Of a stretch of 64,000 bases of DNA, positions 1-64,000 are shown piece after piece; the stretch's first letter is position 1; each line of letters opens with the position of its first letter. Under the pieces are notes generated by a model, which saw only the letters and a program-made list of their open reading frames with translations, did no database searches and had not been told where the DNA came from. The DNA is taken from NCBI RefSeq assembly GCF_005080685.1, contig NZ_CP039371.1, positions 6,138,001 through 6,202,000 of the forward strand. Reading direction: 5' to 3'. The position numbers were made by a program, and so were the translations under genes. This DNA comes from Pseudomonas putida. GTDB taxonomy: Bacteria > Pseudomonadota > Gammaproteobacteria > Pseudomonadales > Pseudomonadaceae.

Positions 1-1075
<1,075 letters not shown>

Positions 1076-1098
1076 TCGATGCTGCCTGTACCGGCCTC

Positions 1099-1161
1099 AT
1101 CGCCGGCAAGCCGGCTCCTACAAAGATTGCGCACACCTGTAGGAGCCGGCTTGCCGGCGAT
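1099..1161. repeat. REP element pair (inverted, 24-bp arms)
   Basis: A 24-bp arm at 1099-1122 (core GCCGGCAAGCCGGCTCCTAC) is repeated exactly in inverted orientation at 1138-1161, with a 15-nt spacer. The pairing continues imperfectly outward (CGGCCT at 1092-1097 against AGGCCG at 1162-1167). This is the common Pseudomonas REP/BIME arrangement. It lies between selO and trxC and would form a stable hairpin in a selO read-through transcript. Confidence 0.9.
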
Positions 1162-1193
1162 AGGCCGATACCTACAACACACAAGGAAAGAAC

Positions 1194-1628
1194 ATGTCAG
1201 AGCCATTGGTAATCCCCTGCCCCCACTGCAACGGCCTCAACCGGCTGCCTGCCGCACGCCTGGGCGATGCCCCCAAATGCGGCCGCTGCAAACAGGACGT
1301 GCTGCTGAACACCCCGTTCGAACTGACCGAAAGCAGCTACGCCAGCCAGATCAAAGGCGACCTGCCATTGCTGGTCGACGTCTGGGCCGACTGGTGCGGC
1401 CCGTGCAAGTCCTTCGCCCCGACCTTCGAGCAGGCCGCCCGTCAGCTCAGTGGCCGCTGCCGCCTGGCCAAGCTCGACAGCGAAGCCAACCGCAACCTCG
1501 CCGGGCAATTGGGCATCCGCTCGATCCCCAGCCTGATCCTGTTCAAGAACGGCCGCGAAATCAGCCGCCAGGCCGGGGCCTTCCCGCTCCAGTCGCTGCT
1601 GGAGTGGTTGCGCAGCCAGGGGGTCTAG
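1194..1628 (+). CDS. trxC: Thioredoxin 2 (TrxC) with N-terminal zinc ribbon
   Basis: 144 aa, the usual TrxC length. Cysteines 9, 12, 29 and 32 form the N-terminal zinc-binding CxxC pairs that distinguish TrxC from TrxA. The redox site is WCGPCK at residues 67-72 inside VDVWADWCGPCK, and the cis-proline is in RSIPSLILF. TrxC reduces protein disulfides in the cytoplasm, particularly under oxidative stress. The ATG follows AAGGAAAGAAC. It stands alone between a REP pair and the convergent higA. Confidence 0.96.
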   Translation: MSEPLVIPCPHCNGLNRLPAARLGDAPKCGRCKQDVLLNTPFELTESSYASQIKGDLPLLVDVWADWCGPCKSFAPTFEQAARQLSGRCRLAKLDSEANRNLAGQLGIRSIPSLILFKNGREISRQAGAFPLQSLLEWLRSQGV

Positions 1629-1631
1629 GTT

Positions 1632-1988
1632 CTATGCGCTTGCCAACAAGGACTCGTAGGGAATGCGAAGGCCATCGTGCAGGCGCTTGATCATGGAAAG
1701 GCTAAGTCCGCGCTTTCCATTCAAAACCTCTGATACCCGCCCGCTTGGACCAATGAAAGGTTCAAGATCACGCGGCGTCAGGCCCTGCTGATCCATGCAA
1801 AACTTGATCGCCTCGATGGGATTGGCCGGGTGGATGGGATAGTGCTTGTTCTCGTACACCTCGATCAAAGCTACAAGCACTTCCATTTCATCAGCCTCAG
1901 GCGTGCCCGCTTCAGCTTGAAAAATGGCTTCGAGTCGCTGGAAAGCTGCTCGAAGGTCGTCATCATTGCGGATCGGCTTAATATTCAC
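1632..1988 (-). CDS. higA: HigA-type antitoxin, XRE-family HTH protein
   Basis: 118 aa when started at the GTG at 1988, giving the MNIKPIRNDDDLR beginning typical of HigA. That GTG has a good Shine-Dalgarno (GGAGA, 6 nt away) and overlaps the toxin stop by 11 nt; a longer ATG reading from 2015 lacks such a site. The C-terminal half (LTPRDLEPFIGPSGRVSEVLNGKRGLS, split by a short turn) is a helix-turn-helix in which the recognition helix includes GRVSEVLNGKR. HigA neutralises HigB and represses the operon. It is downstream of higB, the usual order for this family. Confidence 0.88.
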   Translation of the reverse strand: MNIKPIRNDDDLRAAFQRLEAIFQAEAGTPEADEMEVLVALIEVYENKHYPIHPANPIEAIKFCMDQQGLTPRDLEPFIGPSGRVSEVLNGKRGLSLSMIKRLHDGLRIPYESLLASA

Positions 1989-2286
1989 AGATCGTCTCCA
2001 CGTCAATCTCGTCATAGCGCTTGTGCGTACCGACGAACTTCACCCAGGCAATACCGGCTCGATACTGCATCTCGACAACAAGCCGGTACTTGTTACCCCC
2101 GATATTGAAGACCACGCGATTGCTGCCACCTATGCTGGCGCTGCCAATCTGATTTTTTACATCCTGCGGCGTTCGCCAGATGGCCTTTGTTGCCATATCG
2201 TGCCAGCTCTCCAACGGAGCTCTGGCATCCTCGTACCCCGGTAATTCCCAGAACCTCACCAGGGTGCTTTTAGCAATGACGCGCAT
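1978..2286 (-). CDS. higB: HigB-type toxin (RelE-like mRNA interferase family)
   Basis: 102 aa from the ATG at 2286 (MRVIAKSTLVRFWELPGYED). An in-frame extension to 2394 runs back into parA and looks non-coding. The W-T-P-Q-D-V-K block and the C-terminal FVGTHKRYDEIDVETI are typical of HigB toxins (COG4680), which cleave ribosome-bound mRNA. The gene overlaps higA by 11 nt, so the two are translationally coupled. A perfect 15-bp inverted repeat begins one base upstream of the start codon (see separate entry). Confidence 0.88.
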   Translation of the reverse strand: MRVIAKSTLVRFWELPGYEDARAPLESWHDMATKAIWRTPQDVKNQIGSASIGGSNRVVFNIGGNKYRLVVEMQYRAGIAWVKFVGTHKRYDEIDVETICEY

Positions 2287-2321
2287 CCATGCATATCTCC
2301 CGTTTTGGGAGATATGCATGG
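2287..2321 (-). promoter_or_regulatory. Perfect 15-bp inverted repeat directly upstream of higB
   Basis: CCATGCATATCTCCC (2287-2301), a 5-nt loop (GTTTT) and GGGAGATATGCATGG (2307-2321) form a perfect palindrome abutting the higB ATG. On the minus strand its proximal arm contains GGGAG, the likely higB ribosome-binding site. It is therefore both a probable HigA operator and a possible mRNA hairpin hiding the binding site. Confidence 0.75.
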
Positions 2322-2356
2322 CACTCAGCGAATGGGCAATGATTTGAATGTTGCGC

Positions 2357-3130
2357 TCACTCACTACGCTCAAGCAGGTCGTGCAACTCGACAAACTGTT
2401 GGGTCAGCTTGTGCCGCGGTTCCAGGTGAATCAGCGGCAGGCTGGCGTGGTGCGATTCGCGCATCTTCACCGAACTGCCCAGGTACACCGGTAGCACCGG
2501 CAACCCTTCGGCCAGCAACTCGTCGAGCATCTGCTGGGGCAGGCTGGCGCGCGACTGGAACTGGTTGACCACGATGCCCTCGACCACCAACTCTTCGTTG
2601 TGGTCATCCTTGAGTTCGTCGATCTCGGCCAGTAGGCCATACAGGGCCTGGCGCGAGAAGCTGTCGCAATCGAAGGGGATCAACACACGATCGGCGGCGA
2701 TCAGCGCAGAAACAGCGTAAAAATTCAGCGCCGGTGGTGTATCGATATAGATCCGGTCGTAGTCCTCGTCCAGCTCGTCGAGCAACTTACGCAACTTGTT
2801 GATCTTGTGCTTGGCTTCGAGCTTGGGCTGCAGGTCGGCCAACTCCGGGGTCGCCGTGACGACATGCAGGTTGTCGAACGGCGTTTCGTAGATATCAACC
2901 TTGTTCTTCTTGCTGAAGGGCCCGCTGGACAGGCTCTGCTTGAAGAAGTCGGCGATGCCCATGGGAATGTCCTCACCAGTCAGGCCGGTCAGGTACTGGG
3001 TCGAGTTGGCCTGGGCATCCAGGTCGATCAGCAGGGTCCGATAACCCTCGTTGGCACTCACCGCCGCCAGGTTGCAGGCGATGCTCGACTTGCCCACGCC
3101 ACCTTTCTGATTGAACACCACACGCCGCAT
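2357..3130 (-). CDS. ParA family ATPase (orphan, no parB beside it)
   Basis: 257 aa. The deviant Walker A KGGVGKSS is at residues 9-16, the Walker A' LLIDLDAQANS near 38-48, and the Walker B IYIDTPPALN near 132-141. This is the MinD/ParA fold, which forms ATP-dependent dimers that bind DNA or membrane to position cargo. No ParB gene, parS-like site or chemotaxis partner is adjacent, so the cargo is unknown. The chromosomal parAB normally lies near the origin with gidB, so this is probably a different ParA. higB starts 70 nt downstream on the same strand. Confidence 0.85.
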   Translation of the reverse strand: MRRVVFNQKGGVGKSSIACNLAAVSANEGYRTLLIDLDAQANSTQYLTGLTGEDIPMGIADFFKQSLSSGPFSKKNKVDIYETPFDNLHVVTATPELADLQPKLEAKHKINKLRKLLDELDEDYDRIYIDTPPALNFYAVSALIAADRVLIPFDCDSFSRQALYGLLAEIDELKDDHNEELVVEGIVVNQFQSRASLPQQMLDELLAEGLPVLPVYLGSSVKMRESHHASLPLIHLEPRHKLTQQFVELHDLLERSE

Positions 3131-3235
3131 GACAGACCTCCGTGTATCAACGAATGCCCGAGTATGTGGCGGCGAAGCGGCGTTGACCAGCCCTGTTCAT
3201 CCAGGCCCTGCACCAACCGTCCGAGCACATGGGAC

Positions 3236-4129
3236 TCAGCCGCTCACCTGGTCGGTCAGCAACTCGGCAAAGGCCCTGGCCATCGCCGATGCGCCGCGCT
3301 CGCGCTGCACCAGCCACACCGCCGACACGGCATCTTCATCCAGCAACGTGCGATAGACCACGCCTTCGATGCGCATGCGCTGGTAGGACGCCGGCAGCAC
3401 CGACACGCCCAGGCCCGCCGAAACCAGGCCGATGATGGTCATCGCCTCGCCAGCCTCCTGGGCGAAGTGCGGACTGAACCCGGCCTGTCGCGCAAGGCTC
3501 TGCAGCTGGGCGTACAACCCGCTGCCGTAGCTGCGCGGGAAGAACACGAAAGGCTCGTGGGCCAATGCCGACATGTGCACACCCCGCTCGGTACCGGCGA
3601 CCAGTGGGTGCGAGGCGTTGACCACCGCCACCAGCGGCTCGCGGAACAACTCCGTGGCCAACAGCCCATCGGGCAGGGGCATCGGCCGCATCAGCCCGAC
3701 CTCGATGGACTCGTCGAACACCGCCTGGGCCACATCGCGGCTGCTCATTTCCTGCAGATGCAGGTGCACGGCAGGAAAGCGCTGGCGGAAGGCATGGATC
3801 GCCTTGGGGATCTTCGAGGTGAAGGGCGCCGAGGAAGTGAAGCCGATTTTAAGCTCGCCCAACTCACCTAGCTGGGCGCGGCGTGCCACGTCGGCCGCCT
3901 TCTCCACCTGCGCCAGCACCTGGCGGGCCTCCTCGAGAAACAGCCGGCCAGCCTCGCTGAGCTCCACTCGTCGGTTGGTGCGTTCGAAAAGACGCGCGCC
4001 AAGCTCCTGTTCCAGGGCCTGGATCTGCTGGCTCAGCGGCGGCTGGGAGATGCCCAGTTGCTGGGCGGCGCGGCCAAAATGCAGCTCTTCGGCGACAGCG
4101 ATGAAATACCGCAGGTGGCGCAATTCCAT
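3236..4129 (-). CDS. LysR-family transcriptional regulator
   Basis: 297 aa from the ATG at 4129 (MELRHLRYFIAVAEE); a second ATG four codons upstream is possible. The winged HTH occupies residues 1-60 (HFGRAAQQLGISQPPLSQQI), followed by the linker helix and a periplasmic-binding-like effector domain. It is divergent from the MFS exporter with a shared 190-nt control region, the usual arrangement in which the regulator controls the neighbour. The effector cannot be told from sequence. Confidence 0.92.
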   Translation of the reverse strand: MELRHLRYFIAVAEELHFGRAAQQLGISQPPLSQQIQALEQELGARLFERTNRRVELSEAGRLFLEEARQVLAQVEKAADVARRAQLGELGELKIGFTSSAPFTSKIPKAIHAFRQRFPAVHLHLQEMSSRDVAQAVFDESIEVGLMRPMPLPDGLLATELFREPLVAVVNASHPLVAGTERGVHMSALAHEPFVFFPRSYGSGLYAQLQSLARQAGFSPHFAQEAGEAMTIIGLVSAGLGVSVLPASYQRMRIEGVVYRTLLDEDAVSAVWLVQRERGASAMARAFAELLTDQVSG

Positions 4130-4236
4130 GTTCGGCTCCAAACGAGTCGTAAAAGCTCTTAAATAGGTCGAACAATATATTGGATCTAATCATTAGGCAG
4201 CTATATGCTTTTTTCATTGCACCCGAGGTATCCCCT
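4130..4236. promoter_or_regulatory. Divergent LysR/MFS control region
   Basis: This AT-rich stretch lies between the two divergent genes. It holds CTAATCATTAG (4186-4196), an interrupted palindrome that could be part of a LysR T-N11-A type site, and AATATATTGGATC just before it. No -35/-10 pair can be assigned with confidence. Confidence 0.4.
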
Positions 4237-4322
4237 GTGAAAACTGCTGTAGCCCCCTCTGCGCCGAACCCGACCCTGCCCCGCTGACCGATATCTGGAT
4301 CGAAAAAGGCACTCCCGCCTTC

Positions 4323-5480
4323 ATGAAGACCGTACTGGCCCTGTTCAGCGGCGGTTTCGCCACCTTCGCCCTGCTGTACTGCGTGCAGCCCATGATGCCG
4401 CTGCTGTCCAAGGAGTTTTCGATCAACGCCGCGCAGAGCAGCCTGGTGCTGTCGGTGTCGACCGGCCTGCTGGCATTCGGCCTGTTGGTTACCGGGCCGA
4501 TTTCCGACCGCATCGGGCGCAAGCCGGTGATGGTCGCCGCATTGCTGTGCGCCGCGCTGTCGACCCTGGCCAGTGCGGTGATGCCGACCTGGGAGCTGGT
4601 ACTGGCCACCCGCGCGCTGGTGGGGTTGTCGCTGAGCGGCCTGGCAGCAGTGGCGATGACCTACCTGAGCGAGGAAATCCATCCACAGCACATCGGCCTG
4701 GCCATGGGCCTGTACATTGGCGGCAATGCCATCGGCGGCATGAGCGGACGCCTGATCACCGGGGTATTGATCGACTTCGTCAGCTGGCACACGGCAATGC
4801 TGGTGATCGGCGGCCTGGCCCTGGTAGCGGCGCTGGTGTTCTGGAAGGTGTTGCCCGAATCGCGCAACTTCCGTGCGCAAACGCTCAACCCGCGCAGCCT
4901 GGTGGATGGCTTCGTCATGCACTTCAAGGATGCCGGCCTGCCGTGGCTGTTCCTCGAAGGCTTCTTGTTGATGGGCGCCTTCGTCACCCTGTTCAACTAC
5001 ATCGGCTATCGCCTGCTGGCCGAGCCCTACCACATGAACCAGGCACTGGTCGGCCTGCTGTCGGTGGTGTACCTGTCGGGTATCTACAGCTCTGCGCAGG
5101 TCGGCGCCCTGGCTGACAAGCTGGGACGACGCCGGGTGTTCTGGGCGGGAATCCTGGTGATGGCGGGTGGTTTGCTGATGACCCTGGCCAGCCCGTTGCC
5201 GCTGGTGATCGTTGGCTTGCTGGTATTCACCTTCGGCTTCTTCGGCGCGCACTCGGTGGCCAGCAGCTGGATCGGCCGGCGCGCCCTCAAGGCCAAGGGG
5301 CAGGCCTCTTCGCTGTACCTGTTCTGCTACTACGCAGGGTCCAGCGTGGCCGGTACTGCCGGTGGGGTGTTCTGGCACCATGCCGGGTGGAACGGCATCG
5401 GCCTGTTCATCGGCAGCCTGCTGGCGGTGGCATTGCTGGTGGCGTTGCACCTGAGCAAGTTGCCGCCCAAGACCACCTGA
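4323..5480 (+). CDS. MFS transporter, YnfM-like; N-terminus apparently frameshifted
   Basis: 385 aa from the first ATG in the long frame, with about 12 hydrophobic segments and the MFS signature DRIGRKPV after TM2 (residues ~60-67), repeated as DKLGRRRVF near 260. It is probably an inner-membrane drug or metabolite exporter. The start is suspect. No ribosome-binding site precedes 4323, the same frame reads LTDIWIEKGTPAF immediately upstream, and a GTG at 4237 with a well-placed GAGG begins another frame that stops at 4285-4287. The real protein may begin at 4237 with a one-base frameshift near 4275-4287. The divergent LysR gene is the probable regulator. Confidence 0.85.
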   Translation: MKTVLALFSGGFATFALLYCVQPMMPLLSKEFSINAAQSSLVLSVSTGLLAFGLLVTGPISDRIGRKPVMVAALLCAALSTLASAVMPTWELVLATRALVGLSLSGLAAVAMTYLSEEIHPQHIGLAMGLYIGGNAIGGMSGRLITGVLIDFVSWHTAMLVIGGLALVAALVFWKVLPESRNFRAQTLNPRSLVDGFVMHFKDAGLPWLFLEGFLLMGAFVTLFNYIGYRLLAEPYHMNQALVGLLSVVYLSGIYSSAQVGALADKLGRRRVFWAGILVMAGGLLMTLASPLPLVIVGLLVFTFGFFGAHSVASSWIGRRALKAKGQASSLYLFCYYAGSSVAGTAGGVFWHHAGWNGIGLFIGSLLAVALLVALHLSKLPPKTT

Positions 5481-5483
5481 AGG

Positions 5484-5512
5484 CCCTTCGCGGCGGTTCG
5501 CGCCGCGAAGGG
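5484..5512. terminator. Hairpin between convergent MFS and ygiW-like genes
   Basis: A perfect 12-bp stem (CCCTTCGCGGCG / CGCCGCGAAGGG) with a 5-nt loop. There is no T-run on either side, so it may pause or protect transcript ends rather than act as a classical intrinsic terminator. Confidence 0.55.
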
Positions 5513-5520
5513 ACGTTGAA

Positions 5521-5868
5521 TCAGTTGATGATCTCGACGATATCCACATCCACTTCGCGGCTCATCAGGTGCTTCTCCACCTCACCGGTCAGCTTGACCT
5601 TGGTCTTTTCATTGAACGGCGTCGGCGGCAGATCCTCATCGTCGATCTCGACGTTGATGGTGCCAGTGCTGTCCTTGAATTCGTACTTGTCGTCGTTGTT
5701 GATCTTCTTGGTCACATACCCCTGCAGCACGACCGGCGTATCGTCGGCGGCCTCTTTGGCGGCGGCGAGGGTGGTCACCGGTTGCGCACCTGGGCCGGTG
5801 TAGCCCGCGGCCAGAGCAGCGGTACTGAACAGTGGGGCGATGATCAGAGCGAGGTAACGGGCTTTCAT
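5521..5868 (-). CDS. YgiW/YdeI family periplasmic OB-fold (BOF) stress protein
   Basis: 115 aa. An N-terminal signal peptide (residues 1-20, hydrophobic LALIIAPLFSTAALA) is followed by the bacterial OB-fold domain with VLQGYVTKKINNDDKYEFKD and TGTINVEIDDEDL. E. coli YgiW and YdeI have this size and are linked to peroxide, cadmium and antimicrobial stress tolerance. The function here is inferred only from the family. It is convergent with the MFS gene and has no operon partner. Confidence 0.87.
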   Translation of the reverse strand: MKARYLALIIAPLFSTAALAAGYTGPGAQPVTTLAAAKEAADDTPVVLQGYVTKKINNDDKYEFKDSTGTINVEIDDEDLPPTPFNEKTKVKLTGEVEKHLMSREVDVDIVEIIN

Positions 5869-5936
5869 GGGGATCGTGTCCCGTTTAGGTTTAGATGGCC
5901 CCAGGTTAACGACGATCGCTGAATTAAAACTTAATG

Positions 5937-5966
5937 TAAAAAAGCCCGGCGCAGGGCCGGGCTTTT
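5937..5966. terminator. Rho-independent terminator, hemE (bidirectional)
   Basis: AGCCCGGC (5943-5950) and GCCGGGCT (5956-5963) pair around a 5-nt loop. On the minus strand the stem is followed by TTTTTT, 20 nt past the hemE stop; four T also follow it on the plus strand. Confidence 0.85.
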
Positions 5967-5982
5967 CAGGTCAGCGATCAAT

Positions 5983-7047
5983 TCACTGATGGTACTGCGC
6001 CGACAACTCGTGCACGGCGTTGATGAACGCGCCGGCATGTTCCGGATCGACTTCCGGGGTGATGCCATGGCCCAGGTTGAATACATGGCCGCTGCCATTG
6101 CCATAGCTGGCCAGGATACGCGCCACTTCCTTGCGGATGGCCTCGGGCTTGGCGTAGAGCACGGTCGGATCCATGTTGCCCTGCAGCGCCACCTTGTCGC
6201 CCACGCGGCGGCGGGCATCGCCGATGTCGCAGGTCCAGTCCAGGCCCAGGGCATCGGCACCGGCCTCGGCGATGCTTTCCAGCCACAGACCACCATTCTT
6301 GGTGAACAGGATCACCGGGATCTTGCGCCCCTCGTGCTCGCGGATCAGGCCGCTGACGATCTTGCGCATATAGGCCAGCGAGAATTCCTGGTAGGCCGCC
6401 GCCGACAGGTTGCCGCCCCAGGTATCGAAGATCTGTACCGCCTGGGCACCGGCCAGGATCTGCCCGTTGAGGTAGCTGGTGACCGATTGGGCCAGCTTGT
6501 CCAGCAACAGGTGCAGGGCCTCGGGGTTGTCGTAGGCCATGGCCTTGGTCTTGCGGAAGTCCTTGGACGAACCGCCCTCGACCATGTAGGTGGCCAGGGT
6601 CCAGGGGCTGCCGGAGAAGCCGATCAGCGGCACTCGGCCATTGAGTTCGCGGCGGATGGTGCTGACAGCATCCATGACGTAGCCGAGGTCTTTCTGCGGA
6701 TCGGGGATCGGCAACGCCTCGATGTCGGCCGGGGTGCTGATGACCTTCTCGAAACGCGGGCCTTCGCCGGTCTCGAAGTACAGGCCCAAGCCCATGGCGT
6801 CGGGGATGGTGAGAATGTCCGAGAAGAGGATCGCCGCATCCAGCGGATAACGGTCCAGCGGCTGCAGGGTGACCTCGCAGGCGAACTGGGGGTTCATGCA
6901 CAGGCTCATGAAGTCGCCAGCCTTGGCGCGGCTCGCGCGGTACTCAGGCAGGTAGCGGCCAGCCTGGCGCATCATCCACACCGGGGTGACGTCTACGGGT
7001 TGCTTGAGTAGTGCACGCAGGAAACGATCGTTCTTCAGGGCAGTCAT
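5983..7047 (-). CDS. hemE: Uroporphyrinogen decarboxylase
   Basis: 354 aa from the ATG at 7047 ([17 protein letters not shown]), the normal length; an ATG five codons upstream is less like the family. It decarboxylates the four acetate groups of uroporphyrinogen III to give coproporphyrinogen III in heme synthesis, in the cytosol. Visible signatures are [16 protein letters not shown] near the N-terminus, the catalytic aspartate in [14 protein letters not shown], and [13 protein letters not shown] and FDTWGGNLS. It is a single gene with its own terminator, 236 nt downstream of gltD. Confidence 0.97.
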
Positions 7048-7151
7048 GTCGGCATCCGGCAAAAAAGTGCCGGTATTTTCTCAGACGCCAGCGCAAAAGG
7101 CACGGATGTGACCATGCGTTTTGTCTATTGGATGCCTTGGATCAAGCGATT

Positions 7152-7161
7152 TTGTATACAA
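7152..7161. promoter_or_regulatory. TTGTATACAA palindrome upstream of hemE
   Basis: A perfect 10-bp palindrome 105 nt upstream of the hemE start in an AT-richer stretch. Such sites are typical of GntR-family (FadR/VanR type) operators, but no GntR gene is nearby and the promoter is not resolved. Confidence 0.35.
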
Positions 7162-7185
7162 CAATGCACTGGGACTGCTTTGCAG

Positions 7186-7259
7186 CCCTTTCGCGACACA
7201 AGGCCGCGCCTACAGAAATAAGCAATTCCCTGTAGGAGCGGCCTTGTGTCGCGAAAGGG
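7186..7259. repeat. REP-like inverted pair (GGCCTTGTGTCGCGAAAGGG type)
   Basis: A 30-nt arm at 7186-7215 and its inverted copy at 7230-7259 differ at one position and are separated by 14 nt. The motif belongs to a different, AT-richer REP family than the copy at 1099. It lies just downstream of gltD and could stabilise the 3' end of gltBD mRNA. Confidence 0.8.
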
Positions 7260-7283
7260 TCGCAAAGCGGCCCCATCGGTCCA

Positions 7284-8705
<1,422 letters not shown>

Positions 8706-8722
8706 TCAAAACCTCTTTACAG

Positions 8723-8822
8723 CAGCTGCAAGCTACACGCTGCAAGCCGCAAGACGATCACTTAAGCCGGGCAAACCTCGTGCTGCATCGACATGCAGCT
8801 CGAGGCTCGCCACTTGCAGCTG
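8723..8822. repeat. Inverted repeat in the gltB-gltD spacer
   Basis: CAGCTGCAAG (8723-8732) is inverted as CTTGCAGCTG (8813-8822), with further GCTGCAAGC copies between them (8739-8747). The spacer is unusually long for an operon whose products work 1:1. It may fold and influence gltD translation or mRNA processing. Confidence 0.45.
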
Positions 8823-8825
8823 TTC

Positions 8826-11800
8826 TTACTGCGGGTTGGCACGGGTGCTGGACAACAGTTGCTTCAGGTTGGCCGCCTTCGGCTTGACCAGCCAGAAGCG
8901 CCGCACGTAGTCGTCCAGGTTCTCCGAGAGCTCACGCCCCCACTCGCTGCCGGTTTCTTCGACGTATTCGCCCAGGACACGCGCCAGGTGGCTGCGGTAG
9001 GCCTCCATCGCTTCACCACTGATACGCTGGATTTCCACCAGCTCGTGGTTGAGCTTGTCGACGAAGGTATTGTCCATGTCGAGCACGTAGGCGAAGCCGC
9101 CAGTCATGCCAGAACCGAAGTTGTAACCGGTCTTGCCCAGTACGCAGACAAAGCCGCCGGTCATGTATTCACAGCAGTGATCGCCAGTACCCTCGACAAC
9201 AGCGTGGGCGCCGGAGTTACGCACAGCGAAGCGCTCGCCCGCGGTACCGGCGGCGAACAGCTTGCCGCCAGTGGCACCGTACAGGCAGGTATTGCCGACG
9301 ATGGCGCTGTGCTGGGTTTCGAACGGGCTGCCGGCTGGCGGCACGATGGTCAGCTTGCCACCGGTCATGCCCTTGCCGACGTAGTCGTTGGCGTCGCCTT
9401 CCAGGTGCAGGTTCAGGCCACCGGCGTTCCACACGCCGAAGCTCTGGCCCGCAGTGCCTTTGAAGCGGAAGGTGATCGGCGCCGCGGCCATGCCCTGGTT
9501 GCCGTGCAGCTTGGCGATTTCGCCAGAGACACGCGCACCGATGGAGCGGTCGCAGTTGCAGATGTCGAGGCTGAACTCGCCACCGGCCTGGTCGCGGATC
9601 GCCGGCAGGGCCATCTCGACCATCTTCTCGGCCAGCTCGCCCTTGTCGAACGGCGGGTTCTTGTCCACTTCGCAGAACTGCGGCTTGTCGGCCGGGATGT
9701 GCGAGCTGCCCAGCAACGGGGTCAGGTCGAGGTGCTGCTGGCGCTCGGTGTCGCCTGGCAGTACGTCGAGCAGGTCGGTACGGCCGATCAGCTCGCCCAG
9801 GCTGCGCACGCCCAGCTTGGCCAGCCACTCACGAGTCTCTTCCGCAACGAAGGTGAAGAAGTTGATCACCATGTCGACGGTGCCGATGTAGTGGTCCTTG
9901 CGCAGCTTGTCGTTCTGGGTCGCCACGCCGGTGGCGCAGTTGTTCAGGTGGCAGATGCGCAGGTACTTGCAGCCCAGGGCGATCATCGGCGCGGTGCCGA
10001 AGCCGAAGCTCTCGGCACCGAGGATGGCTGCCTTGATCACGTCCAGGCCGGTCTTCAGGCCGCCGTCGGTCTGGACCCGCACCTTGCCGCGCAGGTCGTT
10101 GCCGCGCAGGGTCTGGTGGGTTTCAGCCAGGCCCAGCTCCCACGGCGCGCCGGCGTACTTGATCGAGGTCAGCGGCGAAGCGCCGGTGCCGCCGTCGTAG
10201 CCGGAAATGGTGATCAGGTCGGCATAGGCCTTGGCCACGCCAGCGGCGATGGTGCCAACGCCGGCTTCTGCCACCAGCTTGACCGATACCAGCGCCTGCG
10301 GATTGACCTGCTTGAGGTCGTAGATCAGCTGCGCCAGGTCTTCGATCGAATAGATGTCGTGGTGCGGCGGCGGCGAGATCAGGGTCACGCCCGGTACCGC
10401 ATAGCGCAGCTTGGCGATCAGGCCGTTGACCTTGCCGCCTGGCAGCTGGCCGCCCTCGCCGGGCTTGGCGCCCTGGGCCACCTTGATCTGCAGCACTTCG
10501 GCATTGACCAGGTATTCCGGGGTGACGCCGAAGCGGCCGGTAGCCACCTGCTTGATCTTCGAGCTGCGGATGGTGCCGTAGCGCGATGGGTCTTCACCGC
10601 CCTCACCGGAGTTCGAGCGCGCGCCCAGGCGGTTCATCGCCTCGGCCAGCGCCTCATGGGCCTCCGGCGACAGCGCACCCAGCGAGATACCCGCGGAGTC
10701 GAAACGCTTGAGGATTTCTTCCAACGGCTCGATCTGCTCCAGTGCCAACGGCTGGTCGGCGACCTTGACCTTCAACAGGTCGCGGATCATCGACACCGGG
10801 CGCTGGTCGACCAGCGTGGTGTATTCCTTGAACTTGGCGTAGTCGCCCTGCTGCACGGCGGCCTGCAGGGTGTTGACCACATCCGGGTTGTAGGCGTGGT
10901 ATTCGCCACCGTGGACGAACTTCAGCAAGCCACCTTGCTGGATCGGCTTGCGCGCGCTCCAGGCTTCGGCCGCGAGCAGCTTCTGGTCGCTTTCCAGGTC
11001 GACGAAGCGCGCACCCTTGATGCGGCTGGACACGCCCTTGAAGCTCAGGCCAACCACTTCCTCGGCCAGGCCCACGGCTTCGAACAGCTGGGCACCACGG
11101 TACGAGGCGATGGTGGAGATGCCCATCTTCGACAGGATCTTCAGCAGGCCCTTGGAGATGCCCTTGCGGTAGTACTTGAATACTTCGTCCAGGTCACCGA
11201 GGACTTCACCGGTGCGGATCAGGTCGGCGAGTACTTCGTAGGCGAGGTACGGGTACACGGCCGAGGCGCCGAAGCCCAGCAGTACGGCGAAGTGGTGCGG
11301 GTCGCGAGCGGTGGCGGTTTCGACCAGGATGTTGCTGTCGCAGCGCAGGCCCTGCTCGGTCAGGCGGTGGTGCACCGCGCCAACGGCGAGCGAGGCGTGG
11401 ACCGGCAGCTTGCCTGGGGCGATGTTGCGGTCGCTCAGCACCAGCTGGGTCTTGCCGCCGCGTACCGCTTCCTCGGCCTGATCGGCGATGTTGCGGATGG
11501 CCGCTTCCAGGCCGACGCTCTGCTCGTAGTTGAGGTCGATCAGCTGGCGGTCGAAACCTTCGCGCTCCAGGCTCATCAGCGAACGCCACTTGGCGGGCGA
11601 GATGACTGGCGAGCTGAGGATCACCCGCGAGGCGTGCTCGGGGGATTCCTGGAAGATGTTGCGCTCGGCGCCAAGGCAGATTTCCAGCGACATGACGATC
11701 GCTTCGCGCAGCGGGTCGATCGGCGGGTTGGTCACCTGGGCGAACTGCTGGCGGAAGAAGTCGTAAGGCGAACGCACGCGCTGGGACAGCACCGCCATCG

Positions 11801-13271
11801 GCGTGTCGTCCCCCATCGAGCCGACCGCTTCCTGGCCCTGCTCGCCGAGCGGACGCAGCACCTGGTCACGCTCCTCGAAGGTGACCTGGAACATCTTCAT
11901 GTACTGCTTGAGCTGGTCGCTGTCGTAGCTGGCCACGCCCTGGTCGTCGGTCAGCGTCGCCTGGATGCGGGTGGCGTGCTGGCGCAGCCAGCGCTTGTAC
12001 GGATGGCGCGACTTGAGACGGTTGTCGATGGCATCGGTATCGAGGATCTGGCCGGTCTCGGTGTCCACGGCGAAGATCTGGCCTGGGCCGACCCGGCCCT
12101 TGGCCAGAACGTCCTCGGGCTTGTAGTCCCAGACGCCGATTTCCGAAGCCAGGGTGATGTAGCCGTTCTTGGTGGTCACCCAGCGCGCCGGACGCAGGCC
12201 GTTGCGATCGAGCAGGCAGACCGCGTGGCGGCCTTCGGTCATGACGATACCGGCCGGGCCATCCCACGGCTCCATGTGCATGGAGTTGTATTCGTAGAAG
12301 GCGCGCAGGTCGGCGTCCATGGTCTCGACGTTCTGCCAGGCTGGCGGCACCAGCATGCGCACGCCGCGGAACAGGTCAATGCCGCCGGTGACCATCAGTT
12401 CGAGCATGTTGTCCATGCTCGAGGAGTCCGAGCCCACGCGGTTGACCAGCGGGCCGAGCTCTTCGAGGTCGGGGATCAGGTCATTGGAGAACTTGGTGCG
12501 ACGGGCCATGGCCCAGTTGCGGTTACCGGTGATGGTGTTGATCTCGCCGTTGTGGGCGAGGAAGCGGAATGGCTGAGCCAGCGGCCATTTCGGCAGGGTA
12601 TTGGTGGAGAAGCGCTGGTGGAACACGCAGATCGCGGTCTGCAGGCGCTCGTCGCCGAGGTCCGGGAAGAATGCGGCGAGGTCCGCCGGCATCATCAGGC
12701 CTTTGTAGATGATGGTCTTGTGCGAGAAGCTGCAGATGTAGTGGTCGGCGTCATGGGCGTTGGCCACCGACGAGCGACGACGGGCGCTGAACAGCTTGAT
12801 CGCGAATTCCTGGTCGCTCAGGCCTTCACCACCGATGAACACCTGCTCGATCTGCGGCAGGCGCTCCAGGGCCAGGCGGCCGAGCACGCTGGTGTCGATC
12901 GGAACCTTGCGCCAGCCGACCAGCTTCAGGCCGGCGTTGACGATCTCGCGGTCCATGTTGGCGCGGGCAGCTTCGGCTTTGACCGGGTCCTGGTTGAAGA
13001 ACACCATGCCGACGGCGTACTGCTTGGGCAGCTCGACGGCGAAGTGCTCCTGGGCCACGGCACGCAGGAATTGATCGGGCTTCTGCATGAGCAGACCGCA
13101 ACCGTCACCGGTCTTGCCGTCGGCGTTGATGCCACCGCGGTGGGTCATGCAGGTCAGCGCCTGCATGGCGGTTTGCAGAAGGTGGTGGCTCGGTTCGCCC
13201 GTCATATGGGCGATCAGGCCAAAACCACAGTTGTCCTTGAATTCTTCGGGATGGTACAGACCTGTTTTCAT
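8826..13271 (-). CDS. gltB: Glutamate synthase (NADPH) large subunit
   Basis: 1481 aa from the ATG at 13271 ([22 protein letters not shown]), preceded by GGTGAG; the 20-residue upstream extension does not resemble the family. The short propeptide is removed so that the Cys of CGFG becomes the N-terminal nucleophile of the class II glutaminase domain. The central FMN barrel binds a [3Fe-4S] cluster through the cysteines of [15 protein letters not shown]. The C-terminal beta-helix has repeated G-x-x-G-x-x-x-G turns ([17 protein letters not shown]). Together with GltD it assimilates ammonium captured by glutamine synthetase. Confidence 0.98.
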
Positions 13272-13554
13272 AGACACTTTCTCACCAGGTTCACCTCTCA
13301 ACGGAGGCAAATCTCTTTTTAGTACAACCACTTACCATCCACGCCGATCAAATGCCAGCTTTTTTGCGGTGGCCATGGAAAACCATTGTTGCACAGCGAC
13401 AGCGATGCCCACAAATTTTCATGTCTCACCATTGAAAATTTATGTCGCAATTTTGAATGTTTTTACGCCATGCGCCGTGATAGCGGCATGGCTCGAGTCT
13501 GAAGCGTTTCAGCCATGACTGCAAGTTAGGCTTGTGGCCGGCAGTCTGGGACAG
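13272..13554. other. gltB leader and upstream region, no gene seen
   Basis: About 280 nt between the gltB start and the terminator of the upstream gene, clearly richer in A+T than its surroundings around 13370-13480. It should hold the gltBD promoter on the minus strand, but no convincing -35/-10 pair, ORF with a ribosome-binding site or known riboswitch was recognised. Confidence 0.5.
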
Positions 13555-13585
13555 AAAAGCCTGCCGCGCTCGGGCGCAGCAGGCT
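13555..13585 (-). terminator. Rho-independent terminator of the pil-aro-damX run
   Basis: On the minus strand AGCCTGC and GCAGGCT (7 bp), with an inner GCGC/GCGC pairing, are followed by TTTTCTGTCC. It lies 61 nt after the stop of the AAA/SPOR gene. Confidence 0.8.
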
Positions 13586-13645
13586 AGACAGAAGTCAGTT
13601 ATCGCTCAGCAACTGGGCGGCGGGGGTGGTGCCGCCCGGCAGGTA

Positions 13646-15256
13646 TCAGCGGGCCGAGGCCAGCTCTTGTTGGACGCTGGCGACGGTACGTGGCCAAGGT
13701 TTACCAGCCTGGACCTTCGCTGGCAAGTTCTTGATTGCCGCAACCGCGGCGTCACGGTTGGCAAAACTACCATAAGTGACGACGTACAGTGGCTTGCCCT
13801 GCAGGTTTTTCTTGAAGTAGCGATAGTCGCCACCCTGCGCCTTGACGAATGCCTGGGCAGACGCCTCGGAGCTGGTGCCGAAGATCTGCACGACATAGTT
13901 GCCGGGCTTCTGGCCACTGTACCAGCCGCCGCTGCTGTTGCCGGTGGCAGGCTTGGCTGCCGGCTTGGCGCTGGCGACCTGGGTTTGCTGCTGCACAGGC
14001 TTGGCAGGCGCAACCGGCTTGGCAGGCTGGGCGGCAACGGGTTTCTGGACTGGCGCAACGGGCTGCGACGGCGCGGCGCTGATCGGCTGCGCCGGTGTTG
14101 GCGCAGGGCCTGCGGCCACGCCCTCAGGCGGCGCCGTGGTGGTCACGGTCGGCGGGTTGGACGGCTGCAATGCAGTATTGCCGGCCGGTCCGCCTTCCTC
14201 GCCATCGCCCATGCCTGCAGCCTGGGCCAGCGGCTCACGCATGACGGGCTGGGACTGGCCGACCAACGGTAGCGGCATGGGCTGGGAGTTGCCGGAGAAC
14301 TCGATGGCAGGGCCACCGTTATTGGATTGCGCGCCCCCCGGCTGGCCTTCGCCAAGCGGCAACTGCGCCTGGGCAGCCGGCGCCTCGGCAGGCGCCTTGT
14401 CGCCCTTCTTGGGCATGAGCACGGCGGCCGCCACGGCGACCACGACAACAGCGGACAGGGCGAGCACGTGTTTTTTAGGCATTTTGAACCCCATGGATGG
14501 TCGCTTGGCCGTCGAGCGGGTGGCGATCATGGCTTCGATCAAGGTATCACGGGCGACCTGGTTGATATTGCCAGGCCAACCGTCGGAGTGTTCATGGATA
14601 TCGACGATCTGCTCGCGAGTGAACACATCGATGCCCCGGCCCGCGCCCTCCAGGCGCTGCTCCAGGTATTCGCGGGTCTCGTCCTCGCTGTAGGGCGCCA
14701 GCTCGATGACATGAAAACGCTCTTCATCGGTGTTGATCGTCTCCAGGGAGGAGATCAGCGAAGGCTCGCCGAACAGGAACACGTGCGGGCGCCCTTCCGG
14801 TACACCCGCCGCCAGTTCCAGCAACGCTTGGAGTGCCGACTCGTCGAGTTGTTCCGCATCGTCTACCAGTAGATAGACTTCCTGCCCGGTCAGCGCCAAC
14901 TGCACCACCTGGGACAGGATCGACTGCATTTCGGGTTGCGCCACGCCCAGCGACTGAGCCACCTGGCCGAGTACGCTGGCAGCATCGCTGGCGCCACGGG
15001 CCGAGACCACCACGCTTTGCACCGACTGCTTGTTGGTGCTGGCCACCAGGGCCTGGCGCAGCAAGGTCTTGCCACTGCCTACCGGGCCGCTGACCACCAG
15101 CATGAGCTGGCTGTAACGCGCCAGGTGGTGCAACTGGCCGAGCACAGGCTTGCGCTGGGCGGGAAAGAACTTGAAGCCGGGCACACGCGGCGCGAACGGG
15201 TCGTGGCTCAGCTGGTAGTGGTCGAGAAACGCCTCATCGGCATGCAAACTGGTCAT
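13646..15256 (-). CDS. AAA ATPase with C-terminal SPOR domain (DamX/GspA-like)
   Basis: 536 aa. Residues 1-240 are a GspA/ExeA-type AAA+ domain with Walker A GPVGSGKT (57-64) and Walker B VYLLVDDAEQ (127-136). A single membrane segment lies at about 263-281, then a long Ala/Pro/Gln-rich linker, then a SPOR domain (~450-525, beginning NYVVQIFGTSS). SPOR domains bind denuded septal peptidoglycan, so the protein probably spans from the cytosol to the division site. E. coli DamX occupies the same place after aroKB but lacks an intact ATPase. The gene is 15 nt after aroB on the same strand. Confidence 0.88.
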   Translation of the reverse strand: MTSLHADEAFLDHYQLSHDPFAPRVPGFKFFPAQRKPVLGQLHHLARYSQLMLVVSGPVGSGKTLLRQALVASTNKQSVQSVVVSARGASDAASVLGQVAQSLGVAQPEMQSILSQVVQLALTGQEVYLLVDDAEQLDESALQALLELAAGVPEGRPHVFLFGEPSLISSLETINTDEERFHVIELAPYSEDETREYLEQRLEGAGRGIDVFTREQIVDIHEHSDGWPGNINQVARDTLIEAMIATRSTAKRPSMGFKMPKKHVLALSAVVVVAVAAAVLMPKKGDKAPAEAPAAQAQLPLGEGQPGGAQSNNGGPAIEFSGNSQPMPLPLVGQSQPVMREPLAQAAGMGDGEEGGPAGNTALQPSNPPTVTTTAPPEGVAAGPAPTPAQPISAAPSQPVAPVQKPVAAQPAKPVAPAKPVQQQTQVASAKPAAKPATGNSSGGWYSGQKPGNYVVQIFGTSSEASAQAFVKAQGGDYRYFKKNLQGKPLYVVTYGSFANRDAAVAAIKNLPAKVQAGKPWPRTVASVQQELASAR

Positions 15257-15271
15257 TGCGCTGTCACAACC

Positions 15272-16369
15272 TCAAAGCTGGGCCACGATCGCGCGGTAGT
15301 CCGCCGACAGCGTGGCCTGAAGAATCTCTTTCGAATAGTCGTCGGTCACCACGGCCTCGCCCATCTGGCGCAGCAGCACCAGGCGCAAGCGCCCATCGAG
15401 GACCTTCTTGTCGACCGCCATGTGCTCCATGAAGTGCGCCGGGGTCATTTCCTGTGGTGGCACCACCGGCAAGCCAGCATCGCGCAACAGGCGGATGCCG
15501 CGATCACGTGCTGCCTGGTCGATCCAGCCCAGGCGCATGGACATCTCCAGGGCCATGACCGTGCCGGCAGCCACGGCCTCGCCGTGCAGCCAGACACCAT
15601 AGCCCATGTGGGTCTCGATGGCGTGGCCGAAGGTGTGGCCCAGGTTCAGCGTGGCACGCACGCCGGACTCGCGCTCGTCAGCACCCACCACGGCAGCCTT
15701 GGCCGCGCAGGAGCGACGGATGGCCTCGGTCAGCGCCGTCGGCTCGAGGGCGCGCAAGGCGGCCATGTTTTCCTCGAGCCAGCCGAGGAACGGCTCGTCG
15801 CAGATCAGGCCGTACTTGATCACCTCGGCGAGGCCCGCGGACAGCTCGCGTGCAGGCAGGGTCTTGAGGCTGGTGGTGTCGATCAGTACCGCATTGGGCT
15901 GGTAGAACGCGCCTACCATGTTCTTGCCCAGCGGATGGTTGATACCGGTCTTGCCGCCCACCGAAGAGTCGACCTGGGACAGCAGCGTCGTCGGCACCTG
16001 GATGAAGTCGACACCGCGCTGGTAGCAAGCGGCGGCGAAGCCGGCCATGTCACCGATCACGCCGCCGCCGAGGGCGACCACGGTGGTGCGGCGGTCGTGC
16101 CGGGCGCTCAGCAGGCCGTCGAAGATCAGTTGCAGGGTTTCCCAGTTCTTGTAGGCCTCGCCATCGGGCAACACCACCGGCAGGACCGAGTAGGCCCCCA
16201 GGGTCTTGCTCAGGCGCTCGAGATAGAGCGGCGCGACGGTTTCGTTGGAGACGATTGCGACCTGCCGCCCGGCAATGTGCGGCGCCAGCAGCTCGGACTG
16301 GTCCAGCAGGCCTTCGCCAATGTAGATCGGGTAGCTACGCTCGCCCAGGTCGACCTTTAGTGTCTGCAT
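15272..16369 (-). CDS. aroB: 3-dehydroquinate synthase
   Basis: 365 aa from the ATG at 16369 ([20 protein letters not shown]). It converts DAHP to 3-dehydroquinate, step two of the shikimate pathway, using NAD and a divalent metal. The NAD/phosphate-binding [15 protein letters not shown], the [18 protein letters not shown] block and the metal ligands in [12 protein letters not shown] are all present. It follows aroK by 90 nt in the conserved aroK-aroB order. Confidence 0.97.
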
Positions 16370-16459
16370 GTATCCCCACAATGTACTTGGGCGCGGCGCC
16401 TGTCATGCGAGCCACGCGTTGAACCTCGCCTCGGCGTGGTCGCCGAGAATAGTCCCGGC

Positions 16460-16978
16460 TTACCGGGGCGGCAACTGCTGCAAACGCTCGAGAATATCCA
16501 GCACCACCATGCGTGGCGGCCGTTCGTCGGTTTCCACCACCAGGTCGGCGATCTCCCGGTAGAGCGGGTCGCGTGCCTCCAGCAGGGCGCGCAGGGTGGC
16601 CTCCGGGTTGGCGGTGCGCAGCAACGGGCGATTGCGGTCGCGCGCGGTACGCCCGACCTGCTGCTCCACCGAGGCATGCAGGTAGATCACCCGGCCACCG
16701 GCGTGCAGCGCCCGGCGATTGGCTTCGCGCATGACCGCACCGCCACCGGTGGCGACGACCACGCCATCGAGCTCGCACAGCTCGGCGATCATGGCCTGCT
16801 CACGGTCACGGAAACCCGGTTCGCCTTCCTTGTCGAAAATCCACGGGATATTGGCACCGGTTCGCAGTTCGATTTCCTTGTCGGAATCCTTGAACAGCAG
16901 GCGCAGCTCTTTGGCCAACAGGCGCCCGATGGTGCTTTTACCGGCCCCCATGGGCCCTACAAGTATCAAATTTCGCAC
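16460..16978 (-). CDS. aroK: Shikimate kinase
   Basis: 172 aa, standard length. P-loop GPMGAGKST at residues 8-16, the shikimate-binding DSDKEIE, and [12 protein letters not shown]. It phosphorylates shikimate in the common aromatic pathway. It starts only 4 nt after the pilQ stop, so aroKB is probably cotranscribed with the pil genes as in other gammaproteobacteria. Confidence 0.97.
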
Positions 16979-16982
16979 AGAA

Positions 16983-18257
16983 TCAACGACTCACAGCAAT
17001 CGCCTGGTCACTCATGATACGCGGAGTCAGGAAGACCAGCAGCTCGGATTTTTTCTCTTGTAATACATCGCGTCGAAATAGCCGCCCAACATACGGCAGA
17101 TCGCCCAGAAATGGCACCTTGTCGACCACTTTGTTTTGCGTGGTCGAGTACACCCCGCCGATCACGATGGTCTCGCCATCGGCCACGCGCACCTTGGCAT
17201 TGACTTCGTTCTTGCGGATCGGCGGTACGTCGTTCAAGGCATTGACGTAATCCGGCTCGTCCTTGGTCACCCGCACGGCCATGATGACCTTGCCATCGGG
17301 CGTGATCTGCGGAGTGACCTCCAGCGACAACGAGGCCTCGCGGAACGACACCGAGGTGGCGCCGCTCTTGCTGGTTTCCTGGTACGGAACCTCGGTGCCC
17401 TTGAGGATCCGCGCGGTTTCCTTGTCGGCGGTCACCACCTTGGGTTGCGAGATGATCTCGCCATTGCCGCTTTTTTCCATGGCACTCAGTTCGAGGTCCA
17501 GCAACACATCGCCGCGCAACAGGCCCAACCCCACCCCTGCGCCTGCCCGCTCGACACCCAGGTCGACGAACAGGTCCTTGCCCAGTTGCGCGGTATCGCC
17601 ATGCAGCTCCCTGCCCCAACGCACGCCCAGACTCTTCTCGTAGTCGACATTGGCCTCGACGATCCGCGCCTCGATCGCCACCTGGCGCACCGGCACGTCC
17701 AGCTGCGCGACCAGTTTGCGCAATTCGGCCAGGCGCCCGGCCGGCTGGTACGCCACCAAGGTGTTGGTGCGTGGATCGACGCTCAGGCTGCCACGGCCGG
17801 TGAGGATGCCATCGTCGGCGAGGGTGGCCAGCAGCAGCTCTGCCAATTCGCCTGCCTTGGCATGGTGCACCGGTAGCAACTCGCGGCGCAGGGGTTGCAA
17901 GGGCAGCGCATGAGGCTCCCCGGCATAGGGCTCGCCCGCTGGCCCGACGAGTTCACCGACGGGCGCGACCAACAGCACATTGCCCTCCTCGCGCCTGGCC
18001 AGGCCCTTGCTACGCAGGATCAGGTCCAGGGCCTGCTCCCAAGGCACGTCCTGAAGGCGCAGGGTGACACTGCCCTGGACCGCATCGCTGGCCACCAGGT
18101 TGACCCCGGCATGATCCGCCAATAGCTGGAGTACGGCGCGTACCTGCACATCCTGAACGTTCAGCGACAGCGTCTCACCGCGATGGGCCGTCGCCGATGC
18201 CAGCGGGATCGGCAATACCAGCGCCAACAGCCATTTCCACCTTGTGTGCAACTTCAT
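16983..18257 (-). CDS. pilQ: Short PilQ-type secretin
   Basis: 424 aa from the ATG at 18257, which has GGAGAGG 6 nt upstream; the longer open frame to 18431 lies inside pilOP and is rejected. A signal peptide ([16 protein letters not shown]) is followed by one STN/N-domain region ([20 protein letters not shown]), an N1-like domain and the secretin core with [14 protein letters not shown] near the C-terminus. Classical PilQ is about 700 aa with N-terminal AMIN domains; these are absent. It should form the outer-membrane pore of a type IV pilus or DNA-uptake machine. Its first 83 nt overlap the 3' end of the upstream gene in another frame. Confidence 0.9.
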
Positions 18258-19188
18258 CCCTGTCCTCTCCATGCCGACCTTGGCCCAGCTGCAGAAATAC
18301 GCTGTGTTCATGCCAGCTACCGCTGGCGAACAAGCGCTCGCGAACCTCCACGTAGGTTTCGTCGATGGCGACCACCCGCCCCTCGTTGCGCCCCAGCGCA
18401 TCACCCAGCCGCACCCGGTACACATGCCCACCGGCCACCAACAAGGCCTGGCGGTCCTCGCCCCTGGAAAGGCTGCCGACCATGCTCAAGCGCCCCAGCG
18501 CAATTGCGGCCAGCCCGGTTTCGCCGGGGGCGACGCCTCTGGCGAACAGGTCGACGACAGGCGCGCTGGGCTTGGGCCGAGCCGGCTCGTCGGCCAACGA
18601 GGCCGGCATGGGTGGTTCGCCTTCAGCCCGGTAGGCATGTAGCTGCAGCGTCAAGCGCAGCAGACCGCTATCGGGTTCTACCCGCTGCCATCGGGAGTCG
18701 CCCGTATCCAACAGACGCAACTGCCCGAGCCAGTCATCCAGCCAAAGCCGCAATGCGCCGTAGCGCCCCATTACCTGCAACTGCACGGGGGTTTGCCAGT
18801 AACCGTCCTTGCGGACGTCCTCGAGCAGGTCCAGTTGCTCGACCAGCAACCCATGCACGTGCGCCGACCGGGCGAGCTGCTCCATCAGCCCGGCCAGCCC
18901 CTCGCCAGCCGAGAGCCGCCAACGCGCCGCCTGCAACTGGCGTTCGGCGACCGCCAACGTCGCTCGCAACTCATCCAGCCCGGCCACTTCGCCCCGTCGA
19001 GCCTGCTCGATGCCGAGCAGCGCCTGGGCCGCCGAGCCCTGTTCCTGCTGCATGAGCCAGAGGCTGGGCAAGCGCAACGCGGCGCCCACCACAAGCACCA
19101 GCGACCCAGCGCACAGCACCAGCGCCCATCGCACACCGGCTGCCTGGTTTGCGATCCAGTCAGCGTCAACGCCAGGCCAGCGCATCAC
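18175..19188 (-). CDS. PilO-PilP fusion protein
   Basis: 337 aa in a single frame. Residues 1-200 resemble PilO: a short cytoplasmic part, one membrane helix (21-40), a coiled-coil stretch (~45-90) and a ferredoxin-like region. A Pro-rich linker follows (~200-225), and residues ~235-310 match the PilP beta domain (LSMVGSLSRGEDRQALL, then HVYRVRLGDALGRNEG, then SWHEHSVFLQL). In most species these are two genes and PilP is a lipoprotein; here there is no lipobox and PilP is tethered through PilO. The ATG overlaps the pilN stop by 4 nt. The last 27 codons overlap pilQ and are Gly/Asp/Ala-rich without family resemblance. Confidence 0.85.
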   Translation of the reverse strand: MMRWPGVDADWIANQAAGVRWALVLCAGSLVLVVGAALRLPSLWLMQQEQGSAAQALLGIEQARRGEVAGLDELRATLAVAERQLQAARWRLSAGEGLAGLMEQLARSAHVHGLLVEQLDLLEDVRKDGYWQTPVQLQVMGRYGALRLWLDDWLGQLRLLDTGDSRWQRVEPDSGLLRLTLQLHAYRAEGEPPMPASLADEPARPKPSAPVVDLFARGVAPGETGLAAIALGRLSMVGSLSRGEDRQALLVAGGHVYRVRLGDALGRNEGRVVAIDETYVEVRERLFASGSWHEHSVFLQLGQGRHGEDRDEVAHKVEMAVGAGIADPAGIGDGPSR

Positions 19189-19721
19189 GATGGCGAGGCC
19201 GATACGCGCACGGTCATGCGAAATTGCTCGCCGCTCGCTTTGCGCTTCATATGCCTGAGTGCCGGCTCTCGCAATCGCGCCCCCGCCTCCAGGCCGTGCA
19301 TGAACGCCACCACCGAACCGGCAGACACCGCGAAACCAGCAATCTGCATCTGCGTGCCGTCGAAGGTGAGTTCGGTCAGTTCGACACCCTCTGGCAACGC
19401 CCGCTCGAGCTCACCCAGTACTGCTGGCAAGCGCTCCTGGCTGGCGCGAAGAGCAGCGAGTGCCTGGGACTGCCCGCGCACTTGCTCGAGCGCCGTGCGC
19501 ACCTCGGAGAGTGGTTCGAGTTGTCGATCCAGGGCCGCAATGGCTCGCTCACGCTGACCATTGACGCTCGCCTGTTGTTGCAAGCGCTGCCTCGCCAGCT
19601 GGTCGACCAGCAGCACCATGCACAGGGCCAGGCATAGACTGCCCACCAATGCTTGCTTGAATCGACGTACCGCCGACAAGCGTTGGCGCTCACGCCAAGG
19701 CAAGAGGTTCAGGCGCAGCAT
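19185..19721 (-). CDS. pilN: Type IV pilus assembly protein PilN
   Basis: 178 aa from the ATG at 19721 (MLRLNLLPWRERQR), which overlaps the pilM stop by one base. INLLPWRE-type N-termini bind the groove of PilM. A membrane helix at residues ~20-38 (ALVGSLCLALCMVLLVDQL) and a periplasmic coiled coil follow. With PilM, PilO and PilP it forms the inner-membrane alignment complex linking the motor to the secretin. Confidence 0.92.
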   Translation of the reverse strand: MLRLNLLPWRERQRLSAVRRFKQALVGSLCLALCMVLLVDQLARQRLQQQASVNGQRERAIAALDRQLEPLSEVRTALEQVRGQSQALAALRASQERLPAVLGELERALPEGVELTELTFDGTQMQIAGFAVSAGSVVAFMHGLEAGARLREPALRHMKRKASGEQFRMTVRVSASPS

Positions 19722-20569
19722 CAGCGCAGCCCTCCCAGCGCCAAGGCATAGGCCAGGGCCATGGCCCCGTCGCCCGCCGCCAAACCCGGCAAGTCCGCCA
19801 GTGGTTGGCACGGCACACCCAATACCCTGCTAAATGCGTCGAGACGCTCAGGTACCTGCGCCTGGTCGCCGACGACCGGCAGCGACTGTAACTGCAGCGC
19901 CAAGGGCGCGCCCCAGGAGCCTGCCGACAAGGCCAGTGCATGCCGTTGCGGCGTTTGGTTTCGCGGCCAATAATGCAAGGTCGCTTCCCCCTGCTCCAGA
20001 CGCAACAGCGCCTGGTTACCCGAATCGGCCGCTGGAAGGAGGCGCTGCAAGGCAATGCTGTCGACTTCGACCGCCATCAGTTGCAGCCCCGCCTGCACAG
20101 CCACCTGTTCGAGTGGCTCCAATGCACGTTGCCGACAGGCGGCCACCAGCACCTCCTGGGACCCGGCCCGCTCGCCACCGTCACCAAGCACCTGGAAGTC
20201 CAGCGCCAAGTCCTCCAGTGGAAACGGAAACAGACGCTCGGCATCCGCGAGCAAGTGCGCCTCCAGTTGAGCCGGCCCCAGGCCCATGGGCAGATGACAA
20301 CGCTTGCAGATGACCTGCGACCCCGGCAGCGCCAGGGCAGCCAGGCGTTGGCGGCTACCGCTTCGCCGCAAGGCGCTTCGCAGGGCAGCGGCGATGGCGT
20401 CTGGATCGGCGTTTGCCCCACCAGCCCCCTGCGGCGCCAGGGGTTCCGACACGCAGGCCGTCACCCGGTGGCGCCTGCGGCATCCCTGAAGTTGAATGAC
20501 CCGCACCGAATCGGAGGCGATCTCTACCCCCAGCAGTGATCCGGCATCCTTGCCGAAGCGTCCAAGCAT
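19721..20569 (-). CDS. pilM: PilM-type actin-like pilus assembly protein, short form
   Basis: 282 aa from the ATG at 20569 (MLGRFGKDAGSLLGVEIASDSVRVIQL). PilM has a FtsA/actin fold, binds nucleotide and recruits PilN at the cytoplasmic face. LLGVEIASDSVRVIQL corresponds to the phosphate-1 region. Typical PilM is about 350 aa, so this copy is about 70 residues shorter, in line with the reduced PilQ and fused PilOP in the same cluster. It is first in the run and divergent from ponA. Confidence 0.85.
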   Translation of the reverse strand: MLGRFGKDAGSLLGVEIASDSVRVIQLQGCRRRHRVTACVSEPLAPQGAGGANADPDAIAAALRSALRRSGSRQRLAALALPGSQVICKRCHLPMGLGPAQLEAHLLADAERLFPFPLEDLALDFQVLGDGGERAGSQEVLVAACRQRALEPLEQVAVQAGLQLMAVEVDSIALQRLLPAADSGNQALLRLEQGEATLHYWPRNQTPQRHALALSAGSWGAPLALQLQSLPVVGDQAQVPERLDAFSRVLGVPCQPLADLPGLAAGDGAMALAYALALGGLR

Positions 20570-20652
20570 CGCGATTCCCTTTGCTCTGTGTGATGAACCC
20601 CGCGCCGACAGATGGCTACAAAGGCCATGTGCCGAGGCCAGCCGCCCAGGCG

Positions 20653-20683
20653 GTGACCCGGCGGGGTGAAAAATGCTTATAAT
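20653..20683 (+). promoter_or_regulatory. Probable sigma70 promoter of ponA
   Basis: A perfect -10 hexamer TATAAT lies at 20678-20683. The best -35 match is GTGACC at 20653-20658 with a long 19-nt spacer, so the upstream half is weak. The -10 lies inside the longest open frame of ponA, which argues for a start codon downstream of it. Confidence 0.55.
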
Positions 20684-20746
20684 GCCCAGCGTTTTTCCGG
20701 CGCTGGCCGCGTGCAATCCACTCCTCAACCTGGACACCCAAAAGCC

Positions 20747-23200
20747 TTGATACGCCTGCTGAAGTTCTTCTGGTGGTCTCTCGTCGCAGTCATCTGCGCG
20801 CTCGTACTCGGTGTGAGCGGTGCGTTTCTGTATCTTAGTCCCAGCCTGCCCTCGGTCGACGCTCTCAGAAGCATCCAGTTGCAGATCCCCTTGAGGGTCT
20901 ATAGCAACGACGGCAAGCTGATTGCCGAGTTTGGCGAAATGCGCCGCTCGCCGATCCGCTTTGCGGAAATCCCCCCACAATTCATCCAGGCACTTCTGTC
21001 AGCCGAAGACGACAATTTCCTCAACCACTACGGCGTCGACCCTGGCAGCCTGATGCGCGCCGCGACCCAGTTGTTGAAATCTGGCCATATCCAGACCGGC
21101 GGCAGCACCATCACCATGCAGGTGGCGAAGAACTTCTTCCTCACCAACGAGCGCAGTTTCTCGCGCAAGACCACCGAGATCCTCCTGGCACTGCAGATCG
21201 AACGCGAGCTGACCAAGGACGAGATCCTCGAGCTGTACGTCAACAAGATCTACCTGGGTAACCGCGCCTACGGCATCGATGCCGCGGCGCAGGTGTACTA
21301 CGGCAAGTCGATCCGCGATGTCAGCCTGGCGCAGATGGCGATGATCGCAGGCCTGCCCAAGGCGCCTTCGCGCTTCAACCCGCTGGCCAACCCCGTACGC
21401 GCCAAAGAGCGTCGCGACTGGATTCTCGGTCGCATGTACAAGCTCGGCAAAATCGACCAGGCCAGCTACGAAACCGCCCTGGCCGAACCGCTCAACGCCA
21501 GCTACCACGTGCCGACGCCGGAAGTGAACGCGCCGTACATCGCCGAGATGGCCCGCGCCGAAATGGTCGGCCGCTATGGCAGCGATGCCTACACCGAAGG
21601 CTTCCGGGTCACTACCACGGTGCCCAGCGACATGCAGGAAATGGCCAACGCCGCTGTGCTCAACGGCCTCTCCGACTACGACGAGCGCCACGGCTACCGC
21701 GGCCCTGAGTCGCGCTTCCCGGGCAAGACCCACGCTGCCTGGCTGCAGGAACTGAACAAGCAACGTCCACTGGGCGGGCTGGAGCCGGCCATCGTCACCC
21801 AGGTCGACAAGACCGGCCTGAAGGTCATGACCCGTGGCGGCGAGGAAGAGAACGTCGCCTGGGACACCATGAAGTGGGCTCGCCCCTACCTCAACACCAA
21901 CGCCCAGGGCCGTGCGCCGCAATCGCCGGCGGACGTGGCCCAGGTCGGCGACCTGGTACGCCTGCAGCGCCTGGAAGACGGCTCGCTCAAGTTCAGCCAG
22001 GTGCCGGCGGCGCAAAGCGCGCTGGTAACCCTCGACCCGTACAGCGGCGCCATCCGTGCCCTGGTCGGCGGCTTCTCGTTCGAGCAAAGCAACTATAACC
22101 GTGCCATGCAGGCCAAGCGCCAGCCAGGCTCGAGCTTCAAGCCCTTCGTCTATAGCGCCGCGCTGGACAACGGCTACACCGCCGCCAGCCTGGTCAACGA
22201 TGCGCCGATCGTGTTCGTCGACGAGTACCTGGACAAGGTCTGGCGACCGAAGAACGATACCAACACCTTCCTCGGCCCGATCCGCATGCGCGAGGCGCTG
22301 TACAAGTCGCGCAACCTGGTGTCGATCCGCCTGCTGCAAGCCATGGGCGTGGACCGCACCATCGACTACATCGCCAAGTTCGGCTTCAACAAGCAGGACC
22401 TGCCCCGCAACCTGTCCCTGGCGCTGGGCACCGCGACGCTGACGCCGATGGAGATCGCCACCGGTTGGAGCACCTTCGCCAACGGCGGCTACAAGATCAA
22501 CCCGTACCTGATCGAGCGTATCGAAAGCCGCAGCGGCGAGACCCTGTTCACCGCCAACCCCGCCCGCGTGCCACAGGGCGCCGAGGACAACGCCGGGGTA
22601 GCCGCGCCGGAGCAGCCGATCAGCACCACCGCCCTGCCAGGCGAGGCGCCTTCGGCCCTCGGCCAAGTGGCGCCACCGCCACAGACGCCGGCGGTGGCCG
22701 AACAGATCGTCGATGGCCGCACGACCTATATCCTCACCAGCATGCTGCAGGATGTGATCAAGCGTGGCACCGGGCGCCGCGCCCTGGCCTTGGGCCGCGA
22801 CGACCTGGCGGGCAAGACCGGTACCACCAACGAATCCAAGGACGCCTGGTTCTCCGGCTACAACGCCGACTACGTGACCTCGGTGTGGGTCGGCTTCGAC
22901 CAGCCAGAAAGCCTGGGTCGCCGCGAGTACGGTGGCACGGTGGCCCTGCCGATCTGGATGAACTTCATGGGCGCCGCACTGAAGGGCAAGCCGAGCCATC
23001 CGCCGGCCGAGCCGGAAGGCATCCTCAGCCTGCGGGTCGACCCGATCAGCGGCCGAGCAGCCTCGCCAAGCACCCCGAACGCCTACTTCGAGCTGTTCAA
23101 GGCCGAGGACTCGCCACCGTCGGTGGACGAACTGGGCAACGGCGCAGCACCAGGCAGCCCGCTGCCGGCCGACGAAGCGGCACCGATGGACCTGTTCTGA
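20747..23200 (+). CDS. ponA: Penicillin-binding protein 1A
   Basis: 817 aa from the TTG at 20747 (MIRLLKFFWWSLVAVICALVL after initiation), which matches Pseudomonas PBP1A N-termini. A GTG at 20666 would place the -10 box inside the gene, and a GTG at 20711 is also possible. After one membrane helix come the GT51 glycosyltransferase (catalytic Glu in SAEDDNFLNHYG and KIYLGNRAYGIDAAAQ), an OB-like insert, and the transpeptidase with PGSSFKPFVYSA (SxxK), YKSRNLVS (SxN) and GKTGTTNESKDAWF (KTG). It polymerises and cross-links peptidoglycan in the periplasm. Confidence 0.96.
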   Translation: MIRLLKFFWWSLVAVICALVLGVSGAFLYLSPSLPSVDALRSIQLQIPLRVYSNDGKLIAEFGEMRRSPIRFAEIPPQFIQALLSAEDDNFLNHYGVDPGSLMRAATQLLKSGHIQTGGSTITMQVAKNFFLTNERSFSRKTTEILLALQIERELTKDEILELYVNKIYLGNRAYGIDAAAQVYYGKSIRDVSLAQMAMIAGLPKAPSRFNPLANPVRAKERRDWILGRMYKLGKIDQASYETALAEPLNASYHVPTPEVNAPYIAEMARAEMVGRYGSDAYTEGFRVTTTVPSDMQEMANAAVLNGLSDYDERHGYRGPESRFPGKTHAAWLQELNKQRPLGGLEPAIVTQVDKTGLKVMTRGGEEENVAWDTMKWARPYLNTNAQGRAPQSPADVAQVGDLVRLQRLEDGSLKFSQVPAAQSALVTLDPYSGAIRALVGGFSFEQSNYNRAMQAKRQPGSSFKPFVYSAALDNGYTAASLVNDAPIVFVDEYLDKVWRPKNDTNTFLGPIRMREALYKSRNLVSIRLLQAMGVDRTIDYIAKFGFNKQDLPRNLSLALGTATLTPMEIATGWSTFANGGYKINPYLIERIESRSGETLFTANPARVPQGAEDNAGVAAPEQPISTTALPGEAPSALGQVAPPPQTPAVAEQIVDGRTTYILTSMLQDVIKRGTGRRALALGRDDLAGKTGTTNESKDAWFSGYNADYVTSVWVGFDQPESLGRREYGGTVALPIWMNFMGAALKGKPSHPPAEPEGILSLRVDPISGRAASPSTPNAYFELFKAEDSPPSVDELGNGAAPGSPLPADEAAPMDLF

Positions 23201-23210
23201 TTCGCAAGAT

Positions 23211-23253
23211 CCTGTAGGCCCCATCGCCAGAGCCGGCGTGCCGGCGATAGGGC
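23211..23253. repeat. REP-like sequence after ponA
   Basis: ATCGCC and GGCGAT (23223-23228 / 23243-23248) flank a GCCGGC core. It is a single diverged copy of the 1099-type REP. Confidence 0.6.
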
Positions 23254-23285
23254 TGTCAGGCCCGCCCATCGATCCACAGACAAAC

Positions 23286-23318
23286 AAAAAGCCCCGACTC
23301 CTGCGAGCCGGGGCTTTT
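23286..23318. terminator. Bidirectional terminator, ponA / maeB
   Basis: AGCCCCG (23290-23296) pairs with CGGGGCT (23309-23315), with A-run before and T-run after, serving both convergent genes. Confidence 0.88.
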
Positions 23319-23338
23319 CTGTGTTTCTACGACGGGTA

Positions 23339-24607
23339 TCAGCCGTTGAACACTTCATCCACGCTGTTCAGCGGGTAGTGCTTCGGATACGGCAGGGTCG
23401 CCACGCCGGACTCGATGGCCGCCTTGGCCACGGCGTCGGAAACCACGGTGATCAGGCGTGGGTCCAGCGGCTTCGGAATGATGTACTCACGGCCGAACTC
23501 CAGCGCCTGGACGTTGTAGGCGTCGCAGACTTCCTTCGGCACCGGCAGCTTGGCCAGGTCCTTCAGGGCGATGGCAGCGGCGATCTTCATCTCTTCGTTG
23601 ATGCGCTTGGCGCGAACGTCCAGAGCACCACGGAAGATGAACGGGAAGCCCAGTACGTTGTTGACCTGGTTCGGGTAGTCGGAACGACCGGTGGCCATGA
23701 TCACGTCGCTGCGGGTTTCGTGGGCCAGCTCCGGCTTGATTTCCGGGTCCGGGTTCGAGCAGGCGAACACGATCGGGTTGGCGGCCATCGACTTCAGACC
23801 TTCCGGGCTCAGCAGGTTCGGGCCGGACAGACCAACGAACACGTCGGCACCGTCCAGGGCGTCGGCCAGGGTGCGCTTGTCAGTGGCGTGAGCGAACTGG
23901 GCCTTGTACTGGTTCAGGTCGTCACGGCCAGCGTGGATCACGCCGCTGCGGTCGATCATGAAGATGTTTTCGACCTTGGCGCCCATGCTGACCAGCAGCT
24001 TCATGCAGGAAATGGCGGCAGCGCCGGCACCCAGGCAGACGATCTTGGCTTCTTCGAGCTTCTTGCCGGCGATTTCCAGGGCGTTGATCATGCCGGCCGC
24101 AGTGACGATCGCGGTGCCGTGCTGGTCATCGTGGAACACCGGGATATCGCACTGTTCGATCAGGGTGCGTTCGATCTCGAAGCACTCAGGTGCCTTGATG
24201 TCTTCGAGGTTGATGCCACCGAAGGTGATGGAGATGCGACGCACGGTGTCGATGAAGGCCTGCGGGCTTTCCGACTCGACTTCGATATCGAACACGTCGA
24301 TACCGGCGAAACGCTTGAACAGAACGCCCTTGCCTTCCATGACCGGTTTGGAGGCCAGTGGGCCGAGGTCGCCCAGGCCGAGGATGGCGGTACCATCGGA
24401 AATCACCGCAACCAGGTTGCCTTTGCCGGTGTACTTATAGGCCAGCTCTGCATCGCGGCCAATCTCACGTACCGGTTCGGCGACGCCTGGGCTGTAGGCC
24501 AGGGCGAGGTCGCGGGCAGTGGCGGTTGGCTTGGAGAGCTCGACGCTCAGTTTCCCCGGACGAGGTTGAGCGTGATATTCGAGAGCGGCGGTTTTCAGGT
24601 CTGACAT
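23339..24607 (-). CDS. maeB: NADP-type malic enzyme without phosphotransacetylase domain
   Basis: 422 aa from the ATG at 24607 (MSDLKTAALEYHA). It oxidatively decarboxylates malate to pyruvate, supplying NADPH. The malic signature is FHDDQHGTAIVTAAG; the catalytic region contains LALAYSPGVAEPVREI and the dinucleotide motif IVCLGAGAAAISCM. E. coli MaeB (~760 aa) has an extra C-terminal PTA-like domain, missing here. Cofactor choice is inferred from the family. Confidence 0.92.
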   Translation of the reverse strand: MSDLKTAALEYHAQPRPGKLSVELSKPTATARDLALAYSPGVAEPVREIGRDAELAYKYTGKGNLVAVISDGTAILGLGDLGPLASKPVMEGKGVLFKRFAGIDVFDIEVESESPQAFIDTVRRISITFGGINLEDIKAPECFEIERTLIEQCDIPVFHDDQHGTAIVTAAGMINALEIAGKKLEEAKIVCLGAGAAAISCMKLLVSMGAKVENIFMIDRSGVIHAGRDDLNQYKAQFAHATDKRTLADALDGADVFVGLSGPNLLSPEGLKSMAANPIVFACSNPDPEIKPELAHETRSDVIMATGRSDYPNQVNNVLGFPFIFRGALDVRAKRINEEMKIAAAIALKDLAKLPVPKEVCDAYNVQALEFGREYIIPKPLDPRLITVVSDAVAKAAIESGVATLPYPKHYPLNSVDEVFNG

Positions 24608-24785
24608 GGTGGGCATTCCGCTTGTTTACTGTTCTGACGGACCGCCGAGGATACGCAAAGAGCCGGGGAGCCACAAGACTGCTCAGTCACTTGTGTCAAG
24701 GCCTTGGGCCTAAGACTTTACGCTATAACCCACGGGGCATACATCCAACAGTGTGTACAATCCATCGCCACAATGTCTACATGTT

Positions 24786-25613
24786 TTAATCGGAAATGCG
24801 CTCCAACATGCTCGGGTCGGTCAGCGGCAGAACCCAACGTCGCTGACCCGGCTTGAGTCCGCCCTTGCGGGATCGATCCAGCACCCAGCCACGGGCTTCG
24901 ACCTGACGGCCCTTGAGGTCGTCGAAAAAGCGGGAGGGGAAGCGCCGCTGCAGACGAGCGGGCACCTGCAACACCACGGCATCGTCCAGTTCCAGCCAGA
25001 CCCCACCGCGATTGCGCTCAATGCCACGCACCGTGCCGCTAAGCACGGCGAAGCCGGACTGCCGCAAGGCATCGGCGCGTACCACCGGCGACTGCCGCCA
25101 AAGCCCTGCGCCGGCGGTGCGCGCAGCCTGCTCGGCCTGTTGCTGGCAGCCCACCAGGCCGACATTGGGCGCCACCGCGACCCGGTACCCAAGACCTTCG
25201 CTGAGCAATCGCGCCTCGAGGTTGTCGCCATTGCGCCCATATAAATGAGCCAGGGTACGCCCGTACTTGTCCTTGCCTTCTGCCCCCAGCACCAGGCCGA
25301 CCTGACCGTCGCTGGCCTTGACCAGCGCCTGCAGGCGGCGCCTGGCGGCCTCGGCATAGGGTTCGCTGGTGCGCCCCTTGCGCCCGATCTCCGGGGCGTT
25401 GATGCCGATCATGCGCACGCTGCGCCCGTCGCTCAGGCGCACGGTGTCACCATCGACCACCTGGCGTACCGCCACCGTCTGCGGATGGGTCGGCAGCGGG
25501 CAAAAGGCCGCGGCCGAAGTAGGAAAAAGCCAAATCGCACCCACAAAAAAAGCGCCCACAAGGGGCGCTTTTTTTTGCAGCAGCGCGAAACCCGAAGGAT
25601 TCGCCATGCGCAT
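24786..25613 (-). CDS. Secreted thermonuclease-family (SNase-like) protein
   Basis: 275 aa. A signal-like segment (residues ~13-36, KKAPLVGAFFVGAIWLF then PTSAAA) precedes an SNase OB domain with the catalytic elements VVDGDTVRL (Asp), VRMIGINAPEIG (Arg) and SEPYAEAARR (Glu), then KDKYGRTLAHLY. Family members are Ca-dependent nucleases; the ~90-residue C-terminal extension is not recognised. The start lies 2 nt after the rpmE stop, and the rpmE terminator falls inside the codons for the signal peptide. Confidence 0.85.
   Translation of the reverse strand: MRMANPSGFALLQKKAPLVGAFFVGAIWLFPTSAAAFCPLPTHPQTVAVRQVVDGDTVRLSDGRSVRMIGINAPEIGRKGRTSEPYAEAARRRLQALVKASDGQVGLVLGAEGKDKYGRTLAHLYGRNGDNLEARLLSEGLGYRVAVAPNVGLVGCQQQAEQAARTAGAGLWRQSPVVRADALRQSGFAVLSGTVRGIERNRGGVWLELDDAVVLQVPARLQRRFPSRFFDDLKGRQVEARGWVLDRSRKGGLKPGQRRWVLPLTDPSMLERISD
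25544..25576. terminator. rpmE terminator inside the nuclease ORF
   Basis: AGCGCCC (25551-25557) and GGGCGCT (25563-25569) form a stem flanked by A7 and T8, a strong symmetric terminator 40-70 nt past the rpmE stop. It lies within codons 13-23 of the downstream nuclease gene. Confidence 0.9.
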
Positions 25614-25615
25614 GA

Positions 25616-25831
25616 TTACTTCTTGGCACCGAACATGCCGAAGCGGTCGGCGAACTTCTGTACGCGACCACCGGTGTCCAGGACTTTCTGCTTACCGGTG
25701 TAGAACGGGTGGCACAGGTTGCAAACGTCGATCGACAGGGTGTCGCCCAGGGTCGAACGGGTTTCGAACTTGTTGCCGCAGCTGCAGGTGACTGCAACTA
25801 CTTCGTAGTTCGGATGAATATCTGCTTTCAT
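25616..25831 (-). CDS. rpmE: 50S ribosomal protein L31, zinc-binding type
   Basis: 71 aa. Cys16, Cys18, Cys37 and Cys40 (VTCSCGNKF and [11 protein letters not shown]) are the zinc ligands of the C+ form. It sits on the large subunit and bridges to the 30S. The ATG follows GAGGAAGTGACC. It is divergent from priA, the standard Pseudomonas arrangement. Confidence 0.97.
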
Positions 25832-25999
25832 GGTCACTTCCTCGAGCTGCGTGCCGCCACCCAACACCAATTGTTGAATACCGCACGTAATTAGGCGGCG
25901 AATAATACCAGAGCATGGCGTCAGCGCAAGTTGTCGCTTGCACCGGCGGTCGTCTGCTAGGCTCGCCACATCTTGAAATGCCCTGCCGAGACCTCCCGC

Positions 26000-28219
26000 G
26001 TGTCCGACGTCATCCTGCGCCTTGCCCTGCCCTCCCCCCTGCGTCGCCTGTTCGACTACAAGGCACCAGCGAGCATGGCGCGCCTGGCCCTGACGCCAGG
26101 TATGCGCATCCGCGTGCCGTTCGGGCGGCGCGAGATGATCGGCGTGCTGGTGGAAGTGTGCACGCAAAGCGAGGTACCCGCCGACAAGCTCAAGCCGGCC
26201 ACGGCCCTGCTCGACCCGGTTTCGCCGATCCCGGCTTCGTTGTTCAAGCTGTGCCTGTGGACCGCCCAGTATTACCAGCACAGCCTTGGCGACACGCTGA
26301 GCTGGGCGCTTCCCACCCTGCTGCGCCAGGGCGAGCCGGCCGAGATGCGCCAGGAACGCTTCTGGCACGTGGCGCCCGGCGCACGCCTGGAAGACCCGCG
26401 CATCGCCCGCGCCCCGCGCCAGCGCGACGCGCTCAAGACCCTGGCCCAGCACCCCCACGGCGTGGCACACAGCCTGCTGGGCAAGCTCAACCTGAACAAG
26501 GACAGCCTCGACCTGCTGCTGGCCAAGGACCTGGTTCAGGTCGAGGTACGCCGCCATTTGCCGGGCACACGCCACGAGCACTGGCTGGCGCAACCGGAAC
26601 TGCCGCTCAACGACGAACAGCGTGAGGCATTCGACTGCGTGCGTGAAGGCTTTGGCGGTTTCGCCGCGTTCCTGCTGGCCGGCGTCACCGGCAGCGGCAA
26701 GACCGAGGTCTACCTGCAACTGATCCGCGAAACCCTGGAAGCCGGCAAGCAGGCGCTGGTGCTGATCCCGGAGATCAACCTCGGCCCGCAGACCCTGGCG
26801 CGCTTCGAGCAACGCTTTAACGCCCGCATCGCCCTGCTGCACTCGGCAGTGGGCGATCGCGAGCGCCTCGATGCCTGGCTGGCGGCACGCGATGGCGAGG
26901 CAGACATCATCATCGGCACGCGTTCGGCGCTGTTCACGCCGATGAAGAACCCCGGCCTGATCATCATCGACGAGGAGCACGACGGCTCCTATAAACAGCA
27001 GGAAGGCCTGCGCTACCATGCCCGCGACCTGGCCCTGGTGCGCGCCCACCAGGAAAACATCCCGATCCTGCTAGGCTCGGCCACGCCGTCGCTGGAAACC
27101 CTGCACAACGCCCTGACCGGGCGCTACCGCCTGCTGCGCATGAACCAGCGCGCCGGCGGCGCACGCCCACCGCGCATGTTGCGCCTGGACGTCAAGAGCC
27201 TGCCCCTGGACAGCGGCATCAGCGGCCCGCTGCAACAGGCCATCCGCCAGACCCTCGAAGCCGGCCAGCAGGTGCTGGTGTTTCTCAATCGGCGTGGCTT
27301 CGCGCCCACCTTGTTGTGCCATGACTGCGGCTGGTTGTCCGAATGCCCGCGTTGCGACGCGCGCATGACCGTGCACCAGCGCTCGGGCGTGCTGCGCTGC
27401 CACCACTGCGGCTACGACGAACGCCTGCCGCATCACTGCCCCAAGTGCCAGCATGTCGACTTGCGTGCCGTGGGCGCAGGGACCGAGCGCGCCGAAGAGC
27501 GCCTCAAGGTGTTGTTCCCGGACTACCCGGTACTGCGCGTGGACCGCGACAGTACGTCGCGCAAGGACGCCATGCACAACCTGTTCAGCACCATCCAGCG
27601 GGGCCAGCCGAGCATCCTCGTCGGCACCCAGATGCTAGCCAAGGGGCACCACTTCCCCCGGGTCACCCTGGTGGCCATCCTCGACGCCGATGGCGGACTG
27701 TTTTCCGGCGACTTCCGCGCCAGTGAGCGCATGGCCCAGCTCATCGTCCAGGTGGCCGGGCGCGCCGGGCGTGCCGAGGAGCCGGGCAAGGTCATCATCC
27801 AGACCCACCTGGCCGACCACCCGCTGCTTGTGCAACTGACCGAACAAGGCTATTTCGCCTTCGCCGAGCAGGCCCTGCAAGAGCGCCGCAACGCTGGCCT
27901 GCCGCCCTTTTCGCACCTCGCCCTGCTGCGTGCCGAGGCGCACAAGCCGGGCCAGGCGGAGGGCTTTCTCGACGAGGCCTGCAGCGCCGCCGAACGGCTG
28001 GTGGCCGAGCAGCATCTTCCCGGCATCGAATTGCTCGGGCCGGTCCCTGCACCGATGGAGCGCCGCGCCGGGCGCTTCCGCGCACAATTATTGATACAGG
28101 CCAACACCCGGGCGCCCTTGCATCGACTGATCAGCGCCTGGTTGCTAGTGTTGGAGCAGATGCCGAGTGGCCGCCAGGTGCGTTGGTCGCTGGACGTGGA
28201 CCCCGTCGACCTTTACTGA
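26000..28219 (+). CDS. priA: Primosomal replication protein N' (PriA helicase)
   Basis: 739 aa from the GTG at 26000 ([20 protein letters not shown]); the frame to 25973 adds residues unlike the family. After the DNA 3'-end binding domain come the helicase motifs [12 protein letters not shown] (Walker A) and [13 protein letters not shown] (DEEH). A zinc-binding insert has eight cysteines in [18 protein letters not shown] and CPKC. PriA reloads DnaB at stalled forks. Confidence 0.97.
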
Positions 28220-28337
28220 CCGTGCCCAGGGCACGTGCCGCAAAGGTTGGCAACCTGGCCCCGGCAACGGATAATACCCAGTTTTTCCACCTGCGCATCC
28301 AGGCGCTCACCGCGCTTGCGGTCGAAAAGAGAATCCC

Positions 28338-30074
28338 ATGAAAGACACCATTCGCCAGCTCATCCAGCAAGCCCTCACCCAACTCGCCACCGACGGTGTG
28401 CTGCCTGCAGGGCTGACGCCGGCGATCCAGGTCGAGAATGCCCGCGACAAGACCCACGGCGACTTCGCCAGCAACATCGCCATGATGCTGTCCAAGCAAG
28501 CCGGCATGAAGCCGCGCGACCTGGCGGAAAAGCTCATCGATGCCCTGCCGGCCAGCGACGACATCAGCAAGGTCGAGATCGCCGGCCCCGGCTTCCTGAA
28601 CTTCTTCCAGAACACCGGCGCCCTGGCCGGCCGCCTGGATGCCGCCCTCGCCGACGACCACCTCGGCGTGCGCAAGGCAGGCCCTGCCGAGAAGGTGGTG
28701 ATCGACATGTCGGCACCCAACCTGGCCAAGGAAATGCACGTCGGCCACCTGCGCTCGACCATCATCGGCGACAGCGTCGCCCGGGTCCTGGAATTCCTCG
28801 GCGATGATGTCATCCGCCAGAACCACGTGGGCGACTGGGGCACCCAGTTCGGCATGCTGCTGGCCTACCTGGAAGAAAACCCGATCACCAGCGACGAACT
28901 GTCGGACCTCGAGAACTTCTACCGCGCCGCGAAAAAGCGCTTCGACGAGTCCGAAGCGTTCGCCAACCGGGCCCGTGGCCTGGTGGTCAAGCTGCAGGCC
29001 GGCGATGCCGACTGCATGGCCCTGTGGACGCGCTTCAAGGACATTTCCCTGTCGCACTGCCAGAAGACCTACGAGCTGCTCAACGTCAAGCTGACCATGG
29101 CCGACGTGATGGGCGAAAGCGCCTACAACGACGACCTGGCCAACGTGGTCGCAGACCTCAAGGCCAAGGGCCTGCTTGTCGAAGACCAGGGCGCCCAGTG
29201 CGTGTTCCTCGACGAATTCAAGAACAGCGAAGGCGAGCCCCTGCCGGTGATCGTGCAGAAGGCCGATGGTGGCTACCTGTACGCCACCACCGACCTTGCG
29301 GCGGTGCGCTACCGCAGCAACGTGCTCAAGGCCGACCGCGCCCTGTATTTCGTCGACCAGCGCCAGGCGCTGCACTTCAACCAGGTGTTCGAAGTCGCTC
29401 GTCTGGCCGGGTTCGTCGGCCATCCGATGCAGATGGAGCACATGGGCTTCGGCACCATGAACGGGGCCGATGGCCGCCCGTTCAAGACCCGCGACGGCGG
29501 CACCGTGAAGCTGATCGACCTGCTCACCGAGGCCAAGGAGCGCGCCTACGCCCTGGTCAAGGAGAAGAACCCGAGCCTGGCCGAGGACGAGCTGCGCCAC
29601 ATCGGCGAAGTGGTGGGCATCGGCGCGGTGAAATACGCCGACCTGTCCAAGCACCGCACCAGCGACTACAGCTTCAACTTCGACCTGATGCTCAACTTCG
29701 AGGGCAACACCGCCCCCTACCTGCTGTACGCCTACACCCGCGTGGCCGGCGTGTTCCGCAAGCTGGGCAAGGGCTTCGACGAGGTGGATGGGCAGATCGT
29801 ACTGCAGGCCGAGAAGGAGCAGGACCTGGCCGCACGCCTGGCCCAGTTCGGTGAAATCCTCAACAACGTCGCCGAAAAGGGCACGCCACACGTGCTGTGC
29901 AGCTACCTGTACGACCTTGCCGGCCTGTTCTCGAGCTTCTACGAAAACTGCCCGATCCTCGCTGCCGACACCCCGGAGCAACAACAGAGCCGCCTGCGCC
30001 TGGCCGCCCTGACTGGCCGAACCCTCAAGCAGGGCCTCGAGCTGCTGGGCCTGGAAACCCTGGAGCGCATGTAA
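28338..30074 (+). CDS. argS: Arginyl-tRNA synthetase
   Basis: 578 aa, normal length. The class I HIGH-like motif is HVGH in [17 protein letters not shown]; the KMSK loop is replaced, as is common in ArgRS (region around [12 protein letters not shown]). The N-terminal Add1 domain and the C-terminal DALR anticodon-binding domain ([15 protein letters not shown] and onwards) are present. Preceded by GAAAAGAGAATCCC. It sits one base before a SPOR-domain gene. Confidence 0.97.
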
Positions 30075-30075
30075 G

Positions 30076-30777
30076 TTGGCTGCCAAGAAAAAACCCGCTC
30101 CCAAACGCGGCGCCAGCCGCCCGCAAGCCCCCGCCAAGCAGCCCATCCCGGGATGGGTGTGGCTGGCGGTCGGCCTCACCGTGGGCGCTTTCATCGTCTT
30201 CCTGATGAAGCTCGAACCCGGTGGCGGCGACATCAAGCGCGCCAAGCCCGAACAGCAGAAGCAGGAGAAGGTGGCCGAGGCCAGCAAGGGCACCACCGCC
30301 ACCACGCCGCAGCAGCCGGTGAAGCCGAAGTACGACTTCTACACCTTGCTGCCGGAATCGGAGGTGATCGTGCCGCCCGAAGCCGTGCCGGAAAAGACCC
30401 CGCCCGTGCCGGCCCAGCCGGTGACCCCGGTCACGCCTGCCGAAGCGGCCAAGATCGACACCGCGCGCGCCCAGGCCGCATTGTTGGGGCAGACCCCGCC
30501 TCCGGCACCGCCCGTGATCAAGCCGGCAGCGACCACGCAGTTCTTCCTGCAGGCTGGCTCGTTCCGCAAGCAGGCCGATGCCGACCGGGTCCGTGCGCAG
30601 ATCATTCTGCTCGGCCAGGCGGTGAAGGTGGAGTCGGGGACGGTCAAGGACGAGACCTGGTACCGCGTACTGGTCGGCCCGTTCAGCAACCGTGAGCAAC
30701 TGACTGGGGCGCAGAAGCAGTTGGCAGGGGCAGGTTTCAGCAACCTGCTTCTGCAACAGCGGCAGACTCGCCAGTAA
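30076..30777 (+). CDS. SPOR domain protein, FtsN-like
   Basis: 233 aa from the TTG at 30076, one base after the argS stop and so translationally coupled. A basic cytoplasmic tail (AAKKKPAPKRGAS), one membrane helix (~26-45, VWLAVGLTVGAFIVFLM), a Pro/Ala/Gln linker and a C-terminal SPOR domain (~153-228, TTQFFLQAGSFRKQADADR) give the FtsN layout. The position after argS is shared by other Pseudomonas. It may act as FtsN at the septum; this is inference. Confidence 0.87.
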   Translation: MAAKKKPAPKRGASRPQAPAKQPIPGWVWLAVGLTVGAFIVFLMKLEPGGGDIKRAKPEQQKQEKVAEASKGTTATTPQQPVKPKYDFYTLLPESEVIVPPEAVPEKTPPVPAQPVTPVTPAEAAKIDTARAQAALLGQTPPPAPPVIKPAATTQFFLQAGSFRKQADADRVRAQIILLGQAVKVESGTVKDETWYRVLVGPFSNREQLTGAQKQLAGAGFSNLLLQQRQTRQ

Positions 30778-30790
30778 CGCCAGCGGAATG

Positions 30791-30829
30791 AAAAAGGCCT
30801 TGTCGCACCCTGCGACAAGGCCTTTTTTT
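30791..30829. terminator. Strong bidirectional terminator
   Basis: AGGCCTTGTCGCA (30795-30807) and TGCGACAAGGCCT (30811-30823) form a 13-bp stem with a 3-nt loop, flanked by an A-run and TTTTTT. It separates the SPOR gene from the convergent TM2 gene. Confidence 0.92.
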
Positions 30830-30871
30830 GTGGCTCACGGATTGTCGGGGAGCGAGCGAAGCTCGTCACCC

Positions 30872-31288
30872 TCAACGCCGGGCGTTACCCTCGGAGACCT
30901 GGCTGTTCAACGTCCAGAAGTCGTACAGCACGCCCAACAGGAACAGCCCGCCGGTGAAGAAGTAGATGATCGCGCTGATCCATTTGCCCTGATACAACCG
31001 ATGGGCACCGAAGATGCCGAGGAAGGTCAGCAGAATCCAGGCGATGTTGTAGTCGATACGCCCGGACTGAAAGCGCAAATCGGCTTCGCGGTCCATCGAC
31101 GGGATCAGGAACAGGTCGATCAGCCAGCCGATACCGAACACCCCGAGGGTCAGGAACCAGATGGTCCCGGTGATCGGCTTGCCATAGTAGAAACGGTGCG
31201 AGCCGGTGAAGCCGAAGATCCACAACAGGTAGCCAATGACCTTGCTATGGGTGTCGTGATACGGCACGCCTTGTTGATAACTGTCCAT
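30872..31288 (-). CDS. Membrane protein with two tandem TM2 domains
   Basis: 138 aa. Two copies of the TM2 motif are visible, GFTGSHRFYYGK (residues ~26-37) and GIFGAHRLYQGK (~90-101), each followed by a hydrophobic helix (TGTIWFLTLGVFGIGWLIDL and WISAIIYFFTGGLFLLGVLY). TM2 domains are two-helix modules of unknown biochemical role found from bacteria to animals. A duplicated module in one chain is less usual than a single one. Confidence 0.85.
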   Translation of the reverse strand: MDSYQQGVPYHDTHSKVIGYLLWIFGFTGSHRFYYGKPITGTIWFLTLGVFGIGWLIDLFLIPSMDREADLRFQSGRIDYNIAWILLTFLGIFGAHRLYQGKWISAIIYFFTGGLFLLGVLYDFWTLNSQVSEGNARR

Positions 31289-31453
31289 TCATAGCCCCCT
31301 GGGGTTATCCAAAAATTTTCTAACGGAAAATGTGACTTTTCCGGCGCAGGCCGACGTACGGCAACATGACAATCGACCAACGGATCAGAAATTGATCAAA
31401 AAGCTGTTATAAAGTTGCGCGCCCAACACACAACATTCATAAGAGCTTCATCT

Positions 31454-32080
31454 ATGCCGCCTTTGTTCAAGACATGGCTGACCCTCTGCCTATTATTGCC
31501 CCTGGCCGCCCACGCCACCAACCGTGAGCAACGCCTTCCCAACGGGTTTACCGGCTATACCACCAACGCTGCGGTGAAACACGCCCCGGTCAAGCACACC
31601 ACGCTGCGTGCCCGCCCGAGCAACGGTGCCAGCAGTCACGGCTTGCCGGTGGCCTCGATGTCGCCGAAACAGAGCAGCGACGTCCTCAGCCGCGCCGTCA
31701 ACGTGCTCGGCACCCCCTATCGCTGGGGCGGCAGCAGCCCGAAGAAGGGCTTCGACTGCAGCGGCCTGGTGAAGTACGCCTTCAACGACGTGGCCGATGT
31801 CGACCTGCCGCGTACCTCCAATGCCATGGCCCAGGGTCACGGCATCAAGGTGGCGCAAGGCGACCTCAAGCCTGGCGACCTGATCTTCTTCAACATCAAG
31901 AGCCGTCGCGTCAACCACGTGGCCATCTACCTGGGTAACGACCGCTTCATCCACGCCCCGCGCCGCGGCAAGCGGGTGAGCATCGATAACCTGAGCAAGC
32001 CTTACTGGCAGAAGCATTACGTAGTGGCCAAGCGCGTACTGCCCAAGGACCAGCAGCAACTGAACCTGGCCAAGCGCTGA
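31454..32080 (+). CDS. NlpC/P60 (C40) peptidoglycan hydrolase, secreted
   Basis: 208 aa from the ATG at 31454 (MPPLFKTWLTLCLLLPLAAHA, signal peptide 1-21); an ATG 13 codons earlier lacks a better site. The catalytic Cys is in FDCSGLVKYAF, the catalytic His in VNHVAIYLG, and the third residue His in FIHAPRRGKRV, preceded by LGTPYRWGGSSP. Related to E. coli MepS/NlpC endopeptidases that cut stem-peptide cross-links. No lipobox Cys, so it is probably soluble in the periplasm. Confidence 0.92.
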   Translation: MPPLFKTWLTLCLLLPLAAHATNREQRLPNGFTGYTTNAAVKHAPVKHTTLRARPSNGASSHGLPVASMSPKQSSDVLSRAVNVLGTPYRWGGSSPKKGFDCSGLVKYAFNDVADVDLPRTSNAMAQGHGIKVAQGDLKPGDLIFFNIKSRRVNHVAIYLGNDRFIHAPRRGKRVSIDNLSKPYWQKHYVVAKRVLPKDQQQLNLAKR

Positions 32081-32100
32081 TCAGATCGGCGCTTTTCCCT

Positions 32101-32130
32101 GCCGAGCTCTTCGCGGCTCGGCGCGAAGAG
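32101..32130. terminator. Overlapping alternative hairpins between convergent genes
   Basis: GCCGAGC/GCTCGGC (32101-32107 with 32116-32122) and CTCTTCGCG/CGCGAAGAG (32107-32115 with 32122-32130) share bases, so only one can form at a time. There is no T-run. It lies between the NlpC/P60 gene and the pilT-like gene. Confidence 0.5.
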
Positions 32131-32144
32131 GCCCGAACAAAACG

Positions 32145-33143
32145 CTATAGGTCACCGATCGAACCTTTCGCCTTCAGCTCCCGCAACGCTCCCTCCATCG
32201 TCCGCATCCCCTCGGCACCCCCTGCCTGCATCACCGAACACAGCTGCGCCATGCGCCCCTCGCGAATCAGGTTGCGCACCGCCGGCGTCGCCATCAGCAC
32301 CTCCCTGGCTGCCACACGTCCGCCACCGACACGCTTGACCAGCACCTGCGCCACCACCATGCGCAGTGAGTCGGCCAGCATCGCCCGCACCAGGGGCTTT
32401 TCTTCGGCGCCGAACACTTCCACCAGGCGGTCGAGGCTGCTGGCTGCCGACCGCGTGTGCACCGTGGCCAGCACCAGATGCCCGGTCTCCGCCGCCCGCA
32501 ACGCCAGGCGTATGGTCTCCAGGTCCCGCAGTTCGCCAATCATGATCACATCCGGATCCTGGCGCAGGGCACTGCGCAGACCCTGGGAAAAGTCCCGGCA
32601 GTGACGGCCGATTTCCCGCTGAGTCACCAGACTGCGCTCAGCCTTGTGGATAACTTCGATGGGGTCTTCCAGCGTGACGATATGCAGCGCACGCTGGCGA
32701 CCGAGCTGCTGCAGCAGTGCAGCCAGAGTGCTGGATTTGCCGCTGCCGGTCGGGCCGCCGACCAGGATCAGGCCATCGGTGTATCCGGCAACAGCTCGAT
32801 ACACTTCTTCCAGGTCGAGTTCGGCGAGGCTGGCAATGGCATTCGGCACCAGGCGCATCGTGGCCGCCGCACCGCGCAACTGGCGGTACAGGTTCACGCG
32901 AAAACGCCCGAGTATCGGCAGCTCCAATGCCAGGTCCAGGTCCTCGCCTTGCAGCCAGCGCTGCTGCTGGCCAGGGTCCAGCCATTGCGCCAAGGCATCG
33001 TCCAGCATCGCCGGCTTCAGGCTCGGCAGCTCCAGGCGTCGCAGCTCGCCCTCGCAGCGCAGCATCGGTATCTCGCCCACGGCCAGGTGCAGGTCACTCG
33101 CGCCTGCTTCCACAGCCAGGGCCAACAGGTCGGTCACATCCAT
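32145..33143 (-). CDS. PilT/PilU-type retraction ATPase
   Basis: 332 aa from the ATG at 33143 (MDVTDLLALAVEAGASDLHL). The PAS-like N-domain ends in ASDLHL; Walker A is GGPTGSGKSSTLAAL (~129-143), the Asp box has THLEDPIE-like VTLEDPIEVIHKAE, and Walker B is DPDVIMIGELRDLETI followed by His-box TGHLVLATVHTRSA. It hydrolyses ATP to depolymerise type IV pili. It is separated from pilMNOPQ by 12 kb and divergent from yggS, as in other pseudomonads. Assignment to PilT rather than PilU is likely but not certain. Confidence 0.88.
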   Translation of the reverse strand: MDVTDLLALAVEAGASDLHLAVGEIPMLRCEGELRRLELPSLKPAMLDDALAQWLDPGQQQRWLQGEDLDLALELPILGRFRVNLYRQLRGAAATMRLVPNAIASLAELDLEEVYRAVAGYTDGLILVGGPTGSGKSSTLAALLQQLGRQRALHIVTLEDPIEVIHKAERSLVTQREIGRHCRDFSQGLRSALRQDPDVIMIGELRDLETIRLALRAAETGHLVLATVHTRSAASSLDRLVEVFGAEEKPLVRAMLADSLRMVVAQVLVKRVGGGRVAAREVLMATPAVRNLIREGRMAQLCSVMQAGGAEGMRTMEGALRELKAKGSIGDL

Positions 33144-33208
33144 GAGACTCCCCAAAGACCATCAAGCAGGTAGAATGCCGCAGACCCCTGAGCCGCCGGC
33201 ATCGATCC

Positions 33209-33895
33209 ATGTCCACCATAGCAGACAACCTTTCCGCCCTCGCCGCCCGCATCGACAGCGCCGCCAAGGCTGCCGGCCGCGCCCCTGCGAGCATCCAGTT
33301 GCTGGCGGTGAGCAAGACCAAGCCCGCCAGCGCGATCCGCGAGATCCACGCCGCCGGCGTGCGCGACGTGGGTGAAAACTACCTCCAGGAAGCACTGGCC
33401 AAGCAGCAGGAACTCACCGACCTGCCCTTGATCTGGCACTTCATCGGCCCCATCCAGTCGAACAAGACCAAAGCCATCGCCGAACATTTCGACTGGGTAC
33501 ATTCCGTGGACCGCCTGAAGATCGCCCAACGCCTGTCCGAACAGCGCCCTGCTGGCCTGCCACCGCTGAACATCTGCCTGCAGGTGAACGTCAGCGGCGA
33601 AGACAGCAAGTCCGGCTGCGCCCCGGCAGATCTGCCGGGCCTGGCCCAGGCCGTTGCGGCCCTGCCCAACCTGCGCCTGCGCGGGCTGATGGCGATCCCC
33701 GAACCGACCGACGACCGCGCCGCCCAGGAAACCGCCTTTGCCACCGTGCGCCAGTTGCGCGATGACCTGGGCCTTGGCCTGGACACCCTGTCGATGGGCA
33801 TGAGCCACGACCTGGAAGCGGCGATTGCCCAAGGCGCGACCTGGGTCCGTATCGGCACTGCCCTGTTCGGTGCGCGCGACTACGGAGCTCACTGA
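33209..33895 (+). CDS. yggS: PLP homeostasis protein (YggS/PLPBP family)
   Basis: 228 aa alanine-racemase-like barrel without a second domain. The PLP-binding Lys is in LLAVSKTKPASAI (~35), with HFIGPIQSNKTKAI and the phosphate-binding SMGMSHDLEAAI and VRIGTALFG. It buffers pyridoxal phosphate in the cytosol. A TAGAAT hexamer at 33171-33176, 33 nt before the ATG, is a likely -10. It begins the yggS-proC-yggT run. Confidence 0.95.
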   Translation: MSTIADNLSALAARIDSAAKAAGRAPASIQLLAVSKTKPASAIREIHAAGVRDVGENYLQEALAKQQELTDLPLIWHFIGPIQSNKTKAIAEHFDWVHSVDRLKIAQRLSEQRPAGLPPLNICLQVNVSGEDSKSGCAPADLPGLAQAVAALPNLRLRGLMAIPEPTDDRAAQETAFATVRQLRDDLGLGLDTLSMGMSHDLEAAIAQGATWVRIGTALFGARDYGAH

Positions 33896-33933
33896 TTACA
33901 TGCTTTACTCACTCTTTCCCTCAAGGACCTGAC

Positions 33934-34752
33934 ATGAGCAAGACTCGTATCGCCTTTATCGGCGCCGGCAACATGGCCGCCAGTCTGATCGGTGGCCTGC
34001 GTGCCCAGGGCCTGGACGCTTCGCAGATCACCGCCAGCGACCCAGGCGCCGACACGCGTAGCCGCGTCCATGCCGAGCACGGTATCGAGGTGTTCGAAGA
34101 CAACGCCGAGGCTGTCGCCGCTGCCGATGTGATCGTGCTGGCGGTCAAGCCACAGGTAATGAAGGCCGTGTGCCAAGCGCTGCAGCCCAGCTTGCAGGAC
34201 GGCCAGCTGATCGTATCGATCGCCGCCGGCATCACCTGCGCCAGCCTGCAAGCCTGGCTCGGTGCCCGCCCGGTGGTGCGTTGCATGCCCAATACCCCGG
34301 CGCTGTTGCGCGAAGGCGTCAGCGGCCTGTACGCCACCCTTGAGGTGACCGACGCCCAACGCCAACAGGCCGAACAGCTGCTGTCGGCTGTCGGTACCGC
34401 CGTGTGGTTGGAACAAGAACAGCAACTGGATGCCGTCACCGCCGTTTCCGGCAGTGGCCCGGCGTACTTCTTCCTGCTGATCGAGGCCATGACCGCCGCT
34501 GGCGAAAAGCTCGGCCTGCCACGCGAAACCGCCTCCCAACTGACCCTGCAAACCGCCCTGGGCGCTGCGCGCATGGCTGTTTCCAGCGACGTCGACGCTG
34601 CCGAGCTGCGCCGCCGCGTGACCTCGCCTGCAGGCACCACGGAAGCGGCGATCACGTCGTTCCAGGGCAACGCTTTCGAGGCGATCGTCGAGCAGGCGCT
34701 GCAGGCTGCGGCCACGCGCTCTGCCGAACTTGCCGAACAACTGGGCAAATAA
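33934..34752 (+). CDS. proC: Pyrroline-5-carboxylate reductase
   Basis: 272 aa. NADPH-binding IAFIGAGNMAASLIGGL at the N-terminus and the signature VTAVSGSGPAYFFLLIEAM (~166-184), RRRVTSPAGTTEAAI near the C-terminus. Last step of proline synthesis. 38 nt after yggS, which can influence proC-related metabolism. Confidence 0.97.
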   Translation: MSKTRIAFIGAGNMAASLIGGLRAQGLDASQITASDPGADTRSRVHAEHGIEVFEDNAEAVAAADVIVLAVKPQVMKAVCQALQPSLQDGQLIVSIAAGITCASLQAWLGARPVVRCMPNTPALLREGVSGLYATLEVTDAQRQQAEQLLSAVGTAVWLEQEQQLDAVTAVSGSGPAYFFLLIEAMTAAGEKLGLPRETASQLTLQTALGAARMAVSSDVDAAELRRRVTSPAGTTEAAITSFQGNAFEAIVEQALQAAATRSAELAEQLGK

Positions 34753-34762
34753 GGAGTTCTTG

Positions 34763-35353
34763 ATGAATGCACTGTCCGGCGCCGCGATCTTCGTGGTGCA
34801 AACCCTGGTCAGCCTGTACCTGGTGATCGTCCTGCTGCGCTTCGTGCTGCAACTGGTCAAGGCCAACTTCTACAACCCGCTGAGCCAGTTCGCGGTGCGT
34901 GCCACGCAGCCGCTGCTCAAGCCGATCCGCCGGATCATCCCCAGCATCGGCGGGCTGGACACCTCTTCGCTGCTGCTCGCCATCGTCATCCAGGCGCTGC
35001 TGATGGCCTTCGTGCTGATGCTCACCTACGGCGTGTTCGGCGATGTGCTGCACCTGCTGCTGTGGGCCATCATCGGCGTTACGTCGTTGTTCCTGAAGAT
35101 CTTCTGGGTGGCGATGATCGTCATGGTGATCGTCTCCTGGGTCGCGCCCAACAGCCACAACCCGGCTGCCGAACTGGCCTACCAGATCGCGGAACCTGTG
35201 CTCGCGCCCTTCCGCCGCCTGGTGCCGAACCTCGGCGGCCTGGATATTTCGCCGATCTTCGCCTTCATCGCCATCCAGGTGATCCAGTCGTTCGTCATGC
35301 CGCCGCTGGCCGCCTATGCCGGCATGCCGCAAGAACTGTGGCGGATGATCTGA
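34763..35353 (+). CDS. YggT family integral membrane protein
   Basis: 196 aa from the ATG at 34763, with AAGGAG 6 nt upstream and 10 nt after proC. Two copies of the YggT unit (each a hydrophobic pair with an amphipathic NP-x-x-x-x-A region: FYNPLSQFAVRATQPLLKPI and HNPAAELAYQIAEPVLAPF). The role is unclear; relatives are implicated in osmotic stress and membrane organisation. Confidence 0.92.
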   Translation: MNALSGAAIFVVQTLVSLYLVIVLLRFVLQLVKANFYNPLSQFAVRATQPLLKPIRRIIPSIGGLDTSSLLLAIVIQALLMAFVLMLTYGVFGDVLHLLLWAIIGVTSLFLKIFWVAMIVMVIVSWVAPNSHNPAAELAYQIAEPVLAPFRRLVPNLGGLDISPIFAFIAIQVIQSFVMPPLAAYAGMPQELWRMI

Positions 35354-35374
35354 CCCCGGTCAGCGCTCGTTGAG

Positions 35375-35404
35375 CCCAGCGGCAAGCCTTTGCTTGCCGC
35401 TGGG
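35375..35404. terminator. 13-bp hairpin between yggT and metX
   Basis: CCCAGCGGCAAGC (35375-35387) and GCTTGCCGCTGGG (35392-35404) pair perfectly with a CTTT loop, 47 nt before the metX start. No T-run follows (GGTAGCGCTC). It may end the proC transcript or act in the metX leader. Confidence 0.6.
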
Positions 35405-35451
35405 GGTAGCGCTCTTTAGACTTACGCCTCCGTCAAGCGTGAGCAGGGTCG

Positions 35452-36591
35452 ATGTCCACTGTCCTTCCCGAAGATTCCGTCGGTCTGGTGACCCCGCAGG
35501 TCGCCCGGTTCGACGAGCCCCTGGCCCTGGCCTGTGGCCGTTCCCTGGCCAGCTACGAGCTGGTCTACGAAACCTATGGCACCCTGAACGCCCGTGCGAG
35601 CAATGCCGTGCTGATCTGCCATGCCCTGTCCGGCCACCACCATGCCGCCGGCTACCACGCGGCCACCGACCGCAAGCCGGGCTGGTGGGACAGCTGCATC
35701 GGCCCGGGCAAGCCGATCGATACCAACCGTTTCTTCGTGGTGAGCCTGAACAACCTCGGTGGCTGCAATGGCAGCACCGGCCCGAGCAGCCTCAACCCGG
35801 CCACCGGCAAGCCCTATGGCGCCGACTTTCCGGTACTGACCGTGGAGGACTGGGTGCACAGCCAGGTGCGCCTGGCCGATCGCCTCGGTATCGGCCAATG
35901 GGCCGCCGTGGTCGGCGGCAGTCTCGGCGGCATGCAGGCGCTGCAATGGACCATCACCTACCCCGAGCGTGTCCGCCATTGCGTCGACATCGCCTCGGCG
36001 CCGAAGCTTTCAGCGCAGAACATCGCCTTCAACGAAGTGGCGCGCCAGGCCATCCTCACCGACCCCGAATTCCACGGCGGCTCGTTCCAGGACCAGGGCG
36101 TGATCCCCAAGCGCGGGCTGATGCTGGCGCGCATGGTCGGCCACATCACCTACCTGTCCGACGACTCGATGGGTGAGAAATTCGGCCGCGAGCTCAAGAG
36201 CGACAAGCTCAACTACGACTTCCACAGCGTCGAATTCCAGGTCGAAAGCTACCTGCGCTACCAAGGCGAGGAGTTTTCCGGGCGGTTCGATGCCAACACC
36301 TACCTGCTGATGACCAAGGCTCTGGACTACTTCGACCCGGCCGCAGCCCAGGGCGGCGACCTGGCCGCCACCCTGGCCCACGTCAAGGCGGACTACTGCA
36401 TCATGTCGTTCACCACCGACTGGCGCTTCTCGCCGGCCCGCTCGCGGGAAATCGTCGATGCCCTGATGGCCGCGCGCAAGAACGTCTGCTACCTGGAAAT
36501 CGACTCGCCGTACGGCCACGATGCCTTCCTGATCCCCACGCCTCGCTACGTGCAGGGTTTCTCGAACTACATGAACCGCATCGCCATCTGA
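35452..36591 (+). CDS. metX: Homoserine O-acyltransferase (MetX)
   Basis: 379 aa alpha/beta-hydrolase fold. The nucleophile Ser is in [14 protein letters not shown] (~144-157), and the Asp/His pair lies in the C-terminal part, the His in [10 protein letters not shown]. It acylates homoserine to start methionine synthesis. Many pseudomonad MetX enzymes use succinyl-CoA despite the acetyltransferase name, so the donor is uncertain. metW follows by 7 nt, the conserved pair. Confidence 0.96.
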
Positions 36592-36598
36592 GGACAGC

Positions 36599-37219
36599 AT
36601 GAGAGCCGATCTGGAAATCATCCACGACTGGATCCCCGCCGGCAGCCGGGTACTCGACCTGGGCTGCGGCAACGGCGAGCTGCTGGCTTCGCTGCGTGAC
36701 CGCAAGCAGGTCAGCGGCTACGGCCTGGAGATCGACCCCGACAACATCGCCGCGTGCGTGGCCAAGGGCGTCAACGTCATCGAGCAGGACCTGGACAAAG
36801 GCCTGGGCAACTTCGCCAGCAACAGTTTCGACGTGGTGATCATGACCCAGGCCCTGCAGGCCGTTGAATACCCCGATCGCATTCTCGACGAAATGCTGCG
36901 TGTCGGGCGCCAGTGCATCATCACCTTCCCCAACTTCGGCCATTGGCGCTGCCGCTGGTACCTGGCGACCAAAGGCCGCATGCCGGTTTCGGACTTCATG
37001 CCGTATACCTGGTACAACACGCCCAACATCCATTTCTGCACCTTCGCCGACTTCGAAGAGCTGTGCCACGAGCGCCATGCCAAGGTCCTCGACCGCCTGG
37101 CTGTCGATCACTTGCACCGCAACGGGTGGGGCGGGCGGCTTTGGCCTAATCTTCTAGGTGAAATCGGCATCTACCGCGTCAGCAGCCCAGGCCTGCAGGA
37201 GCATCAGCTCGCGGTCTGA
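36599..37219 (+). CDS. metW: Methionine biosynthesis protein MetW
   Basis: 206 aa, Class I methyltransferase-like fold with the SAM motif RVLDLGCGNGELLASL near residue 17. MetW partners with MetX in many proteobacteria and is needed for full homoserine acylation; no methyl acceptor is established. 7 nt after metX, so cotranscribed. Confidence 0.95.
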   Translation: MRADLEIIHDWIPAGSRVLDLGCGNGELLASLRDRKQVSGYGLEIDPDNIAACVAKGVNVIEQDLDKGLGNFASNSFDVVIMTQALQAVEYPDRILDEMLRVGRQCIITFPNFGHWRCRWYLATKGRMPVSDFMPYTWYNTPNIHFCTFADFEELCHERHAKVLDRLAVDHLHRNGWGGRLWPNLLGEIGIYRVSSPGLQEHQLAV

Positions 37220-37241
37220 CGCCCACCGGAGGACTCGCACC

Positions 37242-37676
37242 ATGCGTCGCCTAGCCCTGTTCCTGATCAGCCTGTGCCTGGCCCTGCCAGCCCTGGCGGC
37301 CGACGCCGCCCGCCCCGAGCGCAAGGAAGTGTTCGGCGATGTGACGATCCACTACAGCGCCTTTACCTCCAGCATGCTGCAACCAGACATTGCCGCTGCC
37401 ACCGGGCTGATCCGCAGCAAGAACCAGGGCGTGCTCAACATCGCCGTGCTCAAGACCGGGAAGCCAAGCATGGCGGTGGTCAGCGGCACGGTGAAGGACC
37501 TTACCGGGCGCAGCAGCCCGTTGTCGTTCAAGCAGATAACCGACCAGGGCGCGGTGTACTACATCGCCCAGTTCAAGATCGAACAGGCCGAGACCCTGAC
37601 CTTCGACCTGAACGTCGAAACCGGCGGCATCAGCCATCCACTCAGTTTCAACCAGGAAGTGTTCCCAGGCGAATGA
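37242..37676 (+). CDS. DUF4426 periplasmic protein
   Basis: 144 aa from the ATG at 37242, which has CGGAGG 9 nt upstream; the longer frame starts inside metW and is rejected. Signal peptide 1-21 ([18 protein letters not shown]). The rest is beta-rich ([36 protein letters not shown]). Function unknown; the constant position between metW and rdgB is the only clue. The stop overlaps the rdgB start by 4 nt. Confidence 0.88.
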
Positions 37677-38269
37677 TGAATTTCCAGCAACTCGTATTGG
37701 CCAGCCACAACGCCGGCAAACTCAAGGAACTCCAGGCCATGCTCGGCGCCTCGGTGCAGTTGCGCTCGATCGGCGAGTTCAGCCAGGTCGAGCCCGAGGA
37801 AACCGGCCTGTCGTTCGTCGAGAACGCCATCCTCAAGGCGCGTAATGCCGCGCGTATCTCCGGGTTGCCGGCGCTGGCCGACGACTCGGGCCTGGCGGTG
37901 GACTTCCTCGGCGGTGCCCCCGGCATCTACTCGGCACGCTATGCCGATGGCAAGGGCGATGCGGCGAACAACGCCAAGCTGCTCGAAGCCCTCAAGGACG
38001 TGCCCGAGGCCGAACGTGGCGCACAGTTCGTCTGTGTGCTGGCCCTGGTTCGGCATGCCGACGACCCACTGCCGATCCTCTGCGAAGGCCTGTGGCATGG
38101 GCGCATCCTGTTCCAGGCCAGCGGTGAGCATGGCTTCGGCTACGACCCGCTGTTCTGGGTGCCGGAGCGCGACTGCTCGAGCGCCGACCTCGCCCCTGTG
38201 GACAAGAATCAGCTCAGCCACCGCGCCCGCGCCATGGCGCTGCTGCGTAAACGTCTGGGCCTGGCATGA
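37673..38269 (+). CDS. rdgB: dITP/XTP pyrophosphatase (RdgB/HAM1)
   Basis: 198 aa from the ATG at 37673 (a second in-frame ATG follows directly). [12 protein letters not shown] at the N-terminus binds the nucleotide phosphates and [10 protein letters not shown] holds the metal ligands; [14 protein letters not shown] and [11 protein letters not shown] complete the signature. It removes deaminated purine triphosphates from the nucleotide pool. Overlaps both neighbours by 4 nt. Confidence 0.96.
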
Positions 38270-39441
38270 TCGAAACGTTGTCCCAGCCAGGCGCGACAGG
38301 CCTTTCCAGCCTGCCGCCGCTGGCGCTGTACATCCACATCCCATGGTGCGTGCGCAAGTGCCCCTACTGCGACTTCAACTCCCACGCCGCCGGGCCTGAG
38401 TTGCCGGAAGAGGCCTACGTCGATGCCTTGCTGACCGACCTCGACCAGGAGCTGCCCGCCGTGCAGGGCAGGCCGATCACGTCGATCTTCTTCGGCGGCG
38501 GCACCCCGAGCCTGTTCAGCGCCAACGCGCTGGGGCGGTTGCTGCGCGGCGTGGAGCAACGCATCCCGTTCACTGCAGATATCGAGATCACCCTCGAGGC
38601 CAACCCCGGTACGTTCGAGCAGGAGAAGTTCAAGGCCTACCGGCAGACCGGCATCAATCGCCTGTCGATCGGCGTGCAGAGCTTCCAGCCTGCCAAGCTG
38701 CAGGCGCTGGGGCGCATCCACAACGGCGATGAAGCGATCCGCGCCGCCGCCATGGCCCGCGCCGCCGGCTTCGACAACTTCAACATGGACTTGATGCACG
38801 GCCTGCCCGACCAGTCTCTGGACGATGCCCTGGGCGATTTGCGCCAAGCCATCGACCTGGGGCCTATGCACCTGTCCTGGTACCAGCTGACGGTGGAGCC
38901 GAACACGGTGTTCTGGAACCAGCCGCCGGAGTTGCCCGAGGACGATATCCTCTGGGACATCCAGGAAGCCGGCCAGGCCCTGATGGCGGCAAACGGCTTC
39001 AGGCAGTACGAAGTGTCGGCCTACGCCCAGGCAGGGCGCGCCGCGCGGCACAACCTCAATTACTGGCGCTTCGGCGATTTCATCGGCATCGGCGCGGGCG
39101 CTCACGGCAAACTGACCTTCGCCGATGGTCGAATCCTGCGCACCTGGAAGACCCGCCTGCCCAAGGATTACCTGAACCTCGCCAAACCGTTCAAGGCCGG
39201 CGAGAAGCTGCTGCCAGTCGACGAGTTGCCGTTCGAATTCCTGATGAACGCCCTACGCCTGACCGAAGGCGTGGAGGCCGAGCTGTTCACCCAACGCACC
39301 GGCCTGCCCCTGGCGCAGCTTGCCGAGGCGAGGCGTGCGGCCGAACAAAAGGGCCTTTTGCAGGTCGAACCGGATCGGCTGGTGGCGACACCGCGCGGCC
39401 AGTTGTTCCTCAACGACCTGCTGCAGTATTTCTTGACCTAA
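38266..39441 (+). CDS. hemW: Radical SAM heme chaperone HemW
   Basis: 391 aa. [19 protein letters not shown] carries the CxxxCxxC [4Fe-4S]/SAM motif, whose PYC-DF form is typical of Hem[14 protein letters not shown] and the HemN C-terminal domain follow. Often mislabelled coproporphyrinogen III oxidase; HemW lacks that activity and hands heme to respiratory proteins. Cotranscribed with rdgB by ATGA overlap. Confidence 0.94.
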
Positions 39442-39450
39442 GGATGACCC

Positions 39451-39777
39451 ATGGATCTGGTACTTGACCTGCTCGCGACGGTTTCCCGCTGGAGCCGCAG
39501 CAACCTCTCGGAAATTTCCCTGGCCTTGGTCGGCTGCCTGCTGGTGCTGTTCGGCACCGACATAAAGGGCTGGGTGGAACAACGCCTCGGCGGCCTGGCA
39601 GGCGCATTGCGCGTGCCGTTCATGGCGCTGCTGGTGATGATCGGCAGTGGGGCCGCGCTGATCTATGCCACGCCATGGGTGGTGAAGGGACTGGGACAGT
39701 TCAACAACTATGCGCTGGCACCGGTGTTGCTGGTGGTGCTGGTGTTGATTGGCGTGGTGGCGGATCGCCGGGGTTAA
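39451..39777 (+). CDS. DUF3392 membrane protein
   Basis: 108 aa with three hydrophobic segments (ISLALVGCLLVLFG, VPFMALLVMIGSGAALIYA, YALAPVLLVVLVLIGVVA). Unknown function. 9 nt after hemW and the last gene of the metX-to-hemW run; a 10-bp GC hairpin follows. Confidence 0.87.
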   Translation: MDLVLDLLATVSRWSRSNLSEISLALVGCLLVLFGTDIKGWVEQRLGGLAGALRVPFMALLVMIGSGAALIYATPWVVKGLGQFNNYALAPVLLVVLVLIGVVADRRG

Positions 39778-39788
39778 GGCTGCTAGAA

Positions 39789-39812
39789 GCTGCCCCGGAA
39801 GACCGGGGCAGC
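39789..39812. terminator. GC hairpin shared by DUF3392 and small ORF
   Basis: GCTGCCCCGG (39789-39798) pairs perfectly with CCGGGGCAGC (39803-39812) around a 4-nt loop. On the minus strand TTCTAG follows, 20 nt past the small ORF stop. Confidence 0.6.
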
Positions 39813-39831
39813 CCAACCACCTGACTAGCCC

Positions 39832-39942
39832 TTACTGGGCGTCATCGAAGTGATCGCGCATGAAGTCTCGAGCGGTCTTGAACACAGTCAAGATTCGGAC
39901 GAGCTTCCAGACGCGGCTCAGCGTACCAAGCAAACGCTTCAT
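39832..39942 (-). CDS. Small basic amphipathic protein, 36 aa
   Basis: 36 codons, below the usual ORF length cut-off. The ATG at 39942 has an excellent ribosome-binding site (GGAGG, 9-nt spacing on the minus strand). The protein starts MKRLLGTLSRVWKLVRI and continues LTVFKTARDFMRDHFDDAQ: a hydrophobic/basic pattern that would form an amphipathic helix, then an acidic tail. The stop is followed after 20 nt by a 10-bp hairpin. It stands alone between hemW-DUF3392 and trmB. No family was recognised; possible membrane-associated regulator or type I-like peptide, unproven. Confidence 0.6.
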   Translation of the reverse strand: MKRLLGTLSRVWKLVRILTVFKTARDFMRDHFDDAQ

Positions 39943-40324
39943 AAGCCTTGGCCTCCGTGTTGGCGGGCCAATCTTCCAGCATCTAACCGGTGCTTCGATG
40001 CCTTCGAAAACTGTGCAGAGTTCTCAGTGAAGTGGCCAGGTTGATGGCCCTTCGAAGAAATTCACCGGCATGGTTCTCAGGCCATGTCGAAGGGGCCGGA
40101 AAGCAGAATTCTTCTTCTAACCCGGCCCATCACTGAATTGACTCACACAGGAGCAAATCAATAGCACTCGGACTTTCCGGCCAAGGCTGTTAACCGCTTC
40201 GACACACGTGATGCCGGATATTTCCGCACATTGACCCTGCTGCTGAACGTGCTTATGATCTTGTGACTGTGTAGAGTTTTCAGTGAAGTCCCAGAGCGAT
40301 GGATACTCAGTCCTATCGCTCACA
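39943..40324. other. Intergenic region with a 24-nt direct repeat, no clear gene
   Basis: About 380 nt with lower GC than its neighbours. It contains a direct repeat: 40010-40033 and 40266-40289 agree at 22 of 24 positions (core CAGTGAAGT). Read on the minus strand both copies encode FTENS(A/T)Q, but no credible start with a ribosome-binding site covers either, so this may be a decayed element. Confidence 0.5.
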
Positions 40325-40358
40325 CAAAAAAACCGCCCTTTGAAAGGCGGTTTTTTTT
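40325..40358. terminator. Terminator after trmB
   Basis: CCGCC (40333-40337) and GGCGG (40346-40350) extended by A7/T8 pairing form a symmetrical intrinsic terminator, 50 nt past the trmB stop on the minus strand. Confidence 0.88.
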
Positions 40359-40407
40359 CGCCTGCATCGCGGCAGGCTACAGCGTTTCGAAAGGCCTGAT
40401 CAGCCGA

Positions 40408-41130
40408 TCAATCCACCTTCTCGAACTTCAAATCCCACACCCCATGCCCCAAGCGCTCGCCACGGCGTTCGAACTTGGTGATCGGACGCTCTTCCGGGCG
40501 CGGCACATAGGCACCGTCCGCAGCACGGTTGCGATAGCCAGGCGCTGCGCTCATCACTTCCAGCATGTACTCGGCATAGGGCTCCCAGTCGGTCGCCATG
40601 TGGAACACGCCACCGGGCTTGAGCTTGCGTCGTACCAGCTCGGCGAACTCCAGCTGCACGATGCGGCGCTTGTGGTGGCGCGCCTTGTGCCAAGGGTCCG
40701 GGAAGAACAGCATCAGCCGGTCGAGGCTGTTATCGGCCACGCAACGGTTGAGCACTTCGATGGCATCGCAGTCATACACTCGCAGGTTATTCAGGCCCTG
40801 GGTCAGCACGCCGTTGAGCAGCGCGCCCACACCCGGACGGTGCACTTCGACACCGATGAAGTCCTGTTCCGGGGCGGCAGCGGCCATCTCCAGCAGGGAG
40901 TGGCCCATGCCAAAGCCGATCTCCAGCGTGCGCGGCGCCGAGCGGCCGAATACCTGGTCATAGTCGACCGGGCTGTCGGTCAGCGGCAGGATGAACAGCG
41001 GCCCACCCTGCTCCAGGCCACGTTGCTGGCCTTCGGTCATGCGCCCTGCACGCATCACGAAGCTCTTGATGCGGCGGTGGTGGCGCTGGTCGCCGTCGGC
41101 GGGGATCGGCGTATCTTGCGAGTCAGTCAT
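40408..41130 (-). CDS. trmB: tRNA (guanine-N7-)-methyltransferase
   Basis: 240 aa. SAM-binding [26 protein letters not shown], and the catalytic [20 protein letters not shown], with [18 protein letters not shown] at the C-terminus. It methylates G46 in the variable loop of tRNAs. 9 nt downstream of thiG on the same strand. Confidence 0.96.
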
Positions 41131-41139
41131 CGGGGGCTC

Positions 41140-41934
41140 TTACTTGATCAGACCATCCAGCGGCGAAGAGGCGCTGGCGTAGAGTTTTTTCGGCATCCGG
41201 CCGGCGAGGTAGGCCATGCGGCCAGCGACAATGGCATGCTTCATGGCTTCGGCCATCAGCACCGGCTGCTGGGCATGGGCAATGGCCGAGTTCATCAGCA
41301 CGGCCTCGCAGCCCATTTCCATGGCGATCGTGGCGTCGGAGGCGGTACCGACACCGGCGTCGACCAGTACCGGCACCTTGGACTCCTCGAGGATGATCTG
41401 CAGGTTGTAGGGGTTGCAGATACCCAGGCCAGTGCCGATCAGGCCAGCCAGCGGCATCACCGCGATACAGCCGGCTTCGGCGAGCTGGCGAGCGATGATC
41501 GGGTCGTCGCTGGTGTAGACCATCACGTCGAAACCGTCCTTTACCAGCACTTCGGCGGCCTTGAGGGTTTCGATCACGTTAGGGAACAAGGTTTTCTGGT
41601 CGGCCAGGACTTCCAGCTTGACCAGATTGTGGCCATCGAGCAGCTCACGGGCCAGACGGCAGGTGCGCACGGCCTCGACCGCGTCGTAGCAGCCGGCGGT
41701 GTTGGGCAGGATGGTGTAGCGGTCCGGCGGCAGCACGTCGAGCAGGTTCGGCTCGCCCGGATTCTGGCCGATATTGGTGCGACGCACGGCAACGGTGACG
41801 ATTTCGGCACCCGAGGCCTCGATGGCCTGGCGGGTTTCTTCCATGTCACGGTATTTACCGGTGCCTACCAGCAGGCGCGACTGGAAAGTACGCCCGGCCA
41901 GGGTGAAGGGCTTGTCGCTACGAACGTTGCTCAT
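41140..41934 (-). CDS. thiG: Thiazole synthase
   Basis: 264 aa from the ATG at 41934 ([20 protein letters not shown]); 19 further codons are open upstream but unlike the family. The (beta/alpha)8 barrel has [21 protein letters not shown], the imine-forming Lys in LVKLEVLAD, and the phosphate-binding [13 protein letters not shown]. It makes the thiazole of thiamin from DXP, ThiS thiocarboxylate and a glycine imine. Operon thiS-thiG-trmB. Confidence 0.97.
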
Positions 41935-41987
41935 CGTTGTTCCTCGGGAAAAGGTTACGGGACTTGCGGGTGAATCGCCGGGCGGGT

Positions 41988-42188
41988 TCAACCGCCACCG
42001 ATGGCGTGGACCACTTCGACCTGGTCGCCCTCGCTCAGCAAGGTGCTGTCGTGCTGGCTGCGCGGCACGATATCCAGGTTCAGTTCCACCGCCACGCGGC
42101 GTCCGGCCAGCTCCAGCCGGGCCAGCAGGGCCGCGACGCTTTCGCCAGCAGGCAATTCGTAAGGTTCACCGTTCAGTTGAATGCGCAT
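41988..42188 (-). CDS. thiS: Sulfur carrier protein ThiS
   Basis: 66 aa from the ATG at 42188 ([19 protein letters not shown]). Ubiquitin-like fold ending in Gly-Gly-Gly (VVHAIGGG), the C-terminus that is adenylated and thiocarboxylated. Supplies sulfur to ThiG, 53 nt downstream. No ThiF is in the window. Confidence 0.96.
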
Positions 42189-42290
42189 GCGCACGGCCAC
42201 CATTGTGCTTTGGGGCACGCATTCTAGCCCCGATCAACCTCCGAACCCAAGGGCGCCGGGCACCATTAGTCGCGATTGTGGACCGCCTGG

Positions 42291-42662
42291 TCAGCCCAGG
42301 CGCCAGGCTGCCAGGCCCAGGCACAGCCAGCCGGCGAGAAAGCACAGGCCACCGATCGGGGTGATGATGCCGAGCTTGCCCAGTCCGGTGAGGGTCAACA
42401 GGTACAGGCTGCCGGAAAACAGCACGATACCCACGGCGAACAGCCCGCCCGACCAGGCCACCAGGCGTCCGGGCAGGTGTACCGAGAGCACCGCGACCGC
42501 GAGGATCGCCAGGGCATGCACCAGTTGGTAGGTTACACCGGTATGAAAGATCGCCAGGTAGTCGGCGCTGAGCCGGTTCTTCAGGCCATGGGCGGCGAAT
42601 GCGCCGAGCGCGACACCGGTGAAGCCGAAAAACGCGGCAAGCATCAGGAAGCTGCGAAGCAT
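42291..42662 (-). CDS. DUF423 membrane protein (YgdD-like)
   Basis: 123 aa from the ATG at 42662, with AAGGAG 7 nt upstream; longer frames upstream overlap mtgA and are rejected. Four hydrophobic segments; typical GVALGAFAAHGLK (residues ~16-28) and GGLCFLAGWLCLGLAAW at the C-terminus. Function unknown. Divergent from mtgA. Confidence 0.92.
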   Translation of the reverse strand: MLRSFLMLAAFFGFTGVALGAFAAHGLKNRLSADYLAIFHTGVTYQLVHALAILAVAVLSVHLPGRLVAWSGGLFAVGIVLFSGSLYLLTLTGLGKLGIITPIGGLCFLAGWLCLGLAAWRLG

Positions 42663-42687
42663 GGGACGACTCCTTGGAACGGGTCTG

Positions 42688-42693
42688 TATAAT
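42688..42693 (+). promoter_or_regulatory. Probable -10 box of mtgA
   Basis: TATAAT 33 nt before the mtgA ATG. No good -35 is found at 16-18 nt upstream, so an activator or an upstream element may be needed. Confidence 0.5.
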
Positions 42694-42726
42694 GGCCCCT
42701 TCCACCGGTCCGGCCAAGCCATCGCC

Positions 42727-43437
42727 ATGCTGTCATCCCTTTTTCGCCGATTCGTCCGTGCCCTGCTCTGGTTCGCCGCCGCGAGCATCGTGCTGGTCCT
42801 GGTGTTTCGCTGGGTACCGCCGCCGGGTACGGCATTGATGGTCGAGCGCAAGGTCCAGTCGTGGGTCAGCGGTGAGCCGATCGACCTGCAGCGCGACTGG
42901 GAGCCCTGGGAGAACATCTCCGATGAGCTCAAGGTGGCGGTCATCGCCGGCGAGGACCAGAAGTTCGCCAGCCACTGGGGCTTCGACATCCCGGCCATCC
43001 AGGCGGCATTGGCCTACAACGAGCGCGGTGGCGGTATCCGCGGCGCGAGCACGCTGACCCAGCAGGTGGCCAAGAACCTGTTCCTGTGGTCGGGCCGCAG
43101 CTGGCTGCGCAAGGGGCTGGAGGCGTGGTTCACCGCCTTGATCGAGTTGTTCTGGTCGAAGGAGCGGATTCTCGAGGTGTACCTCAACAGCGCCGAATGG
43201 GGTAAAGGCGTGTTTGGTGCCCAAGCCGCCGCCCGCTACCACTTCGGCATCGATGCCAGCCGCCTGAGCCGCCAGCAGGCCGCGCAACTGGCCGCGGTGC
43301 TGCCCAGTCCGATCAAGTGGAGCGCCAGCCGGCCGAGTGCCTATGTGGCCAGCCGTGCCAGCTGGATTCGCCGGCAGATGAGCCAGTTGGGTGGGCCGAG
43401 CTACCTGATGCAGCTGGACGCTTCGCGACAGCCTTGA
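42727..43437 (+). CDS. mtgA: Monofunctional peptidoglycan glycosyltransferase
   Basis: 236 aa from the ATG at 42727 (MLSSLFRRFVRALLWF). One membrane helix then the GT51 domain: AGEDQKFASHWGFD (catalytic Glu), GASTLTQQVAKNLFLW, and ILEVYLNSAEWGKGVFGAQAAARYHF (split by a turn). It polymerises lipid II without transpeptidation. Convergent with rpoH. Confidence 0.95.
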   Translation: MLSSLFRRFVRALLWFAAASIVLVLVFRWVPPPGTALMVERKVQSWVSGEPIDLQRDWEPWENISDELKVAVIAGEDQKFASHWGFDIPAIQAALAYNERGGGIRGASTLTQQVAKNLFLWSGRSWLRKGLEAWFTALIELFWSKERILEVYLNSAEWGKGVFGAQAAARYHFGIDASRLSRQQAAQLAAVLPSPIKWSASRPSAYVASRASWIRRQMSQLGGPSYLMQLDASRQP

Positions 43438-43506
43438 GGGCGAGTGCGGCGTACGCTTGAGCGTTTTAGCGCCGTATATATCGGGCGCCGCCCTCACGGC
43501 GAGCAT

Positions 43507-43544
43507 AAAAAAACCGCTGCCCCGTCTCCGGGCCAGCGGCTTTT
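43507..43544. terminator. rpoH / mtgA terminator
   Basis: CCGCTG (43514-43519) and CAGCGG (43534-43539) with further imperfect pairing; T7 follows on the minus strand and TTTT on the plus strand. Confidence 0.82.
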
Positions 43545-43562
43545 CAATCCAGCCAGGCTAGA

Positions 43563-44417
43563 TCACACGGCGATCAATGCCTTGACCTTGTTCATCGCGT
43601 TCTTTTCCAGCTGGCGAATACGCTCGGCCGACACACTGTACTTGTCCGCCAGCTCGTGCAACGTGGCCTTTTCCTCGGCCAGCCAACGCTGGTAGAGGAT
43701 GTCGCGGCTGCGCTCGTCCAGGCCCTGCAGAGCTTCGTGCAGGTTGCTGGTGGAGTTGTCGCTCCAGTCAGCATCCTCCAACTGCGTAGCCGGATCGTAA
43801 CGGTGGTCTTCGAGGTAGTACGCCGGCGACTGGAAGGCGCTGTCGTCGTCCGCCTCGGCGGCCGGGTCGAAGGCCATGTCCTGGCCGCTCAGGCGACTTT
43901 CCATCTCGCGCACTTCGCGAGGCTCGACGCCGAGGCTTTCCGCCACGCGATGGACTTCGTCGTTGTTCAGCCAGGCCAGACGCTTCTTCTGGCTGCGCAG
44001 GTTGAAGAACAGCTTGCGCTGGGCCTTGGTGGTGGCCACCTTGACGATACGCCAGTTGCGCAGGATGAATTCGTGGATTTCCGCCTTGATCCAGTGCACG
44101 GCGAACGACACCAGGCGCACGCCCATTTCTGGGTTGAAGCGCTTGACGGCCTTCATCAGGCCAACGTTGCCTTCCTGGATAAGGTCGGCTTGTGCCAGAC
44201 CATAACCGGCATAGCTACGTGCGATATGCACGACGAAACGCAGGTGGGCCATTACCATTTGCCGAGCGGCCTCAAGATCCTGCTCGAAATAGAGACGCTC
44301 GGCCAGTTCACGCTCCTGCTCGACCGTCAGCAGCGGGATGCTGTTGACCGTGTGCACGTAGGCTTCCAGGTTCGCACCAGGGACCAGGGCATAGGCAGGT
44401 TGCAACGAAGTGGTCAT
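43563..44417 (-). CDS. rpoH: RNA polymerase heat-shock sigma factor (sigma32)
   Basis: 284 aa. Regions 2 and 4 are intact: [17 protein letters not shown] and [19 protein letters not shown] for region 2, and [17 protein letters not shown] for the region 4 HTH. The [14 protein letters not shown] segment is the RpoH box (region C) used for DnaK/FtsH control. The ATG follows GGAGG at 7 nt. Downstream of ftsX as in other gammaproteobacteria, with its own promoter region. Confidence 0.97.
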
Positions 44418-44465
44418 TCAAGAACCTCCGACTCACTAGACTCGTGCCTTGTGGGCACTGCCAAC

Positions 44466-44492
44466 ATTGACCGGAATCCACTGTACAAGTTC
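44466..44492 (-). promoter_or_regulatory. Candidate sigmaE/AlgU promoter of rpoH
   Basis: On the minus strand GAACTT (44492-44487), a 16-nt spacer and TCAAT (44470-44466). GAACTT is the exact AlgU/sigmaE -35; the -10 keeps TC of TCTGA only. It sits about 50 nt upstream of the start, and rpoH has a sigmaE promoter in E. coli. Confidence 0.5.
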
Positions 44493-44538
44493 CGGTGGCG
44501 TCACATGATGAAAAAAAGTCAATGCTGGCACAGAAAAA

Positions 44539-45567
44539 CTATCGAGGCGCCAATTCGTTCAGGTGACGGGCGACCGCGATCCATGCACCGATATACCCTA
44601 ACAAGACCGCTCCGATCAAGAGAGAAAGACCATCGGAGGCCGGCACCCCGCCCAGGGCGAAGTCACTGTTATATAGCCCCGAAAGCCCTACCACCGCCTC
44701 GTTCAGCCAGTTCAGGCCGAAGGCCAGGATACCCCAGGCCAACACGCCCGCGCCCAGGCCGTACAAGGCCCCCATGTACAGGAAAGGCCGGCGTACGTAG
44801 CTGTCGGTGCCGCCGACCAGCTTGATCACTTCGATCTCGGTGCGGCGGTTCTCGATATGTAGACGAATTGTGTTACCGATTACTAACAGCAGCGCCGAAA
44901 TCAGCATCACTGCCAGGCCGAAGACGAAGCGGTCACCCAATTTCAGGATGGCAGCCAGTCGCTCGACCCAGACCAGGTCCAGTTGCGCCACCTCGACCCG
45001 CGGCAATTCGGCCAGGCGCTGACGCAAGGCCTCCAGTGCCGGTTTGTCGACCTCGGTCGGGGTGACCACCACCACGCCAGGCAACGGATTGTCGGGCAGT
45101 TCGCGCAGGGCTTCGCCCAGGCCCGACTGCTGCTGGAACTCGTCCAGCGCCTGCTCGCGGCTGACATACTGGGCATCGGACACACCCGGCATGCCCTTTA
45201 TCTCGTCACGCAGCGCCTCGCCTTCGCGGCTGCCCGCATCGAGCTTGAGGTACAACGAGATCTGCGCCGCCCGCTGCCAGGAGCCGCCAAGCTTCTCGAC
45301 GTTTTTCAACAACAGCGAAAGGCCCATCGGCATGCTCAGGGCAACCGCCATCACCAGGCAGGTGAAGAAGCTGCCGATCGGCTGCTTGGCCAAGCGACGC
45401 AGGCTGTCGGCCAGGCTGGCGCGGTGGCTTTCCAGCCAGGCGTGCAGCAGGGTACGAAAATCCGGGCCGTCATCGTCATGATCGCCGCGTTTTTTCTTCC
45501 TCGGTTGCGGGTCCGCAGGCTTTGGCGCGACGCGCTCGGATACCTTGGGTGTACGTGTAGTGCTCAT
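44539..45567 (-). CDS. ftsX: Cell division protein FtsX
   Basis: 342 aa. A long basic cytoplasmic N-terminus (KKKRGDHDDD region), the first membrane helix (SFFTCLVMAVALSMPMGLSLLL), a ~110-residue periplasmic loop, then three helices, the FtsX/MacB topology. With FtsE it controls amidase activation through EnvC-type partners at the septum. ATGA overlap with ftsE. Confidence 0.96.
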   Translation of the reverse strand: MSTTRTPKVSERVAPKPADPQPRKKKRGDHDDDGPDFRTLLHAWLESHRASLADSLRRLAKQPIGSFFTCLVMAVALSMPMGLSLLLKNVEKLGGSWQRAAQISLYLKLDAGSREGEALRDEIKGMPGVSDAQYVSREQALDEFQQQSGLGEALRELPDNPLPGVVVVTPTEVDKPALEALRQRLAELPRVEVAQLDLVWVERLAAILKLGDRFVFGLAVMLISALLLVIGNTIRLHIENRRTEIEVIKLVGGTDSYVRRPFLYMGALYGLGAGVLAWGILAFGLNWLNEAVVGLSGLYNSDFALGGVPASDGLSLLIGAVLLGYIGAWIAVARHLNELAPR

Positions 45568-46235
45568 TGCCCGGCCTCCCCATCGCCGATCAGACGGCCG
45601 CGCTGCAGGGTCAGCATGCGGTGACGCATGCGCGCAATCAGTGCCAGGTCGTGGCTGGCGATCAGAACCGTGGTGCCGAGGCGGTTGATGTCCTCGAACA
45701 CGCCCATGATTTCCGCCGCCAGGCGCGGGTCGAGGTTGCCGGTCGGTTCGTCGGCCAGCAGCAAGGCCGGCTGGTGGACGATGGCGCGGGCGATGCCGAC
45801 CCGCTGCTGCTGGCCGGTGGACAGGTCGGCGGGGAACAGCTCGCCCTTGTCGGCCAGCGACACGCGCTCCAGCGCCGAGTCCACGCGCTTGGTGATCTCG
45901 GCCTTGGACAGCCCGAGAATCTGCAGCGGCAGGGCGATGTTGTTGAACACCGTGCGGTCGAACAGCAGTTGGTGATTCTGGAACACCACGCCGATCTGCC
46001 GGCGCAGGAACGGGATCTGCGCATTGCTGATCTGGCCCAGGTCCTGCCCGGCCAGCATCAGCTTGCCGCTGGTCGGTCGCTCCATGGCCAGCAGCAGGCG
46101 CAGCAAGGTGCTCTTGCCGGCGCCCGAATGCCCGGTGACGAACAGGAATTCGCCCCGACGCGCCCGGAAACTCAGCTCATGCAAGCCGACATGGCCGTTG
46201 GGGTAGCGCTTGGCAACCTGTTCGAATCGGATCAT
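45564..46235 (-). CDS. ftsE: Cell division ATP-binding protein FtsE
   Basis: 223 aa ABC ATPase. Walker A VTGHSGAGKSTLLRL (~34-48), signature DLSTGQQQRVGIARA, Walker B ALLLADEPTGNLD and H-loop IASHDLAL. Works with FtsX as a mechanotransducer at the division ring. Overlaps ftsY and ftsX by 4 nt each. Confidence 0.97.
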   Translation of the reverse strand: MIRFEQVAKRYPNGHVGLHELSFRARRGEFLFVTGHSGAGKSTLLRLLLAMERPTSGKLMLAGQDLGQISNAQIPFLRRQIGVVFQNHQLLFDRTVFNNIALPLQILGLSKAEITKRVDSALERVSLADKGELFPADLSTGQQQRVGIARAIVHQPALLLADEPTGNLDPRLAAEIMGVFEDINRLGTTVLIASHDLALIARMRHRMLTLQRGRLIGDGEAGQ

Positions 46236-47815
46236 GGGTGCTCCCGCTCGGCAAACAGGGCTTTGACGAAAGGCTCGGCCTCGAACGTGCGCAGGTCGTC
46301 GATACCCTCGCCTACGCCGATGAAGCGGATCGGCAGCTTGAACTGCTTGGCCAGGGCGAAGATCACCCCGCCCTTGGCGGTGCCGTCCAGCTTGGTCAGG
46401 GCCAGGCCGGTCAGTTCGACGCTCTGGTTGAAGTACTTGGCCTGGCTGATGGCGTTCTGCCCGGTGCCGGCATCGAGCACCAGCAGCACCTCGTGCGGCG
46501 CTTCGGCGTCGAGCTTGCCGATGACCCGGCGCACCTTCTTGAGCTCTTCCATCAGGTTGTCCTTGGTGTGCAGGCGACCGGCGGTATCAGCGATCAGCAC
46601 ATCGATACCCCGGGCCTTGGCGGCCTGGACGGCGTCGAAGATCACCGAGGCGGAGTCGGCACCGGTGTGCTGGGCGATCACCGGGATCTTGTTGCGCTCA
46701 CCCCAGACCTGCAACTGCTCGACCGCGGCAGCACGGAAGGTGTCGCCGGCGGCGAGCATGACCTTCTTGCCTTCCAGCTGCAGCTTCTTGGCCAGCTTGC
46801 CGATGGTGGTGGTCTTGCCGGCGCCGTTCACGCCGACCACGAGGATCACGTAGGGCTTGTTCTGCGCCTCGACCTTCAGCGGCTGCTCGACCGGGCGCAG
46901 CAGCGCGGCCAGTTCGTCCTGCAGCGACTGATACAGTGCGTCGGCATCGGCCAGTTGCTTGCGGGCAACCTTCTGGGTCAGGTTCTGGACGATCGCCGAA
47001 GTGGCCTCGACACCCACGTCGGCGGTCAGCAGGCGGGTCTCGATCTCGTCGAGCAGGTCGTCGTCGATGACCTTCTTGCCCAGGAACAGGCTCGCCATGC
47101 CCTCGCCGATGCTGGCGCTGGTCTTCGACAGGCCCTGCTTGAGGCGGGCAAAGAAGCCCAGCTTGGACTGCTCGGCGCTGGCCGGGGCAGCCACGACCGG
47201 CGCTGCCGGCTCGGGCGCGGGGCGCTCGGGGATGGCAGGCGGGGCCTTGGGTTCAAGGTCGGGCACCAGGGCGACAGGCTCTTCGGCGACAGGCAGGACC
47301 AGGTTGCTGACGGGCGCCTCGACGGGCAGGGCTTGCGCAGGCTCCGCGGGCTCTGCGGCGACGGCTACCGGCGCAGGGGGTTGTGGCGCTGCTGCGGCGG
47401 GCGACGCACTCGCCGGCAAGCCGGCGCCTACAGGGGCCGGGGCAGGCTGCGAAGGCTGCGCGGGCGCCGGCGCTGTAGCGGCTGCAGGGACCACCGGCGC
47501 GGGCGCCAGGGCAGGCGCTGGAGGCTGCGCGGGCTCAGGCGCTGCAGAAGTACCCGGAGCCTCGGGAGCGGCCTGGCCCTCAGGGTCGGGCAGGGTCACC
47601 GACACCGGGGCAGCAGGCACCTCGGCCACGGGCTCAGCTGGGGCTGGCGCAGGTTGGGGCTCGACCTGCGGCGCTACCGGCTCGGCAGGCTGCGCTTCAG
47701 GGGCTTGTGGCTGTTCGGCGACAGGTTGCTGCGGCTTCTTGCGAAACCAGCTGAACAGGCCTTTTTTCTCGCCAGCCTCGGCCGGCGCTTTTTTGTCGTC
47801 GTTGGAACCAAACAT
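46232..47815 (-). CDS. ftsY: SRP receptor FtsY
   Basis: 527 aa. The first ~215 residues are an acidic/Ala-Pro-rich A domain; the NG GTPase follows with [35 protein letters not shown] and [10 protein letters not shown]. It docks ribosome-SRP complexes at the membrane. The A-domain codons at 47411-47432 match the REP core of 1101-1122 with one change, encoding GAGLPAS. First gene of ftsY-ftsE-ftsX. Confidence 0.97.
47411..47432. repeat. REP-like sequence inside the ftsY coding region
   Basis: 22 nt (core CGCCGGCAAGCCGGCGCCTA) identical to the 1101-1122 REP arm except for one base. It lies in frame in the variable A domain, where an inserted peptide would be tolerated. Confidence 0.75.
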
Positions 47816-48046
47816 GGAAGACGGCTATCTCAGGGTAGCGATGGGCCAGCATTGGCGCATCAGGAATTCTCTAAACGCAGAACAGACTATCTTGAATCCG
47901 GCTGGTTCATGCGCAACGTTTTGTCGTAGGGTCCTGTGGGCCAGAACGGCGACAGGCATGGTCGCCAGGCAACCGGATCAGTATCCTAGCACCTCCTGGC
48001 CCGCCGACGCTAAACCCAGCGGGCCGCCGAACAGGTCAAACACCGT

Positions 48047-49402
48047 ATGAATGCTCTAGCCCGCCGTGCCGCTGGCCTGCTGCTCAGCACGCTCTGCCTG
48101 CCACTGGCCGCCATCGCCGCCGATGCACAGCCGACCCACGAATTCATTCTCGACAACGGCCTCAAGGTGGTCGTGCGCGAGGACCACCGCGCTCCGGTGG
48201 TGGTCTCGCAGATCTGGTACAAGGTCGGCTCCAGCTACGAGACGCCCGGCCAGACCGGCCTCTCCCACGCCCTGGAACACATGATGTTCAAGGGCAGCGC
48301 CAAGATAGGCCCTGGCGAAGCCTCGCGCATCCTGCGCGACCTGGGCGCCGAGGAAAACGCCTTCACCAGCGACGACTACACCGCCTACTACCAGGTGCTG
48401 GCCCGCGACCGCCTGCCGGTAGCCCTGGAGCTTGAGGCCGACCGCCTGGCCAGCCTGCGCCTGCCGGCCGACGAATTCAGCCGCGAGATCGAAGTCATCA
48501 AGGAAGAGCGCCGCCTGCGCACCGACGACCAGCCGAGCGCCAAGGCCTTCGAGCTGTTCCGCGCCATGGCCTACCCGGCCAGCGGCTACCACACCCCGAC
48601 CATCGGCTGGATGGCCGACCTCGAACGCATGAAGGTCGAGGAGCTGCGCCACTGGTACGAATCCTGGTACGTGCCGAACAACGCCACCCTGGTAGTGGTC
48701 GGCGATGTCACCGCCGACGAGGTCAAGGGCCTGGCCCAGAAGTACTTCGGCGCCATCCCCAAGCGCGCCGTACCGCCGGCCAAGCTGCCATTGGAGCTGG
48801 CCGAGCCTGGTCATCGCCTGCTCACGCTGCATGTACGCACCCAGCTGCCCAGCCTGATCTACGGCTTCAACGTGCCGGGCCTGGCCACCGCCAAGGACCC
48901 CAACACCGTGCACGCCCTGCGCCTGATCTCGGCGCTGCTCGACGGCGGCTACAGCGCGCGCATGCCGGCACGCCTGGAGCGCGACCAGGAGTTGGTGGCC
49001 GGCGCTTCGTCGAGCTACAACGCCTTCACCCGCGGCGACAGCCTGTTCATGATCTCGGCAACGCCCAACGTGCAGAAGCAGAAGACCCTGGCCGACGTCG
49101 AAAAAGGCATCTGGCAACTGCTCGATGAACTCAAGACCACCCCACCCAGCAGCGAAGAACTCGAACGGGTCCGCGCCCAGGTGATCGCCGGCCTGGTCTA
49201 CGACCGCGACTCCATCAGCAGCCAGGCCACCACCATCGGCCAGCTGGAGACCGTCGGCCTGTCTTGGAAGCTGATCGACAGCGAGCTGGACGAACTCAAG
49301 CGTGTAACGCCGCAGGACATCCAGAACGCCGCGCGCACCTATTTCACCCGCGAACGCCTGAGCGTTGCCCATGTATTGCCCGAGGAGTCCGCTCATGAGT
49401 GA
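48047..49402 (+). CDS. M16 zinc peptidase, exported catalytic subunit
   Basis: 451 aa with a signal peptide (1-25, RRAAGLLLSTLCLPLAAIAA). The inverse zinc motif HALEH is at residues ~80-84 (GLSHALEHMMFKGS), with the distal Glu ligand in EVIKEERRLRT. M16 enzymes degrade oligopeptides inside a closed chamber. The next gene is the inactive partner (8-nt overlap), so the pair is probably a periplasmic heterodimer. Confidence 0.93.
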   Translation: MNALARRAAGLLLSTLCLPLAAIAADAQPTHEFILDNGLKVVVREDHRAPVVVSQIWYKVGSSYETPGQTGLSHALEHMMFKGSAKIGPGEASRILRDLGAEENAFTSDDYTAYYQVLARDRLPVALELEADRLASLRLPADEFSREIEVIKEERRLRTDDQPSAKAFELFRAMAYPASGYHTPTIGWMADLERMKVEELRHWYESWYVPNNATLVVVGDVTADEVKGLAQKYFGAIPKRAVPPAKLPLELAEPGHRLLTLHVRTQLPSLIYGFNVPGLATAKDPNTVHALRLISALLDGGYSARMPARLERDQELVAGASSSYNAFTRGDSLFMISATPNVQKQKTLADVEKGIWQLLDELKTTPPSSEELERVRAQVIAGLVYDRDSISSQATTIGQLETVGLSWKLIDSELDELKRVTPQDIQNAARTYFTRERLSVAHVLPEESAHE

Positions 49403-50879
49403 TCGCAGCGCACCACGCTACACCCTGATCGGCACCGGCATCATCGCGCTGGTGGTGGCCGTGGCCGCAGTGCTGGCCCGCCCGGCCCACTCCGAGGCCG
49501 AAGCCAGCGCTGCGCGCCCGGCCAACACCTTGCAATCGCTGGCCGAGCTGGACAGCAAGGCCCCCAGCCGGCGCCAGCTGAACATTCAGAACTGGACCAC
49601 CGCCGAAGGCGCCCGCGTGCTGTTTGTCGAAGCCCGCGAGCTGCCGATGTTCGACCTGCGCGTGACCTTCGCCGCCGGCAGCAGCCAGGACGGCAGCACC
49701 CCAGGCCTGGCCACCCTGACCAACGCCATGCTCAACGAGGGCGTGGCCGGCAAGGACGTGACCGCCATCGCCGAAGGCTTCGAGGGCCTGGGCGCGGACT
49801 TCGGCAACGGTTCCTACCGCGACATGGCCGTGGCCTCGCTGCGCAGCCTCAGCGCTAAGGACAAGCGTGAGCCGGCACTCAAGCTGTTCGCCGAGGTGGC
49901 AGGCAAGCCGACCTTCCCCGAGGACGCGCTCAAGCGCATCAAGAACCAGCTGCTGGCCGGCTTCGAGTACGAGAAACAGAACCCCGGCAAGATCGCCGGC
50001 AAGGCGCTGTTCGCCAAGCTCTATGGCGACCACCCCTACGCCCACCCCAGCGACGGCACCGCCGAAAGCATCCCGGGCATTACCCTGGAGCAACTGCGCG
50101 CCTTCCACGCCAAGGCCTACAGCGCCGGCAACGCGGTCATCGCCCTGGTCGGCGACCTCAGCCGCAGCGAAGCCGAAGCAGTCGCCGCGCAGGTCTCCGC
50201 GGCCCTGCCCAAAGGCCCGGCACTGGCCGCGCCAGCCGAGCCGGCCGACCCCAAGGCGGGCATGACCCATATCGACTTCCCGAGCAAGCAGACCCACCTC
50301 ATGCTCGCCGAGTTGGGCATCGATCGCCAGGATCCGGACTGGCCGGCGCTGTCGCTGGGCAACCAGATCCTCGGCGGCGGCGCCTTCGGTACCCGGCTGA
50401 TGAGCGAGGTCCGGGAAAAACGCGGCCTGACCTACGGCGTATACTCGGTGTTCAGCCCGATGCAGGTCCGCGGCCCGTTCATGATCAACCTGCAGACCCG
50501 TGCCGAACTCAGCGAAGGCACCCTGAAACTGGTCCAGGACATCCTCGGCGACTACCTGAAGAACGGCCCGACCCAGCAGGAACTCGACGACGCCAAGCGT
50601 GAGCTGGCCGGCAGCTTCCCGCTGTCCAACGCCAGCAATGCCAGCATCGTCGGCCAACTGGGTGCCATCGGCTTCTATAACCTGCCACTGACCTGGCTGG
50701 AAGATTTCATGCAACAGTCCCAGGCGCTGACCGTCGACCAGGTCAAGGCCGCGATGAACAAGCACCTGGCCGCCGATAAGCTGGTGATCGTCACCGTCGG
50801 CCCGAAAGTGCCGCAGAAACCGCTGCCGGCCCCCACAGACAAACCCGCCGAGCAGCCGCTCGGCGTACCGGAGCACTAA
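49395..50879 (+). CDS. M16 peptidase-like partner subunit, membrane anchored
   Basis: 494 aa from the ATG at 49395. N-terminal membrane anchor (~11-29, IGTGIIALVVAVAAVLA). The HxxEH motif is replaced (GLATLTNAMLNEG), but the C-terminal substrate-binding Arg/Tyr loop VREKRGLTYGVYS is kept, the arrangement of non-catalytic M16 partners. Ends in a Pro-rich tail. Overlaps rsmD by one base. Confidence 0.92.
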   Translation: MSDRSAPRYTLIGTGIIALVVAVAAVLARPAHSEAEASAARPANTLQSLAELDSKAPSRRQLNIQNWTTAEGARVLFVEARELPMFDLRVTFAAGSSQDGSTPGLATLTNAMLNEGVAGKDVTAIAEGFEGLGADFGNGSYRDMAVASLRSLSAKDKREPALKLFAEVAGKPTFPEDALKRIKNQLLAGFEYEKQNPGKIAGKALFAKLYGDHPYAHPSDGTAESIPGITLEQLRAFHAKAYSAGNAVIALVGDLSRSEAEAVAAQVSAALPKGPALAAPAEPADPKAGMTHIDFPSKQTHLMLAELGIDRQDPDWPALSLGNQILGGGAFGTRLMSEVREKRGLTYGVYSVFSPMQVRGPFMINLQTRAELSEGTLKLVQDILGDYLKNGPTQQELDDAKRELAGSFPLSNASNASIVGQLGAIGFYNLPLTWLEDFMQQSQALTVDQVKAAMNKHLAADKLVIVTVGPKVPQKPLPAPTDKPAEQPLGVPEH

Positions 50880-51481
50880 TGCCGAGATCCACCCCTCCCG
50901 CCCGCCCGCAACCGGGCCAAAGCAAGGGCCAGGGCCACCTGCGCATCATCGCCGGCCAGTGGCGTAGCCGCCGCCTGGCGGTGCCGGACGGCGAAGGCCT
51001 GCGGCCAACCCCGGACCGCGTGCGCGAAACCCTGTTCAACTGGCTGGCGCCGTACATCGAAGGGGCCCGGGTGCTGGATGCCTTCACCGGTAGCGGTGCC
51101 CTGGTGCTCGAAGCGCTGTCGCGCGGCGCCGAAGATGCAGTGGCGCTGGACAGCAACCCAGCGGCGATCGCCAACCTGAAGAACAACCTCGAGATCCTCC
51201 GCTGCCCACGCGGTCAGATCCTCCAGACCGACGCCCTGCGCTACCTGCAGGGCCCGGCCAAGCAGCAGTTCGACCTGGTATTCCTCGACCCGCCGTTCCA
51301 CCAGGACCTGCTGGCCGACACCTGTGCACTGCTGGAGCAGAACGCATGGCTGCGTGAGCAAGCCTGGATCTACACCGAAAGCGAAGCGGCACCGTCGAGC
51401 CTGGCGATGCCAGGCAACTGGCGCCTGCATCGCGAGAAAAAGACCGGTCAGGTGCATTACGCCTTGTGGCACAGAGGTTGA
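50879..51481 (+). CDS. rsmD: 16S rRNA (guanine966-N2)-methyltransferase
   Basis: 200 aa. RIIAGQWRSRRLAVPDG, LRPTPDRVRETLFNWL, SAM motif VLDAFTGSGALVLEALSRGA and catalytic VFLDPPFHQD (DPPF). Methylates G966 in the 30S. Start overlaps the stop of the upstream M16 gene (TAATG). Confidence 0.96.
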   Translation: MPRSTPPARPQPGQSKGQGHLRIIAGQWRSRRLAVPDGEGLRPTPDRVRETLFNWLAPYIEGARVLDAFTGSGALVLEALSRGAEDAVALDSNPAAIANLKNNLEILRCPRGQILQTDALRYLQGPAKQQFDLVFLDPPFHQDLLADTCALLEQNAWLREQAWIYTESEAAPSSLAMPGNWRLHREKKTGQVHYALWHRG

Positions 51482-51577
51482 CCGGGCAGATAGCCCCACC
51501 GAAGACTTAACTACCGCCGTCGCCCCCCGGGTATGGCTGAAGCTGCTCCTTCCATTTCGTCCAGGAGTAGTTCAGCC

Positions 51578-52873
51578 ATGCCCGATACCTCCCGTGCGCA
51601 ATTTTCATTGCAGCACTTCACCCTGGCCAATGGCCTCAAGGTCTACCTGCGCGAAGATCACCGCGCCCCGCTGGTCAGCGTCCAACTCTGGTACCACGTG
51701 GGATCCAGCTACGAGGCCGAGGGTCACAGCGGGTTATCCCACGCCCTTGAGCATCTGATGTTCGAGGGCAGCAGCAAACTGGCCGCGGGCGAATATTTCA
51801 AGTTGATGTCGCGACTCGGTGGCGATCCCAATGCCTATACCTTCCCGGACGCCACCGTCTATCCCATCACCTTGCCGGCCAGCCGTATGGAGGTCGCCCT
51901 CGAAGCCATGGCCGATGCGATGGCCACGGCGACATTGAGCGAAGCACCGTTCGAGCGCGAACTCGCAGTCGTCATGGCTGAGCGCCGGGCAGATGTCGAC
52001 AACAAACCTTTTGCCGCCGCTCTCGAGCAACACAAGCTGCTGGCGCATGGCAAGAGCGGCTATGCCACACCTACCGTCGGTTTCCGAGAAGACCTGCAGC
52101 AGCTGGCTCAGGCCGCGGCGCTTAGCTGGTATCAACACTGGTATCACCCCAACAACGCCACACTGGCGGTGGTTGGCGCCGCGCACCCGGCGCAACTGCG
52201 CACGCTGGTAGAGCGTCATTTCGGCGCGATCCCCGCTCATCCCCTGCCCATCGCGCCACTTCCTCGACACGACCAGACGCTGACCCGCCGCACGCAATCG
52301 GTGCGCATCGACGGCCTGCGCGAAGGCCTGATCATGAGCTTCAACTGCCCCAGCCTGGCCACCGCGAAACACCCGACCCAAGCCCAGGCGTTGCGCCTGA
52401 TCCCCGAACTGCTCACCCAGGGCGCCTCCGCACGGCTGCAGCGCTCTATGGTCGCGGAGCAACAGTTGCTACAAGGCGTGTATGGCGACTATGACCCTCT
52501 GCTTCGCGGCGACGGCCTGCTGACGCTCTACGCCTTCAACGACCCCGCCAAAGCCACGCCGCAACAGGCGCAGGAACAATTGCTGCAGGAAATCAGCTCA
52601 CTTCGCCTGACGCCACCCACCGCTGCAGAACTCCAGCGGGCCAAAGCCCAGCTGATGGCAAGAGAGGTGTTTGCTCGGGATGACATCGCCGAACAAGCCG
52701 ACACGTTGGGGCGCATGGCCGCCTGTGGCCTCGACCCAACCGAACTGGCGTTCGAGACAACGATGATCGAGGCACTGACCGACGTGCAAGTCTGCCAAGC
52801 CGCAGAAGCCTTCCTGAACGACGACCGCCTGACGACCACTTTCATGAGTGGTAAGGAGAGCCATCATGAATGA
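51578..52873 (+). CDS. M16 zinc peptidase, second (non-exported) catalytic subunit
   Basis: 431 aa from the ATG at 51578, with AGGAG 10 nt upstream; an ATG at 51533 would add 15 Ser/Ala-rich residues. HALEH is in GLSHALEHLMFEGS, with the distal Glu in AVVMAERRADV. It resembles the catalytic subunit at 48047 (EDHRAP and YHVGSSYE-type blocks) but has no signal peptide, so a cytosolic location is likely. Paired with the next gene. Confidence 0.9.
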   Translation: MPDTSRAQFSLQHFTLANGLKVYLREDHRAPLVSVQLWYHVGSSYEAEGHSGLSHALEHLMFEGSSKLAAGEYFKLMSRLGGDPNAYTFPDATVYPITLPASRMEVALEAMADAMATATLSEAPFERELAVVMAERRADVDNKPFAAALEQHKLLAHGKSGYATPTVGFREDLQQLAQAAALSWYQHWYHPNNATLAVVGAAHPAQLRTLVERHFGAIPAHPLPIAPLPRHDQTLTRRTQSVRIDGLREGLIMSFNCPSLATAKHPTQAQALRLIPELLTQGASARLQRSMVAEQQLLQGVYGDYDPLLRGDGLLTLYAFNDPAKATPQQAQEQLLQEISSLRLTPPTAAELQRAKAQLMAREVFARDDIAEQADTLGRMAACGLDPTELAFETTMIEALTDVQVCQAAEAFLNDDRLTTTFMSGKESHHE

Positions 52874-54206
52874 CATGCCCCGTTTGACTTCCCTCCACGG
52901 GCTGGACCTGAACCATCTGGAATCTATCGATACCCACGTGCAGACCTGGACGACCGAGGCGGGCACCCGCGTCCAGTTCGTCGAAGCGCGAGGGCTACCG
53001 GTCGTCGATCTGGTCCTGCGCTTTGGCGCGGGGATCGTCCAGGACACCGACAAATCGGGCCTGGCCGCACTGACGCTGTACATGCTCGATGAAGGCAGCG
53101 ATGGGCTCACCGCGAGCGAGCATGCGGCGGGCCTGGAGCGCCTGGGCGCAGAGGTCAGCAAGGATGTGCGCTTGGAACAAGCCGTGCTGAGCTTGCGAAG
53201 CCTCAGCCAGCGGACCTTGCTCGACCCAGCCCTGGCGCTGTTCGGCGCAATGGCCGCCAAGCCTGACTTCTTGCCGGGCGCGCTGGAAAAAGTGAAGTCG
53301 CAGACGCACGCCTATGCCGCCTCACGCCTCAGAAGCCCCGTCGTACAGGCACGCACCGAGGCCTTTGGCTATCTATTCGACGGCCACCCCTATGGCAATC
53401 CGATTGGCACCACGCCGGAGGGAATCGAAGCCGTCACGGTAGACGACCTCAGGGCTTTCCACCGCAAAGCCTATAGTGCCAGCAACATGCAGATGACCCT
53501 GGTGGGTGACCTGTCCACTACCGAGGCCAAGGCCATTGCCCACCGCATCAGCCAAGCATTGCCACAGGGCTGGGTAGCCACACCGCCGCCAGCCGTCGTC
53601 GAAGCCCCAGGCACGACGCGGCATATCGAGCGACCAGGCGCGAGCACTTGCGTGCTCCTCGCATTGCCCATGAACGTTCCGGCAAACGATCCGCAATTCC
53701 CGGCCATGGTGCTGGCGCGCGAGATCCTGACCTCAGGTCTGGACTCCAGGCTGATGACTGAACTGCGTCAGCGCAGGGGGCTGACCTATGACGTGAGCTC
53801 GCAGATCTCGGCGATGCGCTCAGGCGGCGTGTTCATGATCGAATGGGACATCGCCCCCCACCTGGTAGAGGCGACCAAGACACTGGTCGGCACGCTGCTG
53901 CAACGGTTCATCGACGAAGGACCAACCGAGGCGGAACTGGAACTGGCCCGTCACCAGTTGGCTGGCGAGCTGCTGCGTGACGTCGCCCAGAACAAACGAC
54001 TCGCCGGCTTGTTGTCGGCGACCGCCAGGCAGCGCCAACCGGAGGGTTATCTGAACGGCTACAACGCCATGCTGACCGGCCTCACCACCGACGCAGTACG
54101 GGAAACCCTCAGGCGCAGACTCGACCTGCGCCAGGCGGTGTGGGTCAGTGTCGGGCCGACCGTCGATCAGCAACCGTTGCCGGAACTACCCGCCCTCGAC
54201 CAATAG
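52866..54206 (+). CDS. M16 peptidase-like partner subunit, second pair
   Basis: 446 aa from the ATG at 52866, overlapping the previous gene by 8 nt. The zinc motif is lost (GLAALTLYMLDEG), while the C-terminal RQRRGLTYDVSS loop remains. No membrane anchor or signal is seen, in contrast to the partner at 49395. Probably forms a cytosolic M16 heterodimer with the preceding protein. Confidence 0.9.
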   Translation: MNDMPRLTSLHGLDLNHLESIDTHVQTWTTEAGTRVQFVEARGLPVVDLVLRFGAGIVQDTDKSGLAALTLYMLDEGSDGLTASEHAAGLERLGAEVSKDVRLEQAVLSLRSLSQRTLLDPALALFGAMAAKPDFLPGALEKVKSQTHAYAASRLRSPVVQARTEAFGYLFDGHPYGNPIGTTPEGIEAVTVDDLRAFHRKAYSASNMQMTLVGDLSTTEAKAIAHRISQALPQGWVATPPPAVVEAPGTTRHIERPGASTCVLLALPMNVPANDPQFPAMVLAREILTSGLDSRLMTELRQRRGLTYDVSSQISAMRSGGVFMIEWDIAPHLVEATKTLVGTLLQRFIDEGPTEAELELARHQLAGELLRDVAQNKRLAGLLSATARQRQPEGYLNGYNAMLTGLTTDAVRETLRRRLDLRQAVWVSVGPTVDQQPLPELPALDQ

Positions 54207-54266
54207 CGCACGTACAGTGGTGCAATTTCATGGCACTCTAGGCAGGCACATCACGAGTCGCCCAGC

Positions 54267-55259
54267 ATGCCCACCTTCACCACCACCTTCCGTCCGGCCG
54301 CCGGCCTGTCCAACCCCCACTTGCAGACCCTGTGGGGGCCGCTATGGCGCAAGCTACCCACGCTCGAGCGCAACCGCGAACGCCTGTGGCTGGCCGATGG
54401 CGACTTTCTCGACCTCGACTGGCACGGCCCGCATCAGGCCGACGCGCCGCTGGTCCTGGTGCTGCATGGCCTCACCGGCTCGTCCCACTCGCCCTATGTC
54501 AAAGGCTTGCAGCAATCGCTGCAGGCTCGTGGCTGGGCCAGCGTCGCGGTGAACTGGCGCGGATGCTCGGGTGAGCCGAACCTGTTGCCACGCAGCTACC
54601 ACTCCGGTGCCAGCGAAGACCTGGCCGAGGTGGTCGCCCACCTGCGCGCCCAGCGTCCCTTGGCGCCGTTGTACGCGGTCGGCTATTCGCTGGGGGGCAA
54701 TGTATTGCTCAAGTATCTGGGTGAAAGCGGCGCCACTAGCGGGCTGGAGGCAGCGGTGGCGGTTTCGGTGCCGTTTCGCCTGGATCAATGCGCCGACCGC
54801 ATTGGCCAGGGCTTTTCCAAGGTCTACCAGGCGCACTTCATGCGCGAGATGCTGGCCTATGTGCAGTTGAAGCAACGCCACTTCCGCGACCAGGGGCAAC
54901 ACGAGGGCTTGGCTACCCTCGACCGCCTGGGGCCATTGCGCAACCTGCGCACATTCTGGGATTTCGACGGCAAGGTGACCGCGCCGCTCAATGGCTTTAC
55001 CGATGCGCACGACTACTATCGGCGCTCATCGAGCCGCTATTTCCTTGGGCAGAATCGCACACCGACGCTGATCATCCATGCCAACGACGATCCGTTCGTC
55101 TCCAGCCACAGTCTGCCCACGACCGATGAACTGGCGCCGCAAACGCAGCTCGAGCTGCATAGGCGTGGCGGCCACGTGGGGTTCGTCGAGGGCAGCCTGC
55201 GCAACCCGAGCTACTACCTGGAGCGGCGGATTCCGCAGTGGCTGGTAGAGGGCAGATAG
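54267..55259 (+). CDS. Alpha/beta hydrolase, YheT family
   Basis: 330 aa. NPHLQTLWG at the N-terminus and the nucleophile elbow VGYSLGGNVLLKYLGE (~144-159) identify the YheT/ABHD group; LHGLTGSSHSPYVKGL forms the oxyanion region and the Asp/His lie in ANDDPFVSSHSLP and GGHVGFVEG. Substrate unknown; probably an esterase. Convergent with the sulfurtransferase. Confidence 0.92.
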   Translation: MPTFTTTFRPAAGLSNPHLQTLWGPLWRKLPTLERNRERLWLADGDFLDLDWHGPHQADAPLVLVLHGLTGSSHSPYVKGLQQSLQARGWASVAVNWRGCSGEPNLLPRSYHSGASEDLAEVVAHLRAQRPLAPLYAVGYSLGGNVLLKYLGESGATSGLEAAVAVSVPFRLDQCADRIGQGFSKVYQAHFMREMLAYVQLKQRHFRDQGQHEGLATLDRLGPLRNLRTFWDFDGKVTAPLNGFTDAHDYYRRSSSRYFLGQNRTPTLIIHANDDPFVSSHSLPTTDELAPQTQLELHRRGGHVGFVEGSLRNPSYYLERRIPQWLVEGR

Positions 55260-55292
55260 CAGCACCGCCCCCTTGAGGTGTTGGAGCCTGGC

Positions 55293-56147
55293 CTATTCTC
55301 CGGTCGCCACACCCCGCCGCGGATCGTTGATCCATTCGCTCCACGACCCCGCATACAGCTTGCCAAGCGGATAGCCGGCCAATGCCAGGGCGAACAGGTT
55401 ATGGCACGCCGTCACCCCCGAGCCGCAATACGCGACCAACTGCTCCGGCGCGCGCCCAGCCAGCGCTTGGGCAAAACGCTGCTTGAGTGCATCCGGCGGC
55501 AGGAAGCGCCCATCGGGGCCGAGGTTGTCGGTGAATGCCGCGCATTGAGCCCCCGGAATATGCCCCGCCACCGGGTCGATCGGCTCCACTTCGCCGCGGA
55601 AACGCGGCAAGGCCCGCGCATCGAGCAGGGTAAGCTCGGCGCTGCCCAGGCGCTTGGCCAAGTGCTCGGCATCGATCAGCAGCTTGGCGTCAGGCTCGCC
55701 CTCGAAGCTGCCTTCGCGCTTGACCGGGGCATCCAGGCTCAGCGGCAGGTGCGCGGCGTGCCAGGCCTTCAGGCCGCCATCAAGAATCGCCACGCCACTG
55801 CGCTTGCCGAGCCAGGCCAGCAGCCACCAGGCGCGAGCGGCGAAGGCGCCGGGGCCATCGTCGTACAACACCACCTCGCTGTCGTCGTCCACACCCCATT
55901 CGCGCAAGCGCTCGACCAGACGACCTGCATCCGGCAGCGGGTGGCGCCCTGTTCTGCCCTTGCTCACCGGGCCACTCAGGTCACGCTCCAGGTCGGCGAA
56001 ATGCGCGCCGGCGATATGCCCCTCGGCATAGCTGCGTTGGCCGTAGTCGGCATCTTCCAGGGCAAAACGACAATCGAGGATCACCAGCTTGGGCGAGCCC
56101 AGACGCTCGGCCAGCTGTTGCGGGGTGATCAATTGCGCAAGGGGCAT
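55293..56147 (-). CDS. Two-domain sulfurtransferase (3-mercaptopyruvate type)
   Basis: 284 aa from the ATG at 56147 (MPLAQLITPQQLAERL). Two rhodanese domains; the catalytic Cys is in AYCGSGVTACHN (CGSGVTA loop), the form seen in mercaptopyruvate sulfurtransferases rather than thiosulfate rhodanese (CRxGxR). GHIPGAQCAAF marks the second domain. 35 nt after the tetR-like gene, same strand. Confidence 0.92.
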   Translation of the reverse strand: MPLAQLITPQQLAERLGSPKLVILDCRFALEDADYGQRSYAEGHIAGAHFADLERDLSGPVSKGRTGRHPLPDAGRLVERLREWGVDDDSEVVLYDDGPGAFAARAWWLLAWLGKRSGVAILDGGLKAWHAAHLPLSLDAPVKREGSFEGEPDAKLLIDAEHLAKRLGSAELTLLDARALPRFRGEVEPIDPVAGHIPGAQCAAFTDNLGPDGRFLPPDALKQRFAQALAGRAPEQLVAYCGSGVTACHNLFALALAGYPLGKLYAGSWSEWINDPRRGVATGE

Positions 56148-56182
56148 GACAATCTCCTGATCGATGGCTCGATGGCCCGGGC

Positions 56183-56848
56183 CTACTGCTCCAGGGCCTG
56201 GTTGAACGGAACGTGGAATTCCTCGCACAGCGCGTCCACCGCGCCGCGAGCATTGGCGGTGACGAAGCCGAGCTCCAGCACCAGTACCTGGTAGACGCCT
56301 CGCTTGAAGGCTTCTTCACCCAGGTGCGCAGAATGTTCTCGGGTGGTGCTGAGAAAACGCACCCACGAGGTGAGGACGATCCAGGCATTGATGGTCAACG
56401 ACTCGATCTGCGCCGGCTCCATGGCCAGTATTCCGGCCTCGACGAAGCCGCGGTAGATCGCCTGGCCCTGGCGCAGGCAACGCGCGGAAAAGCGCCGGTA
56501 GCGGGCTGCAAGCTCTGGGTCGCTGTCGAGCAGGTGTTCCAGGTCACGGTGCAGGAAGCGGTAGTTCCACATCGCCGCGAGCAGGGCCTTGAGGTAGAAG
56601 CGCTTGTCCTCGACGGTGGCTGCGCGCCCCTGTGCAGGGCGTAGGAAACTGTCCACCAGTTCTTCGTACTGACTGAACAACACGGCGATGATCGCCTGCT
56701 TGTTGGGGAAGTGGTAGTACAGATTGCCGGGCGATATCTCCATGTACGCGGCGATGTGGTTGGTACTCACGCTGCGCTCGCCCTGCTGGTTGAACAGCTC
56801 CAGGCTGTTGTGCACGATGCGCTCTCGGGTCTTCATGCGCGGGGCCAT
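56183..56848 (-). CDS. TetR-family transcriptional regulator
   Basis: 221 aa. N-terminal HTH TRERIVHNSLELFNQQGERS then VSTNHIAAYMEISPGNLYYHF (recognition helix). The C-terminal domain is helical and unrecognised. Transcribed away from the structured repeat and the aldehyde dehydrogenase, so it may control the sulfurtransferase, the dehydrogenase or both. Confidence 0.92.
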   Translation of the reverse strand: MAPRMKTRERIVHNSLELFNQQGERSVSTNHIAAYMEISPGNLYYHFPNKQAIIAVLFSQYEELVDSFLRPAQGRAATVEDKRFYLKALLAAMWNYRFLHRDLEHLLDSDPELAARYRRFSARCLRQGQAIYRGFVEAGILAMEPAQIESLTINAWIVLTSWVRFLSTTREHSAHLGEEAFKRGVYQVLVLELGFVTANARGAVDALCEEFHVPFNQALEQ

Positions 56849-57384
56849 GCTCAGTTCCCAATCTGCAGGCTTTCGATAATGCAGCCATATTACGGTGGAT
56901 CACGCTCACGATGCACCGTTCGGCTGCGTGAAAAAATGGGTCTTCACGGATTGTTGGGGAGCTTGGCTTGGCTTGTTGGCATTGAGATTGGGAACGGTCC
57001 ATTTTGTGTAGCGGCGCTACTGGCCCCTTCCGCCTTTACGGCGGGTCCCTTTTTTCTTGGAAAAAGGGACGCAAAACCGCTTGCTCCTGCATCCGGCCCT
57101 CCGCTTCGCTACGGGTCCCCTCGCTACGGCGCCTTCCGGGCCCGCGCGGCCTACGACTTGCTGCGCAAGTCTACATCTCGCGCCTTCGGCTACGCCGAAG
57201 GGTGCTTCGCACCTGGCCCTACAGGCACCTACGCTCGGCCTCCTGACGTCGCAAAGTTAGGGGCGGCGCCTGCACTGGCGTTATCTTCGAAAGACAGAAC
57301 GCGCTGGCCGCTCCAACACGAAGCGATAGGTAAACAGCGAGAGCGCAGCGATTCGCCTGCCGTTGCTCTGGTTTTTGATCTGCT

Positions 57385-57408
57385 CTTGATCTTGATCTTG
57401 ATCTTGAT
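57385..57408. repeat. Tandem hexanucleotide repeat (CTTGAT)4
   Basis: Four exact copies of CTTGAT in the spacer of the large inverted repeat, preceded by a partial copy (TTTTTGATCTGC). Likely length-variable by slippage. Confidence 0.85.
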
Positions 57409-57624
57409 CTACCCGCGACCTCAGGAGGCCGAGCGTAGGCGGCTGGAGGGCCAGGTGCGCAGCACCCTCCGGCGTAGCCGGAGGCGCGAGATGTAGACTT
57501 GCGCAGCAAGTCGTAGGCCGCGCGGGCCCGGAAGGCGCCGTAGCGAGGGGACCCGTAGCGCAGCGGAGGGCCGTATGTGGGAGCAAGCGGTTTTGAGCAA
57601 CTTTTTCCAAGAAAAAAGTTGCCC

Positions 57625-57635
57625 GCCGTAAAGGC
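57625..57635. repeat. Left 11-bp target-site duplication of the IS
   Basis: GCCGTAAAGGC, repeated exactly at 59053-59063. Duplications of 10-13 bp are typical of IS4-family elements. Confidence 0.85.
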
Positions 57636-59052
57636 CATCCCTTTCAAGGTCTTCGGTAGAATCCACTGAAATCCAGTCAGGAAGATCCGAGATGTGGGCT
57701 GATGTACTAGCGCGATTCGAGAAAAAAGCACCCGCCAGCGTAATGGCCAAACTTGCCTTGGAGCAGGCCATTGCGCCGGAGTGGATCGATCAGGTTTTCG
57801 AGGAGCACCGGCAACGGCAGTATTCTCGCGAGCTGCTGTTCTCGACCATCGTCAAGTTGATGTCGCTTGTTTCATTGGGTTTGAAGCCATCGCTGCATGC
57901 TGCGGCCAGACAACTGGACGACCTTCCCGTCAGCTTGGCAGCCCTGTACGACAAGATCAGTCGAACCGAACCTGCCCTGTTGCGTGCTCTGGTGACAGGC
58001 TGCGCGCGGCGCTTGGCGCCCACAATCCATGAATTGGGCTGTTCAGCCATGCTTCCTGGCTGGCAAGTTCGAGTGGTCGATGGAAGCCACTTGGCCTCTA
58101 CCGAAAAGCGTCTTGGCGCGTTGCGCCAAGAGCGCGGGGCGGCTCGCCCCGGGTTCTCGGTGGTGGTTTACGACCCCGATCTGGATCAGGTAATTGACCT
58201 CCAGCCGTGCGAGGACGCCTACACAAGCGAACGAGTTTGTGTTTTGCCGTTGCTGGCTGAAGCAAAGGCCAATCAGGTTTGGATTGCTGACCGGCTCTAC
58301 TGCACGCTGCCTGTAATGGAGGCATGCGAGCAGGTGAACACATCGTTTGTCATTCGCCAGCAGGCCAAGCATCCACGCTTGATCCAGGAGAGTGAGTGGC
58401 AGGCGCCAATGCCCGTAGCGACAGGCACAGTGCGCGAACAATCCATCGAAGTAAAAGGCGGGCACCGCTGGCGGCGTGTGGAACTGACACTTCATTCACC
58501 AAATGACTCAGGTGACAAAAGCTTGATGTTCTGGAGCAACCTGCCCGAGAGCATCAGTGCACAACAGATCGCAGATTTCTATCGGCGTCGCTGGAGCATT
58601 GAGGGGATGTTCCAGCGACTGGAAGCGATTCTGGAAAGTGAAATCGAAACCCTCGGCAGTCCGCGAGCGGCCTTGCTTGGATTCACCACTGCCGTGCTGG
58701 CATACAACGTTCTGGCCTTGCTCAAGCGAAGTGTTGAACAGGCTCACCGCGATGCCTTGCCCGAGAATTGGGAAGCTTCGATCTATCACTTGGCGGTGCA
58801 GATCAGAGGAGGTTACGAAGGCATGCAGATTGCCTTGCCAACCGAGTACATGCCGGTTGTCTCTATGGAAGACCTGGCCCGGCGGCTACTTGAACTGGCC
58901 AGAAACATCCAGCCTAAGCAAGTAGCTAAAAGCCCCCGAGGTCCCAAGGTGCCCAAGCCCAAAGCCTGGGTCCAAGGCACGGCAGTGCATGCACACGTTT
59001 CAACCGATCGGGTCATTAAGGCCGCCAAAACCAAAAGACCTTGAAAGGGATG
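57636..59052 (+). mobile_element. Intact IS4-family insertion sequence, 1417 bp
   Basis: Terminal inverted repeats of 18 bp are perfect (CATCCCTTTCAAGGTCTT at 57636-57653 and its complement at 59035-59052). A single transposase gene fills the element. The 11-bp direct repeats flank it, and removing the IS plus one copy restores the right arm of the large inverted repeat, showing clean insertion after that element formed. Confidence 0.9.
57692..59044 (+). CDS. IS4-family transposase
   Basis: 450 aa, full length. DDE residues: Asp in VRVVDGSHLASTEKRL (~130), Asp in VWIADRLYC (~203), and Glu in the Y-R-R-R-W-S-I-E-G-M-F-Q-R-L-E block (~295-309), the Y(2)R(3)E(6)K-type signature of IS4 with Q in the K position. 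Starts with ATG 39 nt inside the left end after GGAAGATCCGAG. Its last codons lie within the right inverted repeat. Confidence 0.95.
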   Translation: MWADVLARFEKKAPASVMAKLALEQAIAPEWIDQVFEEHRQRQYSRELLFSTIVKLMSLVSLGLKPSLHAAARQLDDLPVSLAALYDKISRTEPALLRALVTGCARRLAPTIHELGCSAMLPGWQVRVVDGSHLASTEKRLGALRQERGAARPGFSVVVYDPDLDQVIDLQPCEDAYTSERVCVLPLLAEAKANQVWIADRLYCTLPVMEACEQVNTSFVIRQQAKHPRLIQESEWQAPMPVATGTVREQSIEVKGGHRWRRVELTLHSPNDSGDKSLMFWSNLPESISAQQIADFYRRRWSIEGMFQRLEAILESEIETLGSPRAALLGFTTAVLAYNVLALLKRSVEQAHRDALPENWEASIYHLAVQIRGGYEGMQIALPTEYMPVVSMEDLARRLLELARNIQPKQVAKSPRGPKVPKPKAWVQGTAVHAHVSTDRVIKAAKTKRP

Positions 59053-59063
59053 GCCGTAAAGGC
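59053..59063. repeat. Right 11-bp target-site duplication of the IS
   Basis: GCCGTAAAGGC, identical to 57625-57635. Confidence 0.85.
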
Positions 59064-59175
59064 GGAAGGGGCCAGTAGCGCCGCTACACAAAATGGATCG
59101 TTCCCAGTCCCAATGCCAAACCAGCCAGCCCCCCCAAACAATCCATGAAGAACCAAAAAACGCACCAGAGCTCGA

Positions 59176-59195
59176 TCTAGAATATAGGCTCTAGA
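59176..59195. promoter_or_regulatory. TCTAGA-N8-TCTAGA palindrome before the aldehyde dehydrogenase
   Basis: Two TCTAGA hexamers separated by 8 bp, 26 nt upstream of the GTG start. TAGAAT at 59178-59183 could be a -10 box within it. The site may be an operator for the TetR protein encoded 2.3 kb away or for another regulator. Confidence 0.45.
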
Positions 59196-59221
59196 AAAAC
59201 AGATTCAGACGGGACACTGCC

Positions 59222-60652
59222 GTGACCTCGCCCATCGCCCTGCCTGCCGTGCCTTCCGACACCGACCTGACCTCGACGTTTGCCCTCCAGCGCAAGGCGT
59301 TCGCCGGCAACCCGATGCCGCCTGCGGCGCAGCGCCAGCAATGGCTGAAGCACCTGCGCGCGGCACTGCTGGCAAACCAGCAAGCCTTGATCGCAGCCAT
59401 CGACCAGGACTTCGACGGCCGCAGCGCCGACGAAACCCTGCTGGCCGAGCTGCTGCCTTCGGTGCAAGGCATCCGCCATGCCGAGCGGCACCTGCAACGC
59501 TGGATGCGTCCGGCCAGGCGAGCCGTGGGCCTGGCGTTCCAACCCGCCAGTGCACGGGTGCTGTACCAGCCGCTGGGCGTGGTGGGGATCATCGTGCCGT
59601 GGAACTACCCACTGTTTCTCGCCATCGGCCCCCTGACCTGCGCCCTGGCCGCCGGCAACCGGGTCATGCTCAAGCTCAGCGAGGCCACGCCGGCCACTGC
59701 ACAGGCGTTGAAGACGCTGCTCGAACGGGTGTTTCCGGCTGACCTGGTCAGCGTAGTGCTGGGCGAGGTGGAAATCGGCCAGGCCTTCGCCAGGCTGCCC
59801 TTCGATCACCTGCTGTTCACCGGTGCTACCAGCGTCGGCCGGCAAGTCATGCTGGCCGCCGCAGACAACCTCACGCCGGTGACCCTGGAACTGGGCGGCA
59901 AATCGCCCGCCATCGTCTCGGCCAGCGTGCCCTTGGCCACCGCCGCCGAGCGCATCGCTTTCGGCAAGACCCTCAACGCCGGCCAGACCTGCGTCGCTCC
60001 CGACTACGTGCTGGTGCCCCGCGAACGTCTTCAAGCCTTCAGCGAGGCGTACCGCGAGGCCGTGCACCGGCTGTACCCTCGCATCGCCGGCAACGCCGAC
60101 TACAGCGCGATCATCAACCCCAGGCAGTTGCAACGCTTGCAGCACTTGCTGGCCGACGCTCGCGACAAAGGCGCCGAGGTCATCGACCTGTACCCCGACG
60201 AAGCCCCCCAGGGCCGGCGCCTGCCGCCGCATTTGCTGCTGCGGGTGAACGACACCATGCAAGTGATGCAGGACGAGATCTTCGGCCCACTGCTGCCGCT
60301 GGTGCCATACGATCACCTCGATGAGGCGCTCGACTACATCAACCGACGCCCACGCCCACTGGCACTCTATTACTTCGGATACGACCGGGCCGAGCAACGA
60401 CGCGTGCTGGAAAACAGCCACTCCGGCGGGGTCTGCCTGAACGACACCTTGTCGCACGTCGCCCAGGACGATCTGCCATTCGGCGGCATCGGTCCCTCCG
60501 GCATGGGCCACTATCACGGCCACGATGGTTTCCTGACTTTCAGCAAGGCCAAGGCCGTGCTGGCCAAGCAGCGCCTGAATGCCGCCCGGCTGATCTACCC
60601 ACCCTACGGCAAGGCCTTGCAACGCCTGGTCTACAAGTTGTTCATCCGTTGA
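59222..60652 (+). CDS. calB: Aldehyde dehydrogenase, coniferyl-aldehyde type
   Basis: 476 aa from the GTG at 59222. NAD-binding VVGIIVPWNYPLFLAIGPL, catalytic Glu in VTLELGGKSPAIV (~228) and catalytic Cys in NAGQTCVAPDYVLV (~260). The C-terminal ~30 residues (RLIYPPYGKALQRLVYKLF) are typical of the group that includes fatty aldehyde and coniferyl aldehyde dehydrogenases. Oxidation of aromatic or long-chain aldehydes is inferred from similarity. The start choice is supported by length rather than a strong ribosome-binding site. Confidence 0.85.
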   Translation: MTSPIALPAVPSDTDLTSTFALQRKAFAGNPMPPAAQRQQWLKHLRAALLANQQALIAAIDQDFDGRSADETLLAELLPSVQGIRHAERHLQRWMRPARRAVGLAFQPASARVLYQPLGVVGIIVPWNYPLFLAIGPLTCALAAGNRVMLKLSEATPATAQALKTLLERVFPADLVSVVLGEVEIGQAFARLPFDHLLFTGATSVGRQVMLAAADNLTPVTLELGGKSPAIVSASVPLATAAERIAFGKTLNAGQTCVAPDYVLVPRERLQAFSEAYREAVHRLYPRIAGNADYSAIINPRQLQRLQHLLADARDKGAEVIDLYPDEAPQGRRLPPHLLLRVNDTMQVMQDEIFGPLLPLVPYDHLDEALDYINRRPRPLALYYFGYDRAEQRRVLENSHSGGVCLNDTLSHVAQDDLPFGGIGPSGMGHYHGHDGFLTFSKAKAVLAKQRLNAARLIYPPYGKALQRLVYKLFIR

Positions 60653-60692
60653 AGCAGGCGTCGGCGACCACCACCTGGCACACAGCGCATGA

Positions 60693-61644
<952 letters not shown>

Positions 61645-61651
61645 TCGCCCT

Positions 61652-61675
61652 CTAGCGCCGGCACGCCGGCGCTAG
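61652..61675. repeat. REP-like palindrome between ferredoxin and mutM
   Basis: CTAGCGCCGGC (61652-61662) and GCCGGCGCTAG (61665-61675) form an 11-bp stem between the convergent genes; may serve as terminator. Confidence 0.65.
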
Positions 61676-61686
61676 GGCCGCCTGTA

Positions 61687-62499
61687 TCAGCGCTGGCAGC
61701 GCGGGCAGAACACACTCGCCCGCTGCCCCAGCTTCACCTCGCGCAAGGTCGTGCCACACAGCTTGCAGGGCATCCCACCGCGCCCGTAGACGAACAGTTC
61801 CTGCTGGAAGTACCCCGGCTGCCCGTCCCCGCCGATGAAGTCGCGCAGGGTGGTACCGCCCTGCTCGATCGCCGCGGCCAGCACCCGCTTGATCTCGATC
61901 GCCAGCTTCAGGTAGCGGGCACGCGAGATGCCGCCTGCTTCGCGGCGCGGGTCGATGCCGGCGGCGAACAGCGCCTCGGTGGCGTAGATGTTGCCCACGC
62001 CCACCACCACGGCGTTGTCCATGATGAACGGTTTGACCGCCATCGAACGCCCGCGTGACAGTTGGAACAGCCGCTCGCCGTCGAACAGGTCGGTCAACGG
62101 CTCCGGGCCCAGGCGCAGCAGCAGTTCATGGTTGAGCGGATCGAGGCTCCAGAGCATGGCGCCGAAGCGGCGCGGGTCGGTGTAGCGCAGCATCAGCCCC
62201 GACTCCAGCTCGATGTCCACATGCTCGTGCTTGGCCGCCGGCAACCCCATCTCGACCAGGCGCAAATTGCCCGACATGCCCAGGTGACTGATCAGCGTGC
62301 CGACCTCGGCATTGATCAACAGGTACTTGGCCCGCCGCTGCACCGTGACGATGCGTTGGCCCGACAGGCGCACATCCAGGTCCTCGGGGATCGGCCAGCG
62401 CAGGCGCCGGTCGCGCACCACCACGCGGCTGACCCGCTGCCCCTCAAGGTGCGGCGCGATACCGCGCCGGGTGGTTTCGACCTCGGGTAATTCAGGCAT
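61687..62499 (-). CDS. mutM: Formamidopyrimidine-DNA glycosylase
   Basis: 270 aa. [13 protein letters not shown] supplies the catalytic Pro after Met removal and Glu; the C-terminal zinc finger is [10 protein letters not shown]...CPRCQR. Removes 8-oxoguanine and other oxidised bases. 3 nt downstream of the HDOD gene and likely cotranscribed. Confidence 0.97.
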
Positions 62500-62502
62500 G
62501 GG

Positions 62503-63375
62503 TCAGTGCCCTCCCAGCTCGCGGATGTTCTGCTTGAGTTGCTCGAAGTCGTAGTCCGTCAGCCCGATGTAGTCCAGCACCAGCGGGCCGACCGCTTGCC
62601 ACTCGTGATCGACCGACTGGTTGCCCAGCACCCGATAGGACGCGCAGATGTGTTCGGCCATCTTCAACACCGCCAGCAGGTTCTTCAGCTGGGTCTGGGC
62701 GTTGCGCGAGGACTCTTCGCGGAACACCGCCAGGGCATTGTGGTGGTTGGCGATCGCCGCGCTGATGTGCTCGGGCAAGCGCCAGGACTTGGCGGTGAAG
62801 TAGCCCACCACCGAATGGTTGGTGTTGAACGCCCGGTTCTCGGTGTCGACCACGCGCGTCTGCTCGTCGGCCTTGGCGTAGGCTTCTTCCAGCACCCCCA
62901 TGTACTCGGGGAAGCGCTTGAGCATCAGCGGCACGCCGCAGTCGTGGAACAAGCCCAGGGTATAGGCCTCGTCCGCGGCCTGGATGCCGGTGCGCTTGGC
63001 CAGGGTCAGGCAGGTCATGGCCACGTCCTGGGCGGTGTCCCAGAAGCGGTTGAGGGTGACGATGGTCTCGTCGCTCATTTCGCCTTTGATCGACTGGGCA
63101 TTGATGAGGTTGATGATCGAGCGGCTGCCCAGCAGGTTCACCGCGCGCTGGATCGAACCGATCTTGTTGGAAAGGCCGAAGTGCGGCGAATTCACCAGCT
63201 TGAGCAGGGCACCGGCCAGGCCCGGATCCTGGGAGATCAGCTTGGCGATGGTCTCGAGGTCGGGGTCGGGCATGTATTGCTCGAACTGCAGGTCGACCAT
63301 GATCTGCGGTTGCGGCGGGATGGTGATGCCTTGCAGGGCCTGCTGGATCTGTTCGGCGCTGAGTTCCTGGGACAT
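62503..63375 (-). CDS. HDOD domain signalling protein
   Basis: 290 aa. The HDOD domain spans most of the chain (IPPQPQIMVDLQ, LISQDPGLAGALLKLVNSP, YTLGLFHDCGVPLML, IANHHNALAVF). HDOD proteins act in regulatory networks, often with c-di-GMP, without clear hydrolase activity. No GGDEF or EAL domain is fused. Confidence 0.9.
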   Translation of the reverse strand: MSQELSAEQIQQALQGITIPPQPQIMVDLQFEQYMPDPDLETIAKLISQDPGLAGALLKLVNSPHFGLSNKIGSIQRAVNLLGSRSIINLINAQSIKGEMSDETIVTLNRFWDTAQDVAMTCLTLAKRTGIQAADEAYTLGLFHDCGVPLMLKRFPEYMGVLEEAYAKADEQTRVVDTENRAFNTNHSVVGYFTAKSWRLPEHISAAIANHHNALAVFREESSRNAQTQLKNLLAVLKMAEHICASYRVLGNQSVDHEWQAVGPLVLDYIGLTDYDFEQLKQNIRELGGH

Positions 63376-63529
63376 TGGTACCTACTCGTGGGGGACGGGG
63401 GATTCTAACCCCTGTGCGGCGCCCAAGGCAGCAATCCGTGGCGCAGTGACCACTGGCGCAATGCGCAGGAACTTTGCCTACGGCGCGCAGGCCTTCATGT
63501 TCAGGCCCATTGAAAAAGGAGTACAGCCG

Positions 63530-64000
63530 ATGAGTAGCGACCTGAGCGGCAAGCGCGTCGCCTTTCTGGTAACCGATGGTTTCGAGCAGGTGGAGCTGAC
63601 CGGCCCTCGCGATGCCTTGCAGCAGCGCGGCGCAGTGGTGGATATCCTCAGCGACCAGCAGGGCTCGGTGCGTGGCTGGAACCACGACGAGCCGGCGGAT
63701 GGTTTTGCCGTGGATGCGACCTTCGAGGCCGCCCATCTCGATCTGTACGACGCCCTGGTACTGCCAGGTGGCGTGCAGAACTCCGACACCATTCGCCTGA
63801 TCCCTGGGGCTCAGAAACTGGTGAAGAGCCATGCGGCCGCAGGTCGACCGCTGGCGGTGATCTGCCACGGCGGCTGGCTGCTGGTGTCTTGCGGGCTGGT
63901 CGAAGGCAAGCGCATGACCAGCTACAAGACCCTGCAGGACGATATCCGCAATGCCGGGGGCAACTGGGTGGATGAAGAGGTTGTGGTCGACGGCAACCTG
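63530..64000 (+). CDS. DJ-1/PfpI family protein, 5' part (3' end outside window)
   Basis: 157 codons are visible from the ATG at 63530 (AGGAG 9 nt upstream) and the frame is still open at 64000. MSSDLSGKRVAFLVTDGFEQVEL at the N-terminus (split by its turn), the early Glu in DGFEQVE and the nucleophile elbow AVICHGGWLLVSC define the YhbO/PfpI glutamine-amidotransferase-like family (deglycase or chaperone, stress response). Exact activity is not decidable. Confidence 0.9.
   Translation, partial: MSSDLSGKRVAFLVTDGFEQVELTGPRDALQQRGAVVDILSDQQGSVRGWNHDEPADGFAVDATFEAAHLDLYDALVLPGGVQNSDTIRLIPGAQKLVKSHAAAGRPLAVICHGGWLLVSCGLVEGKRMTSYKTLQDDIRNAGGNWVDEEVVVDGNL

Follow-up and report, generated by a model that had tools for sequence, protein, structure and literature searches.

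Organization of the element in the window

The window, a 64,000-nucleotide stretch of the Pseudomonas putida genome (contig NZ_CP039371.1, positions 6,138,001 to 6,202,000), contains a copy of an inverted-repeat element that is flanked by a gene of TetR type and one for an aldehyde dehydrogenase, the two being arranged head to head. The features of this copy, in window coordinates, are as follows:

56931..56936, no strand: A-run AAAAAA at the left edge (counterpart run at 59155-59160)
56938..56954, plus strand: left tip, GGGTCTTCACGGATTGT, from a tip-pattern search of the source genome
56976..57042, plus strand: outer inverted repeat, left copy (right copy at 59053-59119; 96% complementary)
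57008..57020, plus strand: H1 hairpin, GTAGCGGCGCTAC, the junction of the two halves in the 134-bp mini versions
57030..57044, plus strand: H2 hairpin of the left arm, CCGCC..GGCGG (in the right arm, the same hairpin was the target of an IS4-family element)
57045..57070, plus strand: H3, the T/A hairpin of the left arm, GTCCC type
57118..57236, minus strand: cloverleaf domain of the left arm, inside to outside, with a P1/P2 closing helix enclosing three hairpins
57155..57171, minus strand: H6 hairpin of the left arm, GACTTGC/GCAAGTC (right-arm counterpart at 57496-57512)
57183..57201, minus strand: H7 hairpin of the left arm, CCTTCGGC/GCCGAAGG
57202..57212, minus strand: H8 hairpin of the left arm, GTGC/GCAC
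57253..57414, no strand: spacer, with a four-fold TTGATC array (57386-57409) adjoining the right arm
57431..57549, plus strand: cloverleaf domain of the right arm, inside to outside, with one G.G mismatch in P1 of this copy
57466..57484, plus strand: H7 hairpin of the right arm, CCTCCGGC/GCCGGAGG
57597..57622, minus strand: H3, the T/A hairpin of the right arm, GCAAC type
57625..57635, plus strand: 11-bp target duplication of the IS4-family guest, GCCGTAAAGGC (second copy at 59053-59063)
57636..59052, plus strand: IS4-family insertion sequence (IS) of 1417 bp in the right-arm H2, a later guest and no part of the element
59138..59154, minus strand: right tip, the inverted copy GGTTCTTCATGGATTGT, from the tip-pattern search

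The inner arms (57032-57252 and 57415-57635) are 221 nt each and 92% complementary, with 162 nt between them, in agreement with the spacer of about 160 bp described in an earlier note on this DNA. The two outer repeat copies lie 2010 nt apart. The same note put the element at about 790 bp and saw no convincing gene in it. The length holds once the guest is subtracted, although the interval then delimited is about 2.2 kb and includes the 1417-bp IS; likewise, the element proper has no convincing gene, whereas the interval holds the transposase ORF of the IS (57692-59044; PF01609). This IS has the ends CATCCCTTTCAAGGTCTT, and its transposase is assigned to the IS4 family with a score exceeding the NCBIfam cut-off.

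Two long ORFs in the element matched no family in a Pfam search, and a scan for sigma-70-like promoters across 56850-59230 found 0 against 0.7 expected. When 56400-59500 was compared with 4227 Rfam families at E values up to 5, the sole weak match fell outside the element. An exact 7-bp duplication was sought at the edges of the window copy and none is left, and the paired A-runs at these edges suggest an A-tract as the target.

Copies, variants, and distribution

The core of the element is present at 28 places in its own 6.61-Mb genome, the window copy included. At least five of these copies are truncated (L053 and L055 to L058), and that at L055 runs 82 nt into a called ORF. According to a rough ORF caller, the neighboring genes are in tandem at 16 copies, tail to tail at 9, and head to head at 3. 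ISs are found in 9 of the 28 copies, with the IS4-family element in four, an IS481-like element in seven, and both in two. The IS4-family element has four matches in the genome, each of which lies inside the H2 hairpin of the repeat (the window copy, L046, L049, and L051), and this guest appears to home to that hairpin. The 1307-bp IS481-like element occurs in either arm (L041, L045, L049, L050, L051, L052, and L054), and its insertions in these 7 of 28 copies share one motif near GAGCAAGC; it is termed IS481-like because IS481 is its best NCBIfam match, at 202 bits against a cut-off of 224.

Mini versions of 134 to 152 bp are made of the outer repeats only, placed around H1 (L114, 2463-2596; L059, 3932-4082). 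The halves of the minis are joined at H1, where the core was either inserted or lost by deletion. A version with one arm is present in a relative (L135). Tandem TTGGC arrays of varying length lie between tip and arm in copies of the source genome such as L038 and L044.

BLAST searches with the core found it in the source genome and in 27 of 35 other genomes of the genus, and in 0 of 21 genomes from other genera of the same order. A covariance model (R1), run with filters that lose weak matches, identified the element in 53 of 149 Pseudomonas genomes, the source genome included, and at the level of the class the source genome alone was matched among 229. The 22-base tip has 24 matches in the source genome and 2 in 198 other genomes of the genus. 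This distribution makes the arms an old possession of the genus and these tips nearly private to the lineage. The conserved boundaries looked for after the earlier note are found, as tips, within the source genome, although their sequence is nearly confined to it.

Insertion sites

The tip pattern, with at most one mismatch, was found at 29 places in the source genome and at 0 in the control. Three chance tip matches were taken out before duplications, A/T runs, and terminator-like hairpins were tallied at the loci. Of the 40 tips at loci of this genome, 25 adjoin an A/T run of at least 4 and 11 a terminator-like hairpin with a T-run; among 4000 random positions, the corresponding shares are 2.8% and 0.37%. 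By eye, A-runs and T-runs both occur in the sense of the element, with no fixed relation between its direction and that of the terminator.

Exact 7-bp duplications flank three of the nine joined two-tipped copies (L034, where it is a homopolymer, L040, and L045). The other six present 5 bp (L036), 4 bp (L055), or none (four copies, among them that of the window). Empty sites were searched for by comparing the joined flanks of four copies (L034, L036, L040, and L045) with 149 genomes of the genus. At L040, the match runs unbroken across the junction in 10 of 10 aligned loci; at L034, it does so in two of four, the remaining two ending at the T-run; for L036 and L045 there was no clear crossing among the matches listed. 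The empty site seen for L034 and L040 is the T-run of a terminator. To judge from its dispersed copies, the tips of the source genome, insertion at A/T runs, and the empty sites, the element behaves as a mobile element.

The core has no match in the plasmid and phage collections, nor has the 134-bp mini in the plasmids. Neither an ISL3 family search of 33 genomes nor the tip search found a transposase with ends matching the element. Parentage by ISL3 had been prompted by tips starting with GGNTCTTC and was rejected, as the ends of an ISL3 element of G005 share GGNTCTTC alone; this comparison covers the 33-genome family search, which also gave weaker ISL3 fragments in G002 and G009, and the ends of that one G005 element. 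An ISL3-derived MITE would also be expected to have 8-bp duplications, whereas the exact duplications are of 7 bp. The PF01610 match in the source genome proved to be the C-terminal tail of a DesA desaturase. This DesA-family protein (L113, 5635-6828, minus strand) has a C-terminal tail common to ISL3 transposases, and because of this resemblance a search with PF01610 gives a match in most Pseudomonas genomes.

Paired changes in local hairpins

The H3 hairpins of the window copy, GTCCC..GGGAC at 57045-57070 and GCAAC..GTTGC at 57597-57622, differ by three pairs changed on both sides, and the H7 hairpins at 57183-57201 and 57466-57484 differ by one changed pair, just as the earlier note had read them. 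Across the source genome, H3 stems are of the GTCCC (two inner variants), GCTCC, GCAAC, CCTAC, and GCTAC types, with an additional divergent GTCAC form, and the loop TCTTGG is invariant. All 44 exact genome matches of TTTNTTCTTGGANAAA fall at element places, as does one of its three one-mismatch matches. The left and right H3 types are alike in 4 of 23 copies, with 4.0 expected, showing that the arms assort independently.

Forty-four arms of the source genome were aligned (40 distinct rows, 1155 pair cells) and compared with 500 shuffles; the minus arm of L053, in which the hairpin is deleted, was left out, and the minus row of L048 is misaligned. Standard pairs make up 99.6% of the cells (92.8% shuffled), 83 cells are changed on both sides (27.8 shuffled), and the covariation score is 0.183 (0.061 shuffled), with 0 of 500 shuffles as high in each case. 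Two other counts show no excess over shuffles, namely pairs with both-side change (6, equaled or exceeded in 174 of 500 shuffles) and further pair types (8, in 500 of 500), because near-identical copies hold few independent changes.

A wider scan of named genomes, with TTACGGCGG, TTT, TCTTGG, and AAA fixed and the stem ends free, retrieved at least 80 H3 loci, and all those listed are titled Pseudomonas. Among the at least 95 distinct hairpins listed, Watson-Crick pairs fill 914 of 950 cells, and the rest comprise 24 C.A, 11 of other kinds, and a single G.T; one stem variant supplies 20 of the 24 C.A cells, and C.A on the strand scanned is G.T on the opposite strand. Of 265 H6 to H8 loops located, 260 are TNC in the outside-to-inside direction, and each of the four letters occurs at N; the search motifs favor the TNC form.

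Stems could also be kept perfect without selection on the fold if template switching at imperfect palindromes (quasipalindrome correction) copied one side from the other. Entire H3 stems that vary among copies with both sides agreeing are in keeping with this mechanism, as is the scarcity of broken intermediates. However, it leaves without reason a TCTTGG loop that stays constant while the stem changes.

A cloverleaf fold kept across species

Folded inside to outside, 22 arms from nine genomes mostly present a P1/P2 helix around three hairpins, followed by H4, H3, and H2. The exceptions are the plus arm of L129, without a full P1, and two G015 arms of L137 with other interior hairpins. In the G015 arms of L137 to L140, H2, H3, and the closing helix are kept and the interior hairpins are quite different (GGCCATGGATGGCC and AGGGCCAGGACGGCCCT); these interiors suggest domain swaps within the fold. 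The closing helix is GGUGCCU/AGGCGCC in the left arm of the window copy and GGTGTTC/AGAGCACC in G003. The element of G016 has closing helices of 16 bp in each of its two arms, GGGATTGATCCGGGGG/CCCCCGGATCAATCCC and GGTGTCCATCAGGGGG/CCCCCTGATGGACACC, that are unrelated to each other.

Motif searches placed 90 of a total of 102 arms and missed 12. Thirty-three of the 90, spanning nine genomes, were hand-chosen for diversity, with the G015 arms of L137 to L140 left out. In this set, 97.7% of 954 cells are paired (84.0% shuffled), 18 of 29 consensus pairs have both-side change (12.6 shuffled), 128 cells are changed on both sides (27.5 shuffled), and the covariation score is 0.433 (0.168 shuffled), none of these values being reached in 500 shuffles. 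Further pair types number 36 against 32.4 shuffled (30 of 500 as high). Slid controls gave at most 24 both-side cells and a score of 0.087; the structure was derived from the alignment scored, which favors the unslid version, and the shuffles keep relatedness. The unpaired motifs GAGCG.AGG and G.AGCGA.GG, which also served to locate the arms, are kept in the 33 arms and nine genomes, and quasipalindrome correction leaves them without reason as well.

The cross-species set is stronger evidence of covariation than that of the source genome. The covariation across copies that the earlier note proposed to test is seen in scores above those of the shuffles, although within the source genome the counts of pairs that vary and of pair types do not exceed the shuffled ones; both sets were judged by pair counts against shuffles in which relatedness stays in.

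The 92% complementarity of the inner arms over 221 nt would favor a long arm-to-arm duplex, either a cruciform or a double-stranded RNA hairpin, as the functional form. Such a duplex is hard to reconcile with H3 types that assort independently (4 of 23 against 4.0), with the unrelated closing helices of the G016 arms, and with the existence of one-arm (L135) and arm-less (mini) versions. We consider it highly improbable as the functional form, and on the first two observations we reject it as the form under selection. Local stems are kept and arm-to-arm pairing is not, which upholds this part of the earlier note.

The strand probably under selection

Single mismatches within helices were counted in 134 distinct arms with G.U forbidden. 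Inside to outside there are 70 G.T against 15 A.C, and on the outside-to-inside strand there are 78 A.C against 8 G.T; distinct mismatch contexts are fewer (23 G.T against 9 A.C). A looser count gave 206 G.T against 61 A.C (35 against 28 in distinct contexts), compared with 341 against 365 in three rounds of shuffles. The excess of G.T over A.C points to selection on the single strand that reads inside to outside. Other mismatches are also common in this direction in the same 134 arms (62 G.G, 45 T.T, and 36 A.G), and this counts against the explanation that we favor below. Quasipalindrome correction, being symmetric, predicts no asymmetry between G.T and A.C; it is an improbable explanation of the stems, and may speed paired change.

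The folding z-scores of the left arm of the window copy are −4.07 inside to outside and −3.32 in reverse. In 139 of 139 arms, the inside-to-outside strand has the lower minimum free energy (MFE) whether or not G.U is allowed, so that base composition contributes. The covariation of the 33 arms and the strand-asymmetric mismatches support the proposal that local structure, in RNA or single-stranded DNA, is under selection. The closing helix has many wobble pairs (UG and GU entries in the 33-arm set), which makes RNA more likely than single-stranded DNA.

The orientation of the copies in the source genome is minus in 17 of 18 below 3.3 Mb and plus in 9 of 10 above (P = 1.4e-5). The GC skew is positive up to 2.85 Mb, about zero at 3.1 to 3.35 Mb, and mostly negative thereafter, and 26 of the 28 copies (L031 to L058) are oriented with the replichore. 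In two further genomes, where copies were found by one P1 pattern only (L362 to L374), the GGTGTTC arm lies along the skew-defined fork direction in 7 of 7 (G057) and 5 of 6 (G132); the correspondence of arms between lineages is unsure, because the TTGATC array adjoins either arm in these genomes.

A role as RNA gives no account of this bias along the replichore. The tracking of the replichore argues instead for folded single-stranded DNA that is exposed at replication forks, where a transposase or recombinase would recognize it on the model of the REP/RAYT, IS200/IS605, and integron attC systems. The H6 to H8 loops, which are GNA inside to outside, fit this alternative, as d(GC-GNA-GC) hairpins are extra-stable in DNA; in DNA, too, G.T is milder than A.C. 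However, frequent wobble pairs in the closing helix are what RNA would show, and arms of opposite sense, which place one on each template strand, would be needless in a purely lagging-strand role. We regard a single-stranded DNA form as rather unlikely.

Discussion

The explanation that we favor, and to which we give an even chance, is that of a MITE-like non-autonomous mobile element containing two inverted structured modules of about 230 nt, in which the inside-to-outside strand is selected, likelier as RNA. It would account for the many copies, the tips of the source genome, insertion at A/T runs, the empty sites, and the compensatory changes that preserve the folds of each arm. The selected form would be a single strand reading from the center of the element outward, and transcripts crossing the element would be more likely carriers of the fold than single-stranded DNA. 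With its arms inverted, the element would give any transcript crossing it from either side exactly one arm in that sense, and the module would be independent of orientation. The fold might act in cis near transcript 3' ends or in trans for mobilization. Insertion in the T-run of a terminator, with duplication of the run, might leave the host terminator intact and the site safe.

Several observations count against this explanation. An exact 7-bp duplication is missing from six of the nine joined copies, arms are dispensable for insertion of this sort, as seen from the 134-bp minis, the promoter scan of the window copy found 0, and a transposase with matching ends was not found.

Known systems share some of these features. 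Integron attC sites keep their fold as the stem sequence changes, which is the likeness to the element, and the element differs in having both arms inverted in one unit. Group IIC introns are positioned just past intrinsic terminators, a placement similar to that of the element, which differs in having no reverse transcriptase, symmetric ends, and no Rfam match. Among the MITE features tested, the element has no transposase of its own (that of the window copy is part of the later IS), terminal inverted repeats (outer repeats and tips), and empty sites (L040, 10 of 10; L034, 2 of 4). Possible target duplications are of exactly 7 bp in three of nine joined copies, one of them a homopolymer, and of 5, 4, or no bp in the rest. 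A search with the tip sequence itself, with 24 matches in the source genome and 2 in 198 others of the genus, brought up no candidate for an autonomous partner with common ends. The element thus shows most of the MITE features tested; a parent insertion sequence was not found, and the duplications are patchy.

Intergenic repeats of Pseudomonas are described as having a tail-to-tail bias, and some have been called MITEs (Silby et al., PMC2718517); the R0 and R2 repeats of P. fluorescens SBW25 are among those so proposed (PMC2718517). Such bacterial MITEs resemble the element in being short, non-coding, dispersed, and intergenic, with inverted ends and duplications in some copies. The element differs from them in its length of about 790 bp and in its two long inverted arms, each with a covarying cloverleaf. 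The P. fluorescens intergenic repeats R200 (320 bp) and R26 (352 bp) (PMC2718517) are near one arm in size, intergenic, and from the same genus; the table that lists them gives no inverted-repeat structure (PMC2718517), and they are compared with the element by description only. REP, BIME, and REPIN repeats associated with RAYT are the subject of PMC2817692 and PMC3733652, and REP units are given as 20 to 40 bp (PMC3733652). Repeats of this kind are similarly palindromic, multi-copy, and extragenic, with local hairpins. In contrast, the element has arms of about 230 nt, tips, and 7-bp duplications at some copies.

A literature search by title and start of abstract retrieved no paper describing the element. 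To the extent that the literature searched and Rfam show, what is new here is the covarying twin cloverleaf. More tentatively, the copies may belong to a Pseudomonas-wide mobile family whose payload is an inverted pair of non-coding cloverleaves (RNA or single-stranded DNA), placed at terminators and kept in one orientation to the fork; such a transposon would have a structured nucleic acid in the place of a gene.

On sequence grounds, the element probably represents a structured module, of RNA or single-stranded DNA, that transposition has spread and that has been overlooked. It provides a large natural covariation experiment for a fold with no Rfam match, as there are dozens of arms per genome and the covariance model has matches in 53 of the 149 Pseudomonas genomes sampled. 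If transcribed, it would be a high-copy structured RNA that has gone unnoticed among intergenic repeats; if its active form is single-stranded DNA, it would offer a testable link among hairpin strings, fork direction, and transposition. On either reading, the role of long bacterial intergenic repeats, an old question, would become directly testable.
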